From IMG/VR virus record IMGVR_UViG_3300020146_000002, positions 1 through 43,989 of that record: a stretch of DNA of 43,989 bases; one strand, 5' to 3'. Every line of letters starts with the position of its first letter. Position 1 is the first letter of the stretch. Shown piece by piece: positions 1 through 43,989 of this stretch. The notes under the pieces were generated by a model that was not told the DNA's origin, searched no databases, and saw only the letters and a program-made list of their open reading frames with translations. This DNA comes from a virus. Both the position numbers and the translations under genes were made by a program.

Positions 1-7
1 CTGCTTG

Positions 8-30
8 CCCCCTCTCGTTAGGGGGTTTTT
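8..30 (+). terminator. Rho-independent terminator (rightward)
   Basis: Stem CCCCCT/AGGGGG with loop CTCGTT, followed directly by TTTTT. No rightward gene lies to its left in the window, but the terminase operon runs off the right end in this direction. It therefore fits as the end of that operon on a circular map, meeting the leftward early genes that end at position 61. Confidence 0.8.
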
Positions 31-41
31 AGGTTTTCTTG

Positions 42-55
42 TGCACATGTGTGCA
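42..55. repeat. Short inverted repeat TGCACA-TG-TGTGCA
   Basis: Six-base arms around a TG spacer, lying between the terminator and the last leftward early gene. It could be a weak protein-binding site or hairpin. No function is assigned. Confidence 0.3.
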
Positions 56-60
56 TTGCG

Positions 61-492
61 TTATGCGAATCTCATAACCTGTTGCGCGGATTGTGTTTGA
101 GCTATTTGCTCCTGTTTTATCCTGCGCGCCCGCTCCCTTGCGTAAGTCTTTACCTTCTCTCTGAATACAGCATCTGTCCTATACCTTGATCCGGTACTCG
201 GGCCTTTGAACGGTGTTAGTTTGCGGACCTTCGGTATGGCCTGTGGAGCTCCATCTATCAGTGATGCAATGTAATCCACTAACGCGGCTTCTGGCCTAAA
301 CTCCCCCTCCAAAGCCTTCCGCGCGATGTCCTGAGCCGGCGGAAATTTCTTCCTAAACGCAGTTAAGCAGGCGTCAGCCCATTTTTCAGGAGAATCTTTT
401 GAAGTCGTATTCTCGCATTGCGCGACAGTGAGCCACGCGGCGAGCCATACTTCTTTCTCTGCCATCTCGCCGTCTTTGCTCAGGTTAATCAT
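61..492 (-). CDS. Hypothetical phage protein, 143 aa
   Basis: Not recognised. The protein is soluble and mixed in charge, with a strongly basic C-terminal quarter (KTYARERARRIKQ) that could bind nucleic acid. The start at 492 is supported by GGAGG a few bases upstream. A second Met (MAEKEV) ten codons in has no comparable ribosome site. It is the last gene of the leftward early operon, and its stop faces the terminator at the left edge. Confidence 0.7.
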   Translation of the reverse strand: MINLSKDGEMAEKEVWLAAWLTVAQCENTTSKDSPEKWADACLTAFRKKFPPAQDIARKALEGEFRPEAALVDYIASLIDGAPQAIPKVRKLTPFKGPSTGSRYRTDAVFREKVKTYARERARRIKQEQIAQTQSAQQVMRFA

Positions 493-593
493 TTCGCCTC
501 CAGTGCTTTGCGCGCGATGTCATATGCCCGAACAAAATCTGCAAGGTTGAACGCACGCATGGTCGCAGAGCGGGTCATCGCATGGACCGTCAT
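489..593 (-). CDS. Possible tiny ORF, 34 aa (alternative frame)
   Basis: A 34-codon frame ending FVRAYDIARKALEAK, whose TGA overlaps the ATG of the gene at 492 (ATGA), the usual arrangement in this operon. It has no good Shine-Dalgarno site and overlaps the Cys-rich ORF at 520-624 in another frame. Met codons at 578 and 560 are alternative starts. The amphipathic C-terminus looks protein-like, but the evidence is only stop-start coupling. Confidence 0.3.
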   Translation of the reverse strand: MTVHAMTRSATMRAFNLADFVRAYDIARKALEAK

Positions 594-624
594 CAACACA
601 TTTGTATTTCAAGTCGTCGCTCAC
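520..624 (-). CDS. Cys-rich mini-protein, 34 aa
   Basis: GTG start overlapping the TGA of the upstream gene (GTGA), with a full GGAGG eight bases before it, so translation is likely. The peptide has six cysteines and a histidine in 34 residues (C9, C15, C20, C24, C28, C31), a spacing that suggests metal binding, but it matches no family I know. It is too short for ordinary gene callers. A second short frame (489-593) overlaps it. Confidence 0.5.
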   Translation of the reverse strand: MSDDLKYKCVDDGPCDDPLCDHACVQPCRFCSGI

Positions 625-974
625 TTCTTCCACCTCCCAATAACCCGCCGTCCAAAGCCGCTGACGACTTCAATTTTCCCCGCCTCAATGAGCCTGTGCA
701 TGGCTTCGGCGTTGGTTGAGATTGCCATACTGTCAAGCAGTTCGTCCTTCTTACCTTGCTCATCGCATCGCGTGCAGTTCTGTGCTACGAAGTCCATGTC
801 GTGCTCAATCTGCTCTGCTCTCAACTCCCCATTCTCTTTCGTCAGCCGCTCGATTTCATCTACTAGCCAGCAGAAGTTCTCAAATGAGATAGTCACTGCT
901 TTCGTTTCAATATTCGTTCTGTCGGCAACGCGCTGGCGCATGTACTTCAACCGTTCCAATTCCGCCTGGGTCAT
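621..974 (-). CDS. Hypothetical coiled-coil protein, 117 aa
   Basis: Not recognised. The first half is strongly helical and charged (roughly residues 1-60, including LVDEIERLTKENGELRAEQIE), suggesting a coiled-coil dimer. A CTRC pair follows near the middle, and the C-terminus is basic (GRRVIGRWKK). The start overlaps the stop of the upstream gene (ATGA), and its own stop overlaps the GTG of the Cys-rich mini-gene, so all are probably translated together. Confidence 0.7.
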   Translation of the reverse strand: MTQAELERLKYMRQRVADRTNIETKAVTISFENFCWLVDEIERLTKENGELRAEQIEHDMDFVAQNCTRCDEQGKKDELLDSMAISTNAEAMHRLIEAGKIEVVSGFGRRVIGRWKK

Positions 975-1165
975 TTGGTGGGCTCCCCCAATTCCTTAAC
1001 GTGCTGAAGCCTTCTGTAATCAGCCGCTAGTTCGGTAGCCATTTCGATAGCTTCCTTCAACTCGTCTGCTTGGAAGACTCCGTTAACAATGCTGTCCGTC
1101 AGCGTGTTTACCATCGTGTTGAATTTCACATCGTGTAGGTATCTGTGCCGTGTGTCTGTTTTCAC
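971..1165 (-). CDS. Hypothetical protein, 64 aa
   Basis: Small, mostly helical acidic/basic protein with no recognised domain. It sits in an ATGA-coupled run (overlapping 4 bp at both ends) of small leftward genes, which is the main evidence that it is real. Confidence 0.65.
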   Translation of the reverse strand: MKTDTRHRYLHDVKFNTMVNTLTDSIVNGVFQADELKEAIEMATELAADYRRLQHVKELGEPTK

Positions 1166-1359
1166 TTCTCTCCCCCTTCGCCGTCGGAAAAGGCGTAACG
1201 CGATGTCAAATAACGCATCAGTCGCACCTTCTCGGCATCGTTCAACGTTTCCAATGCCGTGATAATCTTGCCCAAGACTTGCAACTCTTTCTTGAAAGCG
1301 TTGCCCGTCTCGCGCGCCTTATCTGGCTGAATGGCCTTTGTCGTGTTTTCCACTTTCAT
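1162..1359 (-). CDS. Hypothetical protein, 65 aa
   Basis: Helical protein with the segment LGKIITALETLNDAEKVRLM, the kind of short helical pair seen in many phage accessory proteins. No function is assigned. The stop overlaps the next start (ATGA), and the ribosome site upstream contains GGGGAAGGG. Confidence 0.65.
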   Translation of the reverse strand: MKVENTTKAIQPDKARETGNAFKKELQVLGKIITALETLNDAEKVRLMRYLTSRYAFSDGEGGEK

Positions 1360-1387
1360 CCCTTCCCCCTAGCTCCCTTGACGCTGC

Positions 1388-1585
1388 TCAACCCGGATAC
1401 AAAACCTTGTCGGGATTCTTTGCCTGATAGTCAACATGGCCTGAATCGGCGCACTTTTCCGAGCACCAGATGCACGGGCCAAAGTGGCTCCAGCCCTCAA
1501 CCCACTTGTCTTGTTTGCCGCATGTGTGACACGTCCAGATGGTTCCGCTAGGTGGTTTATACTTGCGGCGCTTATCCTTTTTCAT
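1388..1585 (-). CDS. Small zinc-ribbon-like protein, 65 aa
   Basis: Contains CHTCGKQ at about residues 19-25 and CIWCSEKC at about 38-45, a two-knuckle arrangement (CxxC, then CxxCxxxC) typical of treble-clef or zinc-ribbon folds. Rich in Lys/Arg at the N-terminus. Probably a nucleic-acid- or protein-binding accessory factor. The exact role is unknown. Confidence 0.65.
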   Translation of the reverse strand: MKKDKRRKYKPPSGTIWTCHTCGKQDKWVEGWSHFGPCIWCSEKCADSGHVDYQAKNPDKVLYPG

Positions 1586-1604
1586 CTTTCACCCCTCCCA
1601 CGGT

Positions 1605-1823
1605 TCATCGATCCTCAAGATAACTTTGCACATCCGCGCTTACTTTGTCATCGGTTTCCCGCGCTTTGAATGCGCCGTATGAAACCACCTTTGCGCTCAC
1701 ACCCGGCATGCTGCCAGACTCTAAAATATCCTCTGCTATGCGTTTGGCCTCTTGCGCGTTCTCCGCTGGCACATTCACCCATTCCAGCACGACATGCTTC
1801 CGCTCTACTCGATACACTTTCAC
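1605..1823 (-). CDS. Hypothetical protein, 72 aa
   Basis: The GTG at 1823 is chosen because it overlaps the upstream TGA (GTGA) and is preceded at ideal spacing by GGGAGG. An in-frame GTG five codons earlier (1838) would put the start codon inside that ribosome site. The protein begins VKVYRVERKHVVLEWVNV and continues with an alpha-helix (AENAQEAKRIAEDILES), an alpha/beta pattern of unknown function. Confidence 0.65.
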   Translation of the reverse strand: MKVYRVERKHVVLEWVNVPAENAQEAKRIAEDILESGSMPGVSAKVVSYGAFKARETDDKVSADVQSYLEDR

Positions 1824-2134
1824 TTGTTGTCCTCCCACGGTTCATTGAGCGACCACTTGCGCCATGCAAGAGCGTTAGCTTCAGCCTCAGCCTTCCACGC
1901 GGCAATGTCATCGAAATTCTTGCAGTCGTTAACGGGCGTCGTGGCCCACTTCTCGGCTTCCTTGCGCCATGCGACTTCGGCCACAGCGCCAATGATTGGG
2001 CGAAAGTGCCATTGCAGTTCCGCACTGTCTACAAATACCCACTGCGTTTGTGAGTAGATGAAGCACCATTTGTCATGGTCTTTATGTTGAAAAAAGTACA
2101 TACAATCCTTCGGTAACGGCGGATGGCTTCTCAC
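1820..2134 (-). CDS. Hypothetical protein, 104 aa
   Basis: GTG start with GGAGGTGAGGGA directly upstream. The protein is rich in Trp and aromatic residues in its first half (KDHDKWCFIYSQTQWVFVD), then helical with repeated EAEAxAxAWRKW. No domain recognised. Its stop is coupled to the next gene (GTGA). Confidence 0.6.
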   Translation of the reverse strand: MRSHPPLPKDCMYFFQHKDHDKWCFIYSQTQWVFVDSAELQWHFRPIIGAVAEVAWRKEAEKWATTPVNDCKNFDDIAAWKAEAEANALAWRKWSLNEPWEDNK

Positions 2135-2150
2135 TCCCTCACCTCCAAAA

Positions 2151-2327
2151 TCAGACGGTTAGTGTCTTGGCGAACGCCTCAACCGTGCGTTTAACCACTT
2201 CAGCCTTCGAGCACTGCCATTCCTTCGCCAGCTTGTTCATTTGCTGAATCGTTTCCGGCTTCAGGCGCAGCGACACCATCACTGTGTGCTCTTTTTTGGG
2301 GATCTTGGGGCGGCCCATCTTTGCCAT
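2151..2327 (-). CDS. Ribbon-helix-helix (CopG/Arc-like) DNA-binding protein, 58 aa
   Basis: A beta-strand segment (HTVMVSLRLKPE) is followed by two helices (TIQQMNKLAKEW and SKAEVVKRTVEAF), the ribbon-helix-helix plan of CopG/Arc repressors. Such proteins act as dimers that insert a two-stranded ribbon into the major groove. The start MAKMGRPK at 2327 overlaps the upstream stop (TAATG) and has GGAG eight bases before it. An earlier GTG is in frame but less well placed. It is a candidate regulator of the dyad and promoter at 2.82-2.87 kb. Confidence 0.7.
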   Translation of the reverse strand: MAKMGRPKIPKKEHTVMVSLRLKPETIQQMNKLAKEWQCSKAEVVKRTVEAFAKTLTV

Positions 2328-2521
2328 TATTCGCACTCCACAACCTGAGCTTTTGAAGCAACGGCTCTATCTGTTACATCACATGGGTGGCCGCGTCTCC
2401 AAATCGCGTCCATAGCTTCTCGTGCGGCCCAGCGTGTTTGTGCTACTCCACATATAATCCGACCACTTGCAAGCGTTACAGACCACTCCACTCGCCACGG
2501 CTTCTTTCGCTTTGGCTTCAT
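2327..2521 (-). CDS. Hypothetical protein, 64 aa
   Basis: Basic N-terminus (MKPKRKKPWRVEWSV), then a mixed beta/alpha stretch with two cysteines. Both ends are coupled by TAATG overlaps to the neighbouring genes. No function assigned. Confidence 0.6.
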   Translation of the reverse strand: MKPKRKKPWRVEWSVTLASGRIICGVAQTRWAAREAMDAIWRRGHPCDVTDRAVASKAQVVECE

Positions 2522-2694
2522 TAGGCTATAACTCCCATCGCACGCGCTGATTGAATATGATACTCTTTGCGCTCTCGCTTAGGCACCACTCGCGGCCAAA
2601 GAAAGCCCGCTGCACGTTGCATCTTTTCCATCTGCTTTAGGCTAGGCATCTGTGCGGCTTGTTTTGGTGTCACCTTTCGGCACATATACGCCAT
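2521..2694 (-). CDS. Hypothetical basic protein, 57 aa
   Basis: The frame is open further upstream (to 2880), but the extension is atypical, overlaps the better-supported gene at 2699-2809 and runs across a promoter. The start MAYMCRK at 2694 has GGGGTGAGAAG just before it. The protein is basic, Met-rich and helical (KQMEKMQRAAGF). Function unknown. Confidence 0.6.
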   Translation of the reverse strand: MAYMCRKVTPKQAAQMPSLKQMEKMQRAAGFLWPRVVPKRERKEYHIQSARAMGVIA

Positions 2695-2698
2695 CTTC

Positions 2699-2809
2699 TC
2701 ACCCCAATCGCAGATAACCGCGCTTAACGTGCAATTCGATAATCTCATCTCGCGTAGCCGCTGCCCCGTTGAAGTTAACCACATCCGTGCAATCCTTGAC
2801 TTCGTACAT
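2699..2809 (-). CDS. Small hypothetical protein, 36 aa
   Basis: Short reading frame MYEVKDCTDVVNFNGAAATR..., with AGGAGA nine bases upstream of the ATG and a strong promoter 30-60 bases before it. Its stop is four bases before the next start. The second half (RDEIIELHVKRGYLRLG) reads as a helix-turn segment such as that of a tiny HTH adaptor, which is only a guess. Easily missed because a longer frame overlaps it. Confidence 0.6.
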   Translation of the reverse strand: MYEVKDCTDVVNFNGAAATRDEIIELHVKRGYLRLG

Positions 2810-2820
2810 TGCTTTTGTCT

Positions 2821-2837
2821 CCTATGCTTTACATAGG
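2821..2837 (-). promoter_or_regulatory. Operator-like dyad over the transcription start
   Basis: CCTATG-N5-CATAGG, a perfect 6-bp inverted repeat lying across the expected start point of the promoter just upstream. Its distal arm touches the AGGAG ribosome site of the gene at 2809. It could be a repressor operator or an RNA hairpin that hides the ribosome site. Confidence 0.5.
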
Positions 2838-2838
2838 T

Positions 2839-2867
2839 ACAATACCCCACTCCCGACTTATTGTCAA
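2839..2867 (-). promoter_or_regulatory. Sigma70-type promoter (leftward)
   Basis: Perfect -35 TTGACA (2867-2862), 17-base spacer, -10 TATTGT (2844-2839). It would transcribe the distal small genes from 2809 to the left end independently of the main early promoter. Confidence 0.65.
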
Positions 2868-2912
2868 TACAAATAGTCATACTAGATACCGATTTATTTT
2901 CATTCCCTCACC

Positions 2913-3134
2913 TCAATCACCAGCGCACCGCGCCCTGTCCGCTTGCTGTCTCTGACACTTGAAGCACATCTCCGCTTTCTGGAGCGTTGGCAGAATCGTC
3001 CCGCATTTACATTTGCGCAGCGCCTTAACCTTCCGCGATTCTCTGCGCTGCTGAAAATGGCGTCCGCACAGGCCGTCACCGTAGACGGGCGAGGTGCACT
3101 CGAAGACGGAGCAGGTTTGGGAGTCGGCACTCAT
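2913..3134 (-). CDS. Small Cys-rich zinc-binding protein, 73 aa
   Basis: ATG overlaps the TGA of the primase-helicase gene (TGATG). Two metal-binding halves are visible: CSVFEC with CGRHF (about residues 8-26), and CKCG with CFKC (about 42-60). This CxC/CxxC pattern is common in small phage zinc-finger proteins that bind nucleic acids. The overlapping frame at 2900-3130 lacks coupling and was not chosen. Confidence 0.65.
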   Translation of the reverse strand: MSADSQTCSVFECTSPVYGDGLCGRHFQQRRESRKVKALRKCKCGTILPTLQKAEMCFKCQRQQADRARCAGD

Positions 3135-4918
3135 CAGTCATCTTCTCGCGGGAGCATGCCACATTCTTCAAACTTCAAGTTCTTTCCGTTGAAGTAAAAC
3201 CCAATGCAGGCATTCGCTGCTTTACCGTTGCGTGTCTTGCGCAGATGAATCTGGCGATTGACAAGGCATTCGTTGCGGCCCATTGAGCCGATGATGTTTA
3301 CCTTGCGCGTATCAATCGCCTCCATTGCTAAAATGACTTGCGCAAACCTTTGAAACGCCTTTCCACCTGCAAGATTATCAAGTGATGTGTCGCTATTGTT
3401 TTTGGGATGCGTTACCATCACAAGGCTACCATCAAGAATATCATCAGCACGACGAACGAAGCGATGGTCGTCAATCCACGGCTTTTCTGATGGGTCACGT
3501 GCCGTCACAGGATCAATACAAATAACACGCCGTTTATCTGAAGTCATATCTTTCAACCAGCCCAACGCAGTATCAGTATTAAAATCCTTGCCTTTTTCGG
3601 GTACAAAAATACATGCAGACATCTGGTCCATGAAATCCGCATGCTGTTCAGCGTAGTATTCCGCCTTTTCTGGAAACGCCTTAACCCATTCAGGATCCGT
3701 GATGCTGGAATCTTCGCACGCCTGAGCCAATACACGACGCAGATGATATGTTCGGTTTTCCTCAAGCTCGAGAATCGCAGGCCGATAACCCTGCTGCATC
3801 CAGAACGCCACGGCCTGCAGCATGAAGAACGACTTAGAAACGCCTGGAGGCGCGCATAAAACCGTGACGTTTTGAGGCAATAGCGCCAGCGTAAACCGAT
3901 GCAGCAAGTCCCACGGCCATAGTGCGGCGAAACGCTTACCGCTGATTTCGTCCGCAAGTTGCTGCTTAACTAAATCGGACGCGCGAAACTTTGGAACTTC
4001 CTCGTCCGGCTTCTTCGGTCTGTAGGCCTCGGGATTATCGCGGAGTAAATAGCCGCGTTCGCCTTTCGCCCTACCGTATGCCTCGCTTAACTTATGCTCG
4101 CAGTCTTTTTCATTAAACGGCGGTTTATTCCCGGCGTTCCATGTGTAGAACAGTGGACGAGCTTCGTCTATCTCGAGCGCGAATCCGCGAATTAAAGCGC
4201 AGGCCGCTTTAAATGCTTGGTTGTGCCCGAAGCTTCCAGATATTGCGGGCTCAACTTTCCGCATGTACGCTTCTGCGCGTTTAATCGTGTTATTTTTTTT
4301 GAGCCAAAAGGGCTCCAAAACTGGCGGAATTTGCGGCGCTTTGACTTCCGGGTCTTTAAGCGCCGCCGGCGGAGGCCGCCATTCCCCGCCACAGGCCTCT
4401 ACAAGCGCGAAAGATTTCTGAACCGTGGTTTTGGACCAAAACCACAGATTTTGCCTTCCTAGCACGGTTCTATCGCATTTAATCTCTAACGTAGCGGCAA
4501 GCCACAAGGCAATTCTGCGCGCCATTACGCGGCCATCGGTTTCAACGCCTGTAATTGCAATGCGGACGTGCACACCGTTCCCGCTTTTGCTTAACCTGAT
4601 TTCCGCTGCACCGTTCACAAACTCGCGGATTTGGTAAGCTGCTTCGATGGCGTCGTCCTGATTGGCGTATTTCTGCTTTTCGTTGCCGTGTCCGACGTCC
4701 ATGTCAATGCCAACCCAATGCAAAACGCCGTCTTCGTCCCAACCGCCACAGCCTAGTAATTGCGCACCCTGAGGTATTTCAGCGCCGCGCGATAACTCGA
4801 AGTCCTTAAACCCTTCCGCAAGCGGCACGCGCACACATAACATCCCGCGCTTAATCCACGGCTCGAGCCAGTCCGAGCGTTTGACAATAGTTTCAAGCAA
4901 TCCTGCAGGCATAATCAT
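3134..4918 (-). CDS. Primase-helicase fusion (AEP-type primase plus RecA-like helicase), 594 aa
   Basis: Probably makes primers and unwinds the fork during phage DNA replication. The N-terminal part has archaeo-eukaryotic primase hallmarks: GIDMDVG (residues 70-76, with D72 and D74 as metal ligands), SKSGNGVHVRI (110-120), and DRTVLGRQNLW (149-159). A linker at about 200-315 resembles the PriCT-type region. The C-terminal part is a RecA/DnaB-type ATPase with a P-loop APPGVSKS (356-363), Walker B VICIDP (465-470) and a later segment THPKNN...LAGGKAFQRF. The P-loop has Ala/Ser where the consensus has Gly/Gly (AxxxxSKS), as in some RepA-like helicases. The ATG overlaps the stop of the replication-initiator gene, so the two are probably translated together. 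Confidence 0.8.
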   Translation of the reverse strand: MIMPAGLLETIVKRSDWLEPWIKRGMLCVRVPLAEGFKDFELSRGAEIPQGAQLLGCGGWDEDGVLHWVGIDMDVGHGNEKQKYANQDDAIEAAYQIREFVNGAAEIRLSKSGNGVHVRIAITGVETDGRVMARRIALWLAATLEIKCDRTVLGRQNLWFWSKTTVQKSFALVEACGGEWRPPPAALKDPEVKAPQIPPVLEPFWLKKNNTIKRAEAYMRKVEPAISGSFGHNQAFKAACALIRGFALEIDEARPLFYTWNAGNKPPFNEKDCEHKLSEAYGRAKGERGYLLRDNPEAYRPKKPDEEVPKFRASDLVKQQLADEISGKRFAALWPWDLLHRFTLALLPQNVTVLCAPPGVSKSFFMLQAVAFWMQQGYRPAILELEENRTYHLRRVLAQACEDSSITDPEWVKAFPEKAEYYAEQHADFMDQMSACIFVPEKGKDFNTDTALGWLKDMTSDKRRVICIDPVTARDPSEKPWIDDHRFVRRADDILDGSLVMVTHPKNNSDTSLDNLAGGKAFQRFAQVILAMEAIDTRKVNIIGSMGRNECLVNRQIHLRKTRNGKAANACIGFYFNGKNLKFEECGMLPREDD

Positions 4919-5721
4919 TCGTCCACACTCACGCCGTTTTCGCGCCAGATTTCTTTCAGGGTTTCATGAATTTCCGGGTCTGATGCGTCTTTCTCAATGC
5001 GCATTTTCTGCACGCCGCCCTTGCGCACCCAAGTTGCGCGGTCGTCGTCGTACCTGCCTTTCTTGAACCAACGTTCTGGATCCGGCACATACTGCAGAGC
5101 ATCCGCCGGCCACATTTTGACAGCAGCCGCGTAAGCCTGAGTTGCTTCAAGCAAGGTTTCGTAGGACTTATCGCGTAGGGCATCGCCTATGCGGGCCAGT
5201 GCAGCCTGCTTGCCGGTCTTTTTGGGATAGGCCTGATAAATAGCCTCTGCCTGGGCAGCTTTCGTTAAAGCCTTTTCGCCATCATCCGCCGCCTGTTTGT
5301 TATGTATGTCTGTACTGTCTGTACTGTGCTCAGAGCATGCTCCGAGCGTGCTCTGAGCGTGCTCTGAGCAACCTTTCACATCGAGCCACTTAATCTCTGG
5401 ATGCGAAAAGACTTGGAACGCTTTTGCGAATGTTTTTTCGGGTGCGCAGGTTTTGTCAGACAGGTCTTTTGCCGTTAAAGGGCCGTCCTCGTCAGCCAAA
5501 ACACCCCGAGTTTTGCATTTACTAGCCACCTGAACGATTAATTGCCATGCGCCATACATCTCAACTGCGATTTTCGGGAACAATTTGAAGAGACGTTTGT
5601 AAGATTTGCCGTCGTGCTTGTTCGGAACGGCCACCCACTTCAAGTTGCTGTTCTCGCGTCGTGATTGAGCGATTTCGTAGTGGTCGGCCCAATTGCGGAT
5701 ACTATAGAGGGGTCTTTCCAT
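4915..5721 (-). CDS. Replication initiator / helicase-loader-like protein (lambda O-like), 268 aa
   Basis: Directly upstream of the primase-helicase and coupled to it (ATGA). The N-terminal part (residues 1-115, WADHYEIAQSRR onward) looks like a winged-helix initiator domain. The C-terminal part has YPKKTGKQAALARI and YVPDPERWFKKGRY, a motif pair found at the C-terminus of lambda O/DnaT-like replication proteins. The middle (about 116-138) is a low-complexity linker rich in Ser, Glu and Thr, encoded by tandem DNA repeats that may be the origin. The ATG follows immediately after the upstream TAA, with GGGGAG before it. Function is inferred from motif and position. Confidence 0.65.
   Translation of the reverse strand: MERPLYSIRNWADHYEIAQSRRENSNLKWVAVPNKHDGKSYKRLFKLFPKIAVEMYGAWQLIVQVASKCKTRGVLADEDGPLTAKDLSDKTCAPEKTFAKAFQVFSHPEIKWLDVKGCSEHAQSTLGACSEHSTDSTDIHNKQAADDGEKALTKAAQAEAIYQAYPKKTGKQAALARIGDALRDKSYETLLEATQAYAAAVKMWPADALQYVPDPERWFKKGRYDDDRATWVRKGGVQKMRIEKDASDPEIHETLKEIWRENGVSVDE
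5308..5371 (-). repeat. Iteron-like tandem repeats: candidate replication origin
   Basis: Four perfectly contiguous 11-base units GCTCNGAGC[A/G][T/A] at 5328, 5339, 5350 and 5361, each with the palindrome GCTCNGAGC. They are preceded by two 9-base units GTCTGTACT at 5308 and 5317. They lie inside the replication-initiator gene, as lambda ori lies inside O. The 11-base period is about one helical turn, so a protein would bind on one face. Confidence 0.65.
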
Positions 5722-6315
5722 TTAGCGGCTCCCCATCTTATTGCCGCAGGGAATACGCTTTCCCTCAATGCTATTGCTACCGAAAGCCATAGGTGAGCAG
5801 GAGCCCGCCCTAAATCGAATCCCGTATTTATTGATGTAGGCCGAACCTATGCGATGATTTGCCATTATAGATTCTAAATCACCGCCATAACTTTGAAGGG
5901 GAAAGATGAACGTCCATTCAGGACGAATCCAGTACCCCTCATAGACTTGAAACAGCGATAGTGAGTAATCAATCGCCTGATTAACTACCGGCCCTACTTT
6001 CATTCCACTACATTTGATTTCAACAGAGAACGGTCCATGCGGCCAACCGGCCTTAATCAACTCCTTGCCGGGAAAAACGATTCTATCGACTTTGGGATAG
6101 ACACCAGGAGTAGCGTTTATCGCAAGGACGCCTTCGTATCTTCCCTTCACTTCTCGAAAATACTTATCAACCGCGCCAATGCGCTTGCCCATCTCCATTA
6201 TTTCATCAAATGCGCTACAGGCTTCGGTTTCGTTTTTGTACTCGCCGCTCGTGCGGATTTCTTTCGGCGTTTCATTTTCTGACTTCGACGATGGCGTTTC
6301 CGAGTTGTCGAGCAT
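5722..6315 (-). CDS. PD-(D/E)XK nuclease-like protein, 197 aa
   Basis: VDRI (D77), then VEIK (E99, K101), then a helix with Q113 and Y117 (NQAIDYS) give the order D-ExK-Q of the PD-(D/E)XK nuclease fold. The first 30 residues are Ser/Thr/Glu-rich and probably disordered. It sits between SSB and the replication initiator, fitting a DNA-processing job. The ATG has GAGG seven bases upstream. Fold-level assignment only. The substrate is unknown, and the catalytic reading of E99/K101 is inferred. Confidence 0.55.
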   Translation of the reverse strand: MLDNSETPSSKSENETPKEIRTSGEYKNETEACSAFDEIMEMGKRIGAVDKYFREVKGRYEGVLAINATPGVYPKVDRIVFPGKELIKAGWPHGPFSVEIKCSGMKVGPVVNQAIDYSLSLFQVYEGYWIRPEWTFIFPLQSYGGDLESIMANHRIGSAYINKYGIRFRAGSCSPMAFGSNSIEGKRIPCGNKMGSR

Positions 6316-6366
6316 TGCGCGTCCTCTATGTAATCAGTCCAGAACAATGGAAATAGAAAGTGATTT

Positions 6367-6801
6367 TCAGAAAGGGATGTTTTCTTCATCGGCTTCTCCA
6401 CTAGCCGCCCCAACTTCGGCGGGCTGTTGACTTGCCGCAGTTGATTTCGCCGATGACTTGCCGCCGCCCTTACCACCCACAAACTGCACATTCTCTGCAA
6501 CAACGTTGAGCTTTGAGCGCTTCTGCCCGGTTGTCTTGTCGTCCCAGGTATCGAGTTTCAACCGCCCTTCAATGAAGATTGCAGATCCTTTGGAGAAGTG
6601 CGTATTCACAAACTCCGCAGTCTTGCCCCAAATCGTCACATCAACGAAAGTAACTTCTTCTTTCATCTCGTTAGTTTTCTTGTCCTTGTATTTGCGATTT
6701 ACAGCGACACCGATATTCGCCAGCGCCATTCCTGTCGGCGTGTAGCGCATCTCGCAATCTCGTGTCATGTTTCCGGCAATCATTACTTTGTTCAGGTTCA
6801 T
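6367..6801 (-). CDS. ssb: Single-stranded DNA-binding protein
   Basis: Coats single-stranded DNA during replication and recombination. The OB fold spans about residues 1-108 (starting MNLNKVMIAGNMTRDCEMRY, then FVDVTIWGKTAEFV and IFIEGRLKLDTW, all standard SSB signatures). A Gly/Ser/Ala/Gln linker follows, then the acidic tip DEENIPF, the docking peptide for partner proteins. Length (144 aa) is typical of phage and bacterial SSBs. GAGAGG precedes the ATG. Confidence 0.93.
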   Translation of the reverse strand: MNLNKVMIAGNMTRDCEMRYTPTGMALANIGVAVNRKYKDKKTNEMKEEVTFVDVTIWGKTAEFVNTHFSKGSAIFIEGRLKLDTWDDKTTGQKRSKLNVVAENVQFVGGKGGGKSSAKSTAASQQPAEVGAASGEADEENIPF

Positions 6802-6908
6802 GTTTTCCTCTCCAATTCATTCAATCGTCCTAACCGCTTTAGCTCAATTAACCATCTTTATCGCCTTGATGAAAATCACACTTATCACACCTTGTAGTTA
6901 TTAATTCA

Positions 6909-7070
6909 CTACTTCTCCGCCTTAACCAAAACTTCCCGATACGCCCCCTCTTCCGCAACTTCTCTCGAAACTTTCCCCTCAAACTCCCTTATCGCCGCCC
7001 GTTCCTCGAACTCGTCGCGGAGGTCACGGTGCCAATAGAGCATCAATCTGTAGAGTTCGTCGCGGGTCAT
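6909..7070 (-). CDS. Small charged hypothetical protein, 53 aa
   Basis: A short gene starting MTRDELYRLM and ending VLVKAEK. Its ATG overlaps the TGA of the phosphatase-like gene (ATGA). Highly charged and helical (DEFEERAAIREFEGKVSREVAEE), so probably a coiled-coil or adaptor peptide. No function known. The roughly 100 bases between it and ssb hold no gene I can support. Confidence 0.6.
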   Translation of the reverse strand: MTRDELYRLMLYWHRDLRDEFEERAAIREFEGKVSREVAEEGAYREVLVKAEK

Positions 7071-7516
7071 TTCCAAACGCGTCCAAACAACGCTCGCATT
7101 AATGTGCGGTAAACGTGATGATTGGGCGAATAGCGTTTGTAAAACAGTTCATCATTACCCGTGACTGTCTTGCTGATGGCAGCGGCAATGGCAGGACTGC
7201 GGCATGAACCAGCGTCGCAATTAACCACGATATTCTTGACGCTTTTGTAACGCTCTAGAAAGTCCACAATCTGTTCTGCCTGCTCATCGGTAAATGGAGT
7301 CACCTCAACGCCAGTGCCCTTTAATTCATGCGCCAGCCATTCCCTGTCCTTAACGTTCGAAACGTCATGGAAACAAAGCTGGAGCACGGCAAGCCTCTGC
7401 GGATTTGCAGGCAATGGAACCTCAACGTCGCCGGGAGTGTAAACGGCAATGTGAATGTGCGGCTCGTTAAGCATGAATGTGCTCGCTTCCCATCGTCCCA
7501 TTACATGAAATTTCAC
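7067..7516 (-). CDS. CX5R phosphatase-like protein, 149 aa
   Basis: VNCDAGSCRSPA contains the Cys-x5-Arg signature of protein-tyrosine/dual-specificity phosphatases (C100, R106), preceded by a hydrophobic strand (KNIVV) and followed by a helix (IAAAIS), as in that fold. An upstream DVSNVKD could supply the general-acid loop. The GTG at 7516 is chosen because GGGAGG lies seven bases before it. The longer frame would overlap the RusA gene. Its target (protein, nucleotide or RNA) is unknown. The neighbours are recombination genes. Confidence 0.6.
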   Translation of the reverse strand: MKFHVMGRWEASTFMLNEPHIHIAVYTPGDVEVPLPANPQRLAVLQLCFHDVSNVKDREWLAHELKGTGVEVTPFTDEQAEQIVDFLERYKSVKNIVVNCDAGSCRSPAIAAAISKTVTGNDELFYKRYSPNHHVYRTLMRALFGRVWK

Positions 7517-7553
7517 CCCAACACCTCCCGCAACGTGTTCAAAACTGAAAGGG

Positions 7554-7892
7554 TCACTTCGGACTAATCTCAATCCGCACGCCGTACTCTTTGCCGATTT
7601 CCTGCGCGTAATTCCAGGTGTACAAGTCGCTGCCGTCGTCAACTCCGTAGGCATCGGCGATTCCGTCCCGCACATGCTTGGCGCTGATAGCCAGGTTGTC
7701 GCTGTCCAGCTTGCGCTTACCGATGCGCGTAATGGTGATGACGGCAGGCAATGACGGCTTTGCTTGAGTGAACAGTATTCCGTGCAATAGTGCCCGCTGC
7801 TGCTTGCTCCGCCTGTGCTTCACGCGCCAGTGCTCGCGCACGTTGGCTAGGCTTGCCAGTTTTAGCGGGAAAGTGAAGGTGACGGTGTTCAT
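7554..7892 (-). CDS. rusA: RusA-like Holliday-junction resolvase
   Basis: Cuts four-way DNA junctions during phage recombination. LDSDNLAISAKHVRDGI, with D63 and D65, then K72 and D76, and the later VDDGSD (D85, D86) reproduce the DxDN...K...D...DD layout of RusA. Length 112 aa is close to the E. coli enzyme (about 120). The start overlaps the upstream stop (TGATG). It is part of the recombination module with SSB, ERF and the exonuclease. Confidence 0.85.
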   Translation of the reverse strand: MNTVTFTFPLKLASLANVREHWRVKHRRSKQQRALLHGILFTQAKPSLPAVITITRIGKRKLDSDNLAISAKHVRDGIADAYGVDDGSDLYTWNYAQEIGKEYGVRIEISPK

Positions 7893-8602
7893 CAGAACGG
7901 GCCTTTCGTCTTCACCAGCGCCAGATACGAACCCCGTGCCCCTGATTCCTTCTCGCAGAACAAAATGTGCTCGTGAATGTCAATCATGCACTTTTCCTTT
8001 GCACGCATTCTCTGCTCGGCTTCGGCCAAATCGCGCTTAGCCTCAAATTCCCGCCGCATCTTTTCCGCCGTGGGAGTGGAGCCAATCGGGACTGTGATAG
8101 GCTCTGCTTCTGGCGCGAATTGAATCGTTTCGGGTGTTGGCGTTGAGGGCATGCCAGCGGGGTTGAAGACTGGCGTGTATGCTTCAACCTTTGCTTTGGC
8201 TGCAATTTCCTTAATCGCTTCTGCTGGCGACTTGCCCCTTAAATCAAATTCAACCTTCTCCGTCTCGCAATATGGCGCGCGGTTGAGGACGGGAATAGGG
8301 CCATCAGGACGGAAGGCATACCAGCACTCCTGCCCTTGTTCGCTCAGCGTATTCCAATCCCCGTGCTGATTCTGTTCCAGCAGCAGAAAATCGCCGGGGT
8401 AATCAGAACTAGCGTGGGTTACGTAGTCGCCCGTTTGCGGAACCCACGGGATGAAACGGGTGTCGTAGTGCCAGCCAGTTTCATTCTCTAAAGTCACACC
8501 CTCATCATTAAATCGTGATGCCACACGATAGACAGCGCCTTTAAGCAGCACTTGCGTCTCATTGCAATTACACCTTACGAAATCCCCAACCTTGAAATTC
8601 AT
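7892..8602 (-). CDS. Hypothetical protein, 236 aa
   Basis: The N-terminal part (about 1-60, FKVGDFVRCNCNETQVLLKG) looks like a small beta-barrel with repeated VGD/TGD turns. The middle is a Pro/Thr-rich linker (about 140-175). The C-terminus is a charged helix (EFEAKRDLAEAEQRMRAKEK). No domain name can be given. It couples to rusA and could be a scaffold for recombination proteins, but this is only positional. Confidence 0.65.
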   Translation of the reverse strand: MNFKVGDFVRCNCNETQVLLKGAVYRVASRFNDEGVTLENETGWHYDTRFIPWVPQTGDYVTHASSDYPGDFLLLEQNQHGDWNTLSEQGQECWYAFRPDGPIPVLNRAPYCETEKVEFDLRGKSPAEAIKEIAAKAKVEAYTPVFNPAGMPSTPTPETIQFAPEAEPITVPIGSTPTAEKMRREFEAKRDLAEAEQRMRAKEKCMIDIHEHILFCEKESGARGSYLALVKTKGPF

Positions 8603-8634
8603 CTATCGCCCTCCCAAATAAGCCAGAAACAGAA

Positions 8635-8892
8635 TTAAATTATGCCGTTAAATTCCGCGCTTAACTCTTCCGCGTGTTGTGCTAGGTATTCTGATGTCCA
8701 GTTAAGGCGCTCAAATTTGTTTGTGTGTCCCATGGCATCCCATTCCTTGTCGGCGGCAAGCTTGTATGCTTCGCGCTGACGCTCTAAGAACCTGAGTATT
8801 TGCTTCCGCGTTAGTAGCTTTGTGCGCACTAAATGACCCTCCAAATCATCACCATTATCATCATTACCCCCGCCTTTAACGAGCGGTTCCAT
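8635..8892 (-). CDS. Hypothetical protein, 85 aa
   Basis: GGAGG lies ten bases upstream of the ATG and within the end of the overlapping upstream gene (17-bp overlap). The acidic N-terminus (NDDNGDDLEG) is followed by helices with KQILRFLERQREAY. No recognised function. Confidence 0.6.
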   Translation of the reverse strand: MEPLVKGGGNDDNGDDLEGHLVRTKLLTRKQILRFLERQREAYKLAADKEWDAMGHTNKFERLNWTSEYLAQHAEELSAEFNGII

Positions 8893-9118
8893 TCTTTAGC
8901 GCCTCCTGATGTGCTTCGCATGTCTTGCAGAACTTGACGCCCATCTCCTGCGGGAAGTTCCATTTCGAGCAAAATCCGCAACGCTTTTGCCGGAGCCCGC
9001 CTTTGTGTTGAACCTCTGCCCACTGGTGCCAATCGCAATAGCCTGACGGCGGCATGTCGCCAACTTTGAACGTTCCGCCGATGTCCAGAATTGTGACTGG
9101 CAGCTTCTTCTTGCTCAC
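8876..9118 (-). CDS. Small zinc-ribbon protein, 80 aa
   Basis: Cys/His pairs CDWHQW, CGFC and CKTC are spaced to form one or two zinc knuckles (residues about 28-68). Such small ribbons often bind DNA or RNA polymerase in phages. The role here is unknown. It overlaps its neighbours by 4 and 17 bp, so it is translationally linked. Confidence 0.6.
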   Translation of the reverse strand: MSKKKLPVTILDIGGTFKVGDMPPSGYCDWHQWAEVQHKGGLRQKRCGFCSKWNFPQEMGVKFCKTCEAHQEALKNGTAR

Positions 9119-9393
9119 TTTGCTTTCTTCCCTTTCTTCACACGCTTGCGGAGTTCTTTGCGTCCTTCATCAGTAATGCGCGTTGACTTAAATATGCCGC
9201 AATCAAATACCTCTACCCATCCATGCCTTAAGCACGTTCCGGCGATACGATTTCCGAATGCGTTAAGCACAGCGCCTTTACCACGCGGAAAAGTTGCCAG
9301 ATTGTTTAATAATAGAGTCTGCTTTGGGCTCACCTCGCACCATTCCCCTTCTTCACACGCGATTTGCGAGCGAAGGGCGGCAAAAAATCTCAA
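9115..9393 (-). CDS. Winged-helix-like protein, 92 aa
   Basis: The frame is open to 9483, but its first 30 codons overlap the gene at 9390-9581. A TTG at 9393 overlaps that gene's TGA (TTGA), so it is taken as the start, although no clear Shine-Dalgarno is present. GTG (VSPKQT) is an alternative. The body (SPKQTLLLNNLA..., GNRIAGTCLRHGWVEV, TRITDEGRKELRKRV) reads as a winged helix-turn-helix with a basic tail, suggesting DNA binding. Confidence 0.5.
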   Translation of the reverse strand: MRFFAALRSQIACEEGEWCEVSPKQTLLLNNLATFPRGKGAVLNAFGNRIAGTCLRHGWVEVFDCGIFKSTRITDEGRKELRKRVKKGKKAK

Positions 9394-9581
9394 CGGCGTG
9401 AAGTGGCACAGACACCCTTTTCGCCAACATTCCCGCGCCAGATGGAATAACCATCTTCCCCGCGATTCCATCCCCTTTGGCACATCGGCAGGCCAGGATT
9501 ATCAAACGTGCCGTGATATAGATGCGACACGACGTTTCTTTCGGGATTGCGGTCCTGACCAACGATGTACTTCTTCGCCAT
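9390..9581 (-). CDS. Hypothetical protein, 63 aa
   Basis: Starts MAKKYIVGQDRNPERNVV, with GGAAGGAA just before the ATG. A Gly/Trp-rich stretch (GWNRGEDGYSIWRG) suggests a compact beta fold. No known family. Two other frames over the same bases lack ribosome sites. Confidence 0.55.
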   Translation of the reverse strand: MAKKYIVGQDRNPERNVVSHLYHGTFDNPGLPMCQRGWNRGEDGYSIWRGNVGEKGVCATSRR

Positions 9582-9598
9582 TGGTTCCTTCCTTTTTG

Positions 9599-9609
9599 TG
9601 AAGCGGGGC
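9599..9609. repeat. TGAAGCGGGGC copy (first of three)
   Basis: Same 11-mer as at 10015-10025 and inverted at 10211-10221. Seen on the leftward strand it lies just before the ribosome site of the gene starting at 9581 and overlaps the stop of the preceding gene. Confidence 0.6.
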
Positions 9610-10001
9610 TAAAGTTCAACGCCCACGAGTGCCTTTTCAAAAGCTTGCTGCAAACACGGCGAGCGCTGATACATGTCGATAAACTCCACCGCCGCTTTTA
9701 AGTTCTCCAGTGTTTTGCACACCGCTATCTGCACACCGTTTCTTGACACTTTGTAACCGTTGGAATCTGCGGTTAATTCGTAGCCACTTTTCTTTAGCCA
9801 CTTCTTAAACTTCCGAGCAGCATCAAGAGACGGCGCACGGACAATCACGGTTTTATTTGCCGCGTGCTGCCAACTGCTTGATTTCTGTCCTCCGCCGCCA
9901 TGTCCAACCCGCCCTGATTTGCTCCGTCCAGGGCGCTTAAACCCGCTCGCTCTAGCCTTGCGTCTGTCGCGACGAACTGAACGCTTTCGAGATTTACGCA
10001 T
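9609..10001 (-). CDS. Basic hypothetical protein, 130 aa
   Basis: The first 45 residues are very basic and Gly/Ser-rich (MRKSRKRSVRRDRRKA), probably disordered and nucleic-acid-binding. The remainder has an alpha/beta look (KTVIVRAPSLDAARKFKKWLKKSGYELT). AAGGAG precedes the ATG. The 11-mer GCCCCGCTTCA lies before its ribosome site and again after its stop, so the gene is flanked by direct copies. Confidence 0.6.
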   Translation of the reverse strand: MRKSRKRSVRRDRRKARASGFKRPGRSKSGRVGHGGGGQKSSSWQHAANKTVIVRAPSLDAARKFKKWLKKSGYELTADSNGYKVSRNGVQIAVCKTLENLKAAVEFIDMYQRSPCLQQAFEKALVGVEL

Positions 10002-10010
10002 GGAAACTCC

Positions 10011-10221
10011 TTAATGAAGCGGGGCAACAAACCTCGAACCCTTCAGTAGTGAGCACAGGTTCATCGCGCTTGCGGCCTTGACTCCAGCAGTGTGCCAAAC
10101 CGATGCTTGGCCCGAACGCTACTTAAGCGCGCTACATCCTTCCGCCGCACGCGCCTTCACGTCCCGAATCAGCTTGGTAGTAACCCCTGTCGTCCTCACA
10201 CTTGCGAGTCGCCCCGCTTCA
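10011..10221 (-). ncRNA. Candidate structured RNA, about 211 nt
   Basis: This gap lies between the exonuclease gene and the gene at 10001. Read leftward, it opens and closes with perfectly complementary TGAAGCGGGGC and GCCCCGCTTCA (11 bp). Inside are CGCGCTT/AAGCGCG (7 bp), enclosing GCCAA/TTGGC (5 bp), and a separate GAACC/GGTTC hairpin (5 bp), giving a branched fold. The 5' closing strand includes the exonuclease stop codon and the 3' strand abuts the next ribosome site, so it may be a cis-acting leader or a processed RNA. Short frames also cross it (one ends KRDEPVLTTEGFEV without a start site), so a decayed gene is the alternative. Confidence 0.4.
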
Positions 10222-10848
10222 CTTCTCCGTTAATGCCGCTTGTGGTTGAAGTCGTTCAAGAGCCTCGTCGAAACGTTCAAGGAAATTCGTCAGCGCCTCG
10301 TGAATCTGCGCGTTTACCGCTTCGCTGCGCTTCACTTCACGCACGAACTTTGGAAGCTTTCGATGGTAGGCAACGAACAGCCAGGATTGAAAGCCCGTGA
10401 TGTAAAGGCCCGTATGTATCTGGATAAGGTATTCCTCGGGCACGGCGTTCGTCATTAAACACTTCACATGGTTCACAGGCTGCATGCACTTGATTTCAAG
10501 CCCCATGTTGCCATTGATAATCCCGTCTGGCGAACACGCCGCCCGTCCATCATCGCGCATGCACATTCCAACACGTTCAATGTCGTAGTCGTATTCCAGC
10601 GCGAGCCACGGGAGCGCGTAATCTTCTAAAATCTCTCCCTGTTCCATCTCGCCGCTACTAAACGACAGCAGCGGCCCGCCCATCAGTTTCTCGGCAATCT
10701 TTTGCGCCAGATACGTAGCCGGCATTTGCCCCTCGCGGATTGCGAACTTCGGCGTTAGCAGATTTCCCATCTCTGAAGCTGTTGGAATGGATGCCCTCGC
10801 GGCAAGCCACGCGGCGGAACCCTGAAGTAAGTCGCGGCGGATAATCAT
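10219..10848 (-). CDS. YqaJ/lambda-Exo-type recombination exonuclease, 209 aa
   Basis: Probably resects double-strand ends to feed the ERF annealing protein encoded just upstream. Visible motifs: QGSAAWLAARASIPTAS at about 9-25 (the QGS..W...R....TAS signature), EQGEILEDYA, SPDG (D108), GLEIK (E118, K120) and QIHTGL (Q143), the D-ExK-Q order of the lambda-exonuclease/YqaJ family. Length is normal. The ATG is coupled to the ERF stop (ATGA). Confidence 0.85.
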   Translation of the reverse strand: MIIRRDLLQGSAAWLAARASIPTASEMGNLLTPKFAIREGQMPATYLAQKIAEKLMGGPLLSFSSGEMEQGEILEDYALPWLALEYDYDIERVGMCMRDDGRAACSPDGIINGNMGLEIKCMQPVNHVKCLMTNAVPEEYLIQIHTGLYITGFQSWLFVAYHRKLPKFVREVKRSEAVNAQIHEALTNFLERFDEALERLQPQAALTEK

Positions 10849-11669
10849 GTTGGCACCTTGTCGCTTGCGGCCTTGAGCTTCGCTTCTTTCTTGTCTAGAA
10901 GGCGCACGAGTTCATCGTGCATAGATGCAGGAATCATCTCAAAATCGACGGCCTGCGCGTATTTCAGAAAGGTTTCTCTGTCAATCTTGAGGTACTCACA
11001 GCGCTCCTCAATCCGCCGCGCCTGTGCTTCCGTGATTGGACCCCCTTCAGCGCGGGCGTCGTCAAAACGTGCGTCGTTGTCAGCGCCAATGACAATGTTT
11101 AATGCGTCGCACAGGACGTAACGCTTCGCAAATGTTGAAGCCCCGCCGTCATTCTGTGCGTCGCTGCAATTTTGGATGTTAGGGATTCGTACCGCAAAAC
11201 TGTTCGTCTGCTTGTGCCCGCCAACGTGTTGCAGTGTGCACGACTTGACCAAGCGGCAAGGTGGACCGACTTGATAATCAGTGCTAAATGTGACAGTAAA
11301 CCCATGCGCTTTCAGCAGGGGCGATACTTGTCCCATGATGTCCTCGAAGGGCGCGTAGTTGTAGAGCGTCGCGCCCATCTTCGTTTTCACTTCCTTTGCC
11401 GCTTTGACTTTGTGTATTTCGGATTGCAGCGCAATGAACGCCTGGGCGAACGCCTTCTCAGCACTCCGTGCTTCCTCGTGCTCTTTGAACTTCATCAACT
11501 CGCCGACAACCTGCACCGATTCCAGTGTGATACCCTTATCGATTATCGCCGTGAGCATTGCGCCCACGTTGAGCGGCTCCGCTCGTTCAATCCCCGTCTC
11601 TTTCGTCGCCTTCGCCAATTCCGCTTTCATCGTTCCCCCTTTATGTGCTTCCGCGATTGCTTTGGACAT
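10845..11669 (-). CDS. erf: ERF-family single-strand annealing protein, 274 aa
   Basis: Promotes annealing of complementary single strands during phage recombination. The core at about 95-200 has YNYAPFEDIMGQVSPLLKAHGF and a later block ending GGASTFAKRYVLCDALNI, both characteristic of the ERF superfamily. The C-terminal 75 residues (TEAQARRIEERCEYL...) form a helical domain of the kind seen in other phage annealing proteins. An in-frame ATG at 11630 has GGGGGAACG before it and is an alternative start. It forms a two-gene recombination system with the exonuclease. Confidence 0.85.
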   Translation of the reverse strand: MSKAIAEAHKGGTMKAELAKATKETGIERAEPLNVGAMLTAIIDKGITLESVQVVGELMKFKEHEEARSAEKAFAQAFIALQSEIHKVKAAKEVKTKMGATLYNYAPFEDIMGQVSPLLKAHGFTVTFSTDYQVGPPCRLVKSCTLQHVGGHKQTNSFAVRIPNIQNCSDAQNDGGASTFAKRYVLCDALNIVIGADNDARFDDARAEGGPITEAQARRIEERCEYLKIDRETFLKYAQAVDFEMIPASMHDELVRLLDKKEAKLKAASDKVPT

Positions 11670-12386
11670 TTATTGGGCCTCGATGCGTTTGAAGGTGATG
11701 GCCCATACCCAATATTTAGACTGGTCCACATCATCACCGTAAATTTTATGCCAAAGGCCCAGGAAGCTTTCTTTAGCGCTCATGGCCGGAAAACATTCGC
11801 AACCATCGGGATAATGATTGCAATACGGAATCCAGCCATCGTCCGGCGTCCATTCGCTCGGCTCATTGTTTAGTTCCACGCCTTCAGCGGACGCGTCAGT
11901 CTCGGAAATGTCTTTCAGGCGATGCACTCGAACGTCGGTGATTTCCAGCGTGATGCGTGACGCCCAACGAGGCATGAAAATGGAAGGATACGTTCTTAAT
12001 AGTCCAGCATCGTGTCTATCATCAATGGATGGTAGCGGCCCATCGGCAAAGTAATGCGGCTGTGTTAGTTGCTGGCTAGGAATACGTGCATGTGTTTCTC
12101 GCACCCAAAGCCGCTCGCCAATAGCACCGTAAGGGCAGGACATATGAAAAGAGTGCAGTTTACTTTCGCGACACTGCCAGCAATCGCAGCCGAAATTAAA
12201 CCAACCTAACGAAGTCTTTGAGACGAACGACGGCGCGCCAACATCGCCATCGGATTCGCGCGGCTTTGTGTGATACCCAAAATTCACAACCCGCCGCGTC
12301 TGCGTCTTATCCCCCGACAGAATCGCGCGCACCATCGGCGCAGAGAAAAGAATAGGACGCTCTTTAACCTTCGTTAATGTTTTCAT
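11670..12386 (-). CDS. ASCH/PUA-like domain protein, 238 aa
   Basis: RPILFSAPMVRAILSGDKTQTRRV at the N-terminus and LWVRE plus MPRWASRITLEITDVRVHRL in the middle match the common phage ASCH-domain protein, which has a PUA-like RNA-binding fold. Two CxxC-type cysteines (CDCWQC) may bind metal. The family is widespread in phages with unproven function. RNA binding or RNA modification is the usual suggestion. Confidence 0.7.
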   Translation of the reverse strand: MKTLTKVKERPILFSAPMVRAILSGDKTQTRRVVNFGYHTKPRESDGDVGAPSFVSKTSLGWFNFGCDCWQCRESKLHSFHMSCPYGAIGERLWVRETHARIPSQQLTQPHYFADGPLPSIDDRHDAGLLRTYPSIFMPRWASRITLEITDVRVHRLKDISETDASAEGVELNNEPSEWTPDDGWIPYCNHYPDGCECFPAMSAKESFLGLWHKIYGDDVDQSKYWVWAITFKRIEAQ

Positions 12387-12421
12387 CCACCCCTCGAATC
12401 ATTCGCAAGCATGGCGGTTAG

Positions 12422-12847
12422 TTAATGAAACGTAATCTTCTCATTCCGCTTTGCTGCTAACCGACAACCTTTGATAAATCGTCTTGCTACAGCGCCTATT
12501 CCACCCGCTGCCGCAATATGCCCTACGTCCTCGCCCATTTCGTCCAAGCGTGGCAGAAGTCTTTCCATTTCTTCTGCTATTAGGCCGCACATCTCAGGCG
12601 GAATAATTCCATCGCAGTCTTCGTGCTCAAGAAAGAAGTACATGCCCGGATGCGTTTCACGTGTCACCTCATCGGGCACATACCACCAATCGCGCCTTGG
12701 CTCTTCCGTAACACCTATGGCCTTTAAGCGCTCTAGATTGGAATGCGGCGGGAAGCTTCCGCCTAGTGCTTCGCATGCCGCCTGTCGAAAACGGTTAAAG
12801 GCCGAATACGCGCCATGAAAAGCATCGTGTGTAGTATCAAGCCCCAT
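12422..12847 (-). CDS. Conserved-looking phage protein, 141 aa
   Basis: Begins MGLDTTHDAFHGAYSAF, an opening I have seen in uncharacterised phage proteins. Contains many acidic/aromatic residues (YFFLEHEDCDGIIPPE) and ends in a basic segment. No catalytic motif was identified, and function is unknown. A possible ribosome site AGGAG is six bases upstream. Confidence 0.65.
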   Translation of the reverse strand: MGLDTTHDAFHGAYSAFNRFRQAACEALGGSFPPHSNLERLKAIGVTEEPRRDWWYVPDEVTRETHPGMYFFLEHEDCDGIIPPEMCGLIAEEMERLLPRLDEMGEDVGHIAAAGGIGAVARRFIKGCRLAAKRNEKITFH

Positions 12848-12856
12848 CGTTCACTC

Positions 12857-13105
12857 CTAAATCAATGGCACTAAATCGCCGTCTTCTAACGCCAGTGCAA
12901 AATCGTGATATGACCACTCGCTATCCGTCCATCCCCAAATCTCCCCGTCAACCATTTCGGCGTATTGGATTTGCCCTTTAGTCGTGCGGTAAATCATGAT
13001 GTCTTCGGGATCGAGAATGCACTCGTTGTCGATTAGCAGCAACAGCCGCCCGTCAACCTTGCGCACAATTGCCGCGTCTGTGTCATTTGGTGAAATCGTT
13101 ATCAC
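12857..13105 (-). CDS. Hypothetical acidic protein, 82 aa
   Basis: GTG start with GAGG seven bases upstream, lying 23 bp inside the preceding gene. The protein is acidic and rich in Trp, Ile and Asp (IWGWTDSEWSYHDFALALEDGD), likely a small beta fold. Low net charge and size could suit a DNA-mimic or inhibitor protein, but that is speculative. Confidence 0.6.
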   Translation of the reverse strand: MITISPNDTDAAIVRKVDGRLLLLIDNECILDPEDIMIYRTTKGQIQYAEMVDGEIWGWTDSEWSYHDFALALEDGDLVPLI

Positions 13106-13295
13106 GTGATTTCCTCATCGCCTCCCGACACTCGAAACAAATAAGCATTCGATTCCACGGATAAAGCAGCCGCGCACATTCAAAACACCCCTCGCATTTC
13201 ATTTCCTCGCGGACTGCTGGCGGGAAGACAGGCTCAGGGAATATCTTGTTTAGCGCCCAGTTCAGTTGCGTTGCGTTGGCTTCGTCGGGGGTCAT
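13083..13295 (-). CDS. Small zinc-finger-like protein, 70 aa
   Basis: C34-x2-C37-x2-C40 followed by C53-x2-C56 (EGCFECARLL, ICFECREA), consistent with a single zinc site. It overlaps the next gene by 23 bp, a longer overlap than elsewhere in the operon but supported by that gene's ribosome site. Confidence 0.55.
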   Translation of the reverse strand: MTPDEANATQLNWALNKIFPEPVFPPAVREEMKCEGCFECARLLYPWNRMLICFECREAMRKSRDNDFTK

Positions 13296-13309
13296 TTGGG
13301 CGAAACTCC

Positions 13310-13849
13310 TTAAACTGCTGCCAGTGCTTTATTAGCGCGAAATTCCGCTTTGCGAGCCTTGGTAAATTCGCGAATGTCATCATGTGTAATTGCATGACGC
13401 TTCACCAATTTATGATTCTCTAGTTTGTCGTCCCACTTGTATTCGCAGCAAATAATCCGCTCGGCGTCAATACTTGTGCAATCAACTGTTCGCCCATACC
13501 ACGACGCTTTTGCGCCAACACACATGCGCTGTCCGCTAATGATGAATGGCTTTCTCTGCTTCCATGCTTCGAAACTTTGCCACGCCGAAGCATGGCCATA
13601 CTTAATGGCGAGAGAGTAAAAACTTTCGCCACACATGTTGCCGTTATTGCCGCCCCAATAGCCGATGCGGTAGTGCTCAGCAATAAACTTGAAGTCGTCT
13701 ACGTTGAAGCTGAGTCCGCCAGTAATGGCAAGATTTACAGCTTCGTGCATTGACGCATTTAGCCGCTGCCATGAATGGCCAGTGGCCTCTCTATTGTGCT
13801 CCCACACATGACTTATTAAGTGCAGTGCGGGCGATTGCTTCTTTGCCAT
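13310..13849 (-). CDS. Hypothetical protein, 179 aa
   Basis: Starts MAKKQSPALHLISHVW, with GGGGAAGGAAG upstream. It has a Gly/Asn-rich middle (GYWGGNNGNMCGES) and a helical, charged C-terminus. No recognised domain. Confidence 0.65.
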   Translation of the reverse strand: MAKKQSPALHLISHVWEHNREATGHSWQRLNASMHEAVNLAITGGLSFNVDDFKFIAEHYRIGYWGGNNGNMCGESFYSLAIKYGHASAWQSFEAWKQRKPFIISGQRMCVGAKASWYGRTVDCTSIDAERIICCEYKWDDKLENHKLVKRHAITHDDIREFTKARKAEFRANKALAAV

Positions 13850-13888
13850 CTTCCTTCCCCTCTCCTTTCAAACTTCACGAGTTAAACA

Positions 13889-13992
13889 TGGCGAGTCATG
13901 GAATCGAACCACAGTCCTCCGCGCCCATATCGAACGTTGCCCTAGGCCGTCGCGATACTTCGTCAGATGTGCTACCACTGCACCAACTCGCC
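13889..13992 (-). tRNA. tRNA-like RNA, 104 nt, probably non-decoding
   Basis: Read leftward: a 7-bp acceptor stem GGCGAGT/ACTCGCC with discriminator A, a perfect 4-bp D arm (GTGC-AGTGGTA-GCAC), and a T arm with loop TTCGATT. The place of the anticodon and variable arms is taken by about 55 bases containing a hairpin TATCG...CGATA with inner ACG/CGT and GCC/GGC pairs. The only possible anticodon loop (CGAAGTA) lacks T33 and sits on a mispaired stem. CCA is not encoded. It could be a decayed tRNA, a tRNA interrupted by an insertion, or a tRNA mimic. Confidence 0.4.
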
Positions 13993-14040
13993 CCATCTCC
14001 TTTAATCCCCGTACCGCCCGCAGATTGGTTGTTGCTTGAG

Positions 14041-14538
14041 TTATGGCACGTGCTTCCATGTGCGCCTCTTTCGCACGTGTTCGACCGTCGTATAGCTGAG
14101 GCCGTATTGCTTGCTTATTTCAGGAATAGTGCGAGGAGAGGCGCGGATTTCCCGAACCAACTCTGGTGTTAGTTTCTTCGCATAGCCGCTCTTATCGCCG
14201 CGCTCTTGAACATCTCGGACATTGTCTGAGAACGTGCCTGCGTATAAATGATTGGGATTCACGCAATCTTTAACATCGCACTTGTGGCAGATTAGTAGCC
14301 CCGCTGGTATGGGACCATTGACAAGCTCATAGGCATAGCGATGCGCCTGTACATAGCGCTTGGGATTAAGGAAAAAGCCATAGCCATTTCCGGCCTTGCG
14401 ATACTTCCACAGCCAGCACTTATTCGGCGCTTGCACATCAACCTTCGACCAAAACCATTTAACAATATCGAACCCAGGAACGCTCATAGCGCTTATCCGT
14501 GTTCTGCGCTTCTTAACTGTCTTAGTCGTGTCGCTCAT
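14041..14538 (-). CDS. HNH endonuclease with C-terminal HTH, 165 aa
   Basis: Cuts DNA, probably as a free-standing homing-type endonuclease. AHRYAYELVNG, CHKC (metal ligands) and CVNPNHLYAGT are the HNH/zinc signatures (numbering from MSDT: about residues 65-102), followed by NVRDVQERG. The tail PEISKQYGLSYTTVEHVRKR is a helix-turn-helix for site recognition. MSDT at 14538 has AAGGA nine bases upstream; the ATG at 14547 is an alternative. It lies between a tRNA-like element and a 14-bp inverted repeat, a setting expected of a mobile insertion. Confidence 0.8.
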   Translation of the reverse strand: MSDTTKTVKKRRTRISAMSVPGFDIVKWFWSKVDVQAPNKCWLWKYRKAGNGYGFFLNPKRYVQAHRYAYELVNGPIPAGLLICHKCDVKDCVNPNHLYAGTFSDNVRDVQERGDKSGYAKKLTPELVREIRASPRTIPEISKQYGLSYTTVEHVRKRRTWKHVP

Positions 14539-14563
14539 TGTTGGCATTTCCTTGTCTTAAAAC

Positions 14564-14647
14564 CTTCCCGAACGCGCCAGTGGGAGTACTGCGGGACGCT
14601 CTCGCTTTGATTGCGATGAACCATCAACAGGTAGCGCGTTCGGGAAG
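14564..14647 (-). ncRNA. Candidate RNA element closed by a 14-bp stem
   Basis: CTTCCCGAACGCGC and GCGCGTTCGGGAAG are perfect inverted repeats 56 bases apart. Leftward inner pairs include TTGAT/ATCAA and CAGT/ACTG. A GTTTT follows the second arm leftward, so a large terminator or a processed small RNA are both possible. There is no credible protein in the element. It lies between the gene ending at 14665 and the HNH gene. Confidence 0.5.
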
Positions 14648-14664
14648 ATGCCCCTCGCTAAATT

Positions 14665-14967
14665 TCAAAACCTCGCATTCCATTCCGCCTTCTCGTCCTG
14701 CGCTTCCCGAATATCCTCGTCACTCACTCGCGAACGAACGTCTACCCATGCATCTGCTTCATCGTCGAACTCTTCTACCGCTAGAATCGTCTCGCCTTGG
14801 GACGTGACGCGGCATTTGGTGCGGTCGCTGTCGAACGAGTATTTCCGGCCGGTGAGACGCAGAGGGAGAAATTCTTTGTCCGTTGCGGGAGGACGCCACG
14901 GGGTTAGACGGACTTTCTGCCCGTGACGATTGGTTATGGTGCGGGGGAGGTTGGGGGCGTCTTTCAT
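14665..14967 (-). CDS. Hypothetical protein, 100 aa
   Basis: Basic N-terminal half and strongly acidic C-terminal half (EEFDDEADAWVDVRSRVSDEDIREAQDEKAE). No domain recognised. The ATG is coupled to the preceding stop (ATGA). Confidence 0.65.
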   Translation of the reverse strand: MKDAPNLPRTITNRHGQKVRLTPWRPPATDKEFLPLRLTGRKYSFDSDRTKCRVTSQGETILAVEEFDDEADAWVDVRSRVSDEDIREAQDEKAEWNARF

Positions 14968-15227
14968 TTGCAGGCCCTCACCAGTCGAACCGTCTTGCCT
15001 GTAATCTCACATTTGGTATTGCCGCATTCTTCCACCAACCCGCGCTTGATTAATTCTGTCAGCCGGGGCCGTACACAATTCAAATCGGAGAAGCCCATCG
15101 CCTGCGTAATCTGTCTGTCAGTGGCGGCGTTCGGGGCCCATGCCTGCAGCTTCACGAGAATGGATTGAGCGCGCTCGCCTAGGACTTGCTTTTCCTCACA
15201 ATAGGCGAAGAGGGAGTTTTGGTGCAT
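14964..15227 (-). CDS. Winged-helix DNA-binding protein, 87 aa
   Basis: ATDRQITQAMGFSDLNCVRP and LTELIKRGLVEECG form a helix-turn-helix plus wing like that of small phage and DprA-type winged-helix proteins. The wing continues as CEITGKTVRLVRA. Such proteins commonly act as regulators or replication adaptors. It is coupled at both ends and belongs to the regulator cluster at the head of the early operon. Confidence 0.65.
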   Translation of the reverse strand: MHQNSLFAYCEEKQVLGERAQSILVKLQAWAPNAATDRQITQAMGFSDLNCVRPRLTELIKRGLVEECGNTKCEITGKTVRLVRACK

Positions 15228-15499
15228 TACGATGCCCTCCGCTGCTCAATCGCGTACTCAACCGCCGCTTCGTATTCGCCGTACTCAACGCCCAGTGCAG
15301 CAGCGATTTTCGTAACCGTTTCCGCTCGCGCGAATTTCCCTCTGCCCTTTTCCACGCTGTAGATTGTGGGAAGCGCCACGCCCGAACGTTCCGCCAGCTC
15401 TGCCGCGCTCCAATCTTTCTTGCGCCGAAAGTCCGCCGGCATTGGCCGTCGCTTCAATTCTTCGCGGACTATCTGGCGGATGTGTTCGTCGAGAGTCAT
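15227..15499 (-). CDS. XRE-family helix-turn-helix regulator, 90 aa
   Basis: WSAAELAERSGVALPTIYSVEKGRGK is a canonical Cro/C1-type (XRE) helix-turn-helix, followed by AETVTKIAAALGVEYGEY. Probably a DNA-binding regulator acting within the phage switch. Its targets are unknown. Coupled to its neighbours by ATGA-type overlaps. Confidence 0.8.
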   Translation of the reverse strand: MTLDEHIRQIVREELKRRPMPADFRRKKDWSAAELAERSGVALPTIYSVEKGRGKFARAETVTKIAAALGVEYGEYEAAVEYAIEQRRAS

Positions 15500-15759
15500 G
15501 CTGTCACCTTTGGCGTACCGTATGGTTTACCGAGGCGCGCCAGTTCAAAACCCTGCGCCTGCCACTTTGTGTATTGCGCGTTCTCTTTCGTCAGCCGCGC
15601 TATCGTCGCCTGCGTTCTTTCCGGTGTCGTGAGGTACGCGCAGAAATCCTCATCCGTCTTCAGCCCGGAAAGTTCTGCAATTGCTTCGTTGTTCCGGTGA
15701 ACTGCGTCGGCAATTCTGAACGGCGGATAGTACGGAACGTTGCATTGTTGGCGTCTCAT
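15496..15759 (-). CDS. Hypothetical protein, 87 aa
   Basis: Soluble helical protein (RIADAVHRNNEAIAELSGL; LTKENAQYTKWQAQGFELARL). No motif recognised. Encoded between two HTH regulators, so it may belong to the switch operon. Confidence 0.6.
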   Translation of the reverse strand: MRRQQCNVPYYPPFRIADAVHRNNEAIAELSGLKTDEDFCAYLTTPERTQATIARLTKENAQYTKWQAQGFELARLGKPYGTPKVTA

Positions 15760-16130
15760 GCCTGCCTCCGGTTCATCACGTCTCGCAGTACTCGAAGAAC
15801 TCGGTCATTTACTCGTGGCGCATGGATTAGTTCTTGCGCCGCGTCCGCAGTACAAAAGAGCGGTTCGGTTTCAGCGATTGGCCGCTGCAAGGCCAGTTCC
15901 GCCGGACTCAACTTCCCGTTCCGATGCCGTCGTAAAAATCCTTCTTCACTCGTGAGGCCGTAAATGGCCATGTAGCGCTCGATTTCGAGCGGGTTGAATC
16001 GCTTGCCGTTTTCAAGTTTTGAGAGAATGCTTTGTGAGACGCGATGCTTTGCCGCGAGCGGCTTTTGTTCCATCTTCAGCCGATACACTCGAATTTCGCC
16101 GAGCGTCAGACAGTCCTTTAGTGGCTTCAT
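15756..16130 (-). CDS. XRE-family helix-turn-helix regulator, 124 aa
   Basis: Starting at MKPLKDCLTL (GGGGGGAAGG just before the ATG), residues about 10-65 form an XRE HTH: GEIRVYRLKMEQKPLAAKHR, VSQSILSKLENGKRFN. The C-terminal half is a soluble helical domain. The longer open frame to 16343 overlaps the adjacent repressor gene and has no support. Even with this start it overlaps that gene by 119 bases in another frame. Confidence 0.7.
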   Translation of the reverse strand: MKPLKDCLTLGEIRVYRLKMEQKPLAAKHRVSQSILSKLENGKRFNPLEIERYMAIYGLTSEEGFLRRHRNGKLSPAELALQRPIAETEPLFCTADAAQELIHAPRVNDRVLRVLRDVMNRRQA

Positions 16131-16374
16131 CCTTCCCCCCTGAAATCCGCATAGCCAACGCCTTGAGGTCTCCGGCTGGAAACGTGCCCGCGCAAAGAAC
16201 CAGTGCGTTGTCCAACGAGATGCCCAGCCCATCCGCGATGCGTTGCGCGGTTGAACTGTTGAATGACTTGCCGTCTTCGAGGTTGACAAGGCTTCCGACT
16301 GAGAGGCCGACTGCGCGGGAAAGCCGCTCTCTGCTCCATCCAAGAATGTCGCGCAGGTTCTTCAAGTCGCTCAT
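16012..16374 (-). CDS. Phage repressor-like XRE HTH protein, 120 aa
   Basis: First gene leftward of the operator region. WSRERLSRAVGLSVGSLVNLEDGKSFN is a Cro/C1 HTH, followed by TAQRIADGLGISLD. The start MSDLKNL at 16374 has GGAGA seven bases upstream; 16389 is an alternative. The last 40 residues (from about GGKDEATK) are low-complexity, basic and encoded in a 119-bp overlap with the next gene. No peptidase-type C-terminal domain is present, so SOS autocleavage is not expected. Autoregulation is likely because the operator lies inside its promoter. Confidence 0.7.
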   Translation of the reverse strand: MSDLKNLRDILGWSRERLSRAVGLSVGSLVNLEDGKSFNSSTAQRIADGLGISLDNALVLCAGTFPAGDLKALAMRISGGKDEATKGLSDARRNSSVSAEDGTKAARGKASRLTKHSLKT

Positions 16375-16387
16375 GCAGGTCTCCATC

Positions 16388-16439
16388 ATGTCGTAAGAAA
16401 TATGATTGATTACTCTCGTAATATATACGACATGTCGTA
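16388..16439. promoter_or_regulatory. Operator cluster of the immunity region
   Basis: A perfect 14-bp palindrome TACGACATGTCGTA at 16426-16439. The half-site TCGTA/TACGA recurs at 16391, 16416, 16426 and 16435. TCGTA-N5-TACGA at 16416-16430 gives a second, overlapping dyad. This is what a dimeric HTH repressor would bind, and it covers both flanking promoters. Confidence 0.75.
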
Positions 16440-16448
16440 AACACGCAA
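16420..16448 (-). promoter_or_regulatory. Leftward early/repressor promoter
   Basis: -35 TTGCGT (16448-16443), 17-base spacer, -10 TATATT (16425-16420, one mismatch). The palindromic operator lies wholly in the spacer, so a bound repressor would block it. Confidence 0.55.
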
Positions 16449-16454
16449 CATAAT
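16427..16454 (+). promoter_or_regulatory. Rightward promoter of the 16502 regulator
   Basis: -35 ACGACA (4/6) overlapping the operator, 16-base spacer, -10 CATAAT (5/6). Start expected near 16461, leaving a leader of about 40 bases before the ATG at 16502. Confidence 0.4.
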
Positions 16455-16501
16455 ACTACAAAATTCTTGCTACCACGCAACTGTATGGCATAAATGAAGT
16501 T

Positions 16502-17134
16502 ATGGATTCAGTGGGCGAAAAAGTACGAAATGCCGTAACGGCTGATGAGTTTCATCAGGAATTTATAGAACGCGTGATAGCGAACATGGGGCTAAGCGAG
16601 GCGTCGCGGAAATACGGTGTCGGCGTTACAACAATTCAAGGGTGGATGAACGGCAGTTTCCCCAGCGCCTACACCCTTCTAAAGGTAGCGAAGTGGGATC
16701 GTCGGGACGCGGCCATGATGGCCTACGGCGCAACGCCTAAAGAGGAGAGGTCGGTGCCTAAGAAAGCTAAGCCTGCTTCCGCTTCTTCCGCTGCGTCTGG
16801 TGCGCCGATGACGTTATCTCCCGAGCTACGTCTAACGAAGACAGAGGAGGACGCGCTTCTTCACTGGTTGCTACTACAGGTGCGGACAATGCCGATTGAG
16901 CGTCCATTGACCAAAGCTGTCCGGAAGATCGCCATGCAGTTAAGCGGTGATACCGATCTTCTAAAATTTGCTGCAGTTCCGGGTCAAGTCGTTGAAGTCG
17001 CTTCGAACTCTTCAACAGACGCTCCCACGCCAGAAACTCCTGCGCCGCGTCGTCAGCCAGTTCCTTCGTCATCAACGGACGCTTCTTCATCTAATACACC
17101 CCCAACGCAGAAAGATAAGGTGCGTAAAAAATAG
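16502..17134 (+). CDS. Putative HTH regulator with disordered tail, 210 aa
   Basis: First rightward gene, divergent from the repressor, the position of a second switch regulator. ERVIANMGLSEASRKYGVGV plus TTIQGWMNGSFP (about 22-52) is a helix-turn-helix. Residues about 100-140 are a helical block. Both linkers and the last 60 residues are Ser/Thr/Pro/Ala-rich with a Lys/Arg end, so probably disordered. The ribosome site is weak (GAAG). It may oppose the leftward repressor, by analogy with other phages only. Confidence 0.6.
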   Translation: MDSVGEKVRNAVTADEFHQEFIERVIANMGLSEASRKYGVGVTTIQGWMNGSFPSAYTLLKVAKWDRRDAAMMAYGATPKEERSVPKKAKPASASSAASGAPMTLSPELRLTKTEEDALLHWLLLQVRTMPIERPLTKAVRKIAMQLSGDTDLLKFAAVPGQVVEVASNSSTDAPTPETPAPRRQPVPSSSTDASSSNTPPTQKDKVRKK

Positions 17135-17202
17135 ACTCAAGTTCTAGGCAAAGCAAGCCGATAGTGGCGAGCTTTTTATTATGGGACGATAGGAAGAAGA
17201 CT

Positions 17203-17970
17203 ATGTTTCTCATGTACGTGGACGAAAGCGGAGATACCGGGATGCTTGGATCGCCAACGCGCTACTTCACACTTACTGGCCTTGTCCTTCACGAATTGCG
17301 ATGGCAGGTATACCTTGACCTGTTAATCAACTTTCGTCAGAGTTTGAAAGCGCGGTTCGGATTGAAGCTGCGTGAGGAAATTCATTCGGCGCACATGATT
17401 AATCGTCCAGGCGAATTATCGCGCATTCCACGACATGACAGGCTCACGATTGTGCGTCTCTTCGCCAATTTGCTGGCAACCATGACAGACTTCAACGCCA
17501 TCAACGTCATTGTCGATAAGTCTACCAAAGGCCCCAAATATAACGTTTTCGAGAATGCATGGACGGCGCTTATACAGCGCTTTGAAAATACACTGTCGCA
17601 TCACAACTTTCGAGGGCCCACCAATCCAGACGATAGGGGAGTGCTGTTCCCCGACAACACTGACAACAAAAAACTGACGGGCCTACTCCGCCGCATGAGA
17701 CGCTTCAACCCAGTTCCTAACCAAGTGCAATACGGCGGGGGATACCGAAATATCCTCGTCAGCAACATTGTCGAAGATCCAAACTTCCGCGTGTCCGATC
17801 AGTCGTATTTCATTCAAGCCGCAGACCTTATAGCGTTTCTAGTGTACCAGAGCGTTGCGCCAAGCGCATACATGCGCGAAAAGCAGGGTGACAAATACTT
17901 AAAGCGACTGGAGCCGATTGTGTGCAAGGTGGCATCGCCACGAGATGCGCTTGGAATCGTGAGGCTGTAA
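17203..17970 (+). CDS. DUF3800-family protein, 255 aa
   Basis: MFLMYVDESGDTG at the N-terminus (D7, E8, D11), a later VDKS (D105), a conserved acidic NIVEDP and the C-terminal helix QAADLIAFLVYQ (D208) are the hallmark positions of DUF3800, proposed to have an RNase H-like fold. Activity is unproven. The family is frequent in prophage accessory and defence-rich regions. The start at 17203 has AGGA eight bases upstream; a GTG at 17164 has none. It lies between the switch and the integrase, so it is a candidate lysogenic-conversion gene. Confidence 0.7.
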   Translation: MFLMYVDESGDTGMLGSPTRYFTLTGLVLHELRWQVYLDLLINFRQSLKARFGLKLREEIHSAHMINRPGELSRIPRHDRLTIVRLFANLLATMTDFNAINVIVDKSTKGPKYNVFENAWTALIQRFENTLSHHNFRGPTNPDDRGVLFPDNTDNKKLTGLLRRMRRFNPVPNQVQYGGGYRNILVSNIVEDPNFRVSDQSYFIQAADLIAFLVYQSVAPSAYMREKQGDKYLKRLEPIVCKVASPRDALGIVRL

Positions 17971-17995
17971 AAAAAGGAACCCCTTGCGGGGTTCC
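17969..17995 (-). terminator. Strong hairpin terminator (leftward, perhaps bidirectional)
   Basis: GGAACCCC-TTGC-GGGGTTCC (8-bp stem). The poly-T tract (seven Ts) is on the leftward strand, so the fully formed terminator stops leftward transcription. In the rightward sense, the DUF3800 gene's direction, it has a stem but no T run. Confidence 0.75.
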
Positions 17996-18110
17996 GGGTG
18001 AATCCTACTATCCGGACGAGCCGGGATTCAGATTCCATGTGTAAGTATACAATTTGTTTTCGTCCGTTGTAGTGGCTTTCTTAAGGATTTCTTGAGTCCA
18101 TAAGGCGAGT

Positions 18111-19223
18111 ATGATTCCATTCTTCGTTCAACTCTTGAAGAAGAAAGTCCGCGTCACGCTCTTTCGCGATAAGACGGCGGGGCCGTTCTACGCTCGCTGG
18201 TGGTACAAGGGCAAAGCCTACAGCCTGTCCACGGGGCAGCACCAGGAACGGGAAGCACGTACTCGCGCGCGCGAGATGGTAGAGGAAGCCGCACGGGAGA
18301 AGTCCAGTGCGCCCGTCCCACTGCCTGAGATGGTTAACCGCTACATTTCCGAACGCTGGCCGGAAGTCGATAAGGAAAGCCAGAAGAGCGAGCACGGGCG
18401 GATCTCGCGGATTCTACTCACGAACATGGCTACCGTCAGCGCGCACCTTATCGCTAATCATCTGTCGTATCAGGATGCCATCACCTTTGTGCGGGACCAC
18501 TTGAAACGGCGTAAGGCTGGCGGACTCAGCAAGCAATCCATCATCAACGAGCAGCGCCACATCTCTCGCTTCTTCTCGTGGCTGATGCAGGAGAACCTAG
18601 TTGATTGGCCGGCGAACCCCGCCGCACGTCGGCTGCACGGCAAGATAGTTGAGCGCGTTCACCACACGCCCCGTGCGCCAGTATCGCCCGAGGAGTTGCA
18701 GATTGTTCTAGCGGCTGCGAAGAAAACGAACATCTGGCCTGCTGTCATTCTCTGCCTGTCCACGGGCTTGCGCGCAGCAGGATGTTTGCGGCTGAAGTGG
18801 AGCGCTGTTGACTTCAACGCCCAAACGCTTGCCGTAGTTGAGAAGGGACGCGCCAGGGTGATACCGTTGAACTCATGGGTTGTTGCGGAATTAAAGGCGT
18901 GGCGTGGCAAGGAAAAGGACGATAAACCCATTCTGAACATTGCCGAGCGCATGTTGCACTTTGAGATGCAGCAAATACGGAAGGCGAAGAAGCTGCGTCC
19001 TGAAGTCACGTTGCAGGGACTGCGCCGCACGTTCATCAGCATGGCGATGGATAAAGGCGTGTCGGCTGAACTGGTGGCGAGCTTGGCCGGCAACTCAATC
19101 GCCGTGATTCAGAAGCACTACAAAGACTTACGGACGATGAACGCAAAGCACGTTGCCGAGATGATGGATTTCGGGAATTTGTTACATGGCCGTAGACTTT
19201 CCGTAGGCTCGAAAAAAGGGTGA
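18111..19223 (+). CDS. int: Tyrosine recombinase (integrase), 370 aa
   Basis: Integrates and excises the phage at the attP just downstream. The N-terminal arm-binding domain is at about 12-60 (AP2-like: TAGPFYARWWYKGKAYS), the SAM-like core-binding domain at about 72-175, and the catalytic domain at 190-350. Catalytic positions: R221 (STGLRAAG), K245 (VEKGRARV), R305 (LQGLRRTF) and the nucleophile Y337 (KHYKDL). Two usual histidines are replaced: Q302 where H/K precedes LR, and N328 in AGNS where AGHS is typical. AAGGCGAG precedes the ATG. A possible -10 TACAAT lies about 60 bases upstream. Confidence 0.9.
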   Translation: MIPFFVQLLKKKVRVTLFRDKTAGPFYARWWYKGKAYSLSTGQHQEREARTRAREMVEEAAREKSSAPVPLPEMVNRYISERWPEVDKESQKSEHGRISRILLTNMATVSAHLIANHLSYQDAITFVRDHLKRRKAGGLSKQSIINEQRHISRFFSWLMQENLVDWPANPAARRLHGKIVERVHHTPRAPVSPEELQIVLAAAKKTNIWPAVILCLSTGLRAAGCLRLKWSAVDFNAQTLAVVEKGRARVIPLNSWVVAELKAWRGKEKDDKPILNIAERMLHFEMQQIRKAKKLRPEVTLQGLRRTFISMAMDKGVSAELVASLAGNSIAVIQKHYKDLRTMNAKHVAEMMDFGNLLHGRRLSVGSKKG

Positions 19224-19404
19224 TTCTTGCAAGTCCTTACTGTGTAAGGCCGGAGCGATGGCAGAGTGGTCGATTGCGGTAGTCTTGAAAACGCCTCTCC
19301 CACGCTACTCTTTTAACACCGGATAACTCTTTCATAGGTAAATAGGGGTTCCGCGTAACGCGACTTTATGGCATCGGCAAAATAACCGTAGGAAAAACGT
19401 AGGC
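19190..19404 (+). other. attP: attP: tRNA-Ser core flanked by paired arm-type repeats
   Basis: Core at 19252-19292. The left arm has CCGTAGA and CCGTAGG at 19190 and 19201, and the right arm CCGTAGG and ACGTAGG at 19386 and 19397. Each pair is spaced exactly 11 bp and in the same orientation, as expected for integrase arm sites. The region lies immediately after int. Confidence 0.7.
19252..19292 (+). other. tRNA-Ser(UGA) 5' half (attachment core)
   Basis: Begins GGAGCGATGGCAGAGTGGTC and continues through the D arm to GGTAGTCTTGAAAAC, i.e. the 5' acceptor strand, D arm, 5' anticodon strand and the TGA anticodon. The match to a serine tRNA stops two bases into the 3' anticodon strand, where ACTACC would be needed but ACGCCT is present. 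No T arm or 3' acceptor follows. This is a crossover core shared with a host tRNA-Ser gene. Confidence 0.8.
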
Positions 19405-19431
19405 GAAATGGTGCGGGTTTGGGGAGGGGAT

Positions 19432-20193
19432 ATGGCATCGCGCGAGACGGCGTTCGGCTATCTTTTTGGTATTACGCTTATCTTCGTCACGATCTGTTCA
19501 ATGGGCGGGCTTCTGTACTGGGCTATAACCACCAAGGGGCTTGGCGACCGTGGCACCGTGATTGGCTTAATTCTTGGCCTTGGGTTTCTAGCGCTGTTTG
19601 TCGGTTGGATGTATGTGCGTAGTTGGAACAAAGATCGTGTCACATCGCGCCCGAAACGCATTCGGCATAAGGCGCGAAGGGTTCTAAAAGGGATAATGCT
19701 ACTGACGATGGCTACTTTCGGTGCCAATGCTGAAGAGTCTGCCGCCGAATTACAGGCGAAGTTAGAGGCCAATGGCGAACTTAAGCAAGCCGCCATGAGC
19801 GTAATCAGCCGCCACGCCAAGTTCATAGAAGCAGCGAAGCCGGGTCGATTGAAAGTCCATCGCGAGCAAATCAACAAATTACTGGACAAGATGGAAGTTG
19901 AAGCCAAGAAAAACCAGCAGCCCATTATGATTGAGGGCGAACTGATACCCCTGAAGTCTGAGGTGATAGAAGCAGTTGACGAATACCACAAGGCGTTGAT
20001 GTATAAGCCGGAGATGTACGAGCACGAAATGAACATGGCTATCAAGTACTACAAGGAAGCAAAGACGGCATTTGGTAAACAGCAAGTGTTAAAGGAGGTC
20101 GCATCAACGATTGCCGGTGCTGATAAGATTGCAGCAAATCCCAAGGTTGATGCTGCCGAGGTTAAAAAGATTGTTGATGCTGGAAAGAAGTAG
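19432..20193 (+). CDS. Membrane protein with long helical C-terminal domain, 253 aa
   Basis: Two transmembrane helices (about 9-32 and 42-62), a basic loop (RIRHKARR), then a third hydrophobic stretch (about 87-100, GIMLLTMATFGANA) that resembles a signal peptide with AxA cleavage, followed by 150 residues of charged helix. It may be one protein or two fused or overlapping reading units (an ATG at 19696 follows AGGG). GGGGAGGGG precedes the chosen ATG. It lies just beyond attP, away from the late operon, so it is a candidate lysogen-expressed gene. Function unknown. Confidence 0.6.
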   Translation: MASRETAFGYLFGITLIFVTICSMGGLLYWAITTKGLGDRGTVIGLILGLGFLALFVGWMYVRSWNKDRVTSRPKRIRHKARRVLKGIMLLTMATFGANAEESAAELQAKLEANGELKQAAMSVISRHAKFIEAAKPGRLKVHREQINKLLDKMEVEAKKNQQPIMIEGELIPLKSEVIEAVDEYHKALMYKPEMYEHEMNMAIKYYKEAKTAFGKQQVLKEVASTIAGADKIAANPKVDAAEVKKIVDAGKK

Positions 20194-20198
20194 CGTCG

Positions 20199-21077
20199 CT
20201 ACCAGTACTCAATCTGCCCAGTCGAATCCGTCTCAGATTCACTCAGCGATGGTGATGCCGAGTAAGTCAGCGTATTCGCGTCTGCAATCGTCAGCGGCCT
20301 AAAGAAACTGCTGCCTTCTGGAATCGCGGTATTATACGCCGCCGCGTCATCCCCGTTCACTCCGAGAACTTTAAACGGGAAGCCGCCATAAGCCCCGTCA
20401 ATCTTCATGTCCGCGTGCAGCCCATGGCCATCGGCGAATATCAGCGTGCGCGTAGTTCCGCTGCTGCTGCGCCGTGTGATTGTTCCCGTGCGCTTTGCTT
20501 GCGTCGTAAGTAGTCCAAGTTCGCTCGTGCGCTGGATGTCTTGCGCGTGTGTCGCCAGGGGCGCAGACGTTATCCGGTTGCGCAGACACAATCCGTAAAC
20601 GAGCCCGACTTCCGTAGCGTCCAAAATGTTAGAGCTGCCATAGCTCAACGTGTCGCTTGGTTCGATGACTTCTATGTCTGTCAGCGTGCGCTTGGCTAGC
20701 AGGTTCTCTGCTAACGGCTCCGGCTTGTTGTCCCAGTGCAGTGCCGTGTGGTCCCAGTCTTCAACCATCGCAAAGATTTCAATGGTGCCGGACAATGTGG
20801 TAGTGGGGTCGGTGAAATTGGGATTAAGCACCACGTTTTCAACGATGGTTTGCAGCATCCGCGGATTGTTCACGGGAAACGCAAAACGAAAATAGTTGTC
20901 TGTCGTCAATCTGGTTCCAAAGTCGTACTGGTCGCGCCAGGACTGGTCTTTGCGAAACAACACGCTTACTGTCGTGGGGGAGCTTCGTTGCACCAAGTTG
21001 AGCCAGCCGTGCAGTTCGACATAGCGCGTCGGCAATGCTAGTCCAATCGCCGCCGGCCTTACAAGTAACTGGTTCAT
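20199..21077 (-). CDS. DNRLRE-like tail protein, 292 aa
   Basis: Last gene of the late operon. VEDWDHTALHWDNKPEPLA resembles the DWDxxxxxWxNKP signature of DNRLRE (repeat beta-domain) proteins, within a long beta-rich sequence. Paralogous in plan to the 304-aa protein upstream. Probably part of the distal tail or a receptor-contact structure. The stop is only 5 bp from that of the opposing gene, where GTAGCGTCGCTAC could act as a small shared hairpin. The ATG overlaps the upstream stop (ATGA). Confidence 0.6.
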   Translation of the reverse strand: MNQLLVRPAAIGLALPTRYVELHGWLNLVQRSSPTTVSVLFRKDQSWRDQYDFGTRLTTDNYFRFAFPVNNPRMLQTIVENVVLNPNFTDPTTTLSGTIEIFAMVEDWDHTALHWDNKPEPLAENLLAKRTLTDIEVIEPSDTLSYGSSNILDATEVGLVYGLCLRNRITSAPLATHAQDIQRTSELGLLTTQAKRTGTITRRSSSGTTRTLIFADGHGLHADMKIDGAYGGFPFKVLGVNGDDAAAYNTAIPEGSSFFRPLTIADANTLTYSASPSLSESETDSTGQIEYW

Positions 21078-21988
21078 GCTAGATAAACCTTCTCAACGTT
21101 CAACGCGTCGATGGCCGACAGTCTTCCGAATTGAAATGGCCGCACAACGGCAAGCAGATTTTCGGCAATGCGGATTGAGAATCCGTGTATCAGTGGCCAG
21201 ATAGTATACGTCTCCAGTTCAAGCACTGGTTCGGGAAATGCGGGCGACACGGTATAGAAGTGAGTTGTTGTATCTACGGCTGCTATCGTCCGGGCGATGC
21301 CGTCATTGTCGCCTGATGTCATCTCGATAACGCCGCCGACATATGCCGCTATCGCCGCCGACGATTCAATAATGGTTGTTGATGCCGCAGAACCTGCCGG
21401 AACTGAAGACGTGGCACGAAGGCTGCCGATATTCGCCTGCCATTTGTTATAGCCTAGGGTGTCTCCGGCATTCCAGTTTCTGTCTACTGACGTTACTTGC
21501 GCGCCGTGGCCGCCGGATACGATCCCTGCTAATGCGCCGGTTTGTAACGGCTTGGTGTTATACGTCACCGCGTCAGCGTCCCACGGTTCAAGACAAATGC
21601 CAATCTGCACGGCCACCGCCACCGGCCAAGACAAATCATCGCGTCGCGTGTAAAGTGCAATCGTCGGAATCGAAGCGAAGAGCGAAAACGGGTCATTGTA
21701 GGCCGTGAATGGACTGATGCGGCATAGAATTTCGTCGCCGTAGGTTTGCGATGATGCCGTTTCGATTGGCCCTTTGTTGTCTGCGAATACGGTATCTGGC
21801 GACGCAAGCTTAACGACGTTGTAGGCAGTGATTGGAACATTGGGGTCGCTGCCTGCGCCTAGAATCACAGGCTTTTGCGTCTGCATCATGCCGAACGGCC
21901 CGGACTGCTGCGCATCGAACGCGCGCACACCCGACGAGCGGCGGCGGCGATTGTCCGTCCATCTGGAGTGGTATGGGTAGCGCGACAT
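21074..21988 (-). CDS. DNRLRE-like tail protein, 304 aa
   Basis: LEPWDADAVTYNTKPL fits the same DNRLRE-like signature as its neighbour, in a beta-rich context. The N-terminus is basic (YHSRWTDNRRRRSSG) and probably docks on the tail. A Gly/Thr/Ala-rich middle (MTSGDNDGIARTIAAVDTTT) is typical of virion fibre proteins. Coupled at both ends. Confidence 0.6.
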   Translation of the reverse strand: MSRYPYHSRWTDNRRRRSSGVRAFDAQQSGPFGMMQTQKPVILGAGSDPNVPITAYNVVKLASPDTVFADNKGPIETASSQTYGDEILCRISPFTAYNDPFSLFASIPTIALYTRRDDLSWPVAVAVQIGICLEPWDADAVTYNTKPLQTGALAGIVSGGHGAQVTSVDRNWNAGDTLGYNKWQANIGSLRATSSVPAGSAASTTIIESSAAIAAYVGGVIEMTSGDNDGIARTIAAVDTTTHFYTVSPAFPEPVLELETYTIWPLIHGFSIRIAENLLAVVRPFQFGRLSAIDALNVEKVYLA

Positions 21989-24708
21989 TAAATCTCCGGC
22001 GGTTGGGCTGCTGCCAGTTCCACCGTCATTTCCTGCGAGTTGTGAGCCAGCACCACCCGCTGCACCACGGAGCCAATCTTAAGAACGCGGTCGCCCTTGA
22101 TGACTTCAGGCAAGCCAACGCCCGGACGCACAGCGGGAATCAGACGCGGGAAGATAATCGAGCCCGCGCTTTCCACTCTGCGCACATCTCGCAAGCGCGC
22201 TTTCGCATGTTCCGGCAGGCGTCCGACAGCCGCGCTAACCTTGTCGGTGAATAGTTCGCTGCCCGCCGTCGCTTTATCGGGAAAGTTGCGATACGCCTCG
22301 GGGATCTGCTGTCCCACGGGATAACTCTGGTAACGCAGCCATTCCACGTAATCCAGTTCGTCAGCTAGGACGGTGTAAGTGTAAGTGTTCTCACTCCCGT
22401 TGAACGCGCCGCCCGCCACGCGCCCCGCCGTCTTATTGGGGTCTGCGTCGTCTTTGCCCTTAGGCGACAAGCCCGACATGCGCCAGTCCAGTTCAATCGC
22501 CAGCGTGGCGCGGATGTTGACTGCTTCCAGATATTCGCCTTCGTAGGTTGTGCCGCCGTCCGATTTCCAGGTGATGCCGGATTGCAAGTCGCGCAACGCT
22601 GACAAAGTGAAGTAGCTGCCGTCTGCGCTCAACTGCAGGTTGTCGTATTGCGTCGCCACTTCCCATCCGTCATCTGATGCCTGATATTCAATCGTGATGG
22701 GGCGGTGCGTAAAGTTGCGCGGGTTGTTGCCCTGCATTGAGTAGCCAGTTATCAACGTGGGGCGAATGCGCGGATGTGCGCGGGCTACTAGCGTATTGGC
22801 ATGCTTCGTTCCTGCCAGCCGCGCCATGTAAGTTTTCTTTACCCGATAGGCAGCGAACACGAGAGGCCACAGGCTGCAGGCTTCTTTGAATGCTGCTTCT
22901 GTGTCACCTTCTGCTGTGACGTAAGCTTTGAACGCAGCCTCGTCATCGGCAGACCACGCCGCCTCAAGGTAGCCGCCGCCGTAATCGTCATCGGCTTTCA
23001 TGCTGAAGATGGATTCATAAACAGGTGCGTCGCCGACAACGCAGACATTATGGAAAAAGTTTTCGATTGATTCCGTCACGGTGCCACCCACGACGCACGC
23101 TTCATTCATCGCGGCGTCTAGCCCGTAGCCATAGAGCTTAGGCACAATGAACCCGTCGCCCTGCACGGGTCCGCTCATGTCCAGAATTTGCAGCGTGCTA
23201 CCGTCGCCTGCAGGCTTGCCATTGGCGAGTTGTTGCAGTGTCTGCCCGAGGTTTTGAACCATGCCCGGAGCACCGCCGCCGACGCCTACAGCATCACCAG
23301 CGCCACCGCCGCCGGCAATCGCACCATTAGCCGTAGTGTAGCGTCCGGGGCTGCCCGTCAACGCCACGCCCATTGCCGAGGCGTACTGCTTGAAATACTC
23401 CTCAAACTTTTCGCGCAATTCGGATGCGCTGCCTGCGTCCGTAATCGACAGAAGGGCGAGTTGATTCTTAATGTAGGTGCCCATCTCGTTGACGGCATTC
23501 TGCGCAGCGCCGTTGTAGGGTGCGCCGAGTTGCCGAACGTAGTCCGACATGGCCGTATCAAGCGTAGCCGTGGCCGTGTTCAATGCCGTTTCGAACGCCG
23601 TAAAGCCGCTTTCAAACTCCGTTGCGAGCGTTGACATCTGCCCATCAAACGCCGTCGCCAGTGTCGCGTAAAGCCCACTAGGATCCGCCGCGAGCAATCC
23701 GCCGGCAACGTCGTTTTCGTTATCCCCCGCCTTGCTGCCGCCTGGAGCACAATAGAGTTCATACGGGCCGGCGCGGGAAATGACGCGAGTAAGCGCGGCA
23801 TCCAAAGACAATCCTTCGCATGAAACGTTATGCAGCGTCCGCGAGCCGCCTTTAGAACCGAGCACCTGTCCAAGTCCTGCAGGCCATGTAAGGCCACGTC
23901 CGACAATCTGTGTCCCGTAGTCCGCCGCACTTGCCGGCCTGCCCTTCTTCGCTCCAAGATAGTGCATGTCGCGTAGGTATTCGATGGCGTCGTTTACCCG
24001 CCAGCGTCGCGCGCGGGTTGTGGCGTATCCGGGCGAGGGCTCGCCATTGCTTTGCTTTGATTCACTTCCGCCATGCACGCCGCTGGTGCTGCTAACGCGC
24101 CAGCCGTAGTTGGGACAAGGGGCGAAGCGTGGTCCGTATGGCGTATCTAAGCAGGTGTTGTAGCCAAACATGTTGAACACAAGGGGCTCGTTGGTCACAA
24201 GTCCGTAGCGACTGTGTTCCGGGTCGTACTGTGCCTGCCCAAAGCATGTCACGCGCGACAGCATCCACTTATCACAGTAAATCGTCACCACGATTGCATC
24301 GTTCTTGATGTCGTGCGCTACGTTAATGGTAGTGCCATTCAGCAGCGGGACACGCTTGCCAGAGTAGGACAGAAACACGCTACACCGCGTATTCAAAAGT
24401 ATCTTTGCAGCGGGTCCGTTGGAAATGGCTGCTACTGCAAACGCCGCCTCGTCGTATTTCGTCGGGCCAAAGTTCGCCATTGGGATAGTGATAATGGCAT
24501 AACTGGGATTCTTGCCCGACTGTAAGACGATGCGCTCCGCAATGCGGATTTCCGTGGCAAACTCTTCGCCGTAGTTGCCGGAGCCGTCGCCAAACTCTGC
24601 CGACAGTGGGTTGATATTGCTGGCGTTGCCAAGCGTGAACGACGCAAGCAGCATTTCGACGCTCTTGTCCTTACCGCTTGGGATTGCCACCTGGGCTTTA
24701 TTTGCCAC
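21988..24708 (-). CDS. Large tail-tip / baseplate-like protein, 906 aa
   Basis: Largest gene of the window, downstream of the tail fibre genes in the usual tail-tip position. The first 200 residues are beta-rich with regular strands, compatible with a hub-like domain. The middle (about 330-500) is Gly/Ala-rich and helical, perhaps an extended shaft. The last 150 residues are structured again. No enzymatic motif is seen. Overlaps the upstream gene by 11 bp. Confidence 0.6.
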   Translation of the reverse strand: MANKAQVAIPSGKDKSVEMLLASFTLGNASNINPLSAEFGDGSGNYGEEFATEIRIAERIVLQSGKNPSYAIITIPMANFGPTKYDEAAFAVAAISNGPAAKILLNTRCSVFLSYSGKRVPLLNGTTINVAHDIKNDAIVVTIYCDKWMLSRVTCFGQAQYDPEHSRYGLVTNEPLVFNMFGYNTCLDTPYGPRFAPCPNYGWRVSSTSGVHGGSESKQSNGEPSPGYATTRARRWRVNDAIEYLRDMHYLGAKKGRPASAADYGTQIVGRGLTWPAGLGQVLGSKGGSRTLHNVSCEGLSLDAALTRVISRAGPYELYCAPGGSKAGDNENDVAGGLLAADPSGLYATLATAFDGQMSTLATEFESGFTAFETALNTATATLDTAMSDYVRQLGAPYNGAAQNAVNEMGTYIKNQLALLSITDAGSASELREKFEEYFKQYASAMGVALTGSPGRYTTANGAIAGGGGAGDAVGVGGGAPGMVQNLGQTLQQLANGKPAGDGSTLQILDMSGPVQGDGFIVPKLYGYGLDAAMNEACVVGGTVTESIENFFHNVCVVGDAPVYESIFSMKADDDYGGGYLEAAWSADDEAAFKAYVTAEGDTEAAFKEACSLWPLVFAAYRVKKTYMARLAGTKHANTLVARAHPRIRPTLITGYSMQGNNPRNFTHRPITIEYQASDDGWEVATQYDNLQLSADGSYFTLSALRDLQSGITWKSDGGTTYEGEYLEAVNIRATLAIELDWRMSGLSPKGKDDADPNKTAGRVAGGAFNGSENTYTYTVLADELDYVEWLRYQSYPVGQQIPEAYRNFPDKATAGSELFTDKVSAAVGRLPEHAKARLRDVRRVESAGSIIFPRLIPAVRPGVGLPEVIKGDRVLKIGSVVQRVVLAHNSQEMTVELAAAQPPEI

Positions 24709-26287
24709 GTATCACCTTAGCCTTTGGATTAAGCACAGCCCCCGGTGCAGTCCCATCAAGATAGATAATGTATTCGCTGTAGGACTTTGAACGCGCGCCC
24801 GCTGCTGTTCGCCCAACGACTGCAAGGCGATACCACCCCGCGCCGCCGGCCGTGGTGGAAACCGTCTTGCGCTGCACGCCTGCTACTGCCGCGTCCAGAT
24901 TGGCGCTTGCCGTGGGTGATGTCAGGGTGATGGATGACGCCAGCGCCACGAGGTACAGGTCCACAATCGTAGCCGCTGCCGCTTTGTCGTTGTCCAGAAT
25001 CGCCGCCAATACCGTGACGGTTAAACCGCTCGTGACGGTAATCTCTTCAACACTGGCGCGGTTGGGGCGGGGCGGAACGATTGCGCCCGCTGCGTTCAAT
25101 TCCACAATAAATTCCGTATCGGTTTGTTCCTGCACTGCCGCCTTAGTCGCCCGCACAATGACGCGTACTTTGCCCGGATAGCCAGTTACTGCGGCAAGGA
25201 CTTGCGACGTAGCATTGAGCGCCGTGGTAATTGGTGCTGGTGTGGCAAAGTTGCCGAGGTTCACGGGATAATTCACTGGCGACGAATAGACGGTAAACGT
25301 GCAGCCCGTTTCGCCTACCGTCCAGTTAACCGTTAGCGCCGTCGCATCGCCCGTAATACTGGTAATCGTCGGGGCTGCTGGCGGGGCTTTGATTGTCTTG
25401 GCTACCGTTACTGGCAAGGATGCCGTTTGCACCGTGCCGCCGTCGTCAATCGTCAGCACGTTCCAGTTGTACGCGCCCGCTCCGAGCACAGGAGTTAGCA
25501 CGGTGAAATCGTCGCTGCCGTTGTCATACGCGGTTAGTTCTGCCGTGCGCGGAAACGATAGCGCCGATGTGGAATAGTGAATCTGATAGGCAGCGGGCCA
25601 GCGTAGTTCAATGAATGCCGTACCGGGATTGACTTCGCCCGTGTATGTCAGTGTGCAAGCTACGCTCAATTCCGAGTTGTTGAGTTCCGTGCAGGAAACC
25701 GCACCGTCACCCGTGCGCGAGCCTTCCGCCACGAGCGTAGTTCCGCACCACCAGCGCACAATTCTGTCACCACCCACGGCGATAATCTGATAGTGCAGCT
25801 TGCCGCGTGTCGGCTTGTTCGTCTTGGCAACGTTGACGCCGCGTTTCGCGCCCGTCACGGTGATACTAGAGATTTGCGAGTCACCACGTACCGATGTCAG
25901 CGTGTATGGCGCAGTCCATGTGAACTGCAGCCGCTTGGCCGTGAGCGCATCTTCTTCTTCAGCGTAGGCCGATGGTGTATAGCCTTCTCCGAACGACTCC
26001 ACAGGAAACGACGCCCATAGTCCGGCGTCCTCAAGAAAGAACGAAGCGTTGCCCGTGGTGCCGGGATTCAAAAGCAGCACTTCGTTGTAGGGTTCAAACG
26101 CTTCGAGGTACTTATTGATTCCGGTGTAAACGCCGTTCACGTGGGGCGCGTAGTAGCGTTCGTAATACTGCGGATGTGGAACCGCGCGCGCGCGAATAGA
26201 CGATGCGCCGACGTAATCCACCTTCGTGCTGAGGATTTGCGCCTCGGTTGGGCCGGGTGCTTGAGTGGTTGGGCCGCCGGGAACCAT
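24698..26287 (-). CDS. Tail protein with Ig/fibronectin-like repeats, 529 aa
   Basis: Beta-rich. PPAAPTITSITGDATALTVNW and the following block have the strand pattern of fibronectin type III/Ig domains, preceded by other beta-sandwich-like segments. Such domains decorate phage tails. The N-terminal 100 residues (ARAVPHPQYYERYYAPHVNG) likely attach to the tail. Confidence 0.6.
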   Translation of the reverse strand: MVPGGPTTQAPGPTEAQILSTKVDYVGASSIRARAVPHPQYYERYYAPHVNGVYTGINKYLEAFEPYNEVLLLNPGTTGNASFFLEDAGLWASFPVESFGEGYTPSAYAEEEDALTAKRLQFTWTAPYTLTSVRGDSQISSITVTGAKRGVNVAKTNKPTRGKLHYQIIAVGGDRIVRWWCGTTLVAEGSRTGDGAVSCTELNNSELSVACTLTYTGEVNPGTAFIELRWPAAYQIHYSTSALSFPRTAELTAYDNGSDDFTVLTPVLGAGAYNWNVLTIDDGGTVQTASLPVTVAKTIKAPPAAPTITSITGDATALTVNWTVGETGCTFTVYSSPVNYPVNLGNFATPAPITTALNATSQVLAAVTGYPGKVRVIVRATKAAVQEQTDTEFIVELNAAGAIVPPRPNRASVEEITVTSGLTVTVLAAILDNDKAAAATIVDLYLVALASSITLTSPTASANLDAAVAGVQRKTVSTTAGGAGWYRLAVVGRTAAGARSKSYSEYIIYLDGTAPGAVLNPKAKVIRGK

Positions 26288-26291
26288 TTAT

Positions 26292-26606
26292 CTATTTCCA
26301 CGTGTCTTGAATGGCCTGAATGCCAGCATCAAACACAGTCTTTACATTCGCCGGAACATTGGCGTATCCGAAGCGCGCGACCAGCGCCTGCGCCGCCTGA
26401 AACTTCGGCGTCGTTAACACGGAGAGCTTGGCCACCTTCTGATCTTCCGTGTCCGACGGATCATGCGCAGCAACAATTGTTGCGGTCTGCGTTCGCTGCG
26501 CAGCCGTGGCTTCATCCTTGAATCTGACTTCGCCATTTGAGTTGCAGCCGATGATCGGAATGCCTGCGGCTACAAGTTCGTCGTGGAGTTTCGTTGCGTT
26601 TATCAT
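26292..26606 (-). CDS. Hypothetical tail-fibre-associated protein, 104 aa
   Basis: ATG at 26606 overlaps the TGA of the fibre gene (ATGA). Helical and soluble, with a short N-terminal MINATKLHDELVAAGIP. Its place directly after the fibre gene suggests an assembly or tail accessory protein. Contains no known motif. Confidence 0.55.
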   Translation of the reverse strand: MINATKLHDELVAAGIPIIGCNSNGEVRFKDEATAAQRTQTATIVAAHDPSDTEDQKVAKLSVLTTPKFQAAQALVARFGYANVPANVKTVFDAGIQAIQDTWK

Positions 26607-28339
26607 CCCCAAATTTCCCCTTGAAGTCCTGACAGCACGAGGTCAGCAGTGCCAATATCGCCGTAGAATGTTGCTGTCGCGCCTTGCGGACGTTGCAGCA
26701 TTTGGAGGTAGTGAAAGCCGATTCCGGGGTATCCTTTATACTGCGCGGATAGCGGCATGATGCGCCCCGTCGCGTCGTGGTTGGCGTAATTTTTGATGCC
26801 TGCGCTATTTACAGTAGTCGAATCCAGGCCGATGCCGATGGCTATGCCGGTGGTGCCAGTGCTGTTTAATGCTGATGCCAGAAACAACGCCTCTACTGCT
26901 TCATCGCCGATAGGACAGAGAATATTTACGCGGCCTGTGCCCGCCGTTGTGCCGCCATTCCACGGTTCAAATGCTGACGCCATGCTTGTCCAAGAGTCGG
27001 TAGTGTCGATTGCACGGAAAGGACGCGGCTGTTTGTTGTAGTAATTAATCAACGTGCGTCGCGCTACGCTGTCGTCTACCGTCGTCGTGGTTTCCGTGCG
27101 GAATGTTCCGAGATAGCGCCGAGCAGGTGTCCCGTCCTGCACCAAGACTCCATCCTGAGTAGCAAGTGCTGTGGCTCGCGTGGTGCCTGTAGACCACGCC
27201 ACAAACACAAGCGTCAGAGTTCCGGCATTGTCGTAAATGAAAACATCATACGGCAAGTCGTCTGACAGAGTGCCCAGTGCAAGTGAAATCTCAGTTAGCG
27301 CATAGAGCTTCCAGCGAGTGCCATCATAAAGCGAAATGCGATTGCCTTTGTACGGTGTGAAGTAGATTGTTGTCGCGCCAGTTACATCGGTAGTAGTTAC
27401 CGGCACCCCTGATGTCAGCGTCAAACGCCCCTGCACAATTCCCTGCAAGCCGTAGCCGAGTAGCCGATTTGCACTGAGTTTCTTGTTCTTGTTTGAATCG
27501 CTCGCGTCGGACAGCGGAATTACATCATCCAGTGCCAAGTCGATTTCGGTCAGCGCGGAATGATTGTTGAAGCCCACTGCCGTGCCAATGCGCATCAGCG
27601 CTTCGCCGTCGTTGGCGGCGGCAATGTCCGCAGGATTTCCTGTTGAGTTTGCACTACGCCCAATGACTGATAACGCCGCACTTTCACGCAGCATCGCATC
27701 ACTGATATGGTCGTTTGGGATGGCGTGAACGTGGTCGCGTCGTGCCACGAAATTACTGGTGCCATCTGCGGCAGTGCCGATGTTCGCCGGGTCGCCCTCT
27801 GCGTCGTTAAAGAACAAACTGGCGAGATTGGCCCAAAGACCATCGGCTACAAGCAACGCCTCCGTGGTGGAACTGGCGACGCCTACAACTTTAGCAACTG
27901 TGCCCGCTGAAGCTGAATAACTGCCCGCATCTGTCAGATAGACGGGGCTGCCAGCGGTTAAGCCCGACAAGCCAGAGACATAGAGATAATGCGAAATATG
28001 GCACGTTGTTGTAGTCGGCTTAGAGCGCACAAAACCAACTACCTTGGCATTGGCAGCCGTAGTGGCAAGTGCTTGCGTAACGGTATTGTTTCCGCTGATG
28101 CGTACAGGTTCGCCGACTGCATCGCCCGTTCCGCAAGTATAGGTCTGCCGGTAGCCTTTCGATGCGACGGAGCCTTTGATTAACGCAAGGATTTCGTCTT
28201 GCACGGGCTTAAAGAAATGCAGCGACGACACAAAACCGGGGCTATGAACAAGCGGAGACTCGCCGGGATCGTCGAAATCTACGCCTTCGTACTCGTCTTC
28301 GAGTGCGTCGTCTGATGTCGGTTCGTAATTGATTGCCAC
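26603..28339 (-). CDS. Tail fibre / receptor-binding-like protein, 578 aa
   Basis: N-terminal 60 residues acidic (DDALEDEYEGVDFDDPGE), then several hundred residues of beta-rich, Gly/Thr/Ala repeats such as SGLTAGSPVYLTDAGSYSAS. HVHAIPNDHISDAMLRESAA is a helix-turn common in fibre shafts. The C-terminus (YPGIGFHYLQMLQR) is probably the receptor-contact head. Function inferred from composition and position. Confidence 0.6.
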   Translation of the reverse strand: MAINYEPTSDDALEDEYEGVDFDDPGESPLVHSPGFVSSLHFFKPVQDEILALIKGSVASKGYRQTYTCGTGDAVGEPVRISGNNTVTQALATTAANAKVVGFVRSKPTTTTCHISHYLYVSGLSGLTAGSPVYLTDAGSYSASAGTVAKVVGVASSTTEALLVADGLWANLASLFFNDAEGDPANIGTAADGTSNFVARRDHVHAIPNDHISDAMLRESAALSVIGRSANSTGNPADIAAANDGEALMRIGTAVGFNNHSALTEIDLALDDVIPLSDASDSNKNKKLSANRLLGYGLQGIVQGRLTLTSGVPVTTTDVTGATTIYFTPYKGNRISLYDGTRWKLYALTEISLALGTLSDDLPYDVFIYDNAGTLTLVFVAWSTGTTRATALATQDGVLVQDGTPARRYLGTFRTETTTTVDDSVARRTLINYYNKQPRPFRAIDTTDSWTSMASAFEPWNGGTTAGTGRVNILCPIGDEAVEALFLASALNSTGTTGIAIGIGLDSTTVNSAGIKNYANHDATGRIMPLSAQYKGYPGIGFHYLQMLQRPQGATATFYGDIGTADLVLSGLQGEIWG

Positions 28340-28342
28340 TCT

Positions 28343-28798
28343 TTAACTCTCCAAACTCATCTGCCGTATTCGCAGCATCAGGCACGCAAGGATTTTCCCG
28401 TCCAATGTTGACCAGTCCTTAATCTCTCCGCTGCCCCGCACGAGCTTACATCCGGGGCGCGCCGTTCCGCCTGGAATCGTCACGCTGAAACGGCTCGTTG
28501 TCGGCATCGCCGCGAAAAGCGCGTTCTTGCTTGTTTCAATGTCGGACTTGGCAGCACCGATAATCACGATGTCAACGCCGATGTTTCGTCCGCGAAATCC
28601 GCCTTGTTTTGTGCCGACGCCATCAAGCCCTAGGTACGTGATGGGCATTTCCTCGTACTCTGGCGATGCTTCCCACGGAGGTAGCCCGTAAGGCGGAAGC
28701 GCCGTATAGACGCCCGCCGCTGGCGTCGTCACTCCGCCGTTGTAGGCGTGTTCAAGGGACTTGTAAGTTGTGCCGGCAATCGCGGTATCTGTCGCCAC
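28343..28798 (-). CDS. Tail protein (distal-tail-like), 151 aa
   Basis: Immediately after the tape-measure candidate, where distal-tail (Dit-like) genes sit in siphoviruses. Beta-rich, with a Gly/Pro-rich opening. No diagnostic motif, so the role is inferred from gene order. The ATG starts at the upstream stop. Confidence 0.5.
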   Translation of the reverse strand: MATDTAIAGTTYKSLEHAYNGGVTTPAAGVYTALPPYGLPPWEASPEYEEMPITYLGLDGVGTKQGGFRGRNIGVDIVIIGAAKSDIETSKNALFAAMPTTSRFSVTIPGGTARPGCKLVRGSGEIKDWSTLDGKILACLMLRIRQMSLES

Positions 28799-29829
28799 TA
28801 GTCACCAGTCCTTAGCGAGCCGCGCTTATTATGCAGTTGGGTGTATTCGGCATTGAAGCGTTTAACGTTCTGAGCGCGTAGGTACTGCTCGCCGGGGGTG
28901 CCCTGAGCCACCATTACCTTGTATGCCTCCGCACGTCCTGCCGGGGACATGTCAGCAACAGACGCCTCCTGTTCGCGCTGAGCACGCGCAAGATCGCCCA
29001 TTCCTGCGGCTTTGTATGCCGCCTCGGTGTGCGCGATCAGCTTCGCCGACTCTTCCTTAAATTTTGCCTCCGCCTTTTCGTCGATGTCTTCAATGCGAGA
29101 CGTTACGCCAATAGCGTCTGTAACCCCCTTTAAAGAGAAGCCCGCTACCGATGTGTTAAACAGGCGCGAATCTTGAACGAAATTATCGAAAGCGCCCAAG
29201 CCTTGAACCGCCTCGCGTTTGTATCCCCCTTGAAGCTTCTCCGACTTTTTCATCGTGGCTCTATCGCCGTTGAAGTCTTCCAGCGCGCGTAGAGATTCAA
29301 ACGCGCTGTACTTCGCCTTGCTGCTACGCTCAATTCCCTTCATTCCTGCGTCGTACTCGTTGGCAGCAAACGCCAGTAGCGCTAACGGTGTTGCGGCACC
29401 GCCGATAAATCCGCCCTTGCCGCGCGCCAATCCCGATGCACTACGCAACGCCTCTGCAGCGCCTGCCGCGCCACCCTGCGACAAGCCGCTTGCAATACCG
29501 CCAACATCCCTAGCGTCATTAATTCCGCCTCGGATACCGCCGCCGAAATTGCCGCCGCGCGCTGTCTGTGTGGTGTTGAAAGACATCCCGCCACCGCCGC
29601 GTGACAATCCGCTAGGGCTGCCGCCCCTACCAGCGCGCAACTGGTCAACCTTGGCATAGGCTTCGTTCAGGCGCTTGAATTGCCGCTCAACATCGCCGCC
29701 CGTTTTGACGGCATCCTGCAGGTCTTTCTTAATTTGGCGTACTTCTGCCTTGGCAACCTTGATGCGCTGTTCCGTCGTCTCTACGCCGTCAAGCGTGACA
29801 CGTAGGCCGATTGCGGGTGAACTGCCCAT
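28798..29829 (-). CDS. Tape-measure-like protein, 343 aa
   Basis: Gly/Ala/Ser-rich with a helical, charged start (about 20-65, QRIKVAKAEVRQIKKDLQDA) and a flexible Gly-rich middle (GGGMSFNTTQTARGGNFGGG), plus a longer helical C-terminus. Position between tail tube and tail tip fits a tape measure. At about 0.15 nm per residue, 343 residues suggest a tail near 50 nm, i.e. short. Confidence 0.5.
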   Translation of the reverse strand: MGSSPAIGLRVTLDGVETTEQRIKVAKAEVRQIKKDLQDAVKTGGDVERQFKRLNEAYAKVDQLRAGRGGSPSGLSRGGGGMSFNTTQTARGGNFGGGIRGGINDARDVGGIASGLSQGGAAGAAEALRSASGLARGKGGFIGGAATPLALLAFAANEYDAGMKGIERSSKAKYSAFESLRALEDFNGDRATMKKSEKLQGGYKREAVQGLGAFDNFVQDSRLFNTSVAGFSLKGVTDAIGVTSRIEDIDEKAEAKFKEESAKLIAHTEAAYKAAGMGDLARAQREQEASVADMSPAGRAEAYKVMVAQGTPGEQYLRAQNVKRFNAEYTQLHNKRGSLRTGD

Positions 29830-29830
29830 A

Positions 29831-30535
29831 TCAATTCCCTTTCACCCGTTGCCCGAGGTCTGCTTTAATCAGTGACGTAAACTTTTCCTGTAAGGCCGCA
29901 ATATCGCCCGGAAGAAACTCGAAGAAGTTTTTAACCGGAGCTTGCACGCGGATGGTTCCCGCGCTTACGGACTGCAGTCCTTTATCAACCTTGCTCTTGC
30001 GGTTGTCCGTAATCTGGCGCTTGAATATCGCCTTCTTCAACGTTCGTTTTGCGCGGTCGCCAAACTCGCCGGCTGCTTTCTTCCTGCGTCGCATTTCGCC
30101 TGTGGGCAAGTCGCGATAAAGCGAGCCAACCTTCTTGTTTAAGGGCTGATAAACCGCGCCGTATTTCTTGGCTGATGCGCTGGCGTACACGTTGCCCGGT
30201 TCCTTCGTCTCGCCTTTCTTCTTGTCGTACTTAATCCCCGCTGCATATTCGACACGAAAGCCAAACGGCCCCGCGATGATGATTGCCTTGCGCGCCACGG
30301 CGTCTTTCAGCTTGCCCGTCACTTCTCTAAATCCGCTGGCGTCGTATGAGTTCTCCAACGCTTTGCGAACGTCGGGAATCATGGCCTTGGCAGCCTTCTC
30401 CATAATCCTGAGCAAGACAGGCCGAGAAAACCTTGAGGCATACGCCGCTAACTGCCTGTCTACCGAATCGACAGCCGTCCGCGCTCCGTCCATCGCGGAA
30501 ATCACTCGGTTTGCAGACAGCTTTTTCAGCTTCAT
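29831..30535 (-). CDS. Tail/neck assembly protein, 234 aa
   Basis: Start MKLKKLS at 30535 overlaps the upstream stop (TGATG). It has a basic helical N-terminus, then a beta-rich central part (GPFGFRVEYAAGIKYD), then a Lys/Arg-rich helix (RRRKKAAGEFGDRAKRTLKK). Similar in outline to HK97-gp10-like neck proteins, but not proven. Confidence 0.5.
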   Translation of the reverse strand: MKLKKLSANRVISAMDGARTAVDSVDRQLAAYASRFSRPVLLRIMEKAAKAMIPDVRKALENSYDASGFREVTGKLKDAVARKAIIIAGPFGFRVEYAAGIKYDKKKGETKEPGNVYASASAKKYGAVYQPLNKKVGSLYRDLPTGEMRRRKKAAGEFGDRAKRTLKKAIFKRQITDNRKSKVDKGLQSVSAGTIRVQAPVKNFFEFLPGDIAALQEKFTSLIKADLGQRVKGN

Positions 30536-30861
30536 CACGCTTGTTCCCGCACGTCTTCCCACTGCTCAAGGCTATGGAAACTCAGCTTCACCAGCGCGGC
30601 CACGTCCATTAAATCGGCGTCGTTTAGATGCTCGAATTGGCCGCTGCCGAGGCGACAGACGGCAAGTAAATAGCGCCGCACGTCGGGCTTTGCCTCTGCC
30701 TCTGGCGCTTCGTCCAGCCCCATTGCATTTAGACGAATCTTGGCGGCGGCGTAGGGGTCTTTACCTTCTTTGATTGCGGCCTGTGCAGCCTTGGCTAACT
30801 GGACTTCCAGCGGGTTCGCTTTAAAGCCGCCTTCGATGTGTTCGATTGTTTCAGTCGGCAT
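30535..30861 (-). CDS. Tail assembly chaperone-like protein, 108 aa
   Basis: Small helical protein directly between the tail-tube candidate and the assembly and tape-measure genes, the standard place of a siphovirus tail chaperone. No slippery-sequence fusion partner was recognised. Function by position only. Confidence 0.45.
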   Translation of the reverse strand: MPTETIEHIEGGFKANPLEVQLAKAAQAAIKEGKDPYAAAKIRLNAMGLDEAPEAEAKPDVRRYLLAVCRLGSGQFEHLNDADLMDVAALVKLSFHSLEQWEDVREQA

Positions 30862-31262
30862 TAGCTAATCGTCAAAGGGTCTGACGCCAAAGTGCCTTGG
30901 TAAATGAAGGGTTGCCGCCATCGGCTTCCCTCGGGATTGTCGCGGTCAAACTCTTTCGCGTATTCAAACGTGCGCATGTTCGCGAACGTGTAGGTGCGGT
31001 TTGTAGTGCCGTCCATTTTCTTCGTCACAATCACCAGCGAAGCCGCCGCGCCACCCACTGCCCAATTTGGCGCAACGAGGTATTCAACGACGACGATGTA
31101 GCGGCCTTTCTTGACGCCGTGGCATTCTTCGCCGATGACGCCTTCGCCTTGAATCGAAACGACATCCGCCGAGCGCCCGAACTGAAAGCCCGTGCACATG
31201 TCAATCGCGCTGCCGTAAGTGGCAGAAACGAGGAGAAGGTCTGCGCCGCATGGAGTTCCCAT
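30861..31262 (-). CDS. Tail tube-like protein, 133 aa
   Basis: Beta-rich (ADVVSIQGEGVIGEECHGVK, GRYIVVVEYLVAP, ASLVIVTKKMDG). Located before the chaperone and tape measure and after the connector genes, as for a major tail protein. A shorter-than-usual length (133 aa) is noted. Confirmation would need fold prediction. Confidence 0.5.
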   Translation of the reverse strand: MGTPCGADLLLVSATYGSAIDMCTGFQFGRSADVVSIQGEGVIGEECHGVKKGRYIVVVEYLVAPNWAVGGAAASLVIVTKKMDGTTNRTYTFANMRTFEYAKEFDRDNPEGSRWRQPFIYQGTLASDPLTIS

Positions 31263-31271
31263 AGCTATTCC

Positions 31272-31481
31272 TTATTTAAAGCTCACCGTGTGAACTGTGC
31301 CGACGCTGAACTTCTTCGCCACGTCTGGACGCAGGTACATCGTTATCATGCTGGCTGCTGGATTCTGAACGAAAGCGCCGTCGGTTTTCGGCTCCTCGTC
31401 CACAACTCCAATCAACTGAACGTACACGCCATCCACAATGACGGCCATGTTCTGCACTTTGAACCGGATTGGCGTTTCCAT
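31272..31481 (-). CDS. Small tail/connector protein, 69 aa
   Basis: ATG at 31481 overlaps the upstream TAA (TAATG). All-beta looking (METPIRFKVQNMAVIVDGVYV, VGTVHTVSFK). Unassigned virion protein. Confidence 0.5.
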   Translation of the reverse strand: METPIRFKVQNMAVIVDGVYVQLIGVVDEEPKTDGAFVQNPAASMITMYLRPDVAKKFSVGTVHTVSFK

Positions 31482-32143
31482 TAGCACCCCTTGAAACTCA
31501 TCGTTAAACGGTACTTCCCCACAATCGGATCCTGACTCGTGTCTAATTCCGGCTCTTCCACTTCCTGAACTTCCATTGGTGGTGCACAGTCGGAATAGTT
31601 GTCTTCGTTAACCAGCGCGGTAAGAACGCCCGTCGTTGGGTCGAAAAGCACGTCCTCAATTGCCGTAAAGGTGTAGTCGGCATTGGCGGCAAACCCGAAC
31701 CAGAGTTCGCTATCAACCCTGAAATTCTTGTTCTTGTTCGTCATGTTGAACGCCGTCCGCGCCGGCCGAATGAACAAGCACGGGCCAGCCGTGACGGTGC
31801 CAGGTGCTGCCGTAGACGCCACATTCGCCGCCGTCTTGGGATAGCTAATCGTGGTGCTCGTGATTTGGGTAATTTCCTGAATGCCGTCAAAGGTTGCATC
31901 CGGCGTTGTCAGCGCAACCCGCACGCGCTGGCCGACGGCGAACTTATGCGAGGCAAAAGTGAGCGTGGCAACGTTACTGGTTAAAGCCTTGTGCGTTACC
32001 GTCGTGGTGCCAAGTGTGCGCAGAAACTCCTTTGTTGGGGCGAAATCGGCGAGGCCAAGCCAAGAAGTAACAACAGGACTGCCGCTGATTGCGTCAACAA
32101 TCGTTTTTACGCGGCTCCGGGTTGTCGATTCTTTACTAGCCAT
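31481..32143 (-). CDS. Structural protein (tail terminator/neck region), 220 aa
   Basis: Basic helical N-terminus, then a beta/Thr-rich body (TLTFASHKFAVGQRVRVAL, TISYPKTAANVASTAAPG) and an acidic turn (PPMEVQEVEEPELD). Sits in the neck gene block. No family named. Coupled at both ends. Confidence 0.5.
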   Translation of the reverse strand: MASKESTTRSRVKTIVDAISGSPVVTSWLGLADFAPTKEFLRTLGTTTVTHKALTSNVATLTFASHKFAVGQRVRVALTTPDATFDGIQEITQITSTTISYPKTAANVASTAAPGTVTAGPCLFIRPARTAFNMTNKNKNFRVDSELWFGFAANADYTFTAIEDVLFDPTTGVLTALVNEDNYSDCAPPMEVQEVEEPELDTSQDPIVGKYRLTMSFKGC

Positions 32144-32498
32144 TGTTCGTTGCCTGATCCCGCACGCCTATGATTTCATGCACTGCCAGCAATTCGTCTG
32201 AGTCGTCTTGCGCCTGCCGCACTAAATACCGCACTCCGTTGCACACAATCTGATGGTCAACATGCACGCCATTAGTCGGCGGAAATCCCGTCTGCCGTGG
32301 TATCTCAAACGTCCGCGAGCTAAATTCCGTCTCCATTCCAATCACTTCGCCATTTACGCGCGCGCCGGGCTTAGAGTCTGCGTAGAGCGTCGCCTCTGCT
32401 CCGGTTTCGTCGATGTAGGTAATGCTCTTCCCCAACGCCCGAAACAGCAGCTTGAACGCGTTCGCCGTCTGGTCCCTGACAACAGTGTTGACACTCAT
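32136..32498 (-). CDS. Head-closure/neck-like protein, 120 aa
   Basis: Starts MSVNTVVRDQTANAFKLLF and continues with beta strands (VHVDHQIVCNGVRYLVRQAQ). In head-closure proteins (gp16-like) a short helix followed by a beta sandwich is usual, and the position after the connector fits. Inferred, not identified. Confidence 0.45.
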   Translation of the reverse strand: MSVNTVVRDQTANAFKLLFRALGKSITYIDETGAEATLYADSKPGARVNGEVIGMETEFSSRTFEIPRQTGFPPTNGVHVDHQIVCNGVRYLVRQAQDDSDELLAVHEIIGVRDQATNNG

Positions 32499-32902
32499 CC
32501 GCGCATTATCGGGATAACCCCGCTCCGTGCGTCCTTCGGTCCCTCGCGGCGCATGATTGCGTCCACCATGTGAAGCACTGGCACGTAGGTATGCAGCTTT
32601 TTCCGAATGTTCGCTTTGTGAGTCTCAACGTTGTAATTCAAGCCTGTAGTGCTTCCCGTTCCGGCCTGCTCCATGATGACGGGCGCATTACCTAGTGCGT
32701 CCCATTCGGCTACTAGGGCGGAAACTTTCACGAGCGATGCGACGTCCAATGCGGCAAGACGGGTGCTGATGTTCGTTTTTAACGTGCTGATGTCGTCGAG
32801 GGTTAAGACGGTTCCATAGCCGTTGGTAATCGACGCGGTATCAGCCCAGAAGGCATCCAGGATTTCAAAGCAGCTAAGGACCTCCGCACTCGTTAATGCC
32901 AC
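32495..32902 (-). CDS. Head-tail connector-like protein, 135 aa
   Basis: Helical protein beginning MALTSAEVLSCFEILDAFW, with a structured middle (NISTRLAALDVASLVKVSAL). In this slot siphoviruses carry adaptor-type connectors, which are helical bundles. Named by position and secondary-structure look only. Confidence 0.45.
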   Translation of the reverse strand: MALTSAEVLSCFEILDAFWADTASITNGYGTVLTLDDISTLKTNISTRLAALDVASLVKVSALVAEWDALGNAPVIMEQAGTGSTTGLNYNVETHKANIRKKLHTYVPVLHMVDAIMRREGPKDARSGVIPIMRG

Positions 32903-33087
32903 TGCTCACCTCGTTCGTTCGCATCGTCACGCGGTTTATTGTTCTGTCCGCCGCGCATTACCTTCACTCCGCACACCAGACAGCGCATCGTTCCTGAAGG
33001 GTCACCCATTAAGCCGATAAACTTCCGCGTCTGTTTGCATGCAGGGCAATGAAACTGTTCTCGTTCTCGCGGCCAGGGTTTGCGCAC
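32893..33087 (-). CDS. Small zinc-ribbon protein, 64 aa
   Basis: CPAC at about 14-17 and CLVC at about 36-39 (a CxxC pair separated by 18 residues) form a single zinc ribbon, with a basic, Asn/Gln-rich tail. Lies between lysis and connector genes. The start codon is GTG (33087). Confidence 0.55.
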   Translation of the reverse strand: MRKPWPREREQFHCPACKQTRKFIGLMGDPSGTMRCLVCGVKVMRGGQNNKPRDDANERGEQWH

Positions 33088-33090
33088 TGT

Positions 33091-33222
33091 TCACGCCTTC
33101 CATGTCATCCGCGTCTCGCCATTCCTCGCTACCACAACCACAATCTGCCTGAGTCGCAGCATTCTCATCAGGGCTCTAAATTCTTTTTGCGCCTGTCGAG
33201 TTGCCTTGCTCCGCTTCTTCAT
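33091..33222 (-). CDS. Small basic protein, 43 aa (perhaps the end of a longer one)
   Basis: Frame MKKRSKATRQAQKEFRALMR, ending RNGETRMTWKA. It stays open for 22 more codons upstream of the Met with no start codon (AHVQFSPDYSHESRKVRHQ). A GTG at 33307 with GGTGG upstream opens another frame (VKIGRTMR) that stops nearby, so a frameshift may have split a gene of about 75 codons. Not recognised. Confidence 0.4.
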   Translation of the reverse strand: MKKRSKATRQAQKEFRALMRMLRLRQIVVVVARNGETRMTWKA

Positions 33223-33342
33223 CTGGTGCCGGACTTTGCGCGACTCATGCGAGTAGTCGGGGGAAAACTGGACATGGGCCTTAGCGCATCGTCCGGCCTA
33301 TTTTCACTCGTATTCCACCACTGGTGGACAAGGGCCCGTCCC

Positions 33343-33702
33343 TCATGTTTTTTTGTTGTAGCCCTTGGGATAAACGTATTCGACGCGGACCAACCGGCCT
33401 TCCGGCGCAGTGTTCTTTCTGACGGAGTTCTCGGGAATCGCCTCTTTCTTCTTCGGCTTCTCTTCCTTCGGAACGGGCTTTGCCTTCTCGAAACGTTTCA
33501 ATTCTTCCTTGAATCGCTTGGCAATTGCTTCGTGTTCCTTCTGCGCATTCAACTTCAACGCCTTAATGTCGCTCACGTCGATGGACAGCGACTTGCGGTT
33601 TTCGTTGTCTTTGTCCGTGCAGAAGTTCGTGCCTTTGGTGAAGTCTTCGGCGGCGAATGCAGCGCCGCACAGCGCCAGCAATAGAACGGAAAGCGTTTTC
33701 AT
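33343..33702 (-). CDS. Secreted small protein, 119 aa
   Basis: Signal peptide MKTLSVLLLALCGAAFAAED (about 18 residues, AxA-type cleavage), then a charged helical region (KALKLNAQKEHEAIAKRFKE) and a Lys/Pro/Glu-rich middle (PVPKEEKPKKK). Export to the periplasm in the lysis cluster suggests a lysis or envelope-contact role. Not an endolysin by any motif I can see. Coupled (ATGA) to the upstream gene. Confidence 0.55.
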   Translation of the reverse strand: MKTLSVLLLALCGAAFAAEDFTKGTNFCTDKDNENRKSLSIDVSDIKALKLNAQKEHEAIAKRFKEELKRFEKAKPVPKEEKPKKKEAIPENSVRKNTAPEGRLVRVEYVYPKGYNKKT

Positions 33703-34019
33703 AGGTTATCGTCTCCGCTATACGGTAAGTCGCGATGGCCGCTTACCGCTGCAACGCGCTCAAAGTCGTAATCAAAGTTGTAAGTGCTAGTATTGATGCC
33801 ACTTGGCGTTAGCGGTTGCGTAGCGTAGTCCCGCGGAATCTCCCACATCGGCCTTGCGCGATACCATGTCGGCAATGGCTCCGGCAATGCTGGCGCGGGC
33901 GGGAAGTTGATAATCGTAGGCGTCTTCGCGCGCTCCTGAGCCAATTGCTGCTCAAGCTCGACGATGCGCTTTTCCATCTGCTCTTTCGACATTTCGTTTC
34001 CGCAATGAGGGCAGTTCAC
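33699..34019 (-). CDS. Zinc-ribbon plus coiled-coil protein, 106 aa
   Basis: MNCPHCGNEMSKEQMEKRIVEL starts with a CxxC pair followed by a coiled coil to about residue 30. The remainder is Pro/Tyr-rich and likely flexible. Couples to the lipoprotein gene (ATGA). Confidence 0.55.
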   Translation of the reverse strand: MNCPHCGNEMSKEQMEKRIVELEQQLAQERAKTPTIINFPPAPALPEPLPTWYRARPMWEIPRDYATQPLTPSGINTSTYNFDYDFERVAAVSGHRDLPYSGDDNL

Positions 34020-34258
34020 TTGGGTTTCTCCGTGTCAGTATCCGGCAACGCCCACCAGCCCTCCGGAATCACAATCTCGCCCGGGATTTCCTTCCCGTCC
34101 TTATCCAGCGCCCAAATCTTCGCCTTCACTGGCTCCCGCAGGCGCACCGGCTCCCCGTCCTGTATGTAAACGGTTCTTGTGTTCCCGCACCCTGTCAGCA
34201 AGACGACGCTTAAGAGCATCAGGGCGAGCAGCGCTATCTTCGGCAGTGTCAGGCGCAT
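34016..34258 (-). CDS. Outer-membrane-type lipoprotein, spanin-like (Rz1-like), 80 aa
   Basis: Signal peptide MRLTLPKIALLALMLLSVVL ending in the lipobox LTGC (C24), so lipidated in the membrane. The mature part has a beta-like VKAKIWALDKDGKEIPGE. GGAG seven bases upstream. It sits inside the gene at 34101-34328 in another frame, the nested layout of Rz/Rz1 spanin pairs. Gram-negative hosts are implied if it is a true o-spanin. Confidence 0.65.
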   Translation of the reverse strand: MRLTLPKIALLALMLLSVVLLTGCGNTRTVYIQDGEPVRLREPVKAKIWALDKDGKEIPGEIVIPEGWWALPDTDTEKPK

Positions 34259-34328
34259 TTAAGAACTCCAGGACGATGGGCAACAGAATCGGCAGCAGTA
34301 CTCCAAGCACCGCAAGGACGATTTCCAT
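34101..34328 (-). CDS. Small membrane protein overlapping the lipoprotein gene, 75 aa
   Basis: One hydrophobic segment at the N-terminus (MEIVLAVLGVLLPILLPIVL), then a charged soluble tail (ALKRRLADRVREHKNRLH). CGGAG six bases before the ATG. Its last 52 codons overlap the lipoprotein gene in a different frame, so the tail may be under dual constraint. It is a candidate inner-membrane partner (holin or i-spanin). Confidence 0.5.
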   Translation of the reverse strand: MEIVLAVLGVLLPILLPIVLEFLNAPDTAEDSAARPDALKRRLADRVREHKNRLHTGRGAGAPAGASEGEDLGAG

Positions 34329-34331
34329 GCG

Positions 34332-34658
34332 TTACTCCGGTTTGGTGAATTTCAGTTCGTAGGCTTTCTTTGCAAAGTCGATGGCCGCGTCTTTCAAATC
34401 CATCACAGACGGCTCTTTGCCGTAAGTGTCTTTGAATCCTTGGCTGAAATGCTTCATGGCAAAGGCGAGCTTGCCTTCGCCAAAGACGTTGGACTTTTCA
34501 GCAGCCAGAAACGCCGCCGTAACCAGCCCTTCCCACCGCTCCGTGTCCCAACCCTGTTTAATCTGGAGCTTGCGGTACACGAACAGGATGATGGCCGCAT
34601 AGAGAAGCAATGCCTGCTCACTCAGCGCCAGCTTTAGAAGCATCTCTTTCCAGTCCAT
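34332..34658 (-). CDS. LLH-type phage holin, 108 aa
   Basis: Start MDWKEML at 34658 follows a perfect AGGAGG. One transmembrane helix (about 11-31, ALLLYAAIILFVYRK), then a long helical domain (WEGLVTAAFLAAEKSNVFGEGK, YELKFTKPE) resembling holins of the LLH family. Forms pores in the inner membrane to release lysis enzymes. A frame upstream of 34658 overlaps the previous gene. Confidence 0.6.
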   Translation of the reverse strand: MDWKEMLLKLALSEQALLLYAAIILFVYRKLQIKQGWDTERWEGLVTAAFLAAEKSNVFGEGKLAFAMKHFSQGFKDTYGKEPSVMDLKDAAIDFAKKAYELKFTKPE

Positions 34659-34666
34659 AACGCCTC

Positions 34667-34927
34667 CTAGGGGTGCTTCGTTACTTCCAACTTCCACACC
34701 CGCTCTTTAAGTGAGTCGATTTCCTTCTTGTCTTCTTCGCGTTTCGCCACGATTGCAGCCGTCATCGCGATTAACGAATCCACCTTCGCACTCATGGATG
34801 CCGCCCACCATGTTGAGGCGACGAGGTAACCAGCCAGCAGGATTGCCAAGCCAAGCCGAATCGACGTGTTTTCAGTTATGCGCGCTACTGCGGAGCGTTC
34901 GCCGCTATCGCTTGCTTTGTCGCCCAT
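34667..34927 (-). CDS. Membrane protein with periplasmic coiled coil, 86 aa
   Basis: Cytoplasmic start of about 20 residues, TM helix (about 22-44, IRLGLAILLAGYLVASTWWA), then a coiled coil (VAKREEDKKEIDSLKERVWKLE). This is the inner-membrane spanin (Rz) shape or a holin partner. GGAGC upstream of the ATG. Lies just before the holin. Confidence 0.5.
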   Translation of the reverse strand: MGDKASDSGERSAVARITENTSIRLGLAILLAGYLVASTWWAASMSAKVDSLIAMTAAIVAKREEDKKEIDSLKERVWKLEVTKHP

Positions 34928-34945
34928 TACATGCTCCGCTAGTTG

Positions 34946-35242
34946 TTAAGCCTGTGGAGATTCCTTGGAGTACTGCAGATAGGTTGTGCCACCCGCCTTG
35001 AAGGTGAATGACTTGCACGTAGGCGGCAATGGGCAGGTCTGTCCCGCCTTGATGGCGCGCCCGCCGCCGCCGACTGGCTGCGTTACAGAGCAGGTTGCCC
35101 CTTCAACGTTGATATAGGCGATTTCCGTGGCGTGTGTGTTCCGCAGATAGCCGCCAGCCGAAAGAATGGTGGCCGTGCGCTGCGTGCCATCTACTTCAAA
35201 CTCGCTGCCACCATCAGAGAGCGTTACGTTTGCGCTAGCCAT
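34946..35242 (-). CDS. Small beta-rich virion-like protein, 98 aa
   Basis: Gly/Thr/Ala-rich with regular strands (VTLSDGGSEFEVDGTQRT). No cysteine cluster pattern beyond three Cys in CSVTQP and CPLPPTC. Between the head-fibre-like gene and the lysis cluster. Likely a decoration or accessory protein, by composition only. Confidence 0.45.
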   Translation of the reverse strand: MASANVTLSDGGSEFEVDGTQRTATILSAGGYLRNTHATEIAYINVEGATCSVTQPVGGGGRAIKAGQTCPLPPTCKSFTFKAGGTTYLQYSKESPQA

Positions 35243-35254
35243 GACTCCCCCTGT

Positions 35255-36490
35255 TTAGAAGCCAGTGGACCAGATCCGATAACGAATCTTCACGCGCACA
35301 GCGTTGCCCGCGTCGCCGCCACCAAAATCCGTGCCGTTATTGGCGAGCACTACAGCGGCATTTTCAGCGACGGATTTCGCGGGTGCGTAATCAGCCACGC
35401 GCGTAGTAAACAGACAGTCGTCGGCAGTCGCGTCGAGAAAGCCGGTTGCTTCGCCCGTCAGAATGACGTTTGATTCTGAGGTGTAACACACGTCCAAGTC
35501 ATCGCCGCCGCCTGCCGTATACGCTGCCGTGTAGTCGAAGAGAAACGTCACCGCTTCAACTTCGATAACCTTGCCAGCGCCTGGTGCGGAAATCAGCGTT
35601 TTAGGCGTATCGGCAAGGTCCAGTATTTCGGCGTTGGTGACAGACACTTCGATGTAGCGCGCCTGTCCATCGCCTGCGAGCGATGCGGAAAACGTCTTGG
35701 TGCCGGCGATAGTCTGGGAGCCTTCCGTCAGCACGAAAGATGCCGTGGCCTGTCCGCCGTCTGGAATCGTCAGCGTGGTGGCCTGTCCATGCGCAGCGTT
35801 GGTAATCGAAAGCGTGTCGTTGTTGGTGTTCGCCGTAGCGGTAATGGCAATCTTGCCCTTGGATGCAGTCGTCGGGAAGATGTCCAGCGTGCCCGCCGTG
35901 CCGGATGCGCCAGCGTCAATGTTCGTCGCGACTACGCCAGCGTCTTTCAGCAGCACGCCGTCAGCAGTCACGCCAGCCGCGCCAGTCGATTCAGCAATCA
36001 CGTCGGCTTTAATGCCGTTGGTGCCAAAGTCCTGAGCCTCGCCGGTTGCGCCAGCCACGGAACCATCGGCGGTAAGGAAGCCCGAAGAAGCTGCAGAGAA
36101 CGCGTCACCGTACCATGTCACGCCGTCACTCCACGCGTGGCCCGACTGGTCTTGGCCAATAGTGACGATGGTGGTTCCGCCTGCGTTCTTGATGACGAGA
36201 TTTTCGGCGGCGTTGGCAGTGTTCTTGAAATAGAACGTTACGCCCTTGCTGATAACCACGTCGGGCAGGGTAACGTTGCGGTGTCCGCCGGCGGGGTCAA
36301 GCAACTGGACGAGCTTGCTGGACTTGTTCAGCGTGATGTTGCCGGTCAACTCCTGAACATTCGGAACGTTCATGTCGAAGCGCTTCCAGCCAATCCAGTA
36401 CTGGTCGCCTTCGGAAACACCGCCCGACGCCGCAAAGAGGTTTGAGCAAAGCGCCAGCGTCAGCGCCGCCAGAAGTGCAAAGTGTTTCAT
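35255..36490 (-). CDS. Head-fibre/decoration-like protein with signal peptide, 411 aa
   Basis: From MKHFALLAALTLALCSNLFA (36490) a clear signal peptide, then a beta-rich Gly/Ala/Thr-rich protein. A block containing GTAGTLDIFPTTASKGKIAI and TLTIPDGGQATASFVLTEG resembles the repeats of phage head fibres or decoration proteins. Export signals are rare on virion proteins, so it may be surface-displayed or periplasmic instead. The frame is open 44 codons further upstream but without a ribosome site. GGAGA precedes the chosen ATG. Confidence 0.55.
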   Translation of the reverse strand: MKHFALLAALTLALCSNLFAASGGVSEGDQYWIGWKRFDMNVPNVQELTGNITLNKSSKLVQLLDPAGGHRNVTLPDVVISKGVTFYFKNTANAAENLVIKNAGGTTIVTIGQDQSGHAWSDGVTWYGDAFSAASSGFLTADGSVAGATGEAQDFGTNGIKADVIAESTGAAGVTADGVLLKDAGVVATNIDAGASGTAGTLDIFPTTASKGKIAITATANTNNDTLSITNAAHGQATTLTIPDGGQATASFVLTEGSQTIAGTKTFSASLAGDGQARYIEVSVTNAEILDLADTPKTLISAPGAGKVIEVEAVTFLFDYTAAYTAGGGDDLDVCYTSESNVILTGEATGFLDATADDCLFTTRVADYAPAKSVAENAAVVLANNGTDFGGGDAGNAVRVKIRYRIWSTGF

Positions 36491-36531
36491 GTGTTCGCGT
36501 CTCCGTTCAAGGTTCAATTTTGTCAGCGGCA

Positions 36532-37140
36532 TTAAGCCAGCTTGAAATGCGGAATCGTCGCCTCGCCCTTGGCAGCGCCGGAGACGTGTTCGACAGGGCG
36601 AACCGAGTGAACCGAAACCCAATTGGCGGGTTTCTTTTCGTTCTTCTCGAAGTTCACCAGCAGATTCGCGGCGGGAGAGCGCACCGTTTTGGCCGCGCGT
36701 CCCTCGCCTACCTGCCGTTCCGTGGTGTACATCAGCACGCCCTTGTATTCCGTCAGTCGCACGAGCTTGCCATTCAGAGCAATGGCCTTATCAGCCGACT
36801 TCAATTTCGTCTGCAGTTCGGCCACGGCTTGAATCTGCTTTTCGAGGGGCAGCACGGCGATGGCCGCAAATTCCTTCTGCGGATCTTCGATGACAGGGAT
36901 TTCCGCCAAAGCACCTTTGTTCGTCGGAACCGGGGAAATCTTGGCTTTGTATTCCTGTCCGTCGTTGTCCACGTAAATCGCATCTACATAGGGCAATGGC
37001 GTAACGGGGTCTGTTTCTTTTTCGCCAGGAATGCCGACAAAATATCGTCCGCCCTGCTGAAAGTCGGGATGTTGATCCTGCACAGGAGCCGGTTTCGCGA
37101 CATCGGGCTCCGGCGCAGTGTTGTTGTCTTTCTTTGCCAT
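36532..37140 (-). CDS. Head-region protein, 202 aa
   Basis: Start MAKKDNNTAPEP at 37140, with AAGGAAAA upstream; the 17 codons upstream (to 37191) are not favoured. Pro/Asp/Lys-rich N-terminus, then a helix/strand mix (KSADKAIALNGKLVRLTEYK). Directly after the capsid gene, so head completion or decoration is likely. No motif. Confidence 0.5.
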   Translation of the reverse strand: MAKKDNNTAPEPDVAKPAPVQDQHPDFQQGGRYFVGIPGEKETDPVTPLPYVDAIYVDNDGQEYKAKISPVPTNKGALAEIPVIEDPQKEFAAIAVLPLEKQIQAVAELQTKLKSADKAIALNGKLVRLTEYKGVLMYTTERQVGEGRAAKTVRSPAANLLVNFEKNEKKPANWVSVHSVRPVEHVSGAAKGEATIPHFKLA

Positions 37141-37215
37141 GTTCGCGTTTTCCTTATGAAGGTTTTTGAGTCGAAGGCGGCGCGGTTCCATGATTGAAAC
37201 CGCGCCCTTGAGTGG

Positions 37216-38244
37216 TTAGGCGAATGCTTCCGCATTGTGAATCAGTTCGGCCAGCAGCACTTCGCGGTGGTCGCTGTAAACGACGCTCCAGTTGGCCGAG
37301 GACAGCAACACGGCATCGGTCGGGTTCGCGCCACCCGCGCCGCTGTTATAGCCCATGCCCTTGATGCCAACCCAGTAGTCAACGTCACCACGGGCGCGCA
37401 CCAGCACCTGTTCCTTGCTCGTGTCGAGGAAGGGCGGGTAGACGGTCATCGGCAGGGAGAAGCCAATCTTGATGGCTCCCGGTCCCATCGCGAGCAAGTG
37501 CGACTTGTTGAAGCCGGCGTCGGCAGTCGTCAGCGCCGCGCTATCGCGCATCACGATGTCCACGCCCAACGAACTCTTGATGATTCCTGACTGCGTGGCA
37601 ACGTCGGCGATGCCCTGCACGCCAGCGCCGAGATATTCGTCAATCAAGTCCTGCATGGATTCCGAGCGACAGATGACGGCAGTCAGCTTCGAGCGACTGT
37701 CGCCCAATTTCGCCTTAATGGCGTTAATCAGGGTGCGGCTGAGGTTGGTGCGAACTGTGGCGGACCACGAGTCCTTGGTGTGCAGGGTGCTCGTCATGGC
37801 CGCGATGGCACCGCGAGCGGCATTCAGGATGGTTTCGATAACCATCGAGGCGGTGGCTTCGCCGAACTGCATGCCGATTTCGGCGCTCAGTTCTTCGTCG
37901 GACGCGCGGGAGAGACGGCCCGCGTCCAGCGAGCGCGACACGCTGCCGAGTTTCTTGTGCACCTTCACGGCCTTTTCGTCGCCGCTGGTCAGTTCCAGGT
38001 CGGTCACCGCCGAGACGCTGGTCAGGTCGCGCTTGGTGCCGAGTGAAGCGATGCGCTTAAAGACGGGCATGGAGAAATACTGCCCTTCGCTGGCGAAAAC
38101 GGGGTCGTTCACCAGTTCAATCGGAGCGCCCGAGCCTTCGGGACCGATGAACTTCATGGCGTCCATGTTTTCGACGAACTTCTGACGCCCGTACCGCGCG
38201 GCAACTTCTGGAACAAACAGGTCTGATGCAAGTGTGTCGGCCAT
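37216..38244 (-). CDS. Major capsid protein, 342 aa
   Basis: Forms the icosahedral shell. Located right after the scaffold and portal genes in the standard head cassette, with a Val/Ala/Gly-rich, regular alpha/beta pattern of the HK97-like fold. Position and composition, with no confident family name, support the call. The N-terminus MADTLASDLFVPEVAARYG looks like the N-arm. A GGA site precedes the ATG. Confidence 0.7.
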   Translation of the reverse strand: MADTLASDLFVPEVAARYGRQKFVENMDAMKFIGPEGSGAPIELVNDPVFASEGQYFSMPVFKRIASLGTKRDLTSVSAVTDLELTSGDEKAVKVHKKLGSVSRSLDAGRLSRASDEELSAEIGMQFGEATASMVIETILNAARGAIAAMTSTLHTKDSWSATVRTNLSRTLINAIKAKLGDSRSKLTAVICRSESMQDLIDEYLGAGVQGIADVATQSGIIKSSLGVDIVMRDSAALTTADAGFNKSHLLAMGPGAIKIGFSLPMTVYPPFLDTSKEQVLVRARGDVDYWVGIKGMGYNSGAGGANPTDAVLLSSANWSVVYSDHREVLLAELIHNAEAFA

Positions 38245-38287
38245 GATTGTGATTTCCTTTTGTCGTGCGGCTCATGGCCGCGCTTGG

Positions 38288-38995
38288 TTACTTTCGGTTT
38301 TTTGCCCGCGCTCTATCGTCTTCGATGCGCAGTTTTTCCATTCTTACGGGGTCGGCCTTCAGCGCTTTGGCGAACAACTTTGGATTCGCCATCAATTCGC
38401 CGTAGGTTGCCGTCCCAAAAATCTCGTCAGCACTTTGCGTCGTGGCTGCCTGCGTACCCGTCAAGCCTTCCGTCTTCGCTGCTGCTTTGGCTGGAACAAA
38501 CTTCCCGCCCTCGTCCGTCTTCAGGAACGCGTCAATCCAGGTGGCGATTGGCGTCAGCGTTTCGCCTTCCCGATACATCACTTTTGCGTCTTCGGTTACT
38601 TCAATGTTCTCACCGTAGACAGCAGAGACGTACTTCTTGAAATGCTCCGTCATGTCGCCGGTCTTGCTGGCAGCAGCGGCAATAATGGCCGCGTTCTTTG
38701 CCTGTCCGAACACCACGGCCTGCATTTTCTTCAGGTCTTCGTGTTGGCGTTCAAGCGTCGGTGGCGCAATCGCAGGAGCGGATTCGGGGGGCTTTGCTGG
38801 CGGCGTCTTCGTCAGCTTTGCCACCGCGAAGCTCACCTGTTTTTGCAGGTCAGCAACGACGGTTTTCAGTTCTGCGATTTCTGGATTTGGGACACCGGCA
38901 TTAGGCGCTGCCGGAGCGGGTGTTGCTGGTGTTGCGGGTGGGACAGGTGTAACACCGGGGCTTGGCGTGCCCGGAACGATTGGTTCTAACGACAT
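38288..38995 (-). CDS. Scaffolding protein, 235 aa
   Basis: Pro/Ala-rich N-terminus (GVTPVPPATPATPAPAAPNAG), then a coiled coil (VADLQKQVSFAVAKL) and a highly charged helical C-terminus (KADPVRMEKLRIEDDRARAK), the usual scaffold plan. Immediately upstream of the major capsid gene. No protease motif was seen. Confidence 0.65.
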   Translation of the reverse strand: MSLEPIVPGTPSPGVTPVPPATPATPAPAAPNAGVPNPEIAELKTVVADLQKQVSFAVAKLTKTPPAKPPESAPAIAPPTLERQHEDLKKMQAVVFGQAKNAAIIAAAASKTGDMTEHFKKYVSAVYGENIEVTEDAKVMYREGETLTPIATWIDAFLKTDEGGKFVPAKAAAKTEGLTGTQAATTQSADEIFGTATYGELMANPKLFAKALKADPVRMEKLRIEDDRARAKNRK

Positions 38996-38999
38996 TCAA

Positions 39000-39278
39000 T
39001 TAACCCCCTGTTTTGGTTTCGCGCAACTCTGCGCACACCTCAGTACGTCCGATTTTCTTCAGGAATTTGAAATAGCGGTCCAGTCCCGCCATGACTTCCT
39101 CTTTCGCTTCGGCTGATAAAAAGTGTTCGCAATTGACGGAGTGGTGAACGTTCTTTTTCTGGCTGGACGAGGCGAGGCAATCGGTGCAAACGTATTTGAT
39201 TTCGCCGTCGCCGCACAACATCCGAGTGACTTTCTCGCCGTTTTTGCGGGCTAGGTTTATGTGGGACATCATGCTCAT
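39000..39278 (-). CDS. Small Cys/His protein, 92 aa
   Basis: CTDC plus NCEHF and two more Cys outline a zinc site. Lies between portal and scaffold genes. Unassigned. ATG overlaps the upstream stop. Confidence 0.5.
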   Translation of the reverse strand: MSMMSHINLARKNGEKVTRMLCGDGEIKYVCTDCLASSSQKKNVHHSVNCEHFLSAEAKEEVMAGLDRYFKFLKKIGRTEVCAELRETKTGG

Positions 39279-39619
39279 GTCTTATTGACTTCCTTCGCGC
39301 AGTCGTCGCAGATAACGTATTCGTATTGGTAATTCAGTTGTTTATCTGTCCCGCATTTCGCGCAACTCAGGCGCTTTTGCATGCGTCTCTCAAAAAAAGT
39401 TTGAGCTTGCGTAGTGGTACTGCTCGTCAATCGCGATTCAATGAATCGCCCCTGATAGTCGTAGACGTAATACATCGGTGTCGGAGCCGCTGGACGAACG
39501 AATATCTGGATTGATTCTGTCGAAAAGCACGTCTGGCAAACGAGCCACGGATGGCGCTCTTGATTAGGCGTACCCTTGTCGAGTTCGATTCCGTCGTATG
39601 GTCCGCCGCTTAGTCTCAT
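39275..39619 (-). CDS. Double zinc-ribbon protein, 114 aa
   Basis: CQTC, CAKC and CDDC (residues about 28-31, 86-89, 103-106) give two ribbons or one composite site, with a beta-rich middle (YYVYDYQGRFIES). Coupled to the neighbouring gene (ATGA). Confidence 0.55.
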   Translation of the reverse strand: MRLSGGPYDGIELDKGTPNQERHPWLVCQTCFSTESIQIFVRPAAPTPMYYVYDYQGRFIESRLTSSTTTQAQTFFERRMQKRLSCAKCGTDKQLNYQYEYVICDDCAKEVNKT

Positions 39620-39623
39620 GCGT

Positions 39624-39821
39624 TTAATCTCGCCTCAGTACTTGCCAGTAGAATCGCCCGAGCTTGTGACTGTTTCCGACTCTATTTTCCTCTGAAAAGG
39701 TAAGTCTTTGATGCCTTGAATCCTTGAGTTTCAGTCCCCAGCCGAACAAGCGGAAATAGAACAGTCCGCGCTCGTAATGCGCGAAAAACCATGGGTGGCG
39801 AATCGGCGGAATATTGCTCAT
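39624..39821 (-). CDS. Conserved-looking small phage protein, 65 aa
   Basis: FRLFGWGLKLKDSRHQRLTFSEENR resembles small phage proteins of unknown function with GWGLKLKDTRxxPLLFSERN-type motifs. Coupled (ATGA) to the portal gene. Role unknown. Confidence 0.55.
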   Translation of the reverse strand: MSNIPPIRHPWFFAHYERGLFYFRLFGWGLKLKDSRHQRLTFSEENRVGNSHKLGRFYWQVLRRD

Positions 39822-41542
39822 TCTTTTATTCTGTCCGTTAACTCGTCCATCAATTTGCCAATCTTCTCCGCCCGTTTCGTGTCGCCTGTCTCTACAAATC
39901 TCTGCCTAGTCAATGCCAGTTGCTGCAGCGCCAGCGGAATCTTCCCTACTTCCTCGTCTGCCCCCCCCACTGTCATTGTTGCGGGTTCGTCGCCGACGAT
40001 TGCGGGCTCGTCGAAATTCGCGCCTCTCGATTCGTTATCAATCGCCGTGCGGGTTTCGCTGCTGGCGGAAGGTGTGAGCGAATTAGCCACGTCGGATAGT
40101 TGCTCGCGCAAGGCGGATTCGGGATAGCCTTTAATCTTTTGCGCCGTGACGAGGTGGCTAACCTTCTGGTCCAGCGTGAGAATGTCGCAATATTTCAGCC
40201 CGCGCACTTTTGGCTCTTCGTTGGAAATCTCTTTGCGGAAATCAGTGATTAACTGGATGGCTGCAATTAGCGCCGTGCGCAGTCCGGCGGCATAGGCCGT
40301 CAGCATGGCGCTTAACGGTTCACGGTCGATTGATTTCGCCTGGGCGGACTGGCGCGCGTTCTGCGTCTGCGTGCCTACCATGTTTAGCCCGATGGACTGA
40401 AATACCTCGTAGATGTTTTCTTTCTTGTTCTGCAGGTCTTTGAATAGCCATTCCGTTGCGCCCGATTGCGGGCCAACGAATTGCGCGGAGCCGCCTGGGC
40501 CCAAATCTAGCGCGCCCATAGAAACATCGGGTATCTGTGAAATCTGCTTATCTGACGAGATTGCGAGCACTTGGAAAGCAAGCCCGTTGAGATGCCATGT
40601 CAAAGAGGCGTCACGGTTGTAGGCCGCGAGAACGGAATCCTCCATGCGCTGCATTGCCCATAGTCCCTGATGAATCTTTAGCGGGATGACGGGCAGGCGC
40701 GGAAAGCCGTGGGGCTTGGGTTCCTTGCGAGTGACAACGGTATCTTGATTTGGCTTGTTGGTGTCGTTGTAAACGATTTCGTATTCGATGAACTCGGTTT
40801 CAGTTATGTACGTCCACAATTCCCGCGTCTTTGCGGCTTTGCCAATGGGCGAAGCGTACACAGCATCCTTGCGGTAAGTGCGGATCCACTTCAACTGCGG
40901 GCCGTCTTCGCGCCAGAAATCCACGTCGCGCGCGCACAAGACATGCAGCGTCGGGTTGTATCCGCCCTTGTCTTTCTGGTCAGTGCGGTTCTTTCCTTCC
41001 ACGCCGGGAGCCTGCACGGCAATGAACGTGCGGAAGTGCTTCAGGTGGTCCAGTCCTGCATTGCGCAGCATGAGCGCAAGCGGGGTTCCCATGCCGTCAG
41101 CACTAGCATTCAAATCTTTCCAATACTGTTCGTTGCCGATGATTTCCGGCGCATCTTTGAACACGGCAGAAACGAAGAAATCCAGCACGCCGGCTACGAG
41201 ATTTGGGTAGCGGCTTACACGCTTGCGCTCTTCCCAGCGCGACTGCATCCCATGAAACGCAGCCTTGGCGTCGTGCGCTACACCGACATTTTCCTTAGAT
41301 GTGTCGATAGGCGCGGCGAGTTTCGCCTTTTCAAGCTGGCGCTGGTCCAGATAGTTTTCGATGTTCTTACGGAACTGCTCGCCACCACAGTAGAGGTCTT
41401 CATACTTTTCTAAGAGGTCGGGGCGGTAATCGGGGTGCTTGGCGGATATTTCGCCGTAGGTTACTTGAGACGGAAATTCCGATGGCTGCGATGTGCCAGC
41501 GCCCGCAGAGGATACTGTCGAATTTTCATTCGGCGCAGCCAT
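39818..41542 (-). CDS. Portal protein, 574 aa
   Basis: First gene of the late operon, upstream of scaffold and capsid. Length and architecture are portal-like: a helical middle with YEDLYCGGEQFRKNI and a C-terminal helical crown rich in Gln/Glu. Portals form the dodecamer through which DNA enters the head. I assign by position and overall pattern, not by a diagnostic motif. Promoter about 60 bp upstream. Confidence 0.7.
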   Translation of the reverse strand: MAAPNENSTVSSAGAGTSQPSEFPSQVTYGEISAKHPDYRPDLLEKYEDLYCGGEQFRKNIENYLDQRQLEKAKLAAPIDTSKENVGVAHDAKAAFHGMQSRWEERKRVSRYPNLVAGVLDFFVSAVFKDAPEIIGNEQYWKDLNASADGMGTPLALMLRNAGLDHLKHFRTFIAVQAPGVEGKNRTDQKDKGGYNPTLHVLCARDVDFWREDGPQLKWIRTYRKDAVYASPIGKAAKTRELWTYITETEFIEYEIVYNDTNKPNQDTVVTRKEPKPHGFPRLPVIPLKIHQGLWAMQRMEDSVLAAYNRDASLTWHLNGLAFQVLAISSDKQISQIPDVSMGALDLGPGGSAQFVGPQSGATEWLFKDLQNKKENIYEVFQSIGLNMVGTQTQNARQSAQAKSIDREPLSAMLTAYAAGLRTALIAAIQLITDFRKEISNEEPKVRGLKYCDILTLDQKVSHLVTAQKIKGYPESALREQLSDVANSLTPSASSETRTAIDNESRGANFDEPAIVGDEPATMTVGGADEEVGKIPLALQQLALTRQRFVETGDTKRAEKIGKLMDELTDRIKE

Positions 41543-41588
41543 CGGAATCTTTGAATCCGGGGGACTGCGAGACTTCGCACGGTGGAAA

Positions 41589-41616
41589 GTATTACAACGT
41601 ATTACTTTCTTGTCAA
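41589..41616 (-). promoter_or_regulatory. Late leftward promoter
   Basis: -35 TTGACA (41616-41611), 16-base spacer, -10 TAATAC (41594-41589). Its -35 overlaps that of the rightward promoter. Two GTATTAC copies 10 bp apart sit at 41589 and 41599. Confidence 0.5.
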
Positions 41617-41638
41617 TAACAAAAACTTATGATAATGT
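41610..41638 (+). promoter_or_regulatory. Rightward packaging promoter
   Basis: -35 TTGTCA (41610-41615), then GATAAT at 15 bases or TAATGT at 17 bases, in a very AT-rich region. Shares five bases of its -35 with the leftward promoter. Confidence 0.45.
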
Positions 41639-41709
41639 GATTAACGATAGTTTTTCATTATGTGATGCAGAGCGGGTAGTTTCCTTTTAGTTTCCTTGGG
41701 GGAGGGGCA

Positions 41710-42141
41710 ATGACCAAGAAATATCTTAAAGCTTACAATCGGTGTCTAAGAGTCGGCTCGTCAATGATTAGTGGTCCCGCTCGTGATTTTGTTGTTCAGG
41801 AGATTGCAATTTTAAAGTACTATCTCAATTCCATATCCTTTCGGATTACAACTCTTCCTGCGCACTTTTGCACACTCAATGTTGAAATTGACGGAATTGA
41901 TTTAGGGCTAGGCGAAGACTCCCAATTTGTAGCGCCTTCCGACGATTGCTTCCATTCGCTTCACAACCGCGCATTAAAGCGTCTTCGTCGCCTTCGCGGG
42001 ATATACGGCGCACGACAGGCGACAGCGGCCAAAAAACTTGACATGATAGAGCTAAACCGACTGGCGTCGCAGGTGCAGATTGATGATCTATTACGTGATA
42101 AGGCTAGACTGTCGCTCTTGTTCGAGGGGGCGCTCGCGTGA
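41710..42141 (+). CDS. Hypothetical packaging-operon protein, 143 aa
   Basis: GGGGGAGGGG precedes the ATG. Helical with a beta-like middle (CTLNVEIDGIDLGLGE) and a basic helix (KRLRRLRGIYGARQ). First gene of the terminase operon. Could be an accessory packaging factor. No motif. Confidence 0.55.
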   Translation: MTKKYLKAYNRCLRVGSSMISGPARDFVVQEIAILKYYLNSISFRITTLPAHFCTLNVEIDGIDLGLGEDSQFVAPSDDCFHSLHNRALKRLRRLRGIYGARQATAAKKLDMIELNRLASQVQIDDLLRDKARLSLLFEGALA

Positions 42142-42410
42142 AGCCAAAAATCAAATTTCGCTCCTTTCAGAACCCTGACCACTTGCGCGGATTTCCCGAA
42201 CTTGAGAGCCGCGAAGAGTTGTGCCGCATTCGTGATACGTTCGCCGCCGCTGCGCTTCAGGGTTTAATCTATTCCCTCAGTTCACACGAGCCTGACGAGG
42301 TGGCTAGTATCGCCTACGCGTTTGCGGACGGTATGATGCGCCAGCGCAAGCCGTCGCCTTCTGAAGCCTACCTCCGCGCCGAGGAACTGCGTCATGGCAA
42401 AAAAACCTAA
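42138..42410 (+). CDS. Hypothetical protein, 90 aa
   Basis: GTG start overlapping the upstream TGA (GTGA). Helical, mostly neutral (REELCRIRDTFAAAALQGLIY). Second gene of the packaging operon; overlaps the next gene by 17 bp. Confidence 0.55.
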   Translation: MKPKIKFRSFQNPDHLRGFPELESREELCRIRDTFAAAALQGLIYSLSSHEPDEVASIAYAFADGMMRQRKPSPSEAYLRAEELRHGKKT

Positions 42411-42642
42411 CATCACCGCACTTCCAAAGGTTCAAGGCGAAACTGATGCGCAATGGGCCGTGCGAATGCGCGCGCTGATGCGTCAGCAATTGGAAGATTC
42501 AGTCCGCACTGAGAAAGGCACCGCTCGTGCCTTAGCTTTGCGCCTATTGAAAGAAGTTCTTGCCGATACTCCCGCCCCCACTGCCGAAGTCACGACGGTT
42601 GCCTTCGATGTCGTCGGTGAAGCTGGGGACCAGTCCGCTTGA
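42394..42642 (+). CDS. Possible small terminase-like protein, 82 aa
   Basis: Immediately before the large terminase in the usual small-terminase place. Helical (QWAVRMRALMRQQLEDSV, ARALALRLLKEVLADT), with a Pro/Thr-rich tail. Smaller than usual small terminases and with no recognisable HTH, so this is positional only. Confidence 0.4.
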   Translation: MAKKPNITALPKVQGETDAQWAVRMRALMRQQLEDSVRTEKGTARALALRLLKEVLADTPAPTAEVTTVAFDVVGEAGDQSA

Positions 42643-43895
42643 TTGCCAAGTTCAAAGCCACTCGTCCACAAATCGAGATGATAGAGCACCCGGCCCACGT
42701 CAAGATTTGGGCCTGTGGGCGGCGCTGGGGCAAGACAATTTCGATGGCAATGGCGCTAACCATCGCGTCGCTGCGCTGGAACAACTGCACCGTCTGGTAT
42801 GTCTCCCCTCGCTACGCCCGCTCGTTAAAAATGATGCGCATTATGAAGAAGTCGCCGGGGTTTAAAGACCTGGTGGCGAAAACCTCACTGCAGTTCCCGC
42901 CCCGCTTTGAAATGCGCAACGGTTCTGAAATATGCTTCATCTCGTCAGACCGCGAGGAAGAATTACGCGGTGAAGGCTTGCGGCTGATTTGCGTGGACGA
43001 GGCCGCGATTCAAACGAAACACCTGTTCTTTGACGTGCTCATGCCGATGACTGCGGATTCTGGCGGGACCATCATTGCCGGCTCAACATTCAACGGGCGG
43101 AACTGGTTTTATGATTTGGCTGAAAGCGGGAAGAAGGATGACCCGGACGTTAAGACGTGGATTTACCCCACATCCACAGGCTACGCCTTCAACGGCTCTC
43201 CGGAGAAGCGCGCCAATCTTGAGCGAGTAAAGCGCGTGACGCCGCCGATGGTTTGGAAACAGGAATACGATTGTGAACCACTGGCGATGGTTGACGCTGT
43301 TTTCCAATACGTTGACCAGTGCATTATTGACGACGCGCCGCTAACCGGCCCGCGCCCTGGTGGCCGCTACGTCTGCGCTCAGGACATCGGGCGAATCGTG
43401 GATCCGTCCGGTGTCGCCGTTATGGACTTGGATACGGGGCTTTTTGTGCATGCTGAATGCTACCCACTTGGCATGAAACACGAGGACCAGGCCGCGCGAA
43501 CCAAGAGCACGGCGCGGTTTTGGAATAGCGCTCTAATCGTTTTAGACACCACGGGCGGCGCTTCCGGTGGACGCTCGGAAAGCAACATCAAGGAATACTC
43601 GAAAATCATTCCCAATTTCATGCCTGTGACGTTTTCGCAGGACACCAAGCGCAACATGGTGAACCGGCTCGCCCTTGATTTCGAGACACGGAAGGTTGCT
43701 ATTCCGAAAGCGCTCACAGAACTGACTTCGCAATTGAAGCTCTATCGCTACCAGTACGGAGAGAAGGCCATTCAGCCGATATTCTTCGGTCGGCCTGACG
43801 ACTTGGTAGCTGCTGCGCTGATGTGCGCGATGGCCCGCGAGAAACGATGGGCACCGATGCGGGAAGGCGGGAATTTGGGCGCGCTGATGTACTAA
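42639..43895 (+). CDS. terL: Terminase large subunit, 418 aa
   Basis: Packages DNA: ATPase motor and nuclease. Walker A GRRWGKT (27-33), Walker B ICVDEAA (D120, E121), coupling motif GST (148-150), nuclease acids D249 (QDIG), D303 (VLDTTG) and D387/D388 (RPDDLVAA). TTG start overlapping the upstream TGA (TTGA). Length normal for a compact siphovirus terminase. Confidence 0.9.
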   Translation: MIAKFKATRPQIEMIEHPAHVKIWACGRRWGKTISMAMALTIASLRWNNCTVWYVSPRYARSLKMMRIMKKSPGFKDLVAKTSLQFPPRFEMRNGSEICFISSDREEELRGEGLRLICVDEAAIQTKHLFFDVLMPMTADSGGTIIAGSTFNGRNWFYDLAESGKKDDPDVKTWIYPTSTGYAFNGSPEKRANLERVKRVTPPMVWKQEYDCEPLAMVDAVFQYVDQCIIDDAPLTGPRPGGRYVCAQDIGRIVDPSGVAVMDLDTGLFVHAECYPLGMKHEDQAARTKSTARFWNSALIVLDTTGGASGGRSESNIKEYSKIIPNFMPVTFSQDTKRNMVNRLALDFETRKVAIPKALTELTSQLKLYRYQYGEKAIQPIFFGRPDDLVAAALMCAMAREKRWAPMREGGNLGALMY

Positions 43896-43989
43896 ATCCC
43901 CCTATGAAAGACGCTCGAAAACCGACTCTTGTAAGTCGTGATTCTCATGCGGGATGCGGAAATAAAAAATCCAACACACACAATCGGAC

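Follow-up and report, generated by a model that had tools for sequence, protein, structure and literature searches.

Complementarity between an exonuclease stop codon and two downstream leaders: a candidate long-range coupling helix in a viral recombination operon

The window analysed here is a whole virus record of 43,989 bases. The element of interest, its RNA and the surrounding genes lie on the minus strand, which corrects the orientation given in an earlier note on this DNA. An ERF recombinase gene is followed by a YqaJ exonuclease gene, a gap, and two genes coding for proteins of 130 and 63 amino acids. The features are as follows, all on the minus strand.

10845-11669, minus strand: ERF-family recombinase gene, preceding the exonuclease gene (Pfam search)
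10219-10848, minus strand: upstream gene, YqaJ-type phage exonuclease of 209 aa (Pfam YqaJ, E 1.9e-17; PHROG 149 exonuclease, E 7e-29)
10221-10219, minus strand: exonuclease stop codon TGA (UGA in the RNA), the first three bases of 5′ arm A
10211-10221, minus strand: 5′ arm A, UGAAGCGGGGC, an exact match that starts at the exonuclease stop codon; in the pairing with the distal copy A′2 it lengthens to 12 nt, GUGAAGCGGGGC (inverted-pair listing)
10026-10210, minus strand: enclosed non-coding spacer of 185 nt, with six-frame coding scores at background and structure not beyond chance
10015-10025, minus strand: proximal 3′ arm A′1, GCCCCGCUUCA, an exact match within the leader of the 130-aa gene
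10007-10012, minus strand: Shine-Dalgarno sequence (SD) AAGGAG of the 130-aa gene, 2 nt past A′1
10001-9999, minus strand: ATG of the 130-aa gene, five bases past AAGGAG
9609-10001, minus strand: 130-aa downstream gene (Arg-rich N terminus; C-terminal part predicted as helix, three strands, helix)
9599-9609, minus strand: distal 3′ arm A′2, GCCCCGCUUCA, an exact match, with the C after it forming a 12-nt complement of the 5′ arm
9587-9594, minus strand: Shine-Dalgarno sequence AAGGAAGG of the 63-aa gene, past A′2
9581-9579, minus strand: ATG of the 63-aa gene
9390-9581, minus strand: 63-aa downstream gene (a relative of 43% identity in the unannotated gut phage record MT835534.1, E 1e-4)

The exonuclease gene is separated from the 130-aa gene by 217 nt, against a median gene gap of −1 in the operon. 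This gap looks non-coding: its best frame has a codon score of −0.01, compared with 0.29 ± 0.13 for real genes, and all six frames score at background, in agreement with the earlier reading that it holds no supported gene. Coding in any frame was rejected on the codon scores together with protein searches. The 130-aa protein has no match in Pfam or PHROG and no relative among phages or viral contigs; its structure model is of low confidence (mean pLDDT of 55), with no PDB match at E ≤ 0.001, and its gene scores 0.094 for codon usage, where the gene mean is 0.289.

Searches for known RNA families and signals were negative within their ranges. An Rfam search, suggested in the earlier note, gave no match at the element at the gathering threshold and none in 9500-10400 up to E ≤ 5. 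A tRNA or tmRNA was rejected, as ARAGORN finds none at the element with default or intron settings and yields low-quality candidates only with thresholds relaxed to 70%. Neither a sigma-70-type promoter-like site (9300-11000) nor, on the minus strand of the same range, an intrinsic terminator (GC-rich hairpin and T run) was detected. Elsewhere in the window, a tRNA-like gene at 13889-13992 on the minus strand adjoins an HNH endonuclease gene (14041-14547). It scores 42.6 bits with the Rfam tRNA model and has good acceptor, D and T arms, but it lacks an ordinary anticodon arm and carries some 33 additional bases; ARAGORN reports it only with introns allowed (35 nt, 'Pro ggg').

The 11-mer TGAAGCGGGGC occurs exactly at 10015-10025 (plus strand) and 10211-10221 (minus strand), and a third time, again without mismatch, at 9599-9609 (plus strand). 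The earlier note had described an element spanning 10011-10221 and closed by an 11-bp stem, with a further copy of the 11-mer at 9599, the exonuclease stop codon in the 5′ strand and the 3′ strand abutting the next ribosome site. All of these observations are borne out, save that the stem starts at 10015; its other limit, 10221, is correct, the TGA lies within arm A, and A′1 ends 2 nt ahead of AAGGAG. The pairing of A with A′1 comprises 11 Watson-Crick pairs, which the minus-strand RNA extends to 14 continuous pairs including one G-U (UGAAGCGGGGCGAC / GUUGCCCCGCUUCA); this continuous 14-bp helix is available in the mRNA sense only. The distal copy, which begins on the final base of the TAG stop codon of the 130-aa gene, forms 12 pairs with A, and one 5′ arm is thus complementary to two leaders. 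Two other repeats lie in the neighbourhood: a 17-base near repeat (88%) between the end of the exonuclease gene including the 5′ arm (10209-10225) and a site inside that gene (10322-10338), and a stretch of 15 spacer bases (10067-10081) that recurs exactly, in direct orientation, where the ERF gene ends (10862-10876).

The stem and the third copy are real and their placement is non-random. Of Markov sequences as long as the element, 0.4% contain an inverted repeat that is perfect over 11 or more bases (p 0.004). About five inverted 11-mers no more than 300 nt apart are expected by chance per window, so that across the window the stem alone is not decisive. This is, though, the only 11-mer in the window with three copies inside 700 nt, for which the simulated expectation is 0.03 per window. 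Each stop-codon context was also set against the three gene leaders that follow it, using a gene list hand-picked from the open reading frames (n = 165). The two longest complementarities, of 12 and 11 bp, both involve the exonuclease stop, paired with the leaders of the two genes after it; the next reaches 9 bp and most are 4-6 bp. The position of the arms is a stronger argument against chance than the stem itself.

The interior of the element does not stand out. The whole element folds with a z-score of −3.66 on the minus strand (−1.6 on the plus strand), and its free energy of −91.3 kcal/mol is the lowest of 417 minus-strand windows, although by z-score it ranks fourth, with three windows better. 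With the arms removed, the z-score is −1.1 and 29 of 200 shuffled sequences fold equally well; it is the closing helix, then, that supplies the extra stability. The branched architecture proposed earlier, with internal helices of 7, 5 and 5 bp, is therefore not upheld; any such sequence offers internal helices of 5-7 bp, and these need no explanation. Two minus-strand windows inside genes (5206-5521 and 41431-41640) also have unusually stable predicted folds, with z-scores of about −4.2 to −4.6.

The best explanation, to which we assign a probability of roughly 0.42, is that the arms form a cis-acting long-range mRNA helix coupling translation of the downstream genes to termination on the exonuclease gene. 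One of the complementary strands would lie under ribosomes translating the upstream gene and the other lies near the downstream ribosome site, the arrangement expected of such coupling. A non-coding gap of 217 nt in an operon with a median gene gap of −1 also speaks for it. The helix would be located in an early polycistronic mRNA and would form when the exonuclease stop codon is free of ribosomes; a GC-rich stem would then occupy the upstream portion of the 30S landing site, and initiation would fall. Given the usual ribosome footprint, the 11-nt 5′ arm would be hidden beneath a ribosome terminating at the UGA, which would release the 3′ arm. Output of the 130-aa protein would then follow exonuclease translation in proportion, as would that of the 63-aa protein by means of the alternative pairing. 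Of the two roles suggested by the earlier note, a regulatory one is thus plausible for the pairing, given the top two of the 165 stop-to-leader complementarities; a separate branched, processed RNA is not supported, in view of the interior z-score and the lack of an Rfam match, a sigma-70-type promoter-like site nearby or a homologue in the records searched.

Partition-function calculations qualify this proposal. In folds ending upstream of the distal copy, the predicted A:A′1 pair probability is 0.997-0.999. Once the distal copy is included, the balance between A:A′1 and A:A′2 flips with the segment ends (for example 0.05/0.95, 0.52/0.47 and 0.99/0.01). Two alternative pairings of similar energy are thus predicted, the forced-pair energies differing by only 0.5-3.3 kcal/mol, in a type of long-range prediction that is unreliable in detail. 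With the stem formed, the SD of the 130-aa gene is predicted to be 0.71 unpaired; with a ribosome modelled on the stop codon this falls to 0.41, and the 3′ arm is freed only to 0.35. Simple SD sequestration is accordingly not what these models predict, and since the SD is mostly free when the stem is formed, any repression would need to operate by way of the landing site's upstream portion. A more elaborate version, a one-to-two RNA switch in which the exonuclease-stop strand would pair exclusively with either of the two successive leaders, and ribosome traffic would decide which downstream protein is made, appears improbable.

Translational coupling by RNA unfolding is a known kind of control, of which the element is a probable member. 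In phage f1, a hairpin ending shortly before gene IX is thought to block its translation until the upstream gene VII is translated (PMC12548453). The candidate helix similarly ends just ahead of a downstream ribosome site, within reach of ribosomes terminating upstream; however, the f1 genes overlap by 4 nt, whereas here a long-range helix would bridge 217 nt and a single 5′ arm would be contested by two downstream leaders. Coupling by RNA unfolding has been shown experimentally for Escherichia coli rpmI-rplT and for MS2 coat-lysis (PMC12548453). In those cases too, upstream translation is believed to keep structure from forming at the downstream ribosome site; that structure surrounds the ribosome site, unlike the present one, which is predicted only and leaves the SD largely free. 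Coupling is most efficient across short intergenic distances (PMC12548453), which counts against the proposal.

Among the relatives found, the closest YqaJ proteins in IMG/VR reach 48% identity and the nearest terminase 54%. A covariance model found no homologue of the element in 98 related loci or in 31 whole viral records; as it was built from a single sequence, and as records very near the window may fall outside the searched set, this means that homologues are not common, not that they are absent. Searches by protein neighbours, by the end pattern in IMG/VR and by blastn in phages and plasmids also returned no homologue. In two unclassified viral contigs from distant ERF-YqaJ phages (L003, 7390-7440; L005, 5698-5760), a strong GC-rich hairpin lies directly past the YqaJ stop codon (fold z-scores of −5.98 and −3.2, respectively). 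Unlike the present helix, these are local hairpins of unrelated sequence, and that of L005 is followed by a T-rich, terminator-like tail (ATTTTT). They hint that control at the junction after YqaJ may recur.

The main rival to a coupling helix is that the repeats are DNA-level leftovers with no role in RNA, the 130-aa gene and its ribosome site being a cassette between 11-bp direct repeats (9599-9609 and 10015-10025), and the inverted copy a product of chance or template switching. The gene is flanked exactly by the two direct copies, and its stop codon overlaps the distal one; no relative was found for it, its codon score is low, and shared leader stretches of 11-12 nt elsewhere in the window make the direct repeat alone unexceptional. 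Such a cassette is a possible, if doubtful, account: it leaves unexplained an inverted copy that starts at the upstream stop codon, none of the other stop-to-leader comparisons in the window reaches this length, and a perfect inverted repeat of such size has a low chance probability (p 0.004 as above). That a small MITE-like insertion with terminal inverted repeats supplied the exonuclease stop from its end, leaving a lone end at 9599, is highly improbable. The dimensions would suit (207 bp, perfect 11-bp ends, a stop codon at the edge and a third copy of the end), but no target-site duplication is seen at the ends and no second copy occurs in the window or among IMG/VR records searched for the end pattern; blastn against phages and plasmids gave only short, chance-like matches, and none of 797 genomes holds a full-length copy. 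Derivation from duplicated exonuclease or recombinase sequence was rejected, the only match being one of 15 nt to ERF (p 0.013 before correction, ten tests).

Two further accounts concern what the gap itself might encode. A decayed small gene is suggested by a frame containing RDVKARAAEG, which is open across most of the gap except for one TAG and has an intermediate codon score. Two short database matches to the spacer (26-27 nt) fall there; both lie inside genes and were judged to be chance, and one encodes DVKARAVEG in the same frame. We consider this very unlikely, as the translated frame has no Pfam or phage match, no ribosome site is seen, TAG also ends other genes here and only 2.4% of true gene pieces have codon scores as low. 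An RNA cut from the mRNA, for example by RNase III within the closing helix, could serve as a regulatory RNA or stabilise a transcript end. The lowest free energy among the 417 windows and the hairpins past the YqaJ stop in L003 and L005 speak for it; those hairpins are, however, not homologous to the element, the interior is no more structured than chance, and neither an Rfam match nor a sigma-70-type promoter-like site accompanies it. The 14-bp helix is also shorter than classical RNase III sites. Such processing is not likely, and on the evidence at hand neither is a stand-alone processed RNA or ribozyme.

If the coupling helix is real, a phage recombination operon links two downstream genes to translation of its exonuclease over more than 200 nt by means of one reusable strand, a compact design that could easily be tested with reporters. 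If the pairing has no function, the locus carries a caution, namely that a long closing stem can give an ordinary spacer the look of a branched RNA.
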